Positions 1 through 64,000 of a stretch of DNA of 64,000 nucleotides are shown here, piece after piece. Both the position numbers and the translations under genes were made by a program. The notes beneath the pieces are model-generated. The model searched no databases. It was given only the letters and a program-made list of their open reading frames with translations, and had not been told where the DNA came from. The stretch is taken from the NCBI GenBank assembly GCA_015143295.1, contig CM026573.1:4886434-4950433 (forward strand). Direction: 5' to 3'. The first letter of the stretch is position 1, and each line of letters begins with the position of its first letter. This DNA comes from Tetracentron sinense. Lineage: Eukaryota; Streptophyta; Magnoliopsida; Trochodendrales; Trochodendraceae.

Positions 1-39
1 ATTGCCTTGTGGTATGATTGAGTATACCAAAAAAACCAG
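1..39 (+). repeat. SINE 3' end, cut by the window edge
   Basis: The first 24 bases recur at 240-263, and in reverse complement at 39.6 kb, each time followed by ACC or CCC and an A-run. This is the 3' tail of a short retroposon whose body lies to the left of the window. Confidence 0.6.
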
Positions 40-59
40 AACACCTTTAGGGTGAGTGT

Positions 60-292
60 TTAGTCCCACATCGGGTTCCTACCTGAGCATGTTGTCCCAT
101 ATAAGTTCCTTGGCGCCTCAAACGGTTGGGACCCATTTTGAGGAGCTTTAGGGTGAAGCTTACATGGGCTCCATGTGTGTGGTGTGTGTGTGTGTGTTTG
201 CTAGGGTGGTCTGAGTATTCCCTTGTCTTTGCCTTCAGTCATTGCCTTGTGGTATGATTGAGTTTCCCAAAAAAAAAAATAATAATAATAAA
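60..292 (+). repeat. SINE-like retroposon copy, plus orientation
   Basis: A second copy of the same 3' end lies at 225-292: a CCTTGTCTTTGCCTTCAGTC block, then CATTGCCTTGTGGTATGATT, then an A-run running into AAT repeats. A TG microsatellite lies at 176-199. The minus-strand copy at 39.6 kb shares both the CA/TG stretch and the tail. The 5' boundary is uncertain; no clear tRNA A and B boxes were seen in this copy. Confidence 0.5.
62..106 (+). promoter_or_regulatory. snRNA-type upstream element plus TATA-like box
   Basis: AGTCCCACATCG at 62-73 matches the upstream sequence element of plant snRNA promoters (RTCCCACATCG). CATATAAG follows at 99-106, about 26 bases further on, which is near the spacing typical of the Pol III class. 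No snRNA sequence is recognisable downstream, so this may be a promoter carried by a repeat or a chance match. Confidence 0.3.
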
Positions 293-309
293 AAAATGCA
301 ATACCATTA

Positions 310-918
310 GAGAATCTCCAACGCAAAACTCTAAAACTCTCTTCTAATTCAGCATCTCCTCTATATTTAGAGGAGATGGAGCCCACTTTAAAGTTATTTG
401 CTCCAATGGAAAGAAACTCTAAATCATTATTCTTACTCTAAAACTCAAGGGGTGGATACCATTGAGGTCGCCACGTGTCCCTTTTGACACCCCTTAACCA
501 TGGTTAAGATTTACCCACCCATCCTTGGTTTTTTTAAAATATTAATTCTTTTTATAAAATTAAAAAAACTGTTTTTAGTGTTTTTTAATATTAAAAACAA
601 TTTTTTAATTTTAAAAAATAATTAATATTTAAAAAAAACCAATGATGGGTGGTGAATCTTAACCACGGTTAAGGGGTGTCGGGTGTCAAAAGGTCAAAGG
701 ACACAATCGGCATTTTAACAAAGATTGAAAGACAAAAAGAGGACACAAATGGAATTGTAAGAGCATGAATACTTATAGAGGTCATCTCTATTTTCTCTCT
801 CACACTCTAAATATAAAGGGTCACTGTAGCAAAATAGAGGCCAAGCTCTAAATGTAGAGCACAGTTGGACTTGGAAAAACTCTAGATTTAGTGATATAGA
901 GCACGGTTGGAGATGCTC
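310..918. mobile_element. Tourist-like MITE (PIF/Harbinger type)
   Basis: Terminal inverted repeats read GAGAATCTCCAAC on the left and GTTGGAGATGCTC on the right. They are flanked by TTA at 307-309 and 919-921, the 3-bp target duplication typical of PIF/Harbinger elements. Subterminal CTCTAAA-type repeats occur on both sides. A separate foldback sits in the middle (475-704). No coding capacity. A relative with the same architecture is at 41.2-41.9 kb. Confidence 0.7.
475..704. repeat. Foldback repeat, GTGTCC family, copy 1
   Basis: The left arm runs GTGTCCCTTTTGACACCCC then TTAACCATGGTTAAG. The right arm is its approximate reverse complement, ending AAGGACAC. The A+T-only centre is itself partly self-complementary. 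It is nested in the MITE at 310-918. The same arms recur at about ten places in this window. Confidence 0.65.
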
Positions 919-921
919 TTA

Positions 922-1514
922 GAGATTAAATGTGAATAGGAGCTCCGGTTGAACAGACAATCAGAACAACCCAAAATTTACCTTGGAAAGTGATAGTTTC
1001 ATAATTATGAACACAAAAGAAGGGTATTATTTAATAGATTATTTTTTTCATAAATGTCCCTTTCCAAGACAAAATTTGGATTGCTCCGATTGCCTGTTTA
1101 ACCGGATCTCCTGTTGATAGTTATTCTCATACCATTATTTACCTTTGTGTAGTTGTGTGTAATAAAACCTCAAGTTACATATGAAGTTGGTATGCTCCCC
1201 GACAAGTTAATGCCTTTTCTAATAAGCTGGCTCGCCATAGTCTTCATATTTATGAAAACTCAGATTTTGTCGCACATATGTTGTCTCCGGTCCATTTTGG
1301 TTCAAAGGAGGGCCCCTTCCGTAGTAGGCCCCCTTAGTTGTAATTTTTTTTTTTTTTTGTCACTCCCCTTAGTTGTAATTGATACCTTTCAACAACAACA
1401 AAAAAACTTAAGAAGTTCGTACATAATTTTGCATGCATAACATAATAGAGTATTGTATCTGAATACTTGGAGACAGTATCTATCCAAAAGTACAATATAT
1501 CTATATCAATCTCA
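922..1514. other. Non-coding spacer
   Basis: No exon, RNA gene or intact element was recognised. Open frames here are short and carry poly-T stretches, with no family resemblance. Confidence 0.5.
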
Positions 1515-1522
1515 CCTACAGG

Positions 1523-2131
1523 TAGGGGCGGAGCCAGGATTTTCGTCTTGGGGGGCTAATAGTGAGGTGTGGGGGTTCAGGGGCACAATCCACGAGGAAA
1601 AAAAAGTAGGACCAAGTTTGTAGGTCATCTCATCTCTTTGTCTGTTTGTAATGAATATATTTTTGAGTAGTGATTAGCAGACCTGATGTACGCTGCTTAA
1701 CTTACCGTCGTGTCCTCGTTTCCCTTTTAACACTCTTTTAACCCTGGTTAAGCTTGACAAAATTAAATTTAAGATTTTATTGTTTTTTTTTTCTAAAAAA
1801 TCAGGTTGGATTGCTTAAACTCTATGGGCAAGTGAATCTTAACCACAGTTGGTGAGTATTAAAAAGTGGGACATGAACCAATGAAGACCAGTCATTTCAT
1901 TACATGATGGAAACCGCGGGTAAGTCAAGCATTTTCATATGCCTATGTCATCTTAAATTAAATGATATAAGTATAATTTTTTTTTTCTTCTCAAAATTTT
2001 CAGGAGGGCTTAGAACTGCCACCCGGCTTTTGCCCTTGCTCCAAGTCACGCCTACATTATACAATACAAAAAAAATCCCAAAGTTGAGGGGAGGCTTCAG
2101 CCCTCCCTGGCCCCATGTGGTTCCGCCCCTG
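1523..2131. mobile_element. hAT-like MITE with 8-bp target duplication
   Basis: The left end reads TAGGGGCGGAGCCAGG and the right end GGTTCCGCCCCTG, giving a 13-bp imperfect terminal inverted repeat. CCTACAGG is duplicated at 1515-1522 and 2132-2139. An 8-bp duplication and ends starting TAG/CAG are hAT hallmarks. A copy of the GTGTCC foldback is nested inside. A shorter relative lies at 54,795-55,055. Confidence 0.75.
1718..1874. repeat. Foldback repeat, GTGTCC family, copy 2
   Basis: TTTCCCTTTTAACAC and TTAACCCTGGTTAAGC on the left face CTTAACCACAGTTGG and TTAAAAAGTGGGACATG on the right, in inverted order. It is nested inside the hAT-like MITE. Confidence 0.55.
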
Positions 2132-2786
2132 CCTACAGGGGCAGGACCCACCAATAAATGGTCATGCCTAGGAGCTCTTGAGGCCAAAAGTGAAAGTATG
2201 CCTCTTTTTAATTTTAGAAAAACAGTTCTTAGAGGGCATACATCGAATCCCAAGATCTGACTAAGATTCTAATTGATTTTATTCAATGAGAGTAAAAATC
2301 ACAATACATTTACGACTTTGAAATTGTTAAGTCAAATCCACGATAAAAGCTATACGGGCAAAACTTCACAAGTGCCAAGTCTCCTTTGTAATCCACACAG
2401 ACCTTCTTTTTCTTTAAAGCCTTCTCTAATGGAAGCTAATGGCCCTTCCAAAATCCAGCTCTAGGAATCTTGAATAAAATATCTAATCTTAATCTTCAAG
2501 AACCTTGAAATTCCTATTCTTTATTTTCAAACTAGAAAACAAAAGGAAGAAGAAAAGGGGAGAAGGTGTGACTGTGTAGCACCCCGGACTTTTTCATCTT
2601 TAATGAATGGCACTTTCATAGCTAATTGGCCGTTTTCATAGTCTAATTAATAAATAAGGGAGAAATTGGAAATTCTGAAACTTCAGAAATGTGCGTTTTC
2701 GAAAGACGAACCCAACGCAAGTTGAATCATCGAAATCCGACGAGCAAGTCAAAAGATATGGTCAAAACAGTCCAGACATACAGAGC

Positions 2787-2971
2787 ACCGATCGCTCGGT
2801 CCAGTCAGCGATCGATCGATCCATAACCGATCGATCGGTAGCTATCGCACGGTCAGAAATTTTGTATGGGAAAATTTTCCAGAGAGTGAGTTTTTGACCG
2901 ATCGATCGGTCATAAACACCGATCGCTCGGTAGGCAACCGATCGATCGGTCATAACCACCGATCGCTCGGT
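2787..2971. repeat. Cluster of GATCGATCGGT palindromes in the solo LTR
   Basis: The perfect palindrome ACCGATCGATCGGT occurs at 2826-2839, 2897-2910 and 2937-2950. A one-base variant, ACCGATCGCTCGGT, occurs at 2787-2800, 2918-2931 and 2958-2971. The last four copies alternate regularly, about 20 bp apart. Confidence 0.85.
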
Positions 2972-3944
2972 CTTCGCGTTTTTGCAGAAATTTCAGTAAG
3001 GGCTTTATCGTCTTTTGGGGGTTAAACTCTTTCTCCTTAAGGCTTGCCCGAGCCTTAGGGCATCATTCACTATACTTAGAGAGATTTGGGAGATAAGAGA
3101 GAAGAGAAAAGGGTTTCCTAAACCTAGGTTGCTTTTGGAGAAGAAATCAAAGGGGTGAAGACCCTAGATCGTCCCCAAGCACGTTTTCTTCAAGATTTCA
3201 ACTCAAGCTCGGGTGGAGGTGCATTCTCCAAGCTAGGGCAGCACTCACTCACGTTTTGAAAGAGGTTTCTTCCCCCAACTCAAGTCCCCTTCAAGCAAAG
3301 GCTTCCTCCTTCCAAATAGAGCTTCTATTTCAAGGTTTCTTCAAGATCAAACCTTGATCTAAGGTTAGTACACCCTACTAACTTCCCTTAGCAATAATCT
3401 AGATTTTCTATTGTGAAATGTGACTCTTGATAGTATGTTTTCGTCCTTATAAAATGTATCATCTTCACTAAATATAAACAAGATAAGAAAAAGGTATGGA
3501 TGTGTGGATGGGATGTCGATTGAGGCGATTGGATGCCGTATGGATGTTGTGTGATGTGTGAAAAGGAAAATGAAAGATGGGCACTTTACAAATAACGAAT
3601 GTACCTTGATGTCTTGATGAAAAATACGCACTAAATAAGGGAAATGGAAGGACTAAGAAATGTGGCCCACCGGGTGTTTGATAAAATGACTAAACAAGAG
3701 ATAAATGGACTTAATGAAGAAAATGGAAATAGAAATTGTGTAAATGTTCTTAGAAATGATAAATTGCTCAAATGTGCTATATGTTGCCTAAATTTTCATA
3801 CCACTATGTTAAGGATTGAAATGCCATAGTCATATGATCCGCCCATTCAAGTATGTCATCATGATTACCACTATGGACAAGCACACAAGCACGCATGCAT
3901 GCATGAAACCGGGTTTTCCAAGATTGTATTTGTATATGATGAAA

Positions 3945-4249
3945 CAAGAACATGACAAGGAGGTTGGTAGCCCAAGGAAGGGTGCTAGCCTCTGGCTCAC
4001 AAGAGAAACGGAACAAGAACATGACAAGGAGGTTGGTAGCCCAAGGAAGGGTGCTAGCCTCTGGCTCACAAGAGAAACGGAACAAGAACATGACAAGGAG
4101 GTTGGTAGCCCAAGGAAGGGTGCTAGCCTCTGGCTCACAAGAGAAATGGAACAAGAACATGCTAGCATCTGGCTCACAAGAGAAATGGAACAAGAACATG
4201 ACAAGGAGGTTGGTAGCCCAAGGAAGGGTGCTAGCCTCTGGCTCACAAG
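3945..4249. repeat. 69-bp minisatellite, 4.5 units
   Basis: Units start with CAAGAACATG at 3945, 4014, 4083, 4152 and 4191. The first three steps are exactly 69 bp. The fourth unit has lost 30 bp, and the fifth ends at CTGGCTCACAAG. Because 69 and 30 are both multiples of three, long open frames survive on both strands; these are repeat artefacts and not genes. Confidence 0.9.
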
Positions 4250-6786
4250 TATACAAGTCAAGAACAAATCAAGACATGAAATACAAGACAAGACACGATA
4301 CACATACATAATTTGACCGAGACACAAAAAAAGGTTTCCGAGACATGAGTTTTACCGAGGTTTTTGCATTCATATACGCATGTCAAGATATGGCTATGTA
4401 TCTTATGCTTTCACTATTGCTTTAAATTAATATCTTGTATTGCTCACTATTGTTATGCGTTCGTTATTGTTATGGTTAGCTAGTAGTTTGTACTCGCTGA
4501 GTATTCCATGCTCAGCCGTACTTTTATGTCGGCAGGTACCGTGGATGTCCTCGACCCCGAGCCTTGGGTCGAGGAGGAGTATGTAGAGGAGAGGGAGCCA
4601 CCTATCCCATGGCAGTCTCAAGAGGATGGGGACTTGGATGTGTGGCCATACCTCGACTACTGTTGAGAGGAGAGTGTTAGAGAGTTCCTTTTTTTGTATT
4701 TTGATAGGTGGGCATGTCCACCTTTACTTTGATTGTATTTGGTATATGTTAACTTGGAATATTATTTGGAGTTATAGAAGAAAAGAAAAGTTGGCTTATG
4801 CTTCCGCACTTATGTTTAGTTTCTGCGCTCTGATTATCATTGTACTATATTATGTTTAGCCTCTTGCATTACAGGATGGTTTGACAGGTACACGTAGTCA
4901 CCTCTAAAGTATCCCTTAACTCCTAGGGGGGTATTTTGGGGCGTGACAGACTGTATACCTTAGGGAGAAGGGTGGCTTAGGCGTGAGAGATAATGAGGGA
5001 GAAGAGGGATTTCCAAATCTTGAAAATTCTAGAAATTTTTCTTATGTCCACTAAAGTGACCGTACACCTCTATATATAGGAGTTTACTTGGGTTGCTTGC
5101 AACCCAAGTCTCCTAATCCTTATCCAATAAGGATTTCTCACTTGTTTCCTTTTTGATTTCTCTTTTAATTAATTAGGATTAATTAAAATAGAAACTAATT
5201 TTATCCATTAGTAACTAACTAATCAAATCCTTATCCAATAAGGAATCTTTTTAATTAGTAACTAACTAATTAATGATTAGTAACAAACTAATGGAATCCC
5301 TAACAATTAGGGAATCTTTAATTAGTAATTAACTAACTAACCAACCTTATTTCATAAGGAGTTATTAATTAGAAACTAATTAAAAATTAAACAATAATAT
5401 TATCCTCCTTGAAGTGGACGTCCCACCCTAGGTGGGCCCCACTCCACACGCCCCCATGGGTTCCAAACTCATTTTGGTCTCTTATTTGATCTTCTATCAA
5501 ATTCTCCAATGGGTCCTACCCATTTGGTTTTTCACATTTAATATGATTCCACCTTTTAGAGCTTCACTATACCATATAGTGATTTCTTAGAGAAATTAAT
5601 TAATTTAATAAATCATTAAATTAAATACTTTAAGAAAGTCCTTGTGTGTGGGATCTAAAGGGATCTCCTATTTCCGGTTGTGGGACCAAATACTCAACCT
5701 TTTGGTTAAAGTATTGTTACTAGGAAACATCTTTCCTACACTCCATTAGGATTATAGAATTTTATCTATATCCCTAGACTTTCACCAATCACAATTAATG
5801 TCCATTAACACAATGTGATTAACCTCCAGAAAATAGAGAATTACTTGTAGGTATTTCTATCTCAAGATTTGTTTACAGATCAGTCCCTCCACTTCCAATA
5901 TTGTTATAAGCTTACGGGACAATATCTAATACTGTCTTTAATCCTTGGCTTATATTGAGAACCCATTCTCTTTGATACTTTTAGTCAAATTTGGACTTAC
6001 AAAACATTTTAAAAATTCTTTAAAAGAAATAAAATTATTATTACATTTCCTTTATACAGAAAATAAATTCCTCGATAAAACCATTTCATCGATAAATATC
6101 AGCGCTGAGTTTTTCAAGTCTGGTTTTAACAAGTATCAACTCAATATTATTTACTCTGTAAGAGTAGTGGAATCCTTATCGAGCATACACACACACACTT
6201 CTTCCAGTACAGCATACATAACCCAACGAGCCCGTATTTAGTCCGGTGTGTTGGACATTGACGATTGGCTACATCAAAGCTAAATAGGCAAATACTAGAG
6301 AAGATCTCGACCTCTCAGGTTAAGGACAATCTGTCAAATGGACTACCCTAAATATAAAGACAGTATATTTCTAAGGGTATCCACTGAGCGATCCAGTTAC
6401 AATATAAGTACTTCTTACTTATATCCACATCTTAGTCAAGAGATCTTTCTCTCAGTGATTGAGATTCATCACTCCATCATATGGAACTAACAATGTGTAA
6501 GTTATTAGGAATACATTGTCCAAATGTATCCTGATTAACTTAGAACAATTTTAGGTCTACAAGGAATCGGAAAAATCATATCTCATTAGCAATCAGTTAT
6601 CAACTAATTGGATGGTTTTCCTACAATGTTACCTAATGGACAAAGTAGTCTTATCCAATGAGATACTTTCGATATATTACCCAATGTAGAAGACAATGTA
6701 TGAATGTAAAATATGCATTTATTGATTTAAAAATAGATAAATACAATTCCGGAATGGCTTTGTGGGCATACATGTCTAACAAAAAG

Positions 6787-8999
6787 ATTAGTAACAAACA
6801 TTCTTATGCATCCATTTCACATGTGAGGCGTGAGGCGTGGCTGGTGTATTTGGCAGCTCCCTATTGTGCTATATTTAAGTTTTCACTTAAACCCGTGAGA
6901 CTACCTATCTTGGTACCAAAATGATGAAGTTGTTGAAAATGCAGCCAGCAGCGCACTAAATAAGGTTAAGCTAATGGAATAATGAACAGACTTCCAATCA
7001 TATTTAAGATAAAATCATCTACCATACATGGAATGCACCTCATTTTTGTACAGAAACAACTTCACAAAGATACATGGACATGGAAAAATGTCATTATAAA
7101 CTTCCTGCTTTTAGTTTTTTTGGTTGAAATTATATCATGTAACTAACACACACACACCCTCTAAACAACACTACTTTTTTTTTTTTGGTGATGAACAACA
7201 CTCTACTTTGGATAAGTAAAATTATGTTGATTTTGATTGATTAAAAACAGAATTTATAATTGGTTTTAATAAAATAAGAGTTGGGTTTTAATGATTTGAA
7301 AGAAAACCATTTTGTTGGATTTAAAATGGTGTTTTTACACTAGTGGTTTTGGGAAGAAAAAATCATGTTTTCAAAAGTATTACTCTCACATCGGAAATTA
7401 ATAAGAGTTGAAACCAATTAATAAGTAATTTTCTTTCCTTACAGATTGTTCTCTTGTGTGTACTCACACACCAAATGTGGGTGCACTAGCGAGATGCATC
7501 GCACTAAGCGCTACACGCGCACGTGCAGGGGCAATAGGCGCTATGAGACGTACTTTTCACTTCGCATGCCGCATCATCAAGCCCAAAAAGAGAACCCGAA
7601 CTAGAGAAGAACGCTCCAGAACTCCATTGGAGATCTAAAGCTCATCTCAAGGTTGAAGACGACTCAAACCAGTAAGCCAAATCACGTATTCAACTAGTCC
7701 ATTCAGACCAATTGATTCTCTGTCATCAAACAGAGAAGTGATCTGACCATTAGTCTGGTAAATTGAGATCGCTCTATAACTAAACAAAGTACTATCCGGA
7801 TTTACCAAGAATAGAGAACAGAAGGAAAACTCGGCCAGTGTAATAATACACTGACCTTTGAGCTTTGTTACCAAACAAAGCCCGTAGACAATCTGTTTCC
7901 AAAAAGTGTCTCTTCGGAACTAATTCCAAAATTCTCATAATCTGATTTACAGAATGCATACAGATCCAATTCTGGAACTGTTTTAGAATCGCTCCTAGAG
8001 AGTAATTCTGTTTGGCAATCACTTGTGATAGCCTAATCTGATTTATACAATCTGTGTAACCAATTGCTATCCTTGTAAAATGATAACTCAGATCTTAACT
8101 GGAATAACAATTTGTGGACATCCTAAAAGGAGGTTTAAGTACAGTTCCTACAAGATAGTGTAGATATGTAGATGAACAAATCGATTCCTGACTAGGTTGA
8201 ATCCCGGGGATAGAGTTGTCTTAATCGCTTACACAAACGGGAGGCTCCAACTATCTTCAAAAAGCATTTATCGCGCCTCTTAACCGAATTTGATTAAGGA
8301 TATTTTGTGGTCATCGTGTGCAAGCTATTTGAAGTAATTAACCAACAAATTCTTCAAATGATTATTTTCATAATTGTTTTGAGCTCTGTATGACTATATG
8401 GAACATATTTTAGCACATGCCACTGCACCAATCACCTCTAAAGCTTCAAGAACATCATGCGCCTTGTTCCCCTATTTCTAGCTGTGCTGACAAACTACCC
8501 AACCCCCTTACTCGAACACACTTTGATGTCTTCTCTTGATATCTCTATCAATGTTCTCTTCCACCCTTTCCTCTGAGCAACAAGAGAACCCATGGGCTCC
8601 CTGGCAGCATCTAGTTCCATCATTCTAGTGCCTAAGCTTTTTTGGAGTGAAACTTGGGAGCAATGGTCCTTGTGGACCAACAAACTGCAGTTTATTGATC
8701 CAGCCAAGTTTCGTAAGTTTTTTTTTTTGGGGAATCTTTTTCCAAGCAAAACTTAGTAACAATGGTCTTTGTAGGCAAATGTTACAAATTCAGCACTAAT
8801 CCAAATCGGGACAAACTCCCAAGATTGCTCCCTGTGGTTGTGTTCAAGTCTCACTCCTCGACTTACCGTAATATCCGTTGGGAAAATTCTGAGTGGGTCA
8901 GTACAGATACCCGAAGGGACTAGTCCTTGGCTTGAAGGTTTTGGGATACCGTTACCCAAAAAAAAAATCTGAAATATATAGAAAATATCAATATATATA
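6787..8999. other. Intergenic repeat-rich spacer without recognised genes
   Basis: No exon with family resemblance was found. There is a near-repeat of about 28 bp: CTTGGGAGCAATGGTCC at 8653 and CTTAGTAACAATGGTCT at 8751, suggesting an old tandem duplication. Longer open frames at 7.6-8.0 kb resemble nothing I know. Confidence 0.4.
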
Positions 9000-9015
9000 C
9001 TTCTCAAAAGATTTA

Positions 9016-9199
9016 GGATCTTCTCCAGTTGGTGCTAGCGATCTCCTCGGCAGCACCAATGAGAAGACATCACACCCCATCTTTTGCACACTTCCCAAGT
9101 CCATACACACTCAATGCATTGATTAGTGTGAAGGGAGTGTGTGGCATCTTCCCATTGGATATTAGCGGTCTCCTCACTTGCATCAACTGGAGAAGATCC
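9016..9199. mobile_element. Short inverted-repeat element (MITE-like)
   Basis: GGATCTTCTCCAGTTGGTGC on the left faces GCATCAACTGGAGAAGATCC on the right. The arms continue imperfectly inward through GATCTCCTCGG / GCGGTCTCCTC. A related half occurs near 51.13 kb (ATCTTCTCCAATTGATG, then GAGACCGCC). No clear target duplication. Confidence 0.55.
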
Positions 9200-9859
9200 C
9201 AAGTCTTCTAAAAAACATCTCATAAACTTTTTATTATTTAAAAACTGCTTATCTGACACCTTTCGGATATGTCACAATGCTATTAGTCCCTTTTTATTAA
9301 GTTTTGTTCACTTTTTTAACCTTCTAAACCCATTCAAATAAGTGGCACGGCTTGCACCACCATTTCCACCAACCACCTGCCCACTTTGCAATGATTAAAG
9401 CACTCTATCTCATGTAAAATGGACAAGTGGTTGATAGAGGCTCAGAGTAGAGGTTGACTGAGAGTAGGATTAGCATTCCTTTTTTTTCTTAAGCTTCTAA
9501 TCATCTCCTTTCTTCTCTCCATTTACACCCTTGTAATTTATTAATAATTGATGTTACTTAGATATTTCTCCTAATATTAAAAAATTAGATATTTCTCCAT
9601 TATTTGGATTAATGCTGAAGAAAGGAAAGAAACTTATCCCATCCTTTACCGCATATATTTTGAAACTTGAAACAGGCTAGTCAAATGATTTTTGCCAACA
9701 GTTTTAACTCCAATTCAGACGAAATCACACATTAAGGTAATATGCTTTAGATGAAACCATAAGCTTTTTTTTCACAAACCGGTTTTCTGGTGGGGGAGAT
9801 CTCAGAAGAACAGTTTAATTTAACTTTTAAGACCGTCTATCTGTAGCATTTTTCTTTTC

Positions 9860-10156
9860 GGCCTTGGATTGTCTCTGGTGAAACCAGAAAGGCCTTGTCT
9901 CGGGCAACCACAAATCAGTGGACAAGTGGTGGAGAAGTCAAAATCATGAGCCCCATGATTTTGACTTCTCCACACACAATGAGACATGGGGCCATAAGTG
10001 TGAGAAAAATGAGGAGAGATATCAATGGGGGGAGAGATGTCAAAATCATGGGGAGAAAATGAAATGACTTCTCCCTTTTTAACACCACACCACATGTTGC
10101 CTATCTTATGGTTGCCCGATACCATTTTCTGGCTTCGCCAGAGACAATCCGAGGCC
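9860..10156. mobile_element. MITE with about 30-bp terminal inverted repeats
   Basis: The left end GGCCTTGGATTGTCTCTGG and the right end CCAGAGACAATCCGAGGCC are near-perfect inverted copies, and the match extends into AAACCAGAAA / TTTCTGGCTTC. The interior has a perfect 20-bp hairpin (separate entry). It lies about 310 bp upstream of the universal stress protein start codon, so it may be part of that promoter region. The superfamily is not certain. Confidence 0.65.
9929..9973. repeat. Perfect 20-bp hairpin with 5-nt loop
   Basis: GTGGAGAAGTCAAAATCATG at 9929-9948 is followed by AGCCC and then by its exact reverse complement at 9954-9973. The GTCAAAATCATGGGGAGAA motif recurs at 10,037-10,055 within the same MITE. 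Confidence 0.9.
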
Positions 10157-10470
10157 TTTTCCTTACAAGATGGCATGTAAAAACCGAATGACTAAAGCTA
10201 GAAAGATTGGAGGGCTGATCTTCTATACTTGCACGGAAAAAAGATAAGGAAAGGGATGGAGCCAAGGAGGTCTTGTCGTGACATATCCAAGAGCCTGCAA
10301 ACATTGACAAAAGAGAATCTCTTTTTCCTTTGGGACCTTTGAGAGTTCCTTTAAAACTCCCAAAACGATAACACACTCCACCCCCCACCTTCCTTTGAAA
10401 TCTTCGCTCTCCTTTTTTTTTTAATCTATATCAGTTGTTTTCTTCACCAAAGTGAGGAGAGAGAGAAGAG

Positions 10471-11884
10471 ATGGAAGAAGAAATTTCTGGGTCGTCGGAA
10501 CAGCCACAATATCGCAAATTTCAGGCGATGTCGCCGGAGATAGTGGAGATAGAAGAGAATAGTATTAACAGCGTTACAAGCAACATAGATGAAGGAACTA
10601 AGGACGTTTACGTTTGTGTGGGAAAAGACGACTTGGATGTCTTGAAATGGGCACTCGATCACGTTGTTCTTCCCGGAGCTCGTGTTTTCCTCGTCCATGT
10701 CTTCCCTCCTATCAACTACATCCCTACGCCTGGTAATTAGACTCAGATTCATTTAATTTCCCTTGAGTTGTGGGTGTTAATCTTCTAAACGTACGTCTGG
10801 TGTTTTTTGGTAGTTGGAAGGCTATCAAAGAGCCAAGTGAGTAAAGAACAAGTGAATACTTACATCAGGGAAGAGAATACCAGGAGAAGGACTCTCTTGT
10901 ATAAATACATACGCTTGTGCACCGATGTCAAGGTGGGGTATTAATGTCTATACGTATAATTAGCTATCCAAATTCGATCCTTAAGGCGTAACGTAGAACT
11001 GATTGTGTTGCAGGTGGTGGTGGACACGATGCTTATCGAGAGCGATCTGACTGCAAAAGCAATTTTGGACCTCATTCCAGTCCTTAACATTACCACCCTT
11101 GTCATGGGATCCAAACGATCCTCCACCTCCAGGTCGATTTCCCATTCTTTTCCTTTGCCCCAAAGAGTACAACCAAGATTTTCTTCTAGGACAACAACAC
11201 ATAGCTCATTGAAAATATTAGTAATTGTTGAGGGATAATGATTAGGCGGATACAAAATATAATGGGTATAAGAAGGTGAGGGTGAGGGTTCAATTTGTTT
11301 TTAGGGACAAGTTTGTAAGCCATCTCGTCCATAAGTTTTGTATATAATTACGGGTATTGATTTTTCAGATGCCTATTAAATATCATATAATATAGCAGAG
11401 ATTTTTTTTTTTTAAAGTTCGTAGCAGTTTCGCCTCGCTCATTGCTATGCCCTAGTAAATAATTATTTTATTTTTAAAAAAAAGTTGGGGGCATGTTGCC
11501 CTCTTTAAGTAACCCCCATAACATAGTAACTAAAAAAAAGTTCTTGGGCGCCCGAGTACAGTATCCTCTTTGTCACTATTGCCTAAGATATTAATTAGAA
11601 AGCAAGGGAGCTTGAAAAGCTAAACGAGAATAACCTATTGAAGCTTGGACTGTCTTTGCAGGCGATCAAAGAAGGGGCTGGGAAAAAGCGAATTTGTCAG
11701 GAAGAATGCGCCGAACTTTTGTGAGGTCACTATTGTTTTTAATGACAGAAGGGTCATGGGCATCCAACAAGTACCAGGACTGGAACCTTCTTCTCCAGCA
11801 TCAAGTGACCGGAGACCGATTACAACTAGACACCCCGAAAAAAACTTCTTTGAATGGGTGTGCTTCACTGGCAAATTCAGTTGA
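10471..11884 (+). CDS. Universal stress protein (USP/adenine nucleotide alpha hydrolase-like), 4 exons
   Basis: Exons 10471-10732, 10814-10932, 11014-11132 and 11662-11884 join in frame to a 240-residue protein; all introns are GT-AG. The start is the first ATG of a purine-rich leader. Residues 47-88 (DVYVCVGKDDLDVLKWALDH onward) form the first strand and helix of the USP fold, with a VFLVHVFPP strand. Residues 128-165 contain ESDLTAKAILDLIP and the LVMGSKRSS segment, where the family binds nucleotide phosphate. The last exon carries GKSEFVRKNAPNFCEVTIV, the closing strand of the fold. Plant single-domain USPs of this kind are soluble proteins linked to stress responses; the exact role is unknown. 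The acidic N-terminus (EEEISGSSE) looks disordered. No defect seen. Reading into intron 3 gives a stop, so the fourth exon is needed. Confidence 0.85.
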
Positions 11885-13795
11885 AAATGAGATGTTTCAT
11901 GGATCTTTGTCTTAGTAACCCAAATCGTCTGTTTACCCTCCCGCTCCTGCTCTGAAACCTCGCTCTCACGGTTTGAGAGTGGATTCGTGTAGAGAGCGCG
12001 GTTTCTATTTTCGTAAACCGCGGGTTTCATTTTTGTAGAGCGCGGGTGAATCCACAAAGCTCGATCCCCATTACTTATGTCGTCCATTCTCAGGCCAAAC
12101 ATTATTATTCCGTTATAATTCCGGTATAAGCAGTTATAAGTGATTAAATTGGTTTCGATAATCCAAACCAAATGACACCTCGTTTGTAAATGTGCTTCAC
12201 AAAGGTCTGCTTAGTTAAGAAATTCAGCCACAGATTCCCCAAGTCATCCTTAACTTGGTATAAGGTGTAATGAAGGTAAACTGGAAATTGCTTTAGGAGG
12301 CGTAGCTCCAGGTTGTGCGACAACATGTTGCAGAATTTTTGCTTCGAACAGAACAAATTTTATATGTCAAAAGCCCCTCCTAATTATTCCATTTGTGAAA
12401 CTGTAAGCATAGGGTTTTTACATATAAGCATAGTTGCAAAAACTTGAATTAAAGATTTCGCTTTGGAGGATGATGTAGACATTCATGAGTTCAAGGAATT
12501 TCAAGTTTACCAAAAGAAAAATAAAAAAAATAAGACTTCATGTAACTTTGGATAGATGACTTGGGGCATTGAACACCTCATATGTATAAATAGAGCATTA
12601 AGAAGGCCCCACATTGGGAAGGTGTGCATATGGTCTGATTTAGCAAGTTCTATTTAGCTAAGAAAAACTCAATGAAATGAATTAATACGTAATAGGGTTA
12701 TTTTATTAGTTATTTCATTAGTTTGGGCTATTAGAGTCCTTTTTATTATGTTTTGGTTATTTTGGTCTTTTTACAATTAGGATTTCACCTATTTAAAGTT
12801 CATTTTTGTTGTAAACTTTTAGTTAATAAATGATAATCAAAGAATAAGAGTGCTTTTGAGTGGTCTCATGTGATGAGATTTGATGTGATGTCATGAGAAT
12901 GATTCTCTACCAATTATAATGTATATTTTTGTAATCTCTTCTCTCTTCTTTGGTTGAAACCCTAATCACAAAAATCCTAGATCTCATCTCCTTTGCAAGA
13001 AATCAAAACCCTAGCCTTCCCCTAGCCTACCGCACCTTGTCCTTGCCTTTCCCTTTCCCTTTCCCTTCAGCCAACAGCTCTTCTAGCCATTCTCAATACT
13101 GCCACAGCCCCTACCATGTTCCCCGAGCACTATCGCAGCCCCTATCCCTATTGTCCCAAAACTGCTACAGTCTCTACAAGGGTTTTCCTTGCTAATACAA
13201 CCTTCTAGAAGCCCTATTACAGTCCCAAAACTCAAAAACAGCCTTCTTGAAACCCTAATACATGTTTCCTGCAATTGAAAACCCTGAACAAAATTTTAAA
13301 AAACCTTAAAACAGAATTTCCCAAAACCCTAAACATTAAACTCTCAAACTGTGATAAGATTACTGATTTATAATTTTTATTATTATTATTAATTTAATCT
13401 TGATCTCAGCTCATTAGATTTTAGGTCATTGCATAGTCCTACATCAATGGACCAATCTGAAATGTTGGCAAGAAGCTAAAATATAATTGGGGACTAGACG
13501 TAAGCTTGAACCTATTAGTGTGTGGGGTTTATTTCTAGCACAATAATGGCAGTCCTTTTGTTTTTTAAGACTGCAACCCGGTTAGTGAGTGAATCGTAAT
13601 TAAGGTTAATTTTTTTTATGGGAATTAATATTAGATTATTTAATCTTAAGAGTGAGTAAATGTTAACCATAATTAATAAATGTCAAAAAGGATACGTGGT
13701 GAGCTGGAAGGTGTGCGTGTACTACTCAACGGATCATGCATGCATGTTATCACCTCCTAGAGGCCAAAACCATCTGGCCTCATTCACAAAGCTAC
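11885..13795. other. 3' flank of the USP gene and non-coding spacer
   Basis: There is a GC-richer patch at 11,940-12,060 with GCGCGGTTTC / CGCGGGTTTC repeats. 12.95-13.33 kb is C-rich with repeated AAACCCTA and CCCTTT tracts and looks like a retroelement leader, without identifiable ends. A decayed half copy of the GTGTCC foldback is at about 13,580-13,697. No gene was recognised. Confidence 0.4.
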
Positions 13796-14105
13796 CATTA
13801 CAATAAAAGTGGTTTTTACTGATGAAAATTTAGCGACGGATTCTACAACCGTTGGTATATTTATGTTATAATGACAGTTATCTTTCCATCACTATGTACT
13901 AGTATTCGAAAAAAATTAATACCGATTAATTAGAGACGGTTAACAATTAATAATGACGGACACTTTTCCGTCACTATTAGTCAAATTGTATACCAACAGA
14001 AAAACAATCATCACTGACTTAGTTGGAATGTACAGTGACACAAATATTTCCGTTAGTATATAATAACAAATAGTGACTGAAATATTTCCGTTGGTACAAT
14101 CTCTT
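13796..14105. mobile_element. CACTA-like terminal fragment
   Basis: CATTACAATAAAAGTGG resembles the CACTACAAGAAAA ends of CACTA (En/Spm) transposons. It is followed by repeats typical of their subterminal regions in both orientations: GCGACGGAT, GACGGACACTTTTCCGTCAC, and TATTTCCGTTGGTA. No transposase. The far end was not found. Confidence 0.4.
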
Positions 14106-14260
14106 TAATTAAATCCTCAAATCCCTCTTTCACGATTAGTTCTTCCCGTCCTAACTCCGCACGCATTTCCCTCCTCCTCTCTCCTGTTACTGTCACTGTC
14201 ATTGTCACTGTCACCGTCTCCGTCGTCGTTTGCCATCATCGTCGCCTAGCTTCGATAAAC

Positions 14261-14293
14261 TCTCCCTCTCCCTCTCCCTCTCCCTCTCCCTCT
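14261..14293. repeat. CCCTCT hexanucleotide microsatellite
   Basis: Five to six uninterrupted CCCTCT units, just downstream of a CT- and CGTC-rich stretch. Confidence 0.9.
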
Positions 14294-14673
14294 ATCTGTG
14301 AAGCTCTCTCTCTCTCACTTAGGGTTCACAATCCTTTAACTGCAATTTTTAACCGTAGTTCAGAATTTTTAACTCTTGTGGCTAAATTTTATTTATTATT
14401 TTTTTCTAAAAATTAAGGGTACATGGTTGAACCCTAAGTGTTGGTGACTCTTACCGCAGTCAAGAAATGTCAAATGGGGCACGTGTCAACCTGTGGCATG
14501 AGAACCAGACGGATTTGCTCTAGGGAGGGCTAGACCAAATCCCATTCCCACCTCCTAGGCTCCTACTCCTTTTCACACCTTGGGCAAATAGGCTATGTCA
14601 GGTATAATAATCGAGCATCTACCAGAGGAAATTCATTGCCTACACGTATATGTAGAAGAATCGTAGATAGCTA

Positions 14674-15159
14674 AGGGGTGTCAACGAGCTGAGCTGGGCA
14701 TTGCTCAAGCTTGGCTCGTTGGATTTTTGATGTTGCTCAGGCTCAGTTCGTCCACAAATCATCGAGTTTGAGCCGAGCTCGAGCTTGAGCCGGCTTGTTA
14801 AACTCTACTTTTTAAAAAAAATTGTATAGTGGAGACAATATTTTAATAATTAAGGGATTAAATGGTGGGATACAAAGAAAATGGGAAGATAATGTTTTTA
14901 ATTTAACAAACTTATTTCATTTTCTTATATTTTTAAATGTAAAACTCAATATTAGCAGGAGTGTAACTGTACATGGGTATTCATTGTATTAGTTGAGCCA
15001 AGCTGAGTTGAGCTGAGGTACCTCTTACTCGAGCTCGGCTCGTTATCTCAATGAGCTCACTCATTTGGCTCGGCTCAGCTCAGCTTGATGAGTTTTTTAA
15101 TCTGCTCAAGCTCGGCTTGTTTCAAGCCGAGTCGAGCTAGCTCGGCTCATTGACAGCTT
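14674..15159. mobile_element. hAT-like MITE with GAGCTCGGCTCG-rich termini
   Basis: The left end AGGGGTGTCAACGAGCTGAG and the right end CTCGGCTCATTGACAGCTT are inverted copies. Flanks GATAGCTA (14,666-14,673) and GTTAGCTA (15,160-15,167) agree at 7 of 8 bases. It ends about 70 bp before the TPR start codon, so it lies in that gene's promoter or leader. Relatives: 22.1-22.9 kb and about 41.89 kb. Confidence 0.6.
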
Positions 15160-15228
15160 GTTAGCTACTTACTTAGCTACCTCTCTCCCCACCTCTATCA
15201 ACTGTTCAACAGAAATACGCCGGCGAAC

Positions 15229-18200
15229 ATGGCCGTACTGCTCGGCAACTTAGCACTGTTATTAGACGCGATCTCCCCTCGAACCGGATTACCAGACCGT
15301 AAAACTCGTCCGGTCACCGTCGACGTGCTCTTGAACCTCTCCAAGAGGGACTCTCACCACATCAACAGCGCCAACTTCTATGCTTCTCTTGCCACCAAGG
15401 GCTTCGACTCCGATGGAGAAATTAAGAATCACAGAATCGGCGTTCGAGGAAAAGCTAATTCGAAGATTAATGCCTTCGATTCCAATTCCGATTCCGATTC
15501 CAGCGACGAAGACAATAACGGTAATGGATTTGGGGACGAAGGCGAGGATTTTGAATGGGAGAAAGAAATGCGAAAGAGAGTGAAAGAGATGGAAGAGATG
15601 AAGGAGTTGGAGAGGAAAGCGGAGGAGTTGCAGAATCGAATGGCAGAGGGAAAAGAAGAGACGGAAGAAGAAAAGAGAATGAGAGTGAGAAAAGAGCTTG
15701 AAAAGGTTAGAATTTTTTCTCGATTGATTAGGATGAAATTGATGATTTTGTTAATAATCTTTGTGCCTCATTTTTTCAAATTGATGATTCTGTTAATAAT
15801 CTTTATGCCCCATTTTCAATTCTTTATTTTTCTATTTTACTGAAAGGAATTGACTGAATTACCTGTGAGAAATGGCATAAATTCACTAGCTTGCGCCACT
15901 TTAGCATCTCATCGTTACACATTGAAATTTGGAATCGATTATGGCTGAATTGTGGGCATCACTGTACTTTTTCCAAGACGCAGTTGAGTAGTTTCATGTT
16001 GATTTGCTATTCTGCTTTGCCTATGATTGGTAGTAAAAAGAAGGTTTTGTTGTTTGGGTACAAGAGTAGGTAGCGAAGGAGCAGGCGGAGCAGAGGGCGA
16101 CGGCCAAATTGATGTTTGAGTTGGGGCAGAAGGCTTATGGGAAGGGCATGTATGGACGGGCTATTGAGTTCTTGGAAGGTGCCCTCACAATCATTCCAAG
16201 GCCGACTATGTTCGGTGGCGAGGTCAGTTTGATATGTATAAGATTTCTTTCAGTGAATTCATTATGTTACTGAATAACAATAACCCTTTACTTGTGGTGA
16301 TCAGATACAAATATGGCTTGCTATGGCTTATGAGGCTAAGAACCGTCACGCAGATTGCATTGCTCTTTATCAACAATTGGAGAAGAAGCATCCCAGTGTC
16401 AGTATCCGGCGCCAAGCTGCCGAACTTCGCTACATCTTGCAGGCACCTAAGCTCAAGATTTCTCAGGAGGAAATGGTCACAATTCCGCTGATAGGTTCTA
16501 GTTATGACAGGTAAATTCAGGTTTAATTGTTCCATTAATCATCTAACTTGTATGTTTTGTTTGCTTTAGCTGACCATTACTTGGCTAGGAAATACAAAAA
16601 TGTTGCAACTGTTACATTGCAATCGTATGAAAATATATACCAGTCATCTTTAAACTTTCTTTTCCTTTTATCATTTATGCTTTTCAATCATGGTTGGGAA
16701 TTTTTTGAGCCCTAGAGAGATTTGAGGGGTGATTCATTTTTCTTGTACAAACTGTGAAGTACTTAAGTTTCTTTTCAAAACCTTGCAACTGGTTTCTGAA
16801 AGATAAATCAATGACACTTCATGAAACCTTCCAACTGAATTGGTAAGAAAAACATGGGAGTATGAATAAGGAATTCATAGTTATATCGCAAAAGAAAACG
16901 TTACAGAGAAAGTTACATATGGAAGGAATAATTTTCTAATCCACTGACTTTTCTTTCATGTACACTGGATCCCATCAATATTTTTCTATCTATGTCGTTT
17001 GGATACTTCAGTTGGATGCCCTTGGTATGGGTTTAATACTGCTTTTCACGGACAGACATGCTTGTTTTCTCATGGTCGTGATATGTTTATATTAACAAAT
17101 AACCTTGGCAAGGAAAGCACTCATTAGAATTTTTGTGCTGCATATATATATCCCCTAAATGCAGTCATTTTTATTTGCTACCTTTTCCAATCAAGTGGAT
17201 TCTCACAAGTCAGTTGCAGTGCAATCACATATTACATGTACCATTATGAGGATAACACCTACGTGCACAGACACACATGCTTATTTTCTCGTGGTTGTGT
17301 CATGCGTTTTGATAGTTAATTAGAATTTCTGTTTTTCAAATCTAGTTCACCAACTCGTGGATGCATATTCATATCACCTAAATGCACTCACAAGTCACAT
17401 CCAGTTACTGCCTTTTCAATCAAGCGGATTCTTATGAGTGGTTGCAGTGCTGTATATTTTCTTGAGCTTTAGTCCTTTCAACTTTGGACCTCCCAGGTGA
17501 ACCATTATGGTATGGGAGTTCTCGCGCTTGCTTTCTAATATAATGGCAGAGCTTTTCTTGAGAAATGTGATTGCATTTATGAAATAACATAACAGGCAGC
17601 TAATCATGTCCCTTCTTTGTCTTGTCTTGCCTTAAAGACGTAACCACCCATCTCATCTGAGTAGGAAGTGGCAAATTCGTGTTGATCCCACTCCAATTGT
17701 TCGAAATTCCAGACAATTTGACCATGTACTAACCTTGTATCATATGATAGACTATTGCCTTGACATCTTCTGTCTTATTTTGAACATCTCTGACAAATCA
17801 TTCGTGAACAACAGATGCATACTGTTGCACCAGCTAGGCTAGTCTATCAAAATCAGTGAACTTTCTTGGTCTGTTGTTTCAGGACTTATCAAGTGCATGC
17901 TTCAGATGTCCATCTAAACAATTCTCTCTTATTTTCTTCTTCTGTTTCTCTTTTCTCTAACTTTTTCCTGATACGTATGATTCAGATTTTCCAAACATGT
18001 CTCCCTCTTTAACTCCGTATCTTTTTGTACAATCCAATCATTTCATTTCTCATAGTTGTCACAGCCTCACATGTCATTGTAAAGATATTAAATCAATTTG
18101 CATTGAACTATTAGCCTCTTCATTTTGAATTGAGATATATTACAAAACCATTAATTTATTAGCGAAAACAAAAAGAGAACTAATAATTTCCAAATCTGCG

Positions 18201-20300
18201 AAAATTTCTATGATATGGTTCCTTTGAGTGATATGTGTGTAGGAGTGCAGATTATGCTGGTAAGTTTCAACTCAGGCATCTCAGCCTCTAATTCAATTCT
18301 TGAAACTAGAAAGTGGTTGTGATTGTGTGGTCATACAGTCAGGGATGTTGCCTGAAGATGGGGGCTGGTATTTTTCTTTCAATTCTCACTCCAATCTTCT
18401 GGTCCACCTTTGCTGTAAGAAGATCACAAAATCAAGTTCTTGGGTTTGTCATTCAGTTTGGTGTATGGCTCTGCACATTCTATGTGGATGAACTTAAATG
18501 AGGTATTCAACAATTAGTGAACCATTAATTGAGCCAACTCTAGAGAGGAGTATTATCCGTAGTCTAGTGCCTCTTTTCCGCATAGAATCTGCTCTGAACA
18601 GGATCTGGTACATTGTTAATTAATTGAGCTGACTCTAGAGGGGAGTATTATCTGTAGTCTAGTGCCAGTTTTTCATTTTTTTATTTTTTTTACCTTGGGA
18701 TCGTGCTCTTCCATTCAAGAAGCAAGCTGTTATATATAATAGTCGCACTTAAGAGCTTTTCTTCCCTTCCATTTGACAGTTCTTTTGATTCCTGCACTTG
18801 GGTCCATAATATCAAGGTAATAGATGTCTTCATTTATGCAGTTTCAACTATCTTGATATTTTCCTTCTGCTATGGAGCAACATGACTTCTATTTGGGCTC
18901 TTTTGACATTGCTTTTCATCCACTCAACCTATTTGTTGACAGCCCTATGTATTTAAGAAATTTATGTTCTAAAAAATTTCTTCATTATTAATAGACACAC
19001 TCATAAGGATATGCAATGCAACTTCAATAATAACATGAATAGGGTTGAGGCAGCAGTTAAGATTATGACCAAGTGATACTCCGAAGTGATTGGTTCCGAT
19101 ATTTCAGCTCAATTATTCATAAGATGGAGAGATTGAGGAGAATGCTGTCCATTGAACTAGAGTTGGATTTTGTAAAATGGGAACTAGATCAATGCCTTTT
19201 ATGATTAAACTTTAAGGAAACTTCCACAAGATAATATTGTCATTATCAGAATATGCTTCACCAAATTCTTAAGAGCATGGAACTAAGCTAAGAGTTGAAC
19301 TACTTTGCAAAGATATAGATAAAAATGATTTACTTCTCAAATGATTAAGATAGAAAGGGAGAGGCTAACCCATTGAAAGATCCAAGAACCTTGACCCAGT
19401 ATCGAAGGTAACTTGTTGGCTCTAGGCTCTTGGAAAATGGTAGGTTTTCATATTCTTCACAAATGCAATGACATAGAAAACTTCACAGAAGTGTGCAGAA
19501 GCAGAATGTTGGGAACCAAGAAGAATCCTATTCACAAGTGTAGCTGAGATAAGGAAGGTGGGATTGATAGTTGATACATGGAAATACTAGGAGAGATGAG
19601 ATTGGAAATGAATGTATTCAAGAAAATTTGGGAGTAACTCCAACTGGTGATAAAATAAGGTAAGTTGACTGAGATGGTTTGGGCATGTTAAGCAAAGACA
19701 AGTGATGACACCAGTGGCAAGAAGTGAGTTTGTTCAGGTTGGAATTCTAAGAGGGGCAAGGGGAAGGCCAAAATGGCATGGAAATATTGAGAAAAGATTT
19801 GATAGCACATGTTTTGACTGAAATAATGACTTTTAATAGTATGGAATTGCGAAACAGGATTCGTGATGCCGACTCCAAATATTTGGGATAAACAACTGAG
19901 ATGGTGATGATCAACAGTAGATGTGCACCCTCATTTCTCGTTAATGCTTGTCCAAGAAGTAACAGATGGAAGCTGCTCGGAATTGAAATGATTCTACTGC
20001 TCTTAACTAAAGGAGTACCTCTTCTTTTTACTTTTTCTGATAATTTTTGTTCATTATGTATAGCTTTCCAAAGTGGTGGCTGTCATTTGCAGCTATGCAG
20101 GGACATGGAGCGACAAATACAAAGACAGGGATCAAAGGAGAAGTGAAGTAACAACCAACCAGCTCCCTTCATCCAGGGATTATTTAGGCGACTTCCTTGT
20201 TTGGCGTCCTCCAACTGAATGGGAGAAGAACCAAGCTTTCTGGGCAGCATTAACCCTATGGTTGGGCTTGGTCGGAGCCGTTCTCTTCCTTCAAAGATGA
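15229..20300 (+). CDS. TPR protein of the chloroplast lumen-common type, 4 exons
   Basis: Exons 15229-15705, 16070-16222, 16305-16510 and 20093-20300 join in frame to 347 residues with GT-AG introns. Residues 1-60 may include a targeting region. Residues 85-160 are very acidic, then a charged coiled coil. Residues 165-255 hold TPR-like helix pairs (FELGQKAYGKGMYGRAIEFL; WLAMAYEAKNRHADCIALYQ). The last exon has the conserved stretch LVWRPPTEWEKNQAFW and a single membrane segment (ALTLWLGLVGAVLFL) ending two residues before the C-terminus. The layout resembles plant TPR proteins annotated as chloroplast lumen common family. The likely role is a membrane-anchored scaffold in plastids, inferred from family only. 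Oddity: the last intron is 3,582 bp and contains LINE remains. Reading through intron 1 gives an early stop, so exon 2 is required. Confidence 0.85.
18527..18667 (+). repeat. Short tandem duplication in the TPR intron
   Basis: AATTGAGCCAACTCTAGAG (18,527) and AATTGAGCTGACTCTAGAG (18,622) each continue for about 46 bp through GTATTATC and GTAGTCTAGTGCC. The two copies are 95 bp apart. Confidence 0.8.
19560..19890 (+). mobile_element. Degenerate LINE 3' coding remnant
   Basis: A frame with several stops reads LRWFGHVKQRQ, then RGARGRPKWHG, then NRIRDADSKYLG in a shifted frame. This matches the C-terminal tail of plant LINE reverse transcriptases (LRWFGHV...RGRGRPKKTW...), perhaps of the RTE clade. 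It lies in the last TPR intron, in the same orientation as the gene. The upstream 19.0-19.5 kb may be more of the same element but is too decayed to call. Confidence 0.65.
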
Positions 20301-21530
20301 ACCATACAACAATCACCACAATTGGGTTGGATCATAACATGCTATTATGGTATATGGATGTATGAATTACATCTCAAGGGGCTCAAATGGCTAATACATG
20401 TACGTACAGACACATTTAAGCATACATATAAGTTGTCATTACAATGTTTTCTACAAGATATGGTGCTAATGCCCTTGTAAATTTTTGTATGCTTTGTAAA
20501 TATGTATTATTTCTTTGTGCAAATCCCTGTTACACTGAGTCAATAGGTGGATGATGATCTGGAATGGTTGAAAACTTGAAATAATGTCAACATGATTAAT
20601 GTTACAGTGCACCCAATTGCATCATGTAAGCTGCAGCCAGTCTATTGGTAGGCTCAAGCAAGAAGGACCCATCACTGCCCATTGAGACTATAAGCTGACT
20701 GGGAGAAGCATGCACTTGAATGAGGATCCGCTGTTGAGTGGTTTTGCAGCAGTTAAGGAGGCCACATCGGATTTTATGGTTAGGGTTCAAAGGACTTTGC
20801 TAGCAGGATCGCATGGTCCTAGGGTGTCCCGGGGCTTACTGAGACCTTGTCTTGATTCAAATAGATTACAGCTAGCTATTTTATATGATGTATATAATTT
20901 TATATGCAGTTCATAAAAAGTCAGGGTTTTCTTATTTTATATGTAGCATTGAGTTTCAAAACCCTAATTTTTTTGTGCCCTAACTTAATGTGTTTTAAGG
21001 TGAAGTCTCAATTAATCCTAGGATTGTATGGTCCTGGAAGCTTTATCCGTTTTCAAAAGTAGCTTTTGGAAACCCTAATTTCTGCAATAGAACTAAAACC
21101 CCTTTTCCTTTTCCTATAGGATTGTCAATGGATCGGATCGTAATTTGGATCCAATCCGATTAGATCGAATATTGATTTGATGGTAGATCCGCACAGTTCT
21201 TGATTTTTGAATCCGATTATACTTGAATCAAATTCGGATTCATGGTGATTGGATGCGATTAAGGTTCAATTCAATTATATGTTTGCCCGCATGTATGAAT
21301 ATATATAGTAGATTATTAATTTTTTTGAATGCATAGAATATTATGTTTGATTTTATTTAAATTATTTATGATTTTTTAAAGCTTTTTATATGCTTAACTT
21401 TTTTTTTTTATATTAATCTGATTGGATTTTGATCTAATTCGAAATGATCAGGTTTGAACTCAGATTGATCAAATTATAATTCGATAGATCCCGAATAGAT
21501 GTGTCGGGTACTCAACAAACATAGGTAGGA
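20301..21530. other. 3' flank of the TPR gene and spacer
   Basis: The first few hundred bases are probably 3' UTR (AT-rich, several AATAA-like signals). The open frame at 20,710-20,916 has no family resemblance. AAACCCTAA-type motifs at 20.96 and 21.07 kb are isolated. From 21.12 kb there are GGATCGGATC / GATCCAATCCGATTAG repeats of a decayed element. Confidence 0.4.
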
Positions 21531-21703
21531 GTGCCAATGGCAGGCTCAGGCCCATATAGGCTCGATTAATAAACAGGTAGGCCAGCCCATCTAAAAAATC
21601 ATGTGCACTTTTTTGCCTATAAAATAAACGGGCCTAATCGAGTCAGGTTAGTCGGGTTAAGCCTGGTTTGAAGCCCATCAAAATGGGCCCTTTGTTTTAG
21701 ACT

Positions 21704-21748
21704 TCAAGCCCAAGCCCAAGCCCAAGCCCAAGCCCAAGCCCAAGCCCA
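21704..21748. repeat. CAAGCC hexanucleotide microsatellite
   Basis: Seven to eight uninterrupted CAAGCC units inside a decayed element that begins GTAGGAGTGCCAATGG at about 21,526. Confidence 0.9.
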
Positions 21749-21849
21749 ATCCAATTATAGGAATTCTTGATTTGATCAGGAATCCAATTTTGGATTCGAT
21801 GATCTTCCTATGTTATACTATTTCATTTTCGACGATAAATCGATTTGAT

Positions 21850-22121
21850 AGCTCCTTTTTCTATTATTTATTTCTGTCATATCCTTAATAGCGGGTTGGT
21901 TACACTTACAACCGAAATGGAAACTGAGTATTTCATGGTTCAAAAATGCTGAATCTCATCTCAATCATCATTTGTCAGGACTCTTCGGGATAAGTTCCTT
22001 GGCTTGGACATGTCATTTAGTTCATGTCGCTATTCCTAGATCCAGGGTGGAGTACGTTCAATGGAATAATTTCTTAGATGTATTACCACATTCCCAAGGG
22101 TTAGGCCCACTTTTTACAGGT
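21850..22121 (+). pseudogene. psaB: Nuclear copy of a plastid psaB fragment (NUPT)
   Basis: From 21,893 the frame reads [20 protein letters not shown], then [20 protein letters not shown], then [20 protein letters not shown]. This is an internal stretch of the photosystem I P700 apoprotein A2. Just upstream, the homologous TTTTTCTATTATTTATTTCTG segment carries a 3-nt deletion or other change that brings stop codons into frame. Several residues differ from the highly conserved plastid protein (for example TCH where TGH is expected), as expected for a decaying nuclear insertion. It stops abruptly at the MITE that begins at 22,122. Confidence 0.9.
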
Positions 22122-22860
22122 CGGGTGTAAACAAGCCGAGTTGAGCCAAGCTGGGTGCTGCTCAAGATCAGCTCGTGACATATATATGCTGGCTCAAGCT
22201 CGGCTCGTGACATATATATGCTAGCTCAAGCTCATCTCAAGCTCACGAATGCTAGTTTGGGCTCAACTCGTTTATAGATAATCAAGCTGGCTCGCGAGCT
22301 TGCCCTATTATATTTGGCATGTTTACCCCTAATTTTAACAACAACAAAAAACCTAAAATCAAAATCTTATGAGTTGAACATGCCTATCAAATTCTTCATC
22401 AAAAAAAAAAAAGACTGAACATAGTTATTCTCATGAGGCTAATAGGAGAAACATGATATGGAGAATTTATAAATTATGATAGGACGATGAAGTTACCTTT
22501 TAAATTTTACCTTAACAACAAATTCATATTTATGTCTTAACTTTTATGTGGAAACTAATATTATTAGGGTATTATACGTAGTACAATAAAATTAAAAGAG
22601 TTGAGCCACCTGTTGTTTGTGTTTGACTTGATTAACAAACGAGCTCAATCATTTAGCTTGGCTTGGTTCAATGAGCTCAAATACTCAACTCATGTTTGGC
22701 TCATTTCGAGATGGATCAAGCCGACTCACAAGCTGGACCTTGAATGGATCAGGCTAGGGTAGGCTTACAGCCCTACCAATTAATGATCGAGCCAAGACAG
22801 GTGGACCTTGAGCATATTAGGCTAGGGTAAGCTCGCGGCCCGACCCATTGACACCCCTAG
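22122..22860. mobile_element. hAT-like MITE, GAGCTCGGCTCG family
   Basis: The left end CGGGTGTAAACAAGCCGAG and the right end CGACCCATTGACACCCCTAG are inverted copies. Subterminal tracts of GCTCAAGCTCGGCTCG type occur on both sides. No convincing target duplication was found, so exact ends are tentative. It directly abuts the psaB fragment. Confidence 0.5.
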
Positions 22861-23087
22861 AGTCTTAGACATAGGTAGTTCTAGCACTAGTATTAATATT
22901 AATTAGAAAATCGGAATACCCCGAAACTTGGCTATTGAATCCATCACGAGGTTACCAATAAAAAATAAAAAATCCATCACCTGAGGAAGCAATGCTTAAC
23001 CAATTGGTAGTGTGTGCACAACTTGTGTTTTATTTGGGATCAAGTTTCGGAGGTTGAAATATTTACCTTTCATTAACCTACAAACAT

Positions 23088-23390
23088 GATGGCGTTTGGT
23101 AACACTAATCTAAATAGGTAGAGTTTATTTGAAAATTGTGATTAGTTGGACTTTAGATTGTTAAGTAATTGAAGGTTAATTACATGTCAACATATGTTTG
23201 AAGTAGAGAATTTAGACGTAAACCTCTACTTTAAAAAGTAGCTCATAGCTACTTTTTACTTTAGAGGTAAAACTCTAACTTCAAAAAGATGTAGTTATTC
23301 AATTAATATTCGACTTAACAATCTAAATTCAACTAAACACAATTTTCAAATAAGTTACCTATTTTGATTAGTGTTACCAAACGTCACCCT
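23088..23390. mobile_element. Foldback MITE with about 90-bp arms
   Basis: The left arm starts GGCGTTTGGTAACACTAATC and the right arm ends GATTAGTGTTACCAAACGTC. The complementarity continues inward through TTATTTGAAAATTGTG and TTTAGATTGTTAAGT. The centre forms a second hairpin, ACCTCTACTTTAAAAAGTAG facing CTACTTTTTACTTTAGAGGT. Confidence 0.75.
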
Positions 23391-24547
23391 ATACCATAGG
23401 GCGATTCACCTAAAAGGTTATGCTTTGCATTTTTATTACCTAAAAGGACATGTTTTTGACATATTTATCAAAAAATGCATATTTTGTATTTTTATTACCT
23501 AATAGGGTATGCTTTTGACATATTAACCCCTTAACTACGCATATAAAACCCAAACAAACGGATAAGGGTAATATTGGAGTACATACCCTATTTGGTAAAA
23601 CTTTTCAAACCAAGTTCTTTTAAGTGATATTTTTGATTTAGGGTGACTAATTAGTACTAATCTCATCCTCTTCTTTCTTTACTATTATAATGCAGAGCCT
23701 GATTTTTTGAAATTTCCAAACTACCCTTAAATAAAACAAAACTTTGATTCAATGTTTTATTTTAATGTGTTAATATTTTACTATAATTCTCAAACTACTC
23801 CTTACTTATTTAAAGAATAGAATCACAGCCAATTGCTATTGAACTCGGGGAGAGTTCAATCGCACCTATTGGTTAACATGTGTCCCTTTTAACTCTTATT
23901 AACTGTGGTTAACTCATTCCCCTTGCTCTCTTGTGTATCGCACGTGCCACCCGCTAATATATATATATTTATTTATTTTGTTTTTCGAATTTGTGACGAG
24001 GTTATCCAAGCCTCTTCTTAAAAGGACTAGTTAGATTGGCACGTGCAAGGCACGTGATGAGGCTTGAAAAAGACCGAAAAGAAAATAGAGCAAAGAAAAT
24101 ATAATATGAAAGAAATATATAACAAAAGAAACATATAGTTAACAGTGGGAAAAAAAAAACCCTGATCCTACCCAAAAAAAAAAATCTTGGGATAAATATG
24201 ACATTAATGTGAGTTGGGTTCCATTATAATGTGGAGAGTGGAGACCATGAATATAGACTAAAAGAATAGATAAGAAAATGAACTAAATTCCACACAATTT
24301 TGAATCAAATAGCATTCTCAATGATGAAATCAGATCACTTCATTGTAAAGTTTTAGGGAAATAGGTGGAAGAAAGAAAAAACGCTTCAATATTATGTACA
24401 ACATCATCTTGCAGAACTGGATTAATGTGGTCTACTTTGGAACAAATCCACCATACTGAAACAATTCTCTGCTCTGTATGTACTAAAGTTCGAAATGAAA
24501 TCAAACATTTTCAGATACAAATAGGAACTATATATTAGAAAAATGAA
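23391..24547. other. Spacer with a partial foldback copy
   Basis: A half copy of the GTGTCC family is at about 23,835-23,925 (GAGAGTTCAATCGCACC, then GTGTCCCTTTTAAC). A short tandem pair with TTTTTATTACCTAA lies at 23.43 and 23.50 kb. No gene. Confidence 0.5.
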
Positions 24548-24895
24548 CTAATTATACCAATTAGCTATCTCCTTGCTGCTTCTATTGAAATATATGGGGA
24601 TCATTACTTGGCTTTTGATTGTCATCAAGGGCCTCTCCATCCGCAGTAGAGATGCAATTCGAGGTCCCTTCTCCAACTCATTCACCATATTGAAGAAGTA
24701 ACAATACCTGTACAAGGAAATATTTAGAACCTACAATGAGATATGTGGCATACCTCACAAGATTAGTTGACCAATACAATTAACTCAATCACGAAATATA
24801 TACCAGCAGGTGTCTGCCATCGATTCAGGGTGGAAAGCAGTCCCTAGCAAATTCCCCTGCTTTACAGGTACAATCACATTCCTTTCGCCATTTTT
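24548..24895 (-). pseudogene. PDX2: PDX2-like (pyridoxal 5'-phosphate synthase glutaminase) 3' exons
   Basis: On the minus strand, exon 24895-24804 reads NVIVPVKQGNLLGTAFHPE, then SMADTCW. It splices with GT-AG into 24707-24548, which reads YCYFFNMVNELEKG and ends at TAG. PDX2/PdxT is the glutaminase that feeds ammonia to PDX1 in vitamin B6 synthesis. The AFHPE motif carries the His and Glu of its Cys-His-Glu triad. The usual ADTRWHSYFLKM is diverged here to ADTCWYCYFFNM, and the tail after it is unlike the family. No exon encoding the Cys nucleophile region (GTCAG) was found in the 5 kb upstream. It is therefore probably a truncated copy. It could be a real, diverged gene with very long introns, but that is less likely. 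Confidence 0.6.
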
Positions 24896-27800
24896 CTCAT
24901 GAATAAAAATATAATTATATATAAATACTTCAAACTTAATTATTAACTTACTACTATATTCAATCCAAGAACCCCACCACCCTTCCTATTTTGACATAGC
25001 AAGTTACCATTTGTTTTCAATAGGCGGATCTACATTATGAATTAATTCAATACCTAGACATCCACAACAATCATGACAAACTGAACACCCTATCATTATT
25101 TTAATTTCATGAACCCAAATAAATAATTGATTTTTTTAAATTGATAATGAACAAAATATATCATATTAATAAAAACAAGGGAATACAAGGAAGCAAATAT
25201 AGGACATAAATAAAGTTAACACCATCGTAGACTAAAAAGCAAAGAGCAGCCTAAAGAGAAGTATTCATGGAGAGAGATAGGCTTTTCTCTATTTCAAAAT
25301 ACCAAAAGAAAAAGAATATCAAAATCAGTAATGCATAAAATTTCTTCTAAGTCAAATATCAAAACCAACAATTTAATATTTAATGGTAAATTGTTAGTTT
25401 TGATGGTAAACGTTTTACTATTTAATGACTTGCATGGCATGTAAATTGTTAGTTTTAATATTGTTGATATTTACCAATCAAAAAATATATTTAATGACTT
25501 GGATAGCATGTTTTACCATCCAAATATCTAATTCATGCTATCCAAGTCAATCCAAGATGGCAAACATTTGGGAGCTGTATTGATCCTAAAACATACCCGC
25601 AAGACGGGTAGACATGTTTACTTTGAGCTTTTTAGACATTTGACTCAAGGACTGAAGACCCAGTTTTGGTGAGCAAACCACGAAACAATAAATCATAGGC
25701 GTTGCTATTCTACAAAATTACTTCATTTCTCTTGGATCCTCAATAGGATCAAAAAAATCTAAATATCACTACAATTATGCCCCCTTTGTGAAGTTATCTT
25801 CAGTACAATTTGTTACATCTATTAATAATTGCATAATTCCAACAGCCTTTGAAAAAGAGAATTCCCAAAAGGGTCGTCAAGCCTACAAATCTCCAAATGA
25901 AGGGTTGATATGTTGAATGCCAAAGAAAATAAAAATTACAATCCAAGGGAGTAGTGGTTGCTAATCAGTTTCTAAGTTTTACTCGTGTAATTGAATTAAA
26001 GCTTGATAGAGATCGATTGTGAGTAATAATTCAAAATTTCAAATTAATAAAAGATGGAAAGCAATCAATAGTTTGGCTTACCATCTTTGAGAAGAAGCCG
26101 CAATTAGTCAAGCATTTGCTCAAAATATATTATCCACTATAATTGCATTTATCAATGCACCCACTCTCGTTCACAAGGAACGAAGTCCACAACTGGCCGA
26201 TGTTGTATCCGTTCTCCTAAGTCTGACCCTAACCCATACCCTATAAGTCCAGCATCATGGGGTCTCTACCTGAAGGAGCCTTGAAGGTGGTCTGAGAACA
26301 AACACAAATTTAATACAATCAGTTAAGGTTGACATTCTAAGGCAAAAACATTCCCATTAAATGATAAAATTCCCGCGCTAATAGATATTTAGAGAGAGAG
26401 AGAGAGAAAGGTACCTTATACCAAGTCATGACCTCCTTATTGGAAGTTCATTTGAATCCCATTTGTTTATGAGGTGAAATTTCATCATAGAGTTGCTTGG
26501 ATTTGCCATTCAAGCCAACCTTCATCCAAAGATCACTAAATTGCATATGAGATTATCAAAGTTAGTTAAAAAACACAGAAAACGATTTTTAAAAAATCCA
26601 GACATTTCTACTTTCAATTTCACAATTTTTAATATTATTATTATTTATTAGCTTATTAAACCATTGGTTTAATTACAAGTCTTTAGAAACATTCCTAGCT
26701 CCAATCAACTGAATTGGTCTGCCCACTATCCCCATGAGCGCCAAATTGAAAAATGAGTAATTCGATTCAAACAAAAGAAATTCATGAAAATAACATTTAA
26801 TTGAGATTGATTTACTAAGCATACATTCCAAAAAAAGAGAATGTGGTGAGTCATGAACCACAATAATGATAAAAACCAAAATACTCTCATAATTATTCAT
26901 GCCTCTAGAACTAAGTGCATAAACTATATATCTGGAGTCCCACTAACACACTGAGTAAAGTTATATGATTAGTCCCGACTTTCAACTTTATTGGTTGCTC
27001 AAAGATAAAACTGTATTTGCCACCATTGGGATACTGTTGTTTCAGAAAATTCAGTTACAAATATGAAAATTTTGTACATTGTGAAATTGTAATTGAATTT
27101 GATAGTAGTGAGTTAACGAATATGAATATAAATTCTAAAAGTTATTCTCATCATTCAGAAAATAAATTTAGAAGTTGCAATCCAGTCAGTTGTTGTAAAT
27201 TAGTTGGTATGTTATGTTAAAACACTTTTTGAAGGAAATCCTTCTTGTTGTAATCACATACAGAATTGCTTTACTCCATGAATCGTCATTCTTATTGATC
27301 TCGACAAAAACAACAGGACAAGCCTTGACAGAGATATTCCATTTGAGGTGAGTAACCAACACTGCCAAATCGGCAGGAGCTTGCTTAGCTGTAAAATATG
27401 ATAAGGAAGCAACATCCTTATATGCTAAATTTATCTGTACTTCCATAAGGCATGGACTTGCCATAGTAACGATGCTTCCGGTAACCATCACAAATAAATT
27501 AGAATTACAGAGGTACTCAACTTCAATAACAACAACACCAACAACAATAATAAAGCATACATGTTTCGTAAAATTTAAAAAAAAAACGAAAATGTGTTAA
27601 AAGGGACACGGGGACACTACGGTCAGCTTAGAAGAGGACCCAGGGTCCTCTTCTCAGGACTCTTGTTTTTATAGCAAACTAAAGCCAACCATAGGGTCAG
27701 GTTACCATTCTGCAGAAAGAAAAAAAAATTCAGTTGAGAAATTTGAGACGAATCCCATTAAAACCTTAATCGTCTACTGAAATCAAAAAATAAATACAAA

Positions 27801-28674
27801 AGAAATAGATCATAAAAATATATGAAAAATGAAAAGAAAGGAACCTTAGATTTTCATGTAGGAGGCATTTGAAAAGGAGATGCAAAGAAGGAAATGAGAG
27901 CTTGCGCAAACGGGAGACCTGTTCACGCTTAAGGCTAGTGCATATTCTTTATCATTAGGATATGTAAATGATATTTTGAAAACATATGATACGAAAATGA
28001 AAATAATTAAGGAAGGGTAAACCTTAAGCAAATAATCCACCATTCTGTTGAGAATCACACCCAACAAACAATAAAGAAATTGTTCAAAGTCTCACAACTA
28101 ACAAATCTCCCAATAAGGTATTAATGTCACTTTACAAAACCCCCAAAAATTATTACACAATCAATCAAAACAAAGAAACCGGCGCCATTAACACTCATTT
28201 ATGGATTTCCAGAGCTTACCTACATCGTTTTTGCCGGAATCCCACGACCGAACCTTTAGATTTAACACTTACCCCTATTCTTTTTTTTTTTTTGGTCACT
28301 ACACTTAGCCCTATTCTTAAGCACTCGTGAAAGGGAGGGTAGATCAACCGGATCCTCCAAACCCTGGGCGGCATTGAGAGAGAGAGAGAGAGGAATAGAG
28401 GAGGGATAGAAGAGGAGGAGTGCTGCTTCCGCAAGAGAGTAGAGGAGCCTAGGAAGCAAATGGAAGAGAGAAGAGGAGCCTGGGAAGCATCTGGAACCAA
28501 CTGAACTCGTTAGGTAAAGAGAAAAATGTATAAGGGATATGAATGAAATTAATAGAAAAGAGTTTAGATGAAATTTAAATTGTGAGGGCAAATTAAGTTG
28601 TAGAAGCAAAAATTACAACTATCAACTTTATATAAACTTTAAACAATAAGAAAAAGAAAAGTTGTAAATAAACC
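24896..28674. other. AT-rich region, possible minus-strand exons, unassigned
   Basis: Mostly AT-rich sequence with a GA microsatellite at 26,391-26,406. A minus-strand open frame at 27,491-27,186 (101 codons) contains ASPCLMEVQINLAYKDVASL and later VVFVEINKNDD. It looks exon-like in composition but matches no family I recognise. A second possible exon lies at about 28,050-27,850. Open frames at 28.2-28.6 kb are low-complexity (Ser/Leu-rich) and not convincing. Confidence 0.3.
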
Positions 28675-28752
28675 TCTCAGAAACATGAATCCTTTGTACA
28701 TTTTCTAGGAGAAATGGATCATCAAGAGGCACTGTAACTTTACCATCTTAAG
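28675..28752 (-). other. Unassigned exon-like segment
   Basis: The minus strand reads GKVTVPLDDPFLLENVQRIH, then VSER, without stops, next to GT and AG signals. It may belong to the same transcript as the segment at 29,365-29,241, but I could not join the two with canonical splice sites in a consistent phase. Either an exon is missing or the gene is broken. Confidence 0.3.
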
Positions 28753-29240
28753 CTCCTATTTTCAAGCATTTTGATCATGAGTTAAATGATAAAATTTAAA
28801 GTACCATAAGAAACCGGTGGATGTAAGGATTGATGTAGATATTTAGAATTCCACAAATGTAGAAGCCCCAAAAATCTATGCATATAAAAATTCACCATCA
28901 ACAAATGATCTGAAAATACATAAACATACAGGACACCATATGAAGAGTAAATATTTTCCCCATATTTTTTCATCTAAATAAAACAACCCAATAAAAATAC
29001 AAGAATAACAAACATTTCAACAGTGTCATCCTATAATGTGCCTCCAAGTCAACTTTTAACAATTATATTACAGTTTTTTGTGATCTTTTGACACTTTTAA
29101 ACATTATATAAATGGATAGAGAGCCCATTGGAAATAAAAACAAGATGAGAATTTCATAGAGAAAAGACCTCTAAAATATGTAAGGATGAGTGCAGAATTG
29201 AATAAAAATTAATTAATTTTTTTTTAAAAAAAGAACCTAC

Positions 29241-29365
29241 CCATCAAATTGGATGTGCAGAGCAATTCGCGAACCCACTAAAGAAACCATAACTTCACAG
29301 CTGTCATTTCCTTGTTTGCGATTAAGATATTGTGGATAGGCTTCTTCTCGCCAAGTGCGTAGCAT
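29241..29365 (-). other. Unassigned exon-like segment
   Basis: From an ATG at 29,365 the minus strand reads MLRTWREEAYPQYLNRKQGN, then SCEVMVSLVGSRIALHIQFD, and ends at a good donor (GG|GTAGGT). The content looks like real protein, but the family is not recognised. Upstream, an ATG at about 29,849 (MALNHFSSRIKYRRSS) with a GTTAGT donor could be a first exon, but the phase brings in stops. Confidence 0.3.
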
Positions 29366-30216
29366 AAATCATTAACTACAAATAATGAAGTTGGGTGCTT
29401 GATTGGGAATGTTCCATTTGTGATTGACTATATTCCAATCCCAAACCTCAGCCGTTGTCAGAACCATTGGGGCTTCAGAAATACTACATTAACAAAACCC
29501 ATATCTCAGACACGACACTATTACAAATTCTGGTATAATAAAAATAAAATAAAGGGAAAGCTTTCAAACCCAAAAACAAAGATTCAACAAGTGTTGAGTG
29601 AGATCAAAGTCATTGATTAAAAGAAAAAAACCCAAACTTGAAGGAACAAAGCTACAATATTAACAGGTTAATGCCTTGTTAAATATCAGACATTTTATCA
29701 AAAAAACAAAATCAAATTAAGCAAACCTAATGAACAAGTTTGAAAAAAAATTGGGAGACTAAAATTTGGGGGATGGAGTAATTTCAGACTAACCAGGCCG
29801 AAGAGCTTCGGCGATATTTGATCCGACTTGAAAAATGGTTAAGCGCCATCGTCGATTGGGGAAAGGGGTTCTTGCGATTTGCTAAAATGGGTGAAAACTG
29901 AAAAGAGAACGAGGGAGATGGAGAGGGAGAGGCGTAGAGGGGTTCTTGCGATTTGCAAACCCTAAAATGAGTGGAAAACTGAACGAGTAAAGAACTTTTG
30001 AGAGAGAGGATTGAAATGAAATTTGCTTAAAAGATCTCAGACGAAAAATATAAGTGAGGGCAAAATAAGCCTTTTTTAAGGGTTAATAGATAATAGATAT
30101 ATCGTTAAACAAAAAAATAAAATTAAAAAAAAATCCAATGAGCTAGCCAATAGCCATGGTAGCAAATAAGTAGGGCATTGAGGGCAAAATGGGAAAAAAG
30201 GACTAAAAATTCCTCA

Positions 30217-30224
30217 AAACCCTA
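30217..30224 (+). promoter_or_regulatory. Telo-box (AAACCCTA)
   Basis: AAACCCTA lies 52 bases before the RPL27A start codon. Telo-boxes are common in promoters and leaders of plant ribosomal protein genes. GATATAAAT immediately downstream is TATA-like. Confidence 0.6.
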
Positions 30225-30275
30225 GATATAAATCATCTGCAGCTCCACAAAGCAAAGAAGGAGCGAGAGAAGGCC

Positions 30276-30452
30276 ATGACGACCCGTTTCAAGAAGAATA
30301 GGAAGAAGAGAGGGCACGTGAGCGCCGGCCATGGCCGAATCGGCAAGCACCGAAAGCATCCGGGAGGTCGCGGTAACGCCGGAGGCATGCACCACCACCG
30401 GATCCTGTTCGACAAGTACCATCCCGGTTACTTCGGCAAGGTCGGTATGCGA

Positions 30453-30493
<41 letters not shown>

Positions 30494-30716
30494 TAACATC
30501 GACAAGCTCTGGTCTTTGATCCCTCAACACGTCAAGGACAAGGCCACCCCTGATAACGTCCCTCTCCTCGACGTCACCCAGTTCGGTTTCTTCAAGGTTT
30601 TGGGTAAGGGAGTCTTGCCCTCGTCTCAGCCCATCGTTGTTAAGGCCAAGGTCATTTCGAAGATCGCCGAGAAGAAGATCAAGGAGGCTGGTGGTGCTGT
30701 TGTTCTTACCGCTTAG
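30276..30716 (+). CDS. RPL27A: 60S ribosomal protein L27a (uL15)
   Basis: One uninterrupted frame of 146 residues, the normal length for plant RPL27a. The protein is part of the large cytosolic ribosomal subunit. The very basic N-terminus ([20 protein letters not shown]) leads into the conserved [15 protein letters not shown] block (residues 28-42). The middle has [16 protein letters not shown], and the end has the core [18 protein letters not shown] expected of uL15. The codons are markedly GC-richer than the surroundings, as usual for highly expressed ribosomal genes. No introns, which is typical for this gene in plants. Upstream are a telo-box and a TATA-like sequence. A CDS in this state is most likely functional. 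Overlapping frames on the other strand are shadows. Confidence 0.97.
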
Positions 30717-31315
30717 GTTCGTATTTTTACTAGTTAGGTTTATGGAAGAATCTGAATGCTGTTTTGGTTATCATTTGGTTTGAATCTATATGGGCTTGTT
30801 GAAGTTTTTGTTAGATCTTTTGATTGGATTTTGGTTGATACAAAATGATAATTGATTTATGTTTGTCTGTTAGTAGATTCCATTGGCGTATCTTTACTAT
30901 ATTGTTTGAGTTGCTTTATGTGGTGATGCCAGGCTTCAGAGAAAAACAGAGTGGAGGGTTTAGGTATAATAATGTTATTGCATTTTGTTGCCTAGAATCT
31001 ACTGATTTTGTCTCCTTAGTACATGGTAGCAAATGTGGGGGTGTCTTTTGTTATAAGAAAATCACATTAAAGGGACTTTAAAACTGCATTGAAGTTGAGT
31101 ATAAAAAAAAACCAATAGATGAATAGAATTACCCTGAAACGTAGGAAAAATTGCAAATGCTATCTTATTTGAAATATGAGGGAGGTGTTGGTTGAAAGGA
31201 TTGTGATATTGAGATACATGTAGTTTTTTCCTCTTCTAAAGGGAATTTGATCGACAAGGGGTAATATCTTGTATGGCTCAAGGGTTGGGAGACATCTAGC
31301 ATTTCCATCCTATTA
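30717..31315 (+). other. 3' flank of RPL27A
   Basis: T-rich sequence consistent with a 3' UTR, then spacer. No other gene was seen. Confidence 0.5.
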
Positions 31316-32331
31316 ATGTTGGGTTTTGCCATAAAGACGCGAGAAGCTTTTCAAATTCAAAATGAAGGTATGCCCAGAATGAATTGTGGGTCAAGGGTAG
31401 GGAAGAGCAAGAAGAATGTTGTTCTGGATGATCCGTCGGATATATGTGAGTCTTCAGGAGGGTCACGTGAATCAGTTAGGAGGTCTTGGCCTCTAGAGGT
31501 ACCAGTAGGAAGTCCAGAGGAGGTGGTCTGGAATAGAGAGGTATGGGGGGAGAGAGGATTGATAGGTTTTCTTTCCACTCTCTGGTTCCATTGAGGGGGA
31601 GCTTTTGGCAAGAGGAAGCAGTCAAGGATCAATCAGGGACTACTAAGTTCAAACGGATAAGGTTACAGAGGAGGGAGCAGCATACGTGGGTTGGAACGAT
31701 CAGGGCCTGTGTCGATCTTCTCACTGGAGCAGGACACCTTGTTTTGCGGAAGCAAGGATAAGAAAAAGGCATTCTCCTGGCAAAAGAAGTAAGATTTGCA
31801 AGATCCAAGCAACCACATCCTGTGGAGGAGGGCAATGTGGAGCTTTTGTAACCTGCTACTCCCTTGGAAGGTACGCCTTCTCCCTCTTCTCTTCTTTCCC
31901 TCTTTTGTGTTCTAGCATGGATAGGCTGGGGATAAGGAGGTTTAGATGGGTCGGGACCAATATAAGGAAACTAAAAATCTCAATGTGAATAAACAGTGAC
32001 CTATGTCAATGAACATGGATCCTAAACTTCCTAAGAAAGGTGTGGGGACCAATGCGATACAATGCAGGTAGTGGATAGTCAAAATGAGGTGTCAGAGTGG
32101 GTCTTAAGAAAGATGGAGGAAAGGGGGAAATTCCTGGGGTTGTTTGATGGGCATGAGGGAGTAGGGATTCTTGTTCAGAAATTAGTAATTGAATTAGAGG
32201 GTCCGGTCCTGAGTCCGCAAGTGTCCCTAAGAAGACACTAGGTGAATCGAGGAGATCCGAGAAGAAACTCTGGAGACTAGAATGCAACATCAATTACGAT
32301 AGGCTAGGGTCTCGAGTTGTAAGCTTGGAAT
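31316..32331 (+). other. Probable 5' part of the degenerate LINE
   Basis: GA-rich sequence with broken frames. It lies directly before the hAT insertion and, once the MITEs are removed, runs into the LINE endonuclease. This would correspond to the ORF1/linker part of an L1-type element, but no zinc knuckle or other motif is legible. Confidence 0.35.
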
Positions 32332-33156
32332 CAGTGTAGTCAAGGCGTCGCCTAGGCGTTTTTGGGCCTCAACCGCCTAGGCGCTCCTTTAGGCGGGCGA
32401 AAGTCACTGGACGCCGCCTAGGCATCTAGGCGCTAGGCGGTCGCATAGGCGGTCCATACAGAATTTCTTCTAAAAACCTATTTTAAAATCATCTTTTCAA
32501 CCCTCCTTTAAAATCCTATTTTAAAAACTCATTTAAAACCATCTTTTAAACCATATTTTAAATGAGGTAATGATTAGGCCACCACACATTTGATTATGTA
32601 GTCAAATGTTGTGTTCACGTGTCCCTTTTAATACCCCTTTAACTATGGTTAAACTTAAGAAAATTAAGGTTAATATATTTTTTTTCAAAAACTATAGTTA
32701 GATGCTTAAGCCTAGGGTGAGTGAATCTTAACCGCAACTAATGGGTGTTAAAAAGGGGGACATGGACCAATGAGGACCGCACATTCCTCAATAGTGGAAT
32801 GTGGCGGCGTTAAGTTAAACATTTTCCATTTTAAACCCTATTTTAAAATCATCATTTAAACTCTTAAACTCTATTTTAAAACCCTATTTTAAAGTCTAAA
32901 AACACTATCTTAGATATAGGTGGTGTATTTTAACTTTAAAAGTAACATCCAAAGTCAACACTCAAAATCACCTTAAAAATTTGAAAACTTCAAACTAATT
33001 ATGTATCTATTATTTAAATAATGTGTATATACTAATATTACATATAAATATATTTAATATATATAAATATAATTTAATTATTTTTATCACCTAGGCAGCG
33101 CCTCGCCTAGCCAGGCCTAAAAGCCTAGGCATCGCCTAGACGCCTTGACTACACTG
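32332..33156. mobile_element. hAT-type non-autonomous element with 8-bp target duplication
   Basis: The left end CAGTGTAGTCAAGGCGTC and the right end GACGCCTTGACTACACTG are exact inverted 18-mers. CTTGGAAT is duplicated perfectly at 32,324-32,331 and 33,157-33,164. Ends starting CAG with an 8-bp duplication mark an hAT element. The subterminal regions are rich in CGCCTAGGCG-type palindromes. No transposase. Nested in the LINE and itself host to a GTGTCC foldback. Confidence 0.9.
32619..32764. repeat. Foldback repeat, GTGTCC family, copy 3
   Basis: GTGTCCCTTTTAATACCCC and TTAACTATGGTTAAAC face CTTAACCGCAACTAATGG and GTTAAAAAGGGGGACATGG in inverted order. It is nested inside the hAT element. 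Confidence 0.7.
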
Positions 33157-33192
33157 CTTGGAATCTAGAATGAAGAGTTGTCAAATCATTAA

Positions 33193-33563
33193 GGGTGCGT
33201 TTGGATTTATGGAATTGAAGAACGGAATTGTTAATTCCATGAGACAATTCTAATTTCATCGTTTGAGACACATTATAAATAGGATGGAATTAAGATTTTC
33301 TAATTCCATAGAGAATTCAAGCAATGATTTTAAAGACAAATTTATAAGATTCAATTCCACAGTAAAATGGTCTTATTTGACAAATCCACGTTGCTGTGGA
33401 ATTTAAAAACAAAAAAGAAGCCTGATGGTTTCATTTCTCCAGGAATTTAATAGTGCATCCAAACGATAGAATTTTGAATTTCGTGGAATTTAATTCAGTA
33501 TGTTTTATTCCATGGAATTCAATTCTTTGGCTCAATTCCAATTCCATAAATCCAAATGCACCC
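33193..33563. mobile_element. Tourist-like MITE with TAA target duplication
   Basis: The left end GGGTGCGTTTGGATTTATGG and the right end CCATAAATCCAAATGCACCC differ at one base, and the inverted match continues into GAATTG. TAA flanks both sides (33,190-33,192 and 33,564-33,566). It lies 28 bases to the right of the hAT element's target duplication, in the same LINE. Confidence 0.85.
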
Positions 33564-33584
33564 TAAGTAATGGATCCATGCCTC

Positions 33585-35052
33585 ATTTCGTGGAACATTA
33601 GAGGATTATGATCAATTGACAAGAGACGACTATCAAACAAATGATTTTATTTAAAAGTATGTCATTTTTCTACGTGCATGAACAAAACTTGAGTGCATTG
33701 AGGACTTCCAGATCAGAGATCTGTGGGGAAAATCTTGTGTTGATTGGCTGGAGGCCCTGCCAATAGAGACGCTTTTTTTTTTTTTTGGGGGGGGGGGGTC
33801 TTCTTTTATAATGGGATTTGGATGTGATTGAAGTTTTGGAATCTAAGATTGGTGCATTCCTAATATTCATCTTTTGTTGCTCGTATGGGATGGGGTTCAT
33901 TTGGTGCTTTTCAAGTACTTATGGAATATGGACCATCCGGAGGGGATAATGGTGAGGAGTTTTGGCAAGAACTCGAAGAATATAAGATTGGGGGTCTGGT
34001 GGTGTTTTGGAGGTGACTTCAATTGTGTTAGATTTGTGTCAAAAAGACAAAGGGTGGTCCATCTCAAAAAAGATTCGAAGATTTGGGGAGTTCATATATC
34101 ATCACAGACTCATCGATTATCCTTGAAAGGGCACAATTCACTTGGTCAAAGTCTTATGATTCAAGTGTGGGTCGCAAACATGATTGATAGATTCTTACTC
34201 TTAATTACCTCGGATTGGGAAATGCAAATCCCAACAACGACCCAATCTTGTCATTCGAGACCGACTTCGACTGCCTTGGCTGTTCTGCGTGGTCTCTGTC
34301 CTCAAGATACCTAGGTCTACGTCTTGGTCAAGCTTCAAATCTAAGTTTGCATGGATCCCAGTGTTGGGAGAGTTTTCATAAGAGACTAGTGGGTTGGAAA
34401 TCATCTTTTTGTTCAAAGGGGGGAAGTTGACGCTCCTCAAAAGCACTCTAAATGGTCTCCCAACTTCTTTTCTGTCTATCCTCTATCCCAGGCTCCATAG
34501 CTAAGAAGTTGGAAAGGTTATTTGGAATAAGAAGGTTGAGGAAATGAAATATCATCTAGTACCCTGGGCTAATTGTTGTCGGTCCAGAGAGGAAAAGAAA
34601 TATCATCCTTAGTAGTGGTCAACAAGGCCATATTGGGCAAATGGCTATGGTGGTCGGTGAGGAATATGTCAATTTGTGGAGGCAGGTTATTATTCATAAA
34701 TATGGGGTCAAATCTTGTTGGAAATCGAAGGAGGTTAAAGAGCGCATGGGGTGGGATTGTGGAAGGGTATTACGAGTCTGTACTCATTGTTCCATAGGTT
34801 TATTAGATTTAGGGTGGGGGACAGATTTGATGTTAGATTATTGGAGGACCATTGGTGTGGGTCATCACTGCTTAAAGAGGACTTTGGCAGGATCTATCAC
34901 TTCGGCCGTGATAGAGAGGCCTCGGTTGCTGAGTGCCTCAATAGAGTGGTGTGGTGCCTTTGGTTGAGGAGAGACTTAAACGATTGGAAACTGGAGGAAC
35001 TTATTCAGCTGCTTATCGGAGTCCACCTCTTATATCCAGCTTGTAAATGGTA
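33585..35052 (+). mobile_element. Degenerate L1-type LINE (endonuclease and 3' RT remains)
   Basis: Broken frames in order: ISWNIRGL at 33,585 (start of the AP-endonuclease domain), GGDFNCVRF at 34,009, IDRFLL at about 34,180, then RYLGLRLGQA and GWKSSFCSKGG at 34,300-34,425, LTLLKSTLNGLPTSFLS next, and GKWLWW...LWRQV at 34,630-34,690. These are the endonuclease and the post-RT region of plant L1 elements. The reverse transcriptase core between them is missing, so an internal deletion of roughly 1.5-2 kb is inferred. Many stops; inactive. A run of T and G at 33,773-33,799 lies within it. Confidence 0.8.
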
Positions 35053-35063
35053 GGGTTTATTCT

Positions 35064-35164
35064 GCCGGTTCCTGGTTCAACCGGCTGGTCATTTTAGGCA
35101 GTTCTTGTCACTTTAGAAACCGTAGTCACAACCGATTTTACCGGTTCAACCGGCCAGTCCAGTT
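35064..35164. repeat. GGTTCAACCGGC inverted motif pair
   Basis: GGTTCAACCGGC occurs at about 35,084 and 35,141, with CCGGTT repeats on both sides. This is typical of the ends of a short, common plant non-autonomous element. Confidence 0.5.
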
Positions 35165-35169
35165 CTTAA

Positions 35170-37116
35170 TTCACTGAATTCACCTGCTTGAATGTCTACA
35201 GAACTCATTAGTTGTAGTTTTGTGCAACTTTTATGGTTCTGCAATCTGCTGTAGTTTAAAACAAAATATGCCTGCTTTTACATTTGTGGAAATAAGTAGC
35301 TTTGTACTATGTGGTCACTATTCAGATAATATGTATTTGACGTTGAATTTTTTTTATCGAATCTCAAAATTGTTTGCATGGTCGGAACATCTTTTTTTGT
35401 GTGGATCGTTTTGTAATAAATAATTTTCTTGATTGGTATGGTCGGAGCATCTTAATTGGAAAAAGAGGCTATGTGCTTGTGTCTATATTATTGGATTAGC
35501 ATCCTTTACTACTATTTTATGTGATTATTTACTCAAGTGGGGAGTATGAGTATAATTTGCTGCAATAGTTCTTGAATTGATGGAAAGGTCTTTATAGGAA
35601 GATGAGATAATGGAATCAGTTACACATCGGTAACAACATTTGGGTAAACATCCGAGTTTAACACCGCCTTGAAAAAAATTGAGCATACCATGTGTTCTCT
35701 GTACCATCTTGCGAATTCCCTCAAATTACCGTGGAAATTAGGACTAGGTGAAGGTAAGTCAGCTTCGGGCGTTGGTACTAGAAATATTTGTAGAACACTT
35801 GGGGTACCTTTAGTCGAGTTTACTTGTTTGTTCTAAGAGCCTTGAATATCGAAGAACTCTTTAGACATTTTTCAGTGAAGGTCCATTGTTGCTTAGTGGG
35901 ATATTGAAGGCCATCAAACTTCACTTCAAGGGAAAGTTTTGTGTTTTAGATGGGATCCATGATGTTGATGCCCCATTGCACAAAGTGAATGAGATTATCT
36001 TTGTATTTGAGGGTATCTTTAGTAGAGGAGGTGACTAGTCAGCCTAGCTGATTATAACTCATAATCAGCTCACCTCTTGATTTCAAACAATGGGTAAGAT
36101 TAAAAGAGACTTTATTACTCTATTTTTTTTTAATTACCAATACCCATGTTTAAGTTCTAAAAATGATCTCAAAATCTAATCTGCACCAAAAGGAGTCGGT
36201 TCTTAGACATCTCAGCTATACGAATGGTAAGCTTTGAGCCGATTGTGGCGAGAAGTTACGAAATTTGGAAGGAGCTCATGAAGAAAGCTGGAGAAAATTT
36301 CTGGAAGTTTTAAGTGTCCGAATCCAAAACATGTTTTGAGAATTATTTTTGCCTAGTATCAAGAAGAAAAATCGAAGATCGGTAGCTTGACTGTTAAAAG
36401 GGATGATGAAATTGCAACATTGAGACTCTTTGTGCACAAAAGAGACTCTCGAAGGAAATGGAATTCAGAATAAGGCATCACGAGCAAGAGAATCATGAGT
36501 TGCAGGAATCTCTTAAAGAACTTCAGGAAGCTCATATACATAAAGCGGGAATCTCTTAAAGAACTTCTTGGCAAGGCCAAGGGAAGAGAGCTGTGGGTAT
36601 GGGGATCCATTCATTGGATTCTGGATCAAAGGCAAATGCTTGATTGTTCTTGATGTAAATGTTGTTTTGGCCGTAGATGAAGAACCAGGGTTTCTTCGCG
36701 GCGGCTACGCTCAAAGAGAAAGATGATTGCTGCTCTGGTCGTAGATGAGGAATCAGTTACATAAAACGAATCAATTGAGAGATCTAATGAGATTGATCTT
36801 CTACTTCGATTCCATTCTATAGTTAGGGTTTTGGACAGAAAAGGAAGAAGAGAATGTGTTTAGAATTAAAATATGTAGTAAAAAAATTAGAGTAATAAAG
36901 TCTCTTTTAATCTTAACTTGCATTTGTCCTAGTTGAAAGTGTGATTCAGCTGAAAGCTATGGTGAATGTTCAGTTGCTCGTTCTAAATTGGGTTTTGTAT
37001 GGTGGTGTCAGATTGATGTTGGCCGATATTGGGACTATTATAATTCATTCACTACCATTATTATTATTATTATTATTCTTATTATTGTTATTATTTTGCA
37101 CAGTCTAGGGTTTGAG
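35170..37116. other. Spacer with decayed coding-like traces
   Basis: No gene was recognised. A coiled-coil-like frame at about 36,450-36,580 (NHELQESLKELQEAH) contains a 20-bp direct repeat, GAATCTCTTAAAGAACTTC, at 36,509 and 36,549. It may be a retroelement relic. An ATT microsatellite lies at 37,054-37,075. Confidence 0.4.
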
Positions 37117-38071
37117 CATTCACAGCGATGCACCTTAGTTAGCAAGTGTTAACAGCCGTCATGTTGGAGTTATTTCAATGCTATCTGACAACGGTGGTAA
37201 GCTACCAGTATTAGTTTTTTATGTTCTCTAATGAGGAATGTTAAGCTACTTGTTAGGTGATGCAATTTACCGACTAGTGTTTTTTCAACGGTTATATTAC
37301 TAGCCATGACAACAGTAACATTGAGATTCAGTCAATTTTGTTTTTATTCACACATCGGCTAGCCAAATTCATCGTTACCGTTAGCATACATTTTAGTGGC
37401 TGACAACTATAGCAATACAACTAAGAGCATCCACAATGATGCAAGTTAGTAAGTTAAGTTGCTTGTGATAGCAGGTAGCAAATGAAAATCGTCTCTAATG
37501 TATGTGTTAGTTGTATTGCTAAAGTTGTCGGCAGTTATTCGAATGAATGCTAACTGCGACGATGAATTTAGTTAGACGATGTGTGAATAAAAACAAAATG
37601 GACTGAATCCTAATATTACCATTGCCATGACTAGTAAGTTGTTTGTGTCAGCAGGTAACAAATGAAAATCGTCTCCAATGTATGTGTTAGTTGTATTGCT
37701 AAAGTTGTCGCCACTAGAATGAATGTTAATTGCGGCAATGAATTTGGCTAGCCGATGTGTGAATAAAAACAAAATGGATTGAATCTTAATGTTACCGTTG
37801 CCATGATTAGTAATATACTCGTTGAAAAAACACTAGTGGTTAATTGGGGTTTAAAATGATGTCATCATTGCATCACCTAACAAATAGCTTAACATCTTTC
37901 ATTAGAGAACATAAAAAACCAATATTGGTTGCTTACCACCGTTACATTGGAATCAATCTAATATGATGACTGTTAGCACTTGCTAACTAAGGTGCATCAT
38001 TGTTGATGCTCTCACATACATTGGAGACTGTCTTCATTTGCTACCCTCCAAAGCTGACACAAGCAGCTTAG
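37117..38071. repeat. Compound foldback of repeated modules in both orientations
   Basis: The outer arms are inverted: GATGCACCTTAGTTAGCAAG at 37,129 faces CTTGCTAACTAAGGTGCATC at about 37,980. The complementarity continues through GTTTTTTATGTTCTCTAATG and ACTAGTGTTTTTTCAACG. Between them are two direct copies of a roughly 190-bp module (GCAGGTAGCAAATGAAAATC at 37,473 and GCAGGTAACAAATGAAAATC at 37,652), each ending near GTGTGAATAAAAACAAAATG. The outer arms contain the same module inverted. It is probably several MITEs of one family inserted into each other. No coding. Confidence 0.7.
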
Positions 38072-38160
38072 AAATCACAACCCCCACCTGCACGGGACTC
38101 GAGCCCGGAACCTCCCTCACAACCACTGGGCTATTCCCATGGTGTGTCCGCCACTACCAT
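38072..38160 (-). repeat. tRNA-derived SINE head
   Basis: On the minus strand, ATAGCCCAGTGG (38,135-38,124) matches a Pol III A box. GGTTCCGGGCTCGAGTCCC (38,112-38,094) contains a B box. Order and spacing fit a tRNA-derived SINE promoter. The acceptor stem and anticodon arm are not tRNA-like, so it is not a tRNA gene. Confidence 0.7.
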
Positions 38161-39607
38161 TATTGGAAGTGTAGATTGAAATAAATGTGGGATGGATTCA
38201 AGGAACTTGCAGATTTATACCATTATGTGGGTCCATTCTTGTATTGACATGCTTCTCGCCTTTTTAATCATACGTGTTCTTTGCTGCTTTTATCTTTGCA
38301 GCAGATTTCTAAGCACTTTATGGTTATAAATTTTAAATTTGTGGCTTATGTTAGTCATAGTATTCATTCAGTCACTAGCATTATTCTTAGCTCGTAGATC
38401 TAAGCCTACACTAGTTCTTAAACCAGGTTGGAGCCGGTACAATAACTTCCAGTAGTCCAACTCTGCCCTTCTTGTTACTACGGTTGCTGGGGCTAAAATA
38501 ATGGAGTGGCAAGCAAAAATATGGAACTCCTGGATGGAAATAACTGGCAACTGTACCATAATTTAGCAGAAGTATCTGGGTAAAGTATTAAAATTTTTGA
38601 TCGGTAATCAAAAAAGAGGGACAAGAGTTCACAAGGAGTGAACCAAGGTAAACAAAAAACAAGACCCAAGCTATGTCACAAGACTAAGTCAGGAATGCAT
38701 TCTCCCAAGGTCCTTACAAATTACCACTGTAAATAGATGGATACTCGCGATTGGATCCGGGGAATAGACAATGGAGAGTCCTCAAATACTTTCGCTTCAA
38801 AGGAGTACTCAAATACTGCACTTTTAACTAGGAAGAGTGGGTTGAAAGAGAAGTCTTAATTTTCATAAACCTTGGTGACTAACTAGCAAGAATGCCTTAT
38901 TTATTTCTCTTTCATTTGCAAGGTGGACTTAAAATGGGCAGGTCCTAGGTTTGTGGATTATGTCTTTCTTTAGGTTTGTTATCTTGGTTCTAGGTATTTT
39001 ATCTTTCAGATTTTTTTTTTTTTTTGCTTCTAGTTATCAAAAATAGTATATTAGATGGTGTAAATAAAGTATTTACTTATGTTTATCTTCTATGTTTTAC
39101 TAATAAAAATAGTCTTTACTCCCCACTGCTAAAAAAAGCTATACCAATGCGACTAACCTTAAGCAAATGATATCCAATGCAAAAGGATTTTTTGCTAGAA
39201 TTTAACAAAGGGAACAATAATCATGATTTTTTGTTAAAATTTAACGAAGGGAACAATAATTATCTTTTTTGTTAAGAGATTTTTTTATATTATTATATAC
39301 TCTAATATTATAACGAGAATGACAAAATTACCTTCTCACGTATATCTTATCTATCTTCACTATTATAGTAGTACTAATAAAATTAAAAACGTGGATTGAA
39401 TTTTGTTATTATTTACAAATTTATCCTGAAGACTTATTTTCTCTATTATTATAATGAAAATTATAAAATTATTTTTCAATTATGTCATCTAATTCTATTA
39501 TTATAATCACTGTTAACAAAATTATTTTTCTACTATAATGAAAGTGACTTATACTTGTATTTTTTCTATATCTACTATTATAATGAGAATATGGTACTTA
39601 AAAATGT
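38161..39607. other. AT-rich spacer
   Basis: No gene. Between 39.2 and 39.9 kb there is a loose repetition of TATTATAATGA / AAAATTA motifs, probably an old AT-rich element. Confidence 0.4.
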
Positions 39608-39702
39608 GTTTTTTTTTTGGTAAACTCAATCATACCACAAGGCAATGACTGAAGGCAAATACAAGGGAATGATCACACCACCCAAGCTCGCACACACACA
39701 CG
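39608..39702 (-). repeat. SINE 3' end, minus orientation
   Basis: Reverse complement of the repeat at 1-292: a T-run, then GGTAAACTCAATCATACCAC, AAGGCAATGACTGAAGGC and a CA microsatellite. Confidence 0.65.
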
Positions 39703-40474
39703 GTACTTAAAAATGTTGATTGAACAAAATAGTTTACACTTATATCTTTATTACTAATATAACGAAAATCGTTATTACTATTATAACGAAAATGACTATT
39801 ATAATGACAATTCTCATGTTAAAAGCATATTTGAATATCTTAAAGTGATAAAATTATGTTTTTATTTGAAAAAAATATTTATACTATAGGTTTATGAGTA
39901 ATTTTGTCTTTTAAAAAAATTCATTTCTATACTTATTCAGGTCTCTCTCCTTCTCATACATGTGTATCACGTGGGTCTCCCTAGGATCCCTCTTCTTACA
40001 TTCTCTTCCCCTTCTCTCTCTCTCTCATTTGCATTGCATGCGCGGCCTACTAGAATTTTATAATTCTTATTTCCTTAATTTAGATAATAATAATAATAAA
40101 ATAAACAATTTTGCGGTAGCTCATTTAAGAAGTGAAAGTACGGATTGTGGTATACAGCAGTGATTTGCTGACCCATATAACATATAATAGCTGACCCACA
40201 TTTGATTAGCAAGTCGAATGCCTTTTCATTGATCTTTTAGGTTATCCAATTAAAAAAATTTTTAAAAAAATTCTTCTAAAAGTCATGTTTAAATAGATGA
40301 ATCAGTGACTTTCAACCACAATTGGTAAGGTGATAGATACATGACAGCCTGTATACCGCTCATTTGGCTAGGTAGCCGAATGGGTGATCTTCTATCTATT
40401 TTTTTTTTTTATGTTTTCAGCATTTTCTCTTAAGAACTGGTCCCCGGCATACTCAGCCCTCAATCTCTTTGCCA

Positions 40475-40667
40475 ATGAGATCCGATGACAGTCAATTACC
40501 ATTTAACTCGGGAGAGTTCAATTGCATATGTGGCGCTTGCTTATTGGAAGTAGAAAAAAAGCAGGAAAATGAAAATTCAAATTTTTTTCTCTTCCAACTT
40601 TCAAGCGCCACATATGCAATTGAACTCTCATGAGTTCAATGGTAATTGACTGTGATCGGATCTCATT
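40475..40667. mobile_element. Foldback MITE with about 64-bp arms
   Basis: AATGAGATCCGATGACAGTC on the left faces GACTGTGATCGGATCTCATT on the right. The arms continue through CAATTACCATT and GAGAGTTCAATTGCATATG to GTGGCGCTTG. The loop is about 60 bp and AT-rich. The GAGAGTTCAATTGCA segment is shared with the flanks of several GTGTCC foldbacks. Confidence 0.8.
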
Positions 40668-40730
40668 GCTGATGGGATTACAATCAATTGCGATTGAACT
40701 CTACTAGTTTAATCGCAACCACAGATCAAC

Positions 40731-40907
40731 ATGTCCCTTTTAAATCATTCAACATGGTTAAGATCACTAATCTTCGCGGTTCAATAATGTAACTTTGGTT
40801 TTAAAATAAAAAATAAACATTAATTCTAAGAGTTAAATATATATTTTAAATCTAAAATTATATTTTTGAATCTCTAACCATAATTAATAGGGGTTAAAAA
40901 GAACACG
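40731..40907. repeat. Foldback repeat, GTGTCC family, copy 4
   Basis: ATGTCCCTTTTAAATC and CAACATGGTTAAGATC face CTAACCATAATTAATAGG and GGTTAAAAAGAACACG in inverted order. It is preceded by GCGATTGAACTCTACTAG. Confidence 0.5.
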
Positions 40908-40925
40908 TACTGATATGTGACTCTA

Positions 40926-41100
40926 ATTTATTTATTTATTTTGGTAATCTGAACTTTGGAGTCTACTGGGTTAGCATCTGTTATAAAGGTTAGTGGGTTA
41001 ATGCTTAACATTGGAAGCTTGGCTTAGAGGGTGGATACAACCATCACACCCCCCTTGGGATTGAACCCGGAACCTCGCAAGGTGTGTATGTGAGTTTGAT
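40926..41100 (-). repeat. SINE, minus orientation
   Basis: On the minus strand GGTTCCGGGTTCAATCCC gives a B box, and the 3' end reads CAGATTACCAAAATAAATAA. A tail of the ACCAAAA type is shared with the copies at 1-292, 39.6 kb and 62.6 kb. The A box is not clear, so the 5' end is uncertain. Confidence 0.5.
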
Positions 41101-41187
41101 TGAACTTGGGGAGAGATTGACTGTGGTTCAATTTCCGTTGCCAAATTGCCACTCCCAGTTGTAGTTTTTTTTTGGTAAATGGTATAA

Positions 41188-41876
41188 GAGCATCTCCATT
41201 ACCTTATTCTCACACCCTTGGCCCGACTCCAATAGACTCCTTAAATCATCTATCTAAAGTGGACGTGATGGTTTATCTCGCTAGCTGTAGTGAGATGTTT
41301 CAGCTCTCCAAGATTATTGAATGTTTTTTTTTTTTTTTTTTTTTAAAGATTCCTTCAAAACAGTTTGAACCCTCAATCGCAAGCGATTGAACTCATAAGG
41401 AAGAGTTCAATCGCACCCATAGTCCAAATGTGTCACTTTTAACTTCTACTAACCGTGGTTAAGATTTACTAACCATTGGGGGTTAACAATATAATCTTAG
41501 ATTTTAGGAGAAAAGGTATTAAAAAAAATTTAACTCTAGTTAATTTTTTTTAAAAAAATCTTATGGTTAATTTATATATATATATATTTTAATGAAAATT
41601 AAAGTTATATTGTTGAATCTCATGGGTTAGAGAAACTTAACCATGTTTAATATGTATTAAAAGAGACATGTGTTGGCCGATTGGTGCAATTGAACTCTCC
41701 ATGGTTATAATGATGATAAAATAAAATGAAATAAAAAAAATGAGTATTTAATATAAATAGGGAATAAATAGGGTTAGTGTTGGAGTTGAAAGAAGATAAA
41801 GTGACTCCTTACATTAAAAAACTGTCCGTCTTCGAAAAATAATAGAGAATTTTTTAAAATAGTGTTGGAGATGCTC
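41188..41876. mobile_element. Tourist-like MITE with nested foldback
   Basis: The left end GAGCATCTCCATTAC and the right end GTGTTGGAGATGCTC match the ends of the MITE at 310-918. The 3-bp flanks are TAA and CAA, so the duplication is imperfect. A GTGTCC-family foldback lies in the middle. Confidence 0.6.
41403..41700. repeat. Foldback repeat, GTGTCC family, copy 5
   Basis: The best extended copy: GAGTTCAATCGCACC, then GTGTCACTTTTAAC, then CTAACCGTGGTTAAG on the left. On the right are CTTAACCATGTTTAATATG, TTAAAAGAGACATGTG and GGTGCAATTGAACTCTC. It shows that the GAGTTCAATCGCACC blocks belong to the outer arms. Confidence 0.75.
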
Positions 41877-41884
41877 CAACACAA

Positions 41885-42864
41885 GTTAGGGGTGTCAACG
41901 AGCCGAGGCTCGTTGGATTTTTGATGTTGTTAAGACTCAGCTCGAGCTTGAAAAGGCCAACTCGGGCTCGAATCGTCCACAAATTATCATGCTCAAGTTG
42001 ATTTTAAACTCTAATTTAAAAAAAAAAATTATATAGTGGGACGATATTTTAACAATTAAGAGATTAAATGGTGATGTACAGAGAGAAGGGAAAGCTAAAA
42101 TAGTATAGTGATTTCACACTTGATTAATATTTCATGTTCTTAATTTTAAGAACTTATTTTATTTTCTTATATTTTTTTTTTAATGAAAAACACAATATTG
42201 ATAAGAGTATAAGTTAAGCAGTAGTACCAACCGTTCAAGTCACCGTCCCGTTGCACATATGTGCATCATCTGTCATGTCCATCAAGGATTGTACAAGTTA
42301 CCGTGGTCCCTTTGGAAGTAGGAACCCGACTTGTACCTTTTACTTTTTGGGCTGTAGACCGACTTCTACGTTTGTTGGCTGTATCTTTTGTCGCTGAATT
42401 CGGTTAGGCCGCAACTCAATCGTTGCTTGGTTCGGCTAAACACGATAGGCATATCAAAGGAATGGACCAACACCCCTCTTGGAGATATAACACTGTCACT
42501 GAACAAACTAGCTAAGTGTTTTTTAGCGATAAAAATAAGAGAAATGCTAACCCGGTCATAATCTTTCAAATTCTCAAAATGGCGGCAACATGTGTCATTG
42601 CTTTTACCCAATTAGTTCACGGATACTCCCAAATTGTGTACTCCCATATATATTCCCAAATCCTAACTGTTGAGTTCAATTATTAAACATTTAGGATGAG
42701 AACTGATGTAATTTTAGAAAAGACAAAATAAACCAACTCAAATCATGACTCTTATTGGTTGGTTGTAAACAGTTACGATTAGGGGGTAAAATTGGAAGTA
42801 CTCATAGAAGTACTCACTTTTACATGTTATCATTAGAATAAGTTGAGGTCATAATTTTTCCTTT
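41885..42864. other. Spacer with a partial GAGCTCGGCTCG-family MITE
   Basis: AGGGGTGTCAACGAGCCGAG at 41,886 is the left end of the hAT-like family seen at 14.7 kb; the right end is missing. The rest has no recognised gene. Confidence 0.5.
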
Positions 42865-44267
42865 GGCTCTGTTTGTTTTCATGGAAAACAAGTTAAGAAA
42901 ATGTTTTCCAAGAGAAAATATTATTTTCTGGTGTTTGGAGTCTTGGAAAATTTAGTTTTTCCCTGGAAAATTTTTCTTCAGGATAATGTTTTCCATAAAT
43001 ATAAAAGGAAAACATTTATCTTAAAATCTGAGAGAAGTTATTTCCATCGTGTGTTCTCGACGACTCTCGGCTCTCGACTCTCAACTGAAACTCTCGACTG
43101 AAACTCTTGTTCTTCATCTCCACTATTCTGAATCCAAAACCATCACACTTAGAACGATTTACAGGTACGAATCTCTAACTTTTCACACTCTTCAATCTCC
43201 CACCACCACAACCTAGATCTGAAATCTAGGGTTTCATCTGTTTTTTTTGAAGAAATTTCAATTGTGAGTTCTGTTCTTGGTGATTTTCAAAAGAATATCA
43301 ATAATATCTACAACTAATCTGAATCTCTATTTTTAGAATCAAAATCTTCTTTCGTTTCAAAGTTTTAGCAAAGATTTTAACAACACTTCGTTGTTAATGG
43401 TGGCTTAATTTGTGTGATTATTGCAATTTTAGCAACTAACCTTCCTTCCCTGTTTACTTTATTTGTCATTGCTGGTTTTAATCATAATTTTTTTATCCAA
43501 GTTCATTGCATGTGATGAACAGACCAAATCGATCACGATTATGTACTTTTTTTTATTGGATCTATTTCTAGTCGCATTATCAGATCTTTGGGTCTAGGTT
43601 TTTTTTGTTTTTTTGGTACTGGGATCTTGGATAATTGAATGATTTTCTCCGGTTATATTTAGGATTTAGCTTGTTGATTTGTTAAAATTCATGTTTGTAT
43701 GGTTGGTTTTGGCTGTTGAGATGTTATGGGATCAGTCGATAGTGGAGTAAATTGTCTGTTTGGGTCAAGTATGTATACGGAGGCTGAGGGATTTGTTGTT
43801 GTGTTTAATTTTCTTCTGATAATCAAGCAAGACATTTGAGATTTTTTTTTGAAATTTGCTCAAATTCTATAAATTATTTTTGATGTTGTTATGAATGAAA
43901 ACAACATGGTATTTTCCTTTTCTTTTTCGTTGTACTGCATCATTTGTTAGATGTTAATCTTGCATTGCTGAATTATTTGAGAATTCTCATTGTGTATAGA
44001 TGAATAGGTTTCGATACCTGGATGCTTATACAATACTGGTATTGAAAACACTCGAATGCTTGCATAATATTTATTAAGTGTTTCATACTATAATCATCAT
44101 TGATGCTTAGTGATCACATGACCCCAATTTGTCTGCCTAATAATTAATAGAAGTACCATTATCTAAGGTTAATATTTAGTATTGTTAATCAAATAATTAA
44201 ATTTTCCATTTAATTATGTACGTATAATAAGTGTCAAAGTTTAACATACTTATTCTATGTTTTAGAT

Positions 44268-45565
44268 ATGGGGATTCATCGCATCATTGACAAGCGTAAG
44301 GTCAAAGTTGGCATTTTAGCTTCTACTGCAGCAGGCTTTGCCTGTCTCCTTACTGCGTACTATACAAAATGCCTTAAAAGAACGCCTTCCATCAATAGGG
44401 ATGAAGAAAGAAAAATATTTGTGAATCGAATATTTAACGGGAGAAATAGAGATTGTTTAAATCAAGTGAGAATGAGTAAGGAGTGTTTTTACAGGCTGTG
44501 TACTATCTTAAGAGAAACTTCACGAGTAAGTGATTCTCTTAACGTTAGTGTGGAGGAACAAGTGGTTATGTTTCTGCACACGCTAGGCCATAATGTCAGA
44601 AATCGAGTGATTTCTTTTCGGTTCAGTCGTTCAGGAGAAACAGTTAGTCGGTACTTCAACAACGTATTACAAGCAGTAATTAGCTTGTACAAGGATTTAG
44701 TTAGACAACCAGCTGGGATTGAAACACCGCCAGAAATAATGAACGATCGTAGATTTTGGCCATACTTTAAGGTATACATGTAACTATTTCCTTATATATA
44801 GAAATGAGTATATTTGTTTTATATTGGTCTTACAATCTATTTAATTATTCAATAGGATTGTGTGGGAGTGATTGACGGGACACATATTAAATGTTCAGTG
44901 CCCATTGAAGATCAGGCTAGGTTTCGTGGTCGAAAGTTATATACCACACAAAATGTAATGGCAGCATGTTCATTTGACCTAAAGTTCACCTATGTATTAG
45001 CTGGTTGGGAAGGATCTGCTGCGGATCCAGTTGTCTTGGCCGATGCATTAAAGAAAAAAAATAAATTAGTGGTCCCCGAAGGTATTGCCAATTATAAAAT
45101 AGTAAATAGGTATTAATTTTAATAACAACAAAATAATGACATTTGAAAACTTTTTGTGTAGGTAGATAATGACTTTTACTTTTTTGTGTAGGTAAATATT
45201 ATCTTGTTGACGCGGGATATGGGAATCAACCTGGTTTTCTTGCCCCATATCGTGGTACACGCTATCACTTGAATGAATATAGTGGAAGGATTCCTGAAAG
45301 CCAAGATGAATTGTTCAATCATCGTCATTCATCACTACGGAATTGTATTGAACGAGCATTTGGAGTGTTGAAAAAACGCTTTCCAATATTAGATTCAACA
45401 CCTTATTTTTCATTTGCCAACCAAGTTAAAGTAGTGATAGCTTGTTGTGTTATCCACAACCACATTATGGGTGTAGAACCGAATGATCAGTTTATGCAAG
45501 AAACGGATCAAGAGTTACAAAGACAACAACTAGGATCACGTATGACACAGAGAACAAAGAGATGA
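44268..45565 (+). CDS. PIF/Harbinger DDE transposase, C-terminus shortened by a frameshift
   Basis: Exons 44268-44771, 44856-45081 and 45192-45565 (GT-AG introns) give 367 residues. The protein cuts and rejoins transposon ends. Residues 20-35 are hydrophobic. Residues 60-150 are the helix-rich DNA-binding part (MSKECFYRLCTILRE; VVMFLHTLGHNVRNR). The DDE core has VIDGTHIK (Asp175), GSAADPVVL (Asp225) and RNCIERAFGVLKKRF (Glu297), all three catalytic acids present. VDAGYGNQPGFLAPYRG is the expected linker. The stop after RMTQRTKR comes from an apparent 1-base loss near 45,561. In the next frame the reading continues DEHSRWASTRDEMAATMYAD and on to a TGA at about 45,644, a tail typical of the family. 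The core is intact, so activity may survive. The start is the first ATG after a probable leader-intron acceptor. Confidence 0.88.
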
Positions 45566-46052
45566 GCATAGTAGGTGGGCGAGTACAAGAGACGAAATGG
45601 CTGCAACCATGTATGCAGATTTTAGACGTGGTCGAATAAATTGAGTTAACTTGTGATGTCATATTATTGAGTTAACTTGTAAAACGTTTTTGAACATGTT
45701 ATGTAGTTGAATAATTTGTTACCTTATTTTGTTATATTTGTGAAAATGAAGCTTGTTAGGTTATATAGTTGAGTAAATTATATATTATCGTTGTGTTTAA
45801 TCTCTTAATGTTTATTATTATTCGTTTTACTTTCTTGACATGAATTGTTAGTTTGTGAGCTGAAACATGCCTTGTGGGGATTTAGGTCACCGTGGATACA
45901 ATCTTTTGAGGTTTGATTAGAGATTTTTTGAGTTTTCTTCAATCACATTAAGTAACTTGTCGGGTTATGTAATTTATTAAACTTGTTCATTATACTTTCT
46001 TTCTACCTTGTTTATAATACCTATTCGTACTCCTTGACTTTTATGTGAAGAG

Positions 46053-47053
46053 ATGAAGAGTTCAGAATCAAAAGAAGAAAGTAGTAACAAGAAGAAACAT
46101 GAGAAAAAGGGAAATCAATTAAGGTGGACAAATATAATGGATCGTTGTCTGATAGAGGGTCTTGTAGAACAAGCAGCTCTTGGTAACAAAATTGACAAGA
46201 CATTCAAGACAAAAGCATTTACAACTGTATGCAATGATCTAAGTTCAAGATTCAAAAAGGACATAAGACACGACCATATAAAGAATCGGATGAAGACTAT
46301 CAAAAAGCAATATTTGGCTATGAAGAAGCTTTTGACCGTAAGTGGCTTCGGTTTTGATGCAACAACTAAGACAATCATCGCAGATGATAATGTTTGGAAT
46401 GACTACATTAAGGTGTAATATATATGAGTATGTAATAAGTTTTTTAAAGCTCATATTTGATTTATGTTTCTATCGGAATTAACTTTTATTATCTACAGGT
46501 ACGCCCTGATGCTGCTGATTTTCAATATAAGACTATTGAAAATTGGGTAGAGATGGGAATAGTTGTTGGCGACGATCAAGCGACTGGAAGCATGGCTAAA
46601 GCGGGCCTTGATTTTGGTGATGAGTTTGACTGTGCAAATGTTGAACAATTCCCAAGAATGAACGAAGAGTTTGGAATTGACGATATTGCTGAGGGCACAG
46701 AAGCATCGACCGAACAAAGCAAAGGTCCTCAAGCTACATCATCTACGTCCAGACGTCATGGAAAGAAGCCTCGTGTGTGTGATGAATTAGTCCAAATTAT
46801 TGATCGTGTAGCAACGAGTATGGATAAGATAGCCGAAGCAATGCATACAGACATTGAGGCTGCGTATGCATCAGACTTGTATGCAAAAGTGATGAAGATC
46901 GAAGGTTTTGAGTTTGATTTCCTCGATGATGCATTCGAAATCTTAAATGGTGATGACAAACTTTCCAGGGCATTTCTCGCTAGAAATGAAAGAGGAAGGA
47001 GGAAGATGTTAGAAAAGATGGTTAATAAGGATGGTGCTAGCAAAAGTAGTTAG
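46053..47053 (+). CDS. Myb/SANT-like DNA-binding partner protein of Harbinger
   Basis: Exons 46053-46412 and 46499-47053 (GT-AG) join to 304 residues with no internal stop. Residues 25-120 form the Myb/SANT-like (trihelix-related) domain seen in PIF/Harbinger second ORFs and in plant L10-interacting-type proteins: LRWTNIMDRCLIEGLVEQA, then FKKDIRHDHIKNRMKTIKKQ and VWNDYIK. The middle is acidic and Ser/Thr-rich with a basic patch (SRRHGKKPR). The C-terminal 100 residues are a predicted helical region (RVATSMDKIAEAMHTDIEAA). In this superfamily the protein brings the transposase to the transposon ends and into the nucleus. It lies 0.5 kb downstream of the transposase in the same orientation. 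Nothing broken is seen. Confidence 0.88.
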
Positions 47054-47576
47054 CTAGTTATTTTAGTTTTTAGTACATATGTTCTGTTTTTGTTGGTATC
47101 GACTTGCATCCGGTTATTTTACTATTTTGGCTTGCTTCTTGATTGACATGGATTAGGTTATATTTTGAAACTATGGATTGACACATTAGGTTATTATTAT
47201 GTCAATGGATTGGTACATTTGATATCGTTATGTTAATATATTATGATAGATTAGGTTATATTTTGATCTTGTATCCAATGAGAAACAATGAGGTCACAAT
47301 TGGTGGCCCCATATTGAGCCAGTATTGTGGGAGGATTCTTTCTCTCCCTTGACAGAAGGGAGGATTCTTTCCAATTAATTTGTAACCCAAATTCTCGCGA
47401 ACTTCACTTCAGTAGCCAAACTAGTTACTGTCATGCCTATGGCATTTGTTCAGGTATTTATAAAACCCATGGTCTAATTTTATTTGGCATTATGAACCAG
47501 TTGTATGCTCTCTATCTCTTACAAGATCATTGAGTTTATTTTCTCAAGACAGTGTTAGGCATCCCTTTTATGTATG

Positions 47577-47607
47577 AACAAACTAGACTGACATGGGGGC
47601 TATCTTT
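47577..47607 (+). repeat. Direct repeat, left copy
   Basis: AACAAACTAGACTGACATG, then GGGGCTATCTTT. The same 31 bases with one substitution occur at 50,377-50,407, exactly at the right end of the Harbinger element. The two copies bracket the captured gene fragments. Confidence 0.85.
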
Positions 47608-47770
47608 TGGGTGTATGGGTTATGAAACTTTAGAGTAGTTTGCTGCTTGGAGCTGCAAAGAGTATATTGGTTTTGGAGGAACATTTGTTCATTTAGATTA
47701 TTTGGCTACTGACACTTGCTGATTTGATACAGTACAAGCAACCTTGAAGATACACTTGCTGATTTATTTA

Positions 47771-47981
47771 GCGGTTTTGGAAGTTGGGGCAGTTGTGGCT
47801 GTGAAGAGGCTCAAGGATGTGACAATTCCTGAGAAGGAATTCAAAGATAAGATCGAAGCCATTGGAGCCATGGATCACGAAAATCTGGTTCCTCTCAGAG
47901 CTTACTATTTCAGCAATGAGGAGAAGCTTCTTGTCTATGATTAAATGACCATGGGAAGCTTATCTGCACTTTTGCATGGTG
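47771..47981 (+). pseudogene. Captured LRR receptor-like kinase fragment
   Basis: It reads AVLEVGAVVAVKRLKDVTIP, then KIEAIGAMDHENLVPLRAYY and EEKLLVYD, followed by a TAA where the family has Tyr, then MTMGSLSALLHG. This is the N-lobe of a plant LRR receptor-like kinase (the RKL1/RLK902 type), including the ATP-anchoring Lys in VAVKRL. The glycine-rich loop, the LRRs and the C-lobe are absent. The in-frame stop and truncation make it a pseudogene fragment. It lies on the same strand as the transposase. Confidence 0.85.
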
Positions 47982-48883
47982 AGCTTTTCTTCTGTTTTTT
48001 TTAATTCAGTCAAGTAACTCAACCGAGTTTCAAGTCGACTCACCAAGTTTTCGAACTATGGTCTTAACATGTCTTAACATAAAGAAACTAAAATACTGAA
48101 ATAAATAAACTAAAACAAAGTTTATCCCTTTAATAGGGATTTATGTAAATATTAGAGACTGAATTAAGTGGAATGGGGGCAAGAGAGCTCCTGGCTGCCA
48201 ACCCATACTTGTCGAGCATGCTCTTCCTTGAACATGACGATGCCCCTGCATCAATGTATAAACTTTTGTTTATTGGTAAAGGTGCCTGTTTGTTGTTTGC
48301 TACATGCAGTGGATGCTTCCGCCAAACATTTTGTCTGTTTCAGTCAGATGGCCAATTTTTCATCTATTCATTCTGGATGAAAGTGGAAGAATCAAGATCT
48401 TTTTGCAATAAGCAATGGCTTGATTAAAACAGTCTCCAGAGTTTGCTAGAAGCTGAAAGGACTGTTATTCGTCAAGTTTAATATGAGTTATTGGGTTGAA
48501 TAAAACGATGATCCAAGTTCGGTAGAAAAGTAACGACACTTGCTGATGAAATCTTGATTAGATTGAGTCTCTTGAACTTGGCAAAAATAGGGAGTTACCT
48601 TTCACTTGAAGTCGTAAATGGGTGTTCTGCAGCATACTGGACATTTATAATAGAGATTATTATTAGTGATAGGAATTGTTCTATTTTATTTTATTTTTGG
48701 AGTCCCTTTGGTTGGTGTCGAATACTTTTGTATTTACACTACCCTATGATGAAATGCAATTTTATAAATGTATTTAACTATAAAATGCTTTTGTCCCGTA
48801 ACAAATACTTGGTGTAAAAAATATGCTCTTATTCTCCCGTGCTTCTATTTTTTATGCTCTCCTTTTTTATTTTTTATTTTCAG

Positions 48884-50061
48884 TGAGGAAGAAGCGAAGA
48901 AGAACATTTACTCGGTGTCAACTAAGCACTATTTTGCTTTTGGATGCATTGTGTCTGAGGAAATTTCGTACAAGATCAAAGGTGGTACAGCAACTCATTA
49001 TCAGCATATGCTTTCTATTATTTCTGTTCAAATGTGAGTCATAATTGGTAATTGGTATCGTCATTGAAAAAATGTACAGAATTGCCTAAAGTCCGGTGGG
49101 TTCTTCCCAATTCTTACTTGGATATAAAGAATAAAGATTACGGAGGTATGCAACTGGTTGATATTAATATTATGCCTTCTCTTATATCTTTTGTTGATTT
49201 CCTGAAGCATTGCAGTCAGTCAGCAGACTTATTCATAAGATGTGTAAACAGTGATGTGTACATGATGCCTTTGTTCCACTGCTAATATTTTCATTTAGAC
49301 ATTATTTTGTATTGGACCGTTGTGCTGTATGTGTTTTGGATTACTGGACGTCTCACACTCACATGCACACACACACACAATCACACACACACACACACAC
49401 ACTGGCATATTATTTATACATAATGATTGGCGCTTATATAGTTCAGTATATCTAAGGTATTAGAGAATAGAAAAGGGAACTCTTGTCCTTGTACATTCTC
49501 CAGTAAAGGTTGTGGATCTGCTTGTCTTGTGGATTTAAGTTGCCGTCTGTTTGGCCATCCTGCTATTGGGTTGTTATATCCATTAAAAGTTGGTGATGAA
49601 ACGGACAGCATCCTAGCTTATGAATATAAAGTGGAGTCCCCAGACCTTGGCATGTGTTGAAAGAATCTGATCATTCTTGCACCATGTAGACTTGGTGGTT
49701 TGCAATTTGGCTTTTGCAATTAGCCATTTAGGGTTAAGATTTGATGATTACTCTTTATCTTGTATTCTGGCGTTTATTTCATTTGGCAGGGGAACCTTTT
49801 ATTGATGGAAGAGCCGTTCCATATGATCCCAAGTACCACGAGGAATGGGTAAGGAACAATGCACGGGCAAATGAGAGGTCCAGGCGCAATGACAGACCTC
49901 GTAACTCTGATAGGTCGAGGAACTTTGAAAGAAGAAGAGAAAATATGCAGAACCAAGATTTCCAGAACAAGGAGATGCCTCCAATGCCTAATCGGGATAT
50001 GCAGAACCCTGTGCCTAACACGGGAGGTGGACTAAATGTATCTTATGTCCCGCATATTTAG
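48884..50061 (+). pseudogene. Captured MORF (multiple organellar RNA editing factor) fragment
   Basis: Three exons with intact splice signals: 48884-48981 (SEEEAKKNIYSVSTKHYFAF, then VSEEISYKIK), 49080-49145 (ELPKVRWVLPNSYLDIKNKD) and 49790-50061 (GEPFIDGRAVPYDPKYHEEW, then an Arg/Asn-rich tail). MORF/RIP proteins act in plastid and mitochondrial C-to-U RNA editing. The N-terminal targeting sequence and first half of the MORF box (the EHWLVVME region) are absent, so no functional protein is expected. Introns are kept, so the copy came from DNA, not RNA. The reading frame after about 50,025 enters a local repeat, which probably marks the breakpoint. Confidence 0.85.
49354..49402. repeat. CA dinucleotide microsatellite
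   Basis: Interrupted (CA)n in the MORF intron. Confidence 0.9.
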
Positions 50062-50409
50062 TGGAATTATTTGATACAAGTGGACTAAATGTATCTTATT
50101 TTCTTGTAATTATAGTATACCATCATTTTCTTGTAATTACAGGTGGGCTAAACGATTAATGGAATTATAGTATTAACAGGCATGTGATTTAGTGGAATTA
50201 TAGTATTAACTCTTGTGAGTTTGTGATAATTTTTTTCCTTCTAGTCAAACAGTAGAAAATATTTCCAGAGATTGTTTTTCCTTCTAGCCAAACAATAGAA
50301 ATTAGAATGGCATGGAAACTTTTTCAGAAAATAATTCTCTCGGAAAAATTTTCTTTTCCATCCCATTTTCCGTGCAAACAAACTAGACTGACATGAGGGC
50401 TATCTTTAA

Positions 50410-53192
50410 CTGGTGGAAATAGTACCCATCATGAGACTTTGAAAAAAATTCAAAATTTATGACTTGGGTTAACACAATAACACTCCTCTCAAAATAAATA
50501 ATAGAATAAATAAAACAGCCACTTGTATGATCCAACTGTACTCTTAGCTAATACAAACAAATAGCAGCAATAGGATTGCCAAAACAGTTTTGTATTCTCT
50601 TTCAAACTAATAAGTTTATTAGTAGGTAGCAGAGAACGTATGTTGGGGAATGATATATATCATTATTTGTATAGGCTTAGTGAAGGAATTAATCATGATT
50701 TGACAAGAACCTAACCCAACTTACGTGTAAGCAAAGAACTACAAAACGGAGGCCTACATTATGAAAATTACCAAAATAAGCCTTCTCCTCCTAAATATTC
50801 ACATAAGTATTGGCAACTTTTAGCCTAAAAAATCCAAGATTAGATTGTTGACTCCAAAGGATTAATAGTTTTTAACCATAGTTAATAAGAGTTAAAAAAT
50901 ACATGTGTTGACCTGTTGGTACAATTGAACTTAGTGAGAATTCAATCACAATTGACTGTGATCCGATTTCTACTCATTGTGGTTTCATATTTTAGTTTAA
51001 GGTTAAAACGGCTCCAACTGATATGCTTAAAAAGGAGAACTATATGCTAATATTTCTTAAAAACACACACACATATATAGCATATAGCGTAAATTTTTCA
51101 TGTGAGTCTTTTCGGTTAGACTTGATATCTTCTCCAATTGATGTTGGTGGAGAGACCGCCAACATCACTCGGAAGGCCCACCTACCTTCTGCCCACGCCT
51201 ATCAAATCATGAAATTATTAGCATTATAATTATTTGCAAGTACCTAACATTATAATAAGAACATTGATAAGTATTTTTTATTTGGAAGGTAAGCGTTGGT
51301 TTACGCAATATCTTCTCCACCATTTTTAGATAATAAAACAAAGAATTAGTGTGTGGTTCAAACACAAAACTTTTTCTTTTGTAATGTGTGGGGATGAGAA
51401 TAGGGTGTATGAGAGCATGTTTTGTATGCATTCCTCATAAAGTAATGAGCAGTGAGTAGACCCGTCATTCTCCCATTTAGTGCCGGCCATGTCCTTGTTT
51501 CTAGGGGCAAGTTCGGATCGTTCGCAAATAAAGGAATAAAGTTCGAACTCGGTTTGGGCTCCTTCGGCTCACGCCTGAGCCAAACTCGAGCTTTTAACTA
51601 GCCTAATGATTTATAATTATTAATATTAATATTAATTTTTTTTAAAAAAAATTTCTTTTTAAAAACATGATCAGGCCAAATCGAGCCGAATAGGGGAGTG
51701 CCGCAGCTAAGCCGAGCCAAGAAGGAGAGTAGTCAACACGTTTGGTGTTTCTCCTTTTCTCAACCCCTACTTTATATAGCCAACACACTTACTTTATATT
51801 TGGTTATTGAGAAAATAAGTGAAAACATGGAAAAGAAAATAAAATTATAAAAAACACAATTAAAAATTATATAAGAAATATGAAAATTTATATTCTTTTT
51901 CATATTTTCACCTATTTTCTCAACAACCAAACATAGCTCAGTGATATTCTTCTCTTAACCTATTAACCCATATAAGACTATATTTTCTATATTTTGTCTC
52001 ACACATCAGGTGACATCACACTTTTTTTTTTCTTAATGTTAAACACCAAACCACACATGGTCACACCACCATGACACACACACGCAGCACATCCACACAC
52101 ACTCACACACAGCACACACCCACACACAGCACACTCACACTCACCCACACGGTCACACCCTTATTTTATTTCTATATACTTATCTAATAAAATAAATATA
52201 TAAATATATTTATTTTTAGTATTTGAATACATATTTTATATATATAAAATCGAACCAAGTTTTTATCCAATCGAGTAAGGGTGTGTTCAAGCTCGGCTCG
52301 AATAAACGAGCTTGAAAATGGTGTTCAAGCTCGGCTCGTTTACTAAATAAACGAACGATACTTGAGTTTTTAATGAGCCGAGTCCGAATAGTTCACGAAC
52401 ATTTTGTTCAATAACCGCCCTACTTGTGTCCCTTTAAACCTTATTTCTAACTATGGTTAAGAATTAACCATTATTAATTAATAATAAGTGTTAAAAAGAA
52501 TGTTGGGTGTGTTTAACTTCAGCTCGTTTACTAAATAAATGAAGGATACTCGAGTTTTCCACCCTGCTTGTATCCCTTTAAACCTTATTTCTAATTATGG
52601 TTAAGAATTAATCCTTATTGATTAATAATAAGTGGTAAAAAAGAATGTCTTGGTGGACCAACGAGGACCGCATATTCTATGAGCAGAATGCATGGTCCAT
52701 TAAAACATTTTCATATAATAATAATATAAGTAGCACTTCCTTTCCTGACAAAAAGTAAATGCTCCTATCACCTGCCCATTCCTCCCTTATCTAAATGGAC
52801 ACTGCGAAGAAAAAGTCAAAACGGATCTCTTTTATCTTTTATAATTGTTTAATTATAATTTTCCTTTATTTTATTTTATTTTATTTTTAATGCGAACAAA
52901 TATTATAAGCCTTGGTGGGGGAAATGCACGTGAAATAAAACCCAAGAAGGAGATCCATAAATCTTCGCTCTCATTCATGGATACACAGTCACAGAAAGAT
53001 CATCACAGTAAACCCTAGCTTCTGATCATACCTCCTTGTTCTGTTCGGATCTTTCTGGCCATTTTCGAGGATTTTTTCAGAGAGAAACAGAGAGATTGGT
53101 GTGGTGTCCAAGGGATCTGAAATTTGCTGTATGTCAATAGATTGCCGTGAGAGTGACTACGGTGGATTCGGCGAGCTTGCAAACCCTCTTCA
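50410..53192. other. Spacer and 5' flank of the amine oxidase gene
   Basis: It contains a half copy of the GTGTCC foldback (about 50,865-50,985), a half inverted-repeat element near 51.13 kb, a CA-rich stretch at 52,048-52,160, GAGCTCGGCTCG-type tracts at 51.5 and 52.3 kb, and a tandem duplication (separate entry). 52.95-53.19 kb is probably the promoter and 5' UTR of the next gene. No other gene was recognised. Confidence 0.45.
52330..52660. repeat. Tandem duplication containing GTGTCC-family half copies
   Basis: GCTCGTTTACTAAATAAA occurs at about 52,337 and 52,524. Each is followed by GTGTCCCTTTAAACCTTATT or GTATCCCTTTAAACCTTATT, then TATGGTTAAGAATTAA and TTAATAATAAGTG. The second copy lacks about 45 bp near its start. 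Confidence 0.75.
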
Positions 53193-55103
53193 ATGGCCGC
53201 AACTGCGGAAAAAGCGACGTCTTGCTGCATTGACAACAAATCTGTTTCCCCGCGACGCGAGGCAGCTGCTGTGTCCTCTGTAGCAGTAGCAGTAGCAGCA
53301 GCACCAGGCGTTGTGCAAGATTGGACCGTGACCACCACTGATTCGCGCGACGATCAGCAGCACAAGAGAGCTTCCATGGCGACCTTGATTCGCCCTGTTG
53401 ATTCCCTCCCTGAACCTCCAACAAATGCTTCCACCAAAGGTATGATTGTTTTCGTTTTTCAATTCAATTCAATTCGAACCATCTTGATGTGTCTCTTGAT
53501 TTCTTTGTTTCGGCTATCTTTTCTTCTTCTGAAAATTCCTTAAATGCTTCTCCAGTTATAATAGGCGTGATTCTCTCTGTTTGCATATATCTTGTGAAAT
53601 TCCAACTCGAGTTGATCAAGGTTGATCTGCTTTTTTTTCATCTTCTATATGGTGAAATGACAGCCTGCTCTAATTTTTTAGTTTGATAAGAAGTTACAAT
53701 GATGCAAGTCTTGAATCGATTGTGAGGAAGGGATTAATTTAAAAAATTAAAGCTTCCAATATTATTAATGACTATGAGATGGAGTTCGACGAGAAAGTGT
53801 CTCTTCCATTTTAGGTTCCTCTAAGGAGATGTTATCCAACCATAGGTGCTCATTTACCAATTTTTATATTTGAAAAAAATTGAGACATAAAGTCCCTCTG
53901 TGCGTTGTTTCACTTTAAGAAATGACAAATTTTCTTTGCTAGCTAGTGTCTATTGAGTTCATTAGCTGTGATGTTTTTGTTCCTGTAAACATTATGCATT
54001 AGACTAATGAATAATGATAGGCAGCTGATCTTGGTTGACAAGTTACTTGGAAAATGAAGAGGTTCATTTTTACGTGTCTTTTCTTTTTAGGAGGATGGTG
54101 TTGGTTGATTTTGCTTTTAACACCTTTTCATCCTTTGATTGTGAGAGCATCATTTTTGTATTCGCACATTCAGTAGATGTCTAGATGGAATGATCTATGC
54201 TGAGCTCAAATATAATATATGTGAGGAACCCAGACCACAATTTCTACTTTGTAAACAAATGTGCAGTAAGTACAAGTTTGGAAATTAGGAAAGATTAAGA
54301 GATATGGAACAGGGTAGAAAACTTTTTTGCCAAGACCTATTTGCTTGCTCATTTCCAGGCAAATTGTAATATTTTATTTTAACAAGCATTATCTGCTTCC
54401 ACTATTACTTTATTAATTGATGAGCATGGTTGTATGTCATTTGTCAGCATCACACTTGCTCCTGTAAATTGTAAAAGAATAACATATGATTGATATATGA
54501 ATGCTGAGTTCTGTGTAGGCCATGTGGATTTTACCTTGATGTCGGTTCTTATGGAATTAGAATACATTCTTCTATGGTTTAGGTTTGTCGATGACATCCT
54601 TTCCGTTGCTGCCTAATTTGCTTTATAGTGCATGTTTCATCATTTATCTAGATTTCCTGCATTATGCAACCTGTATTTTGAATTGCTTTTTGCCTGTCTG
54701 TTTTAACAATATCCATGTTGAACTCTTGGGAAGTGCTAAAAGAGTAGAAGGCGGTAATGCCCGTAAAACATGTTTTAACAATATCCATGGTGAGCAGGAG
54801 CGGAGCCAGGATTCTCTTGCAGAGGGGGCTAACAATGGGGGTTCGGGAGGCGTAGCCGCATAGCCCCCGCAAATTTTTGTTTGAGAGCCAAATTCATGGG
54901 TCATCGTGTCTCTTTGTGTCCATTTGTAAAGAATATATTATTTTCTCAAAAGTTTAGGGGGGAGTGGGGGGGTGTAGAGCCGCAGCTCCCAGGCTATTAA
55001 AACTATGGTAAAAAAAAAATCCAAAATTGTAAGGCCCCATGTGGCTCCGCCCATGATGGTGAGTACTTGGGAAATGCTAGAAGAGTAAAAGGAAGTAATG
55101 CCC

Positions 55104-55135
<32 letters not shown>

Positions 55136-58100
55136 ATTTATGTCTGTGCGTGCGAGTCATAACCACCGTTTCTGGATATACTAGCAATTCAAATTCTCTC
55201 TCTGTTTTTCATCAGATGGTGATTAGAAAACAATGATTGCTTTATTCATGTTTCCCCAAAAATCTAAAGCTGCATTTTGAGGTGATTCTCTTTTCCAATG
55301 TTTATGGATATTGACCTTCAATTTGTAATGATGAAGAGAGGGTATTGGATTTTGTGTAGGCCACAAAGAGTGCAATTTCTTCTCTCTGCATCTCTTAGAA
55401 AATATGCACAAAAGACCATCATAAATTTGCATGATTATAGCTCCTGCTTTCTAAATTTCAATTTTACTTTTCTGTTCATATTCATAAGTTCTTCACGCAT
55501 TTTCATTTTTTTTACTTTTATTTTTCGAGGACGCTTAATGTGAGCCATAGTTCTATTTTATTATCTTCTCTCTCCTGGTTGTTGGCTGTTATCTTGATAT
55601 TCCAATTGCTGATAAATGAAGAGATGTATCCAGAAGCTACAAAGGATAATTCAATAAATGTTTCATCTTACAAACTCAAAGTAGCTTCTCACATCCTGTA
55701 TATGCCACCTTCTGTTCAATTGATCGCGATGTTGCAACGTTTTCTTCTAAAAGCTTGTATTATCTCCTAGTTTAGATGTAAAATGAGCAGTAAATCGTTA
55801 ATAGGTATACAAAACTGAAATTGATGCATGAACTTGTGTTTGTTTTGGAAGCTTTTTGGTTGCAAGCTTCCTAACCTTTCATTTGTCTTCTTGTCCACAG
55901 TTTTTTGGATAGAATTAATCTCTTTCATGTTTTGATTACTTTAGTTTTGTTACTATGCTTGCACAGGGATTCAGATCATGACGAAGGCTCAAACCAGTCA
56001 TCCTTTAGATCCTTTATCTGCTGCTGAAATCTCAGTGGCAGTGGGTACTGTCAGAGCAGCTGGAGCTACTGCTGAGGTTGTTAATTATGTTACTGTCATA
56101 TTTTCTTGGAAATAGATTTCGTTAATAATTTTGCAAGGAATTGATATAGGAGTTGGTCGACACTTGTTATTGTGCTTGTGTTTACTTAGGCAGTAGTGAC
56201 TTTCTTTTTACCTTCTCAGGTGAGAGATAGCATGCGGTTTGTTGAAGTGGTTTTGTTGGAACCAGATAAACATGTTGTTGCATTAGCAGATGCATATTTC
56301 TTCCCCCCTTTCCAACCATCATTACTTCCCAAAACGAAAGGTGGACCTGTGATTCCTAGTAAGCTTCCTCCAAGAAGAGCTAGACTTGTTGTATACAACA
56401 AAAGATCGAATGAGACAAGCATATGGGTCGTGGAACTATCAGAAGTACATGCAGCAACTCGAGGTGGACATCACAGGGGCAAAGTCATTTCATCGCAAGT
56501 TGTTCCTGATGTCCAGCCCCCCATGGTATCTAGTTATTTTTTTGACATTTTGTTGATCTTGTTAAATGGTTCTTAAGTAGTTTTAATATTCACTCGGGGA
56601 TGAAATGGTAGGAGATCAAACTCATTCAATGACATCAAAGTATGAGTGTGTGGCTTACCTGATTGAGTCAGTGGGATTTCCTACTAAATAATATTTATAT
56701 GAATCTAAAAGAAAGAGTACTACTTGAAAGATTTAGCTGATCTTGTAATTTTCTTTACTACTTGAAAGATTTAGCTGATCTTGTAATTTTCTAAAGAATG
56801 GTAAATGAGGTGGTTCACCACTTTGAGAGTTTTATACTTTTATTCTCAACATTTCTGGTGCAGCAAGGCAGCTGGATGTATTTGTGTGTAAGAAAGATAA
56901 AGGATTATTTTATTAATAACCTAACATGTTGTTTTTTCTTTTGTGTTCAATAAAAGACAATGTTTCTTGCTAATCAGTTCTACATACGTTGGATACCAAT
57001 ATGTATTTTCCTTCATTTTGCAACTGCAGGATGCTGTGGAGTATGCTGAATGTGAAGCTGCCGTGAAGGACTTTCCTCCATTTCGGGAGGCAATGAAGAA
57101 GAGGGGTATTGAGGATATGGATCTTGTGATGGTAGATCCCTGGTTAGTTAATCTGCATCTCAATTTCTTTACTACAAATTCTGCATTAGGCATTGTGGTC
57201 TTGTTTATGTTTTGGCCTTCAAACTCTTTTACAGGTGTGTTGGTTATCACAGTGATGCTGATTCTCCTAGCCGGAGACTTGCTAAACCACTTATTTTCTG
57301 TAGAACTGAGAGTGACTGCCCACTGGAAAATGGTTATGCTCGCCCAGTTGAAGGCATCTATGTTCTTGTTGATATGCAGAATATGGTGGTAGTTGAGTTT
57401 GAAGACCGTAAACTCGTTCCTCTACCCCCAGCTGACCCATTGAGAAACTATACTCCTGGTGAAACACGAGGTGGTGTTGATCGAAGTGATGTGAAACCCC
57501 TACAAATTATTCAGCCTGAAGGTCCTAGTTTTCGTGTTAATGGACATTTTATTCAATGGCAGAAGGTACTTTAGTTAGTTGAACTAGCTTATTAATTTGT
57601 TATGTTACTGAGTTCAAGATCTCATATAGAGAATTATACTTCATATAGAAAATGACCAATATTTGTTTCTGGTTGGCAGTGGAATTTTCGTATTGGTTTC
57701 ACTTCCAGGGAGGGGCTGGTTATCTATTCTGTTGCATATATTGATGGTAGTCGTGGTCGGAGACCTGTAGCCCACAGGTTGAGTTTTGTTGAGATGGTGG
57801 TGCCTTATGGGGATCCAAATGAGCCACATTACAGGAAGAATGCATTTGATGCAGGGGAAGACGGCCTTGGTAAAAATGCACATTCTCTTAAGAAGGTCAG
57901 TACCCTTATTTCATATTCTTTTTATTGTGTTATTGACAATTCACACTTTCTCAAAGTTTATATCCAAGTTTGTTCTGGTCTAAAATGGCGTCACTATAGC
58001 AGGGATGTGATTGTTTAGGCTATATCAAATACTTCGATGCCCACTTTACAAATTTCACAGGAGGTGTCGAGACAATTGAAAATTGTGTTTGTTTGCATGA

Positions 58101-61100
58101 AGAGGATCACGGCATCCTGTGGAAACATCAAGATTGGAGAACAGGCTTAGCAGAAGTTCGGCGATCTAGACGGCTAACAGTATCTTTTATATGTACTGTG
58201 GCTAATTACGAATACGGATTTTTCTGGCACTTTTATCAGGCAAGTTAGAGTTAAAACCTTGTTTTGTTAGTTTGCTTGTATTGCTTTGGTTCACAAGCTC
58301 AGGGTTGCTTCAATGATATGTGAATATGTGAATTTTTGTTTGTCTGGAATGTGATGTGATTCAGTTTTTATGCCCTTGAAATTTCCCTACTCTTGTTGGT
58401 TTCTGTCCAAACAGATCTGATTTCTCTATGTTTAAAGCAAATTTCTGTTGGATGCCTACTAATTAATTTCACATTTAAACTGGAGTTGAAATCGCGACCT
58501 CTTGGTTGCATTGCAGTATGCCAACCGAATGATCCACCGTCAATGATACTGTAGATTGTTGCAATTGTCACATTTGACATTTACCCATTCCTTCTCTTAT
58601 AATGAAAGTTGAAGCACCTCATAATAGCTCAAAGTATACACATCCATTACATTTTTTTCTGGAACATTTGGATATATGTATTTACCCTTACATTGCATAT
58701 TTTCACAAACTGCACTTGTTGGATGATGCTTACTATTTAAAAGTTAGGATGATGCTTATCCTAATTCTTGTTACAGGATGGAAAAATTGAAGCGGAGGTT
58801 AAACTTACAGGAATTCTCAGCTTAGGAGCACTGCAACCAGGGGTATCCCGAAAATATGGTACAACCATTGCGCCAGGATTGTATGCACCCGTCCATCAAC
58901 ACTTTTTTGTTGCCCGTATGGACATGGCTGTTGATTGTAAGCCTGGTGAAGCATTCAATCAGGTACAGTCCCATGAACTGTGGTTTTCATTTCTTTTATT
59001 TTTCCTTTTCTTGTAATATTGAGTTGACTGGAAACAGGATACCTTGACAGGTTTCTATATGCATATTAGTTACACTTAAATAATGACTGCTACGTCCTAT
59101 TATTTATGTTCATCTGTTTATTTATGATTGATAGACAATTCAAAATGCAATTACTAGTAAGCACATTCTCACTTATGAATTGAGCCAACTTCCCTGGTTG
59201 ATAGATACGGAGATATTGTTTCATGTGGTCAACATGATAATAATAGATGCCTAATGTCTTATATTTAGGTTGTTGAGGTGGATGTGAAAATCGAAGAACC
59301 TGGGAAGAATAATGTTCACAACAATGCATTCTATGCTGAAGAGAAACTGCTCAGATCTGAAATGCAAGCGATGCGTGATTGTAATCCCTTGTCTGCTCGT
59401 CACTGGATTGTAAGTCATCCTTACCTGGTTAAAGTTGTTCATGTTCATTGTTCTTTAGGACCTTGTATAACTTTATCTCTTTTCTTTTATTTCCATGCTC
59501 CTTTATCTGAAAATTCCTTTTTTTTCATAACGTCACTACTATAAAATCTTCATAATCTTTTTTAAATTTGTTTTTAACCATTAAAATCCTGTCATTCTGC
59601 TCATGAAGTTGGCATGTTGTGAGCAATCTGCATCTGCAACTAATATCTGTAATATTTTAGTTTCTAATTTAGTCGCCTACATTCTTATTTTTCAAATGTT
59701 TTTATAGTGCAAATGTTATAAGTCTGTTTGCTTACAGACTTATTATGCTGATTATGCTTTTTGAAAAGTGTGTCCTGCTTTTATAGTACAAATTACCTTT
59801 CAGAGAATCTTAGTTGTAAATCCTGTGATGCTTCCAGAACGAAGATACTCAAAACCTGGCATTAAATGTGCTTGCTTGATAGTTCTAAACAACTAAAAAA
59901 TAAAATTAATGTTCTTATTTTGCTTATGTATTGATATGGATTCCTGGTATGCTATATGCCTTAAAATTTGTATGCCTTAAACTCCTGGTCTTTCAATGAG
60001 AGAGTTTGATTCTTGGGATTTTTGGGTCATATGGCATCCAAACCCTAGATCAAATCACAGGGTGCTTGGATTAACCATGGGATTGTTATCTTGGGCAGAC
60101 TACATCGGCTGGGGCTTGTGGCTTCTTGCTTTTCTTTCAGGCTTTAGAAGTCACACATTGCTATGTGTTATCTTGTAATTCTGATTTGGCTTTAGTAGTT
60201 CTAGTTGGCCTGCTGGCCGCCTGTCTGTGGTTTGTGATGCTGAGTAGCATGGCCTAAGGTCAATTAAGGCATATTGTAGAGCCTACTGCTAAATGTTGCT
60301 TGAGCTACGGGCCAGCTGCATATTGGGTTACCATGCATGTGTCTGTCTGTATGTGCTTGTATATGATCATATACACTTGAGATTTATAACGAATTTTGTA
60401 GTTTTTGTGCTATTGCAATATTTTGAAATGATATTCTAAAACTATTCTTTCAGGCATTTGACTGTACAAGTATCGTATTGGCATCTGTATGATTCTATGG
60501 TTACAATGATACATACGTGTTCTGGGACACTACATATGTATGTTATTATGATATAATTCTGAGTTTGATACTTTATTTTTGATACTTAATCTGTAGCATT
60601 TTTGCTATTTCAATATTTTGAAATGGAAATCTCAAAGCTTATTATTCAGAAATTTGATTGTATGGGCAGCTAATTATCCTAGGTCAATATAGGATACACA
60701 TGTTAACATCTAGAACTCTGGGCAGCTAATTTTAATCCCTGGTTATTTGGTATTGAAACTTTTAATTTAGTGGGTCTATGATTATTCCATATCGTAGGTT
60801 ATAAGTTGTAACAAAGACATATCTTATTAAGCCCCATACTCGTTCTGAAGTATGAACTTTGTTGCACACTATTCTTCTGAAAACAATGGAACTAACCTGG
60901 GTCTACAATGTAGTACCAGCGCATGTTTGTCAAACGGGGTTCTTGTTTTTAGATATCTGTGAAGCAATTTCCATGACTATAAGTCCAATATGTATTTCTA
61001 GTCATACAAGCACAACATTAGTGGTGATTAACTAGGTTCATGTTTTTTAGTAAACAATGATATGCTTGATCTTGTGCTTATCTATTATTTCTGTTTTGCT

Positions 61101-61470
61101 AGCATCGATGGTTTAGAATAGAGAAGCAAGTGTGTCCTTTATACTTTCCAAGTCACAAATTTAGTTATTTGATTAACGGTGCATGCTATTTCATATTTCA
61201 GATCAGGAATACAAGAACCGTCAATCGGACTGGGCAGCTAACAGGTTACAAGCTAGTACCTGGTTCAAATTGTTTGCCATTAGCTGGTTCTGAGGCAAAG
61301 TTTTTGAGAAGAGCTGCTTTCTTGAAGCATAATCTTTGGGTTACACCATATGCGCACGATGAGATTTATCCTGGAGGAGAGTTTCCTAACCAAAATCCAC
61401 GTGTTGGGGAGGGATTGGCTACATGGGTTAAGCAGAATCGTCCTCTGGAAGAAACTGATATAGTTCTCTG
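53193..61470 (+). CDS. Copper amine oxidase (primary amine oxidase), 3' end beyond the window
   Basis: Ten exons: 53193-53439, 55967-56076, 56220-56525, 57030-57142, 57235-57565, 57680-57895, 58003-58239, 58777-58962, 59269-59409 and 61202-61470. They join in frame to 718 residues. The enzyme oxidises primary amines (polyamines in plants) to aldehydes, H2O2 and ammonia. Residues 1-80 are a Ser/Ala-rich leader. Residues 90-350 are the N2/N3 domains ([14 protein letters not shown]). In the catalytic domain, NAFDAGED carries the base Asp426, TVANYEYG carries Tyr510 (the precursor of the TPQ cofactor), and VHQHFF carries copper ligands His560 and His562. The third copper His is expected in the missing last exon. 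It resembles the peroxisomal CuAO-zeta/AMX3 group. Intron 7 has a GC donor. The last visible exon ends TG|GTTAGT after DIVL, so an eleventh exon is required. Confidence 0.92.
54697..55107 (+). repeat. Tandem duplication split by a MITE
   Basis: TTTTAACAATATCCATG occurs at 54,701 and 54,773. CTTGGGAAGTGCTAAAAGAG (54,724) is matched by CTTGGGAAATGCTAGAAGAG (55,068), then GTAATGCCC on both. The second copy of a unit of about 72 bp is interrupted by the hAT-like MITE. Confidence 0.85.
54795..55055. mobile_element. hAT-like MITE with perfect 8-bp target duplication
   Basis: The left end CAGGAGCGGAGCC and the right end GGCTCCGCCCATG are inverted. ATGGTGAG is duplicated exactly at 54,787-54,794 and 55,056-55,063. 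Same family as 1523-2131 but 261 bp. It lies in intron 1 of the amine oxidase gene. Confidence 0.9.
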
Positions 61471-62620
61471 GTTAGTTTCACCTCTTTTTTTTCTTCACAG
61501 AAGCCACTTCATATGTTTGTACATGGTGTGTGCATACATATATAAAAATTTTATATTTAGGTTGATTATGCTATCTGCTGTAAATGTTTTGAGCTTAGAT
61601 TCTGAACCTAAATAGTAATTTTTGCATGAAGTTCTGTAGTCTTAATATCTTTTGGAGGACTATTGTAGATCTGGTTAAGATTTACATTGATTAGCATCAT
61701 AATCATATAATCACATTTTGCATTGATGCTACTGTCTGCATACGTCATTCAGATGCCGTAGCATGTTGGTTCATGCTTACTGAAATCTAATTGTCCAAAA
61801 AATCTTAAACAATTGAATTGGACCACAAAATTGAAGGTGATCATAATACAAGTTATCATATGAGAAGGTTATAGAGTTATACTATTTTCCATCCAATTAC
61901 AAATGAATTCCAATGGGGAACAATTTTTTTTTTCTTCGAAGAACAGGATTTGAATCCACGCTCTTCTCGATGACTTAGGACAGTAGAGAATGAGGGATGA
62001 AAGTGAAACTCAATCTTAGGTAGTGTTGGATAAAAGCTGCTGTAAAGTTGCAGACAGGTTGCTTTAATTGTGTTTTTAAGAATTTGATTTTTTAGTATAA
62101 ATATGAGTTATTTGTAACAAATTGCAGCAATAAGAAACTTAAATGCTATTCAAAATGGAGCAATTACTTGGCTTTATATAGAGGTTTTTTGTGCAACTTC
62201 CTGTAACGTCTCCTGCTTTGACCCAAACTTTGGCTTGCTAAAGCTAACTACTTTCTGATACAAATTCCATCCTATAACTTTTACTTTTGGACTTGAAAAA
62301 TGAATTACCTGGAACCTAATATGACTCAGATTAGAACTTAAGAAAATCTTCTAGCTGGAAAAGTAAAGATGGTTCTAGAAGAGGATGTAAGGCTCCTACC
62401 CAATACTTCAGAACAATCATAAACTGACTCAATGCCGACTCACTTAAACAAATATTTTTCAACCATAAAGTAGATAACGTAATCAAAACTAGTCCCGCAA
62501 TGGATTAGCACCTATATGCATTTTGGCTATAATTCACTTAAATCAAGTTCAAATTGCGTATCTAGTCGTATTGGAAGGCTAATTGAATGATCTTTTTATC
62601 TGGATCATATTAAGATGGGC
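61471..62620 (+). other. Last visible intron of the amine oxidase gene
   Basis: No further amine oxidase exon is legible from 61,471 to the window end. A tRNA-like B box (GGATTCAAATCC on the minus strand) lies near 61,950, probably a SINE scrap. Confidence 0.5.
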
Positions 62621-62633
62621 TAATTGAATGATC

Positions 62634-62722
62634 ATTTTTTTGGTAGGCAACTTTTGTTAGTGGGTTAGTAGTTAATTGTGAGAGTACATACAAGATTATC
62701 ATCTAAGCGGATAGACATTCGG
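62634..62722 (-). mobile_element. Truncated SINE with 13-bp target duplication
   Basis: On the minus strand it ends TAACCCACTAAC...CTACCAAAAAAA, like the SINE at 40.9-41.1 kb. TAATTGAATGATC is duplicated at 62,621-62,633 and 62,723-62,735. It sits in the second half of a local tandem duplication. Confidence 0.6.
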
Positions 62723-62735
62723 TAATTGAATGATC

Positions 62736-63275
62736 TTTTTATTAGGATCATAATAAGATATTCATACACAAACAATTAGTAAGTCGTGTCGTAGAAAAGC
62801 TAAAAAATAATCAGATAAATAGAAATATTTGGTAGAATATGTGCAAAACATAATAGAACTGGAAAACTATAAGAAATGTGAAACATATTTTTGTCCAAAT
62901 TATTTCATGGATGGGTACCCTACATGTCTCTTCAACAACTAAGAAAAAAATTGGGGATGGCTTTGAAGATACGAAGTGTCAGACACTAACCTTAAGAAAC
63001 GGGAAACTTTGACAAGTTGTATATGATGGTTTTTGTTGTGGCATTATAGCCATGCCTTTGCCAACTTAGAGATCCTGGCACTAGAGACCAATTCCTTTGA
63101 ACTTCAAAACTATGGTGCCTCCAATCACCAATGCCCTCTATGTGTGGGAACCTATCCCGTCGACTCAGAGTCCTTGGCAAGTGAACCCGAGTCTGCAAGC
63201 TCCAATGGCATTAAGTGATTTCCTTATTCGTGGGGAGCTAGAGAAGTCGTAACTAGAGAAGCCCTAAATAATGGG
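62736..63275. other. Spacer before the LTR
   Basis: 62.94-63.27 kb is less AT-rich and has open frames on both strands without family resemblance. It could be retroelement sequence. No exon was recognised. Confidence 0.35.
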
Positions 63276-64000
63276 TGTAGACACCCCATTTTTGCACGCC
63301 ATAATGATTTAACTCCAAGTGTCGAAAGGTGAGCTCCAAGACGAGATCCAGACTCCAATATATCCAAGGTCAAAGGTAAAAGCAAAGCCCAATCCCAACC
63401 TGAGCCTAAACTAGCCAAGACCCAAGTGACAACGCCCATTTAATATAGAAGAGTTCCGCGTCCTTTAAAAGGGCGCACCCCCCATTTTATTCAAAATCGG
63501 CTTCCACGGCTTTCTAAAAGGCGTGGTACGGAAAACATTACATCCGACTTCAGTTTGCGTGCACTTCATTTTTTCTTTGGGTTTTGGATTTTTTTTAGTC
63601 CCACATCAGGAAAAAACAAGAAGATCCCTTCCTTTCACTATTATAAAAGGCATCACCTCCTACTCTTCAAATCAACTTTGAAAAAGCCAAGCTTTGCCAA
63701 CCCATTACTTTGGGAAACCTCTAATTTCTGAGAGAGTGAGCCTTCAAAAAACCCAAAAAGTCCAGCCACGAAGCCATCAAATACCTTACTTCTCACTTTT
63801 CTTTCAAATGCCTTGGTAGACCTAGGAGTTATCTTCACCAACTTTGGAAGAAAAGTTTAGGGAGTTCGGATCTTGTCGAAGCGTTCTCTTCTTTTCAAAC
63901 ACTTGGAGCATCTAAAAAGGAAAATGTATGCTACATTCTCATCTTCTACTTCTACCTATCCAAGCCTTTTCTTCCCTCATTTTCTCTTAGTAGCTCGGTG
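63276..64000 (+). mobile_element. 5' LTR of a Gypsy-type retrotransposon, cut by the window edge
   Basis: It starts TGTAGACACCCCATTTTTGC, a common start of plant Ty3/Gypsy LTRs. An AGTCCCACATCAGG motif at 63,599 is followed about 30 bp later by TATAAAAGG (63,643), the likely LTR promoter. The rest lies outside the window. It appears to lie in the intron before the last amine oxidase exon, or to mark where the gene is broken. Confidence 0.65.

Follow-up and report, generated by a model that had tools for sequence, protein, structure and literature searches.

We identified a single PIF/Harbinger element of ~7.5 kb (42865–50383) in the window, the 64,000-nucleotide stretch of Tetracentron sinense DNA analysed here, and conclude that this transposon very probably gained pieces of host genes in the region separating its Myb gene from its 3′ end, and that it went on to spread in the loaded state. 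The 5′ terminal inverted repeat (42865–42889, plus strand) is preceded by TTT and starts with GGCTCTGTTTGTTTTCATGGAAAAC, while the 3′ subterminal module and 3′ inverted repeat (50042–50383, plus strand) end in AACAAAC; the first 54 bp of this module also correspond to C6:44469173–44469226 (93%). Comparison of 42865–43050 with the genome yielded 40 scored matches, including the window's own, and sequence resembling the 5′ inverted repeat was present at the 5′ end of each of the 10 related loci compared with the window. According to a table in PMC4423477, PIF/Harbinger inverted repeats start with GG(G/C)CC and target duplications are 3 bp long, mostly TAA or TTA. Most ends in this family began with GGC or GGS as expected, the fourth base being mostly T, not C. 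An identical 3-bp duplication (TTA and TAT twice each, TAA and AAA once each) flanked six of the eight loci for which both ends were read, namely L022, L024, L025, L026, L027 and L033; at L021 and L034 the 3 bp on the two sides were not identical. The target duplication of the window copy is unreadable at its overwritten 3′ end.

Other copies and empty sites, which a sequence-only reading of the window had proposed to search for, were both recovered. Copies on C14 (L021) and C470 (L022) align end to end with window positions 42861–50383, at 98.2% and 98.6%, respectively. Their flanks gave no alignment to the window flanks, and both hold the same kinase and MORF pieces, the combination that had been suggested as a search target. 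At C470, the unoccupied counterpart differs by the 7,546-bp element plus TAT, showing that a 7,546-bp unit entered whole with its cargo and that TAT was duplicated. The assumption that the outer ends belong together is therefore supported by two other insertions sharing the ends and cargo, and by this site lacking element plus TAT. Sequence corresponding to the C470 flank occurs at least three further times in the genome, and this unoccupied site may therefore be a paralogue instead of an allele. An unoccupied site (TTA) was also found for C14, where the left-hand copy of the target duplication has changed. For the window copy, none emerged from the 40 candidates scored; with only that number scored and a left flank that is partly dispersed repeat, one may be hidden.

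The 3′ end of the C14 and C470 copies reads ...AACAAACGCAGCC, and in the window copy the terminal GCAGCC is swapped for TAGACTGACATGAGGGCTATC(TTT), a copy of internal window positions 47584–47607 with one difference. We annotated this stretch as a template-switch scar (50384–50407, plus strand); the TTT that closes it may be a retained target duplication. With the last 6 bp of its 3′ inverted repeat overwritten, the window copy is probably immobile. The description of the element as a potentially mobile gene-carrying transposon thus stands in part: the sister ends fit it, but the window's own 3′ terminus is damaged. The alignment of a further locus, C282, runs through the scar stretch 50384–50407. 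We rejected C282 as an independent fourth copy: because its right flank (98%) and 3′ scar match the window locus, it is the same insertion as the window copy, present as an allele or duplicated segment. The left flank of C282 was not found, and the same repeat end abuts the C282 locus at window 44932 and before 49782.

Both transposition genes are kept, as originally described. The transposase gene (44268–45565, plus strand; exons 44268–44771, 44856–45081 and 45192–45565, with GT/AG splice sites) has a spliced translation of 367 aa without a stop. It matches PF13359 (DDE_Tnp_4) above the curated cut-off in exon 2 (E=1.3e-7) and exon 3 (E=3.4e-12), identifying a Harbinger-type DDE transposase as in the superfamily; a PF13613 match in exon 1 fell under its cut-off. 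The Myb/SANT-like partner gene (ORF1; 46053–47053, plus strand; exons 46053–46412 and 46499–47053) encodes 304 aa after splicing, also without a stop, and matches PF12776 (Myb_DNA-bind_3, E=2.3e-25), supplying the second gene with a Myb/SANT domain that is found in PIF/Harbinger elements. This partner had been called uninterrupted, which was incorrect: it has one intron (46413–46498) with an in-frame stop.

Transposase dN/dS for the window copy was 0.19 versus L026 and 0.28 versus L025, and reached 0.65 versus L024 and 0.71 versus L030. For the Myb gene it was 0.20 versus L026, and 0.93 (L025), 0.59 (L024), 0.89 (L027), 0.62 (L028) and 0.54 (L030) in the remaining comparisons. Among the sisters, transposase differences comprised 1 synonymous versus 10–13 nonsynonymous. 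Given these differences and the high dN/dS in several comparisons, constraint is shown for part of the line only. The C470 transposase has three frameshifting indels, and in the C14 copy the Myb gene is cut short by a stop close to its end, while the final codons of the transposase are frameshifted. Both genes are intact in just one of the three sisters, the end-damaged window copy, and no sister combines both intact genes with both intact ends.

Downstream of the Myb gene, blastn similarity to L024, L025, L026 and L027 ends at 47315, and only from 47414 onwards does the sequence resemble the 3′ modules of L031 (C9) and L026 (C4), defining a break (47315–47414, plus strand). An older cargo piece (47479–47752, plus strand), in which no gene was identified, matches C24:31844660–31844933 (96%). 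Adjoining the kinase piece is a 14-bp templated filler (47752–47765, plus strand), an exact copy of 47712–47725; both L031 and the C24 locus have this sequence just once. The LRR receptor-like kinase (RLK) piece itself (47771–48001, plus strand) comprises an exon end and intron start from the N-lobe and has its source, the best match outside element copies, at C4:37404045–37404275 (95.7%), where LRR and kinase domains lie in long open frames. The earlier identification of an LRR-kinase N-lobe is supported by a PK_Tyr_Ser-Thr match (E=4.2e-6, from a typed peptide with X at the stop codon), and the in-frame stop is identical in the window, C14 and C470. The MORF gene piece with introns (48003–50028, plus strand) has its source, again the best match outside element copies, at C3:44082025–44084052 (94.7% over its whole length). 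Its three exons (48884–48981, 49080–49145 and 49790–50028, limits read by eye) had likewise been recognized correctly: the first matches MORF_dom (E=4.6e-11, profile positions 35–68 of 93) and the other two align to the source gene without a stop. Since introns are present, the piece was copied as DNA. Between it and the 3′ module is a 20-bp templated filler (50027–50046, plus strand), an exact copy of 50080–50099 with one copy only in L026 and L031. Overall, the inverted repeats enclose captured gene fragments, as in Pack-TYPE elements, and the cargo pieces match four unlinked places (C24, C4, C3 and C6).

Related copies carry different host fragments at the same place, from the Myb gene to the 3′ end. 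The L026 cargo matches about nine unlinked places; its piece matching C21:19015811 includes a P450 piece (E=4.6e-13), and a C13 origin of the latter was rejected because the P450 match falls in the C21 piece. The L025 cargo matches C13, C15 and C2, with a GAT match under the cut-off in the C15 piece. In L024, the cargo matches a C12 gene (IWS1-like, read by eye); the skipping of parts of this source had raised capture of a spliced (cDNA) form, which was rejected, given that intron sequence is retained and both skips fall at 5-bp matches. The C16 member (L063) has only 201 bp from the Myb end to the 3′ module, a near-empty loading place. The Myb-end stretch and 3′ module of L033 are 141 bp apart, and tblastn found neither a transposase nor a Myb frame at this locus, which weakened its use as an uncharged member; the C16 member was used instead. 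The element at C22:10454468–10473527 was dropped as capture evidence owing to a high-copy repeat after its Myb end. High-copy repeat also makes up the final 1.5 kb of the L030 stretch.

Templated fillers were 14, 20 and 24 bp long, and an ancestral single copy exists elsewhere for each. Seven of 11 abutting cargo boundaries overlapped by 3–5 bp (chance expectation 6%), a count that is suggestive only as a sign of microhomology; the 11 were hand-picked after the fact, and in some of them one of the two sides is a family block rather than a source locus. These boundaries were, in query coordinates, 619/625 (gap), 984/981, 2324/2322, 2833/2830, 3633/3630 and 3949/3947 in L026, 429/431 (gap) in L025, 431/419 (5 bp exact) and 680/676 within the C12 source in L024, and 653/654 (none) in L030, together with 48001/48003 (gap) in the window. 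Left out of the set were two window boundaries with templated filler, edges separating only two element copies, and at least five boundaries with gaps of 15–65 bases (161/177, 1690/1756 and 3057/3078 in L026, 1522/1551 in L025, and 1043/1061 in L024). The short copied fillers and junction microhomology suggest capture by template-switching break repair. Cargo would have been added stepwise: DNA synthesis filling a break or an excision gap close to the 3′ end would have jumped to unrelated templates wherever a few bases matched. The enlarged unit would then have been moved by the element's own transposase or a relative's, presumably because its ends were intact, and like repair may later have overwritten the last 6 bp of the window 3′ inverted repeat. 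More tentatively, and with some doubt, the whole lineage could be assembling gene fragments. It would then be a Harbinger line, autonomous in other respects, that takes up cargo preferentially at one place downstream of the Myb gene and before the 3′ end; there, recurrent template-switching repair would add or replace pieces of unlinked host genes while the element keeps moving.

Cargo could instead derive from fusion, whereby aberrant excision removes the inner ends of two nearby Harbinger copies and leaves the intervening chromosomal DNA as cargo, as in the Pack-TYPE model of Gisby and Catoni. Such fusion is published for Pack-TYPE elements, with maize Pack-PIF cluster 18 as an example (PMC8903248), and in both L026 and L031 an internal GGCTCTGTTTG directly follows TAA where a C16/C2-derived piece is bordered, representing an 11-bp inverted-repeat remnant within the cargo. 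However, the window cargo joins pieces that match four unlinked places, its one inverted-repeat match (3 mismatches) is at chance level, and templated fillers and skips inside one C12 source gene are unexpected under simple fusion, making this origin unlikely. The resemblance of 47578–47607 to 50378–50407 could point to a shorter Harbinger ending near 47.58 kb, with the RLK and MORF pieces an independent insertion or chance neighbour, a reading with hardly any probability. The likeness exists because internal 47584–47607 was copied onto the window 3′ end, both full-length sisters continue through the RLK and MORF pieces to 50383, and the C470 unoccupied site is without the entire unit; we therefore rejected an element end at 47.58 kb. 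The sequence-only reading had itself named copies ending there, or an insertion or duplication signature particular to the RLK/MORF stretch together with its absence from all relatives, as grounds for abandoning a single element. Among the copies compared within this genome there was no sign of either, and the same filler junctions surround that stretch in the window, C14, C470 and C282.

It is also very improbable that the three MORF exons now serve as functional exons in a novel chimeric gene. While splice AG/GT is kept in the window, C14 and C470, the joined MORF frame is open only in the first two; in C470 the first MORF exon ends with a stop. In addition, the domain match begins only at profile position 35 of 93, and the RLK piece contains a stop. 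Moreover, divergence from the source is similar in exons (11/411 bases) and introns (59/1,596 bases), a comparison that includes constraint on the source.

Gene-keeping PIF elements with captured exons and introns are already known. Grapevine Pifvine-3 is described as having a transposase and ORF1, often with ≤3.5 kb of host sequence including exons and introns, which in some cases is common to several copies (Benjak 2008, PMC2528002). The suggestion that capture by a gene-keeping Harbinger is rare is thus tempered by this 2008 precedent, although such elements are seldom described in such detail. The element reported here likewise retains both of these genes, contains exons and introns of host origin, and occurs in several copies. 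However, its cargo is 3′ of the Myb gene, whereas that of Pifvine-3 is in a long 5′ region, and the passages on Pifvine-3 in PMC2528002 mention neither templated fillers nor unoccupied sites, both found here. In Pack-PIF and other Pack-TYPE elements, captured gene fragments are similarly enclosed by Harbinger ends and target duplications, but Pack-TYPE elements are described as non-autonomous (PMC8903248) and lack a transposase gene, unlike this element with its open 367-aa frame. The Pack-TYPE pipeline, as described there, classes anything that matches a transposase as autonomous before it scores gene capture, and elements of the present kind would therefore go uncounted as Pack. Breakpoint microhomology, with template switching as the proposed capture route, is shared with Pack-TIR gap filling/FoSTeST (PMC8277862), reported in animals rather than plants in a main text in which 'Harbinger' is absent. 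Turmoil-1 of C. elegans is a Harbinger with a transposase and captured coding sequence; unlike here, capture was inside its 760-bp inverted repeats (PMC2572040).

The way in which transposons acquire genes is still disputed. Several captures with matching loci, a near-empty relative, unoccupied sites and readable scars occur together in this one family, so that template-switching repair and neighbour fusion can be separated junction by junction, within a class of elements whose retained transposase leads at least one Pack-element pipeline to pass over them.

The window lies on contig C23 of a 1.16-Gb genome with plant-type genes (LRR kinase, MORF, WRKY), and the flagged stretch is a single PIF/Harbinger transposon. 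For the first 186 bp of the element, 40 genome matches were scored, the closest others among them being on contigs C14 and C470 (97%–98%). With their flanks included, these two copies (L021 and L022) align in one piece to window 42861-50383, at 98.2% and 98.6%, respectively, and their flanks do not align with those of the window. The outer ends therefore belong together, as the sequence-only reading had allowed for, and the receptor-like kinase (RLK) and MORF stretch lies inside the element. An extra tandem 13-bp CACTTGCTGATTT near window 47712 is present in both sister copies and absent from the window. In a version of the window locus on C282 (L023, L052), interruptions fall at window 44932 and at 49782-49800, both places having the same repeat end. 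Part of the left flank (window 42610-42808) is a dispersed repeat of ~200 bp, found in at least dozens of places at 80%–86%. At 15154-15843 the window has its longest frame free of stops, which encodes 229 aa, is acidic and E- and K-rich, and is perhaps a host exon.

The RLK piece (window 47771-48001) matches C4:37404045-37404275 at 95.7%, within a 466-aa frame that encodes LRR and kinase domains; a second kinase frame lies downstream. The adjacent MORF piece (48003-50028) matches C3:44082025-44084052 at 94.7%, introns included. Two further pieces are candidate host fragments: 47479-47752 upstream (C24, 96%) and 54 bp downstream (C6, 93%). Since the MORF piece differs from the C3 locus at 70 of 2,007 aligned bases (substitutions alone) and the three sister copies differ from one another by 1.0%–1.2% over the whole element, capture probably predates the spread of copies. 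The same in-frame stop is found in the RLK piece of all three sisters; the MORF exons are open in the window and on C14 and stopped on C470.

A set of 14 stretches, a sample of the family, comprises the C24 locus and twelve whole or partial elements, one of which spans two stretches. Four members (L024, L025, L026, and L027) are 94%–97% identical to the window before 47315 and differ from it afterward, and the far 5' end of the latter three is only 76%–77% like the window. Inspection covered the RLK, MORF, and C12 matching places; some of the others may be copies of elements and not sources, and C7:4119763 and C988 probably are such copies. The 3' stretch of L024 matches C12:37536556-37537968, which is IWS1-like as read by eye and carries no Pfam name, and most content of L027, which is internally deleted, is common to L024. 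The L026 3' stretch matches about nine unlinked places, including C21:19015811, with a P450 match (E = 4.6e-13) within the corresponding piece, and that of L025 matches C13, C15, and C2, the C15 piece containing a GAT match that did not reach its cut-off. L030 holds 93%–94% copies of C23:3155398-3157804, a piece with two short-chain reductase matches, neither of which reached cut-off. L030 also contains a WRKY piece (E = 2.3e-14) with no source among the matches listed. Its copy of the C23 locus lacks, with a clean break, about 500 bp (C23:3155848-3156349), which may reflect loss of an intron, a subsequent insertion into the source, or template skipping. In the C16 member (L063), described from the Myb end to the 3' module (3' subterminal stretch and inverted repeat, window 50042-50383), the Myb coding end is 72%–85% alike and 201 bp separate the matched stretches. 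The corresponding interval is 141 bp in L033 (4,311 bp), where a search found no recognizable transposase or Myb frame.

Repair events are recorded by three short copied stretches: the C24/RLK boundary carries 14 bp copied from 47712-47725, the MORF/3' boundary carries 20 bp copied from 50080-50099, and, in the window and C282 but in neither C14 nor C470, a copy of 47584-47607 has taken the place of the 3' terminus. For each, L031 (on C9) has the ancestral single copy, as does either L026 or the C24 locus. Among 11 abutting cargo boundaries, hand-picked with others omitted, 7 overlap by 3–5 bp (against 6% expected by chance), and the piece from the C12 source skips two stretches (~200 and ~460 bp), in both cases at a 5-bp match. 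Fillers, overlaps, and skips of this sort are what template-switching repair synthesis leaves behind, a route that PMC8277862 proposes for capture by animal Pack-TIRs. Some of these marks would also result if a captured piece later underwent internal deletion. The rival mechanism, fusion of neighboring insertions (PMC8903248), has some support from an 11-bp inverted-repeat remnant adjoining TAA in L026 and L031, outside the part common to the window. This internal GGCTCTGTTTG, present in L026 (position 1389, minus strand; C4 near 11388388) and L031, is identical to the opening 11 bases of the 5' inverted repeat; it comes right after TAA at the margin of a cargo piece derived from C16/C2 and is possibly a remnant of a second element end.

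Unoccupied counterparts were sought with a query of joined flanks. The C470 insertion has one on C14 (99% over 500 bp; 559130-559330 read), where the unoccupied site is GTTATGCTATGGGTC and the filled site GCTAT-element-TATGGGTC. Because further counterparts occur on C16 (97%, one base different at the site) and C3 (95%, a joined-flank match), the C470 flank is repeated and its unoccupied counterpart may be paralogous. The C14 copy sits in a high-copy repeat with a counterpart on C5, CCTTAGGG, relative to which TTA is kept on the right side and the left is altered. At that left junction (C14:12011979), the target duplication reads TAT; TTA stands on the right side and in the unoccupied C5 site, a pattern that would fit conversion of the left junction by another copy. 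For the window copy, the genome search found no unoccupied counterpart among the matches listed. Identical 3-bp duplications flank six of the eight family loci with both ends (L022, L024, L025, L026, L027, and L033) and are absent from L021 and L034.

This kind of element is already known from published work. Benjak et al. (2008) describe long 5' regions of Pifvine-3 elements that in most cases are highly identical to grapevine genome sequence, with exons and introns included, and that in some cases are common to several copies. In Gisby and Catoni (2022), any element with a transposase match is classed as autonomous before captured genes are scored, and the main text of a PIF/Harbinger survey of Medicago lacks all six capture-related terms looked for. 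Within portions of the open-access literature, no PIF family with templated fillers at cargo junctions was found, though one may still exist in print.

Three spliced exons of the window transposase give 367 aa without stops, and Pfam places DDE_Tnp_4 on exons 2 and 3. The partner gene, with Myb_DNA-bind_3, splices from two exons to 304 aa; it had been described from sequence as uninterrupted, but has an intron with a stop inside it. From known Harbinger motifs, we take the catalytic D, D, and E to lie in IDGTH, VDAGY, and CIERAFG, and 46 residues separate the second D from the E (counted by hand on the translation). The C470 transposase has three frameshifting indels, and on C14 a stop lies near the end of the Myb gene and the last transposase codons are frameshifted. 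Between the window and its relatives, transposase dN/dS was 0.19 (L026), 0.28 (L025), 0.33 (L028), 0.65 (L024), and 0.71 (L030), and Myb dN/dS was 0.20 (L026), 0.54 (L030), 0.59 (L024), 0.62 (L028), 0.89 (L027), and 0.93 (L025); transposase differences among the sisters are mostly nonsynonymous. Part of the element line was under constraint, and today's copies appear to be in decay.
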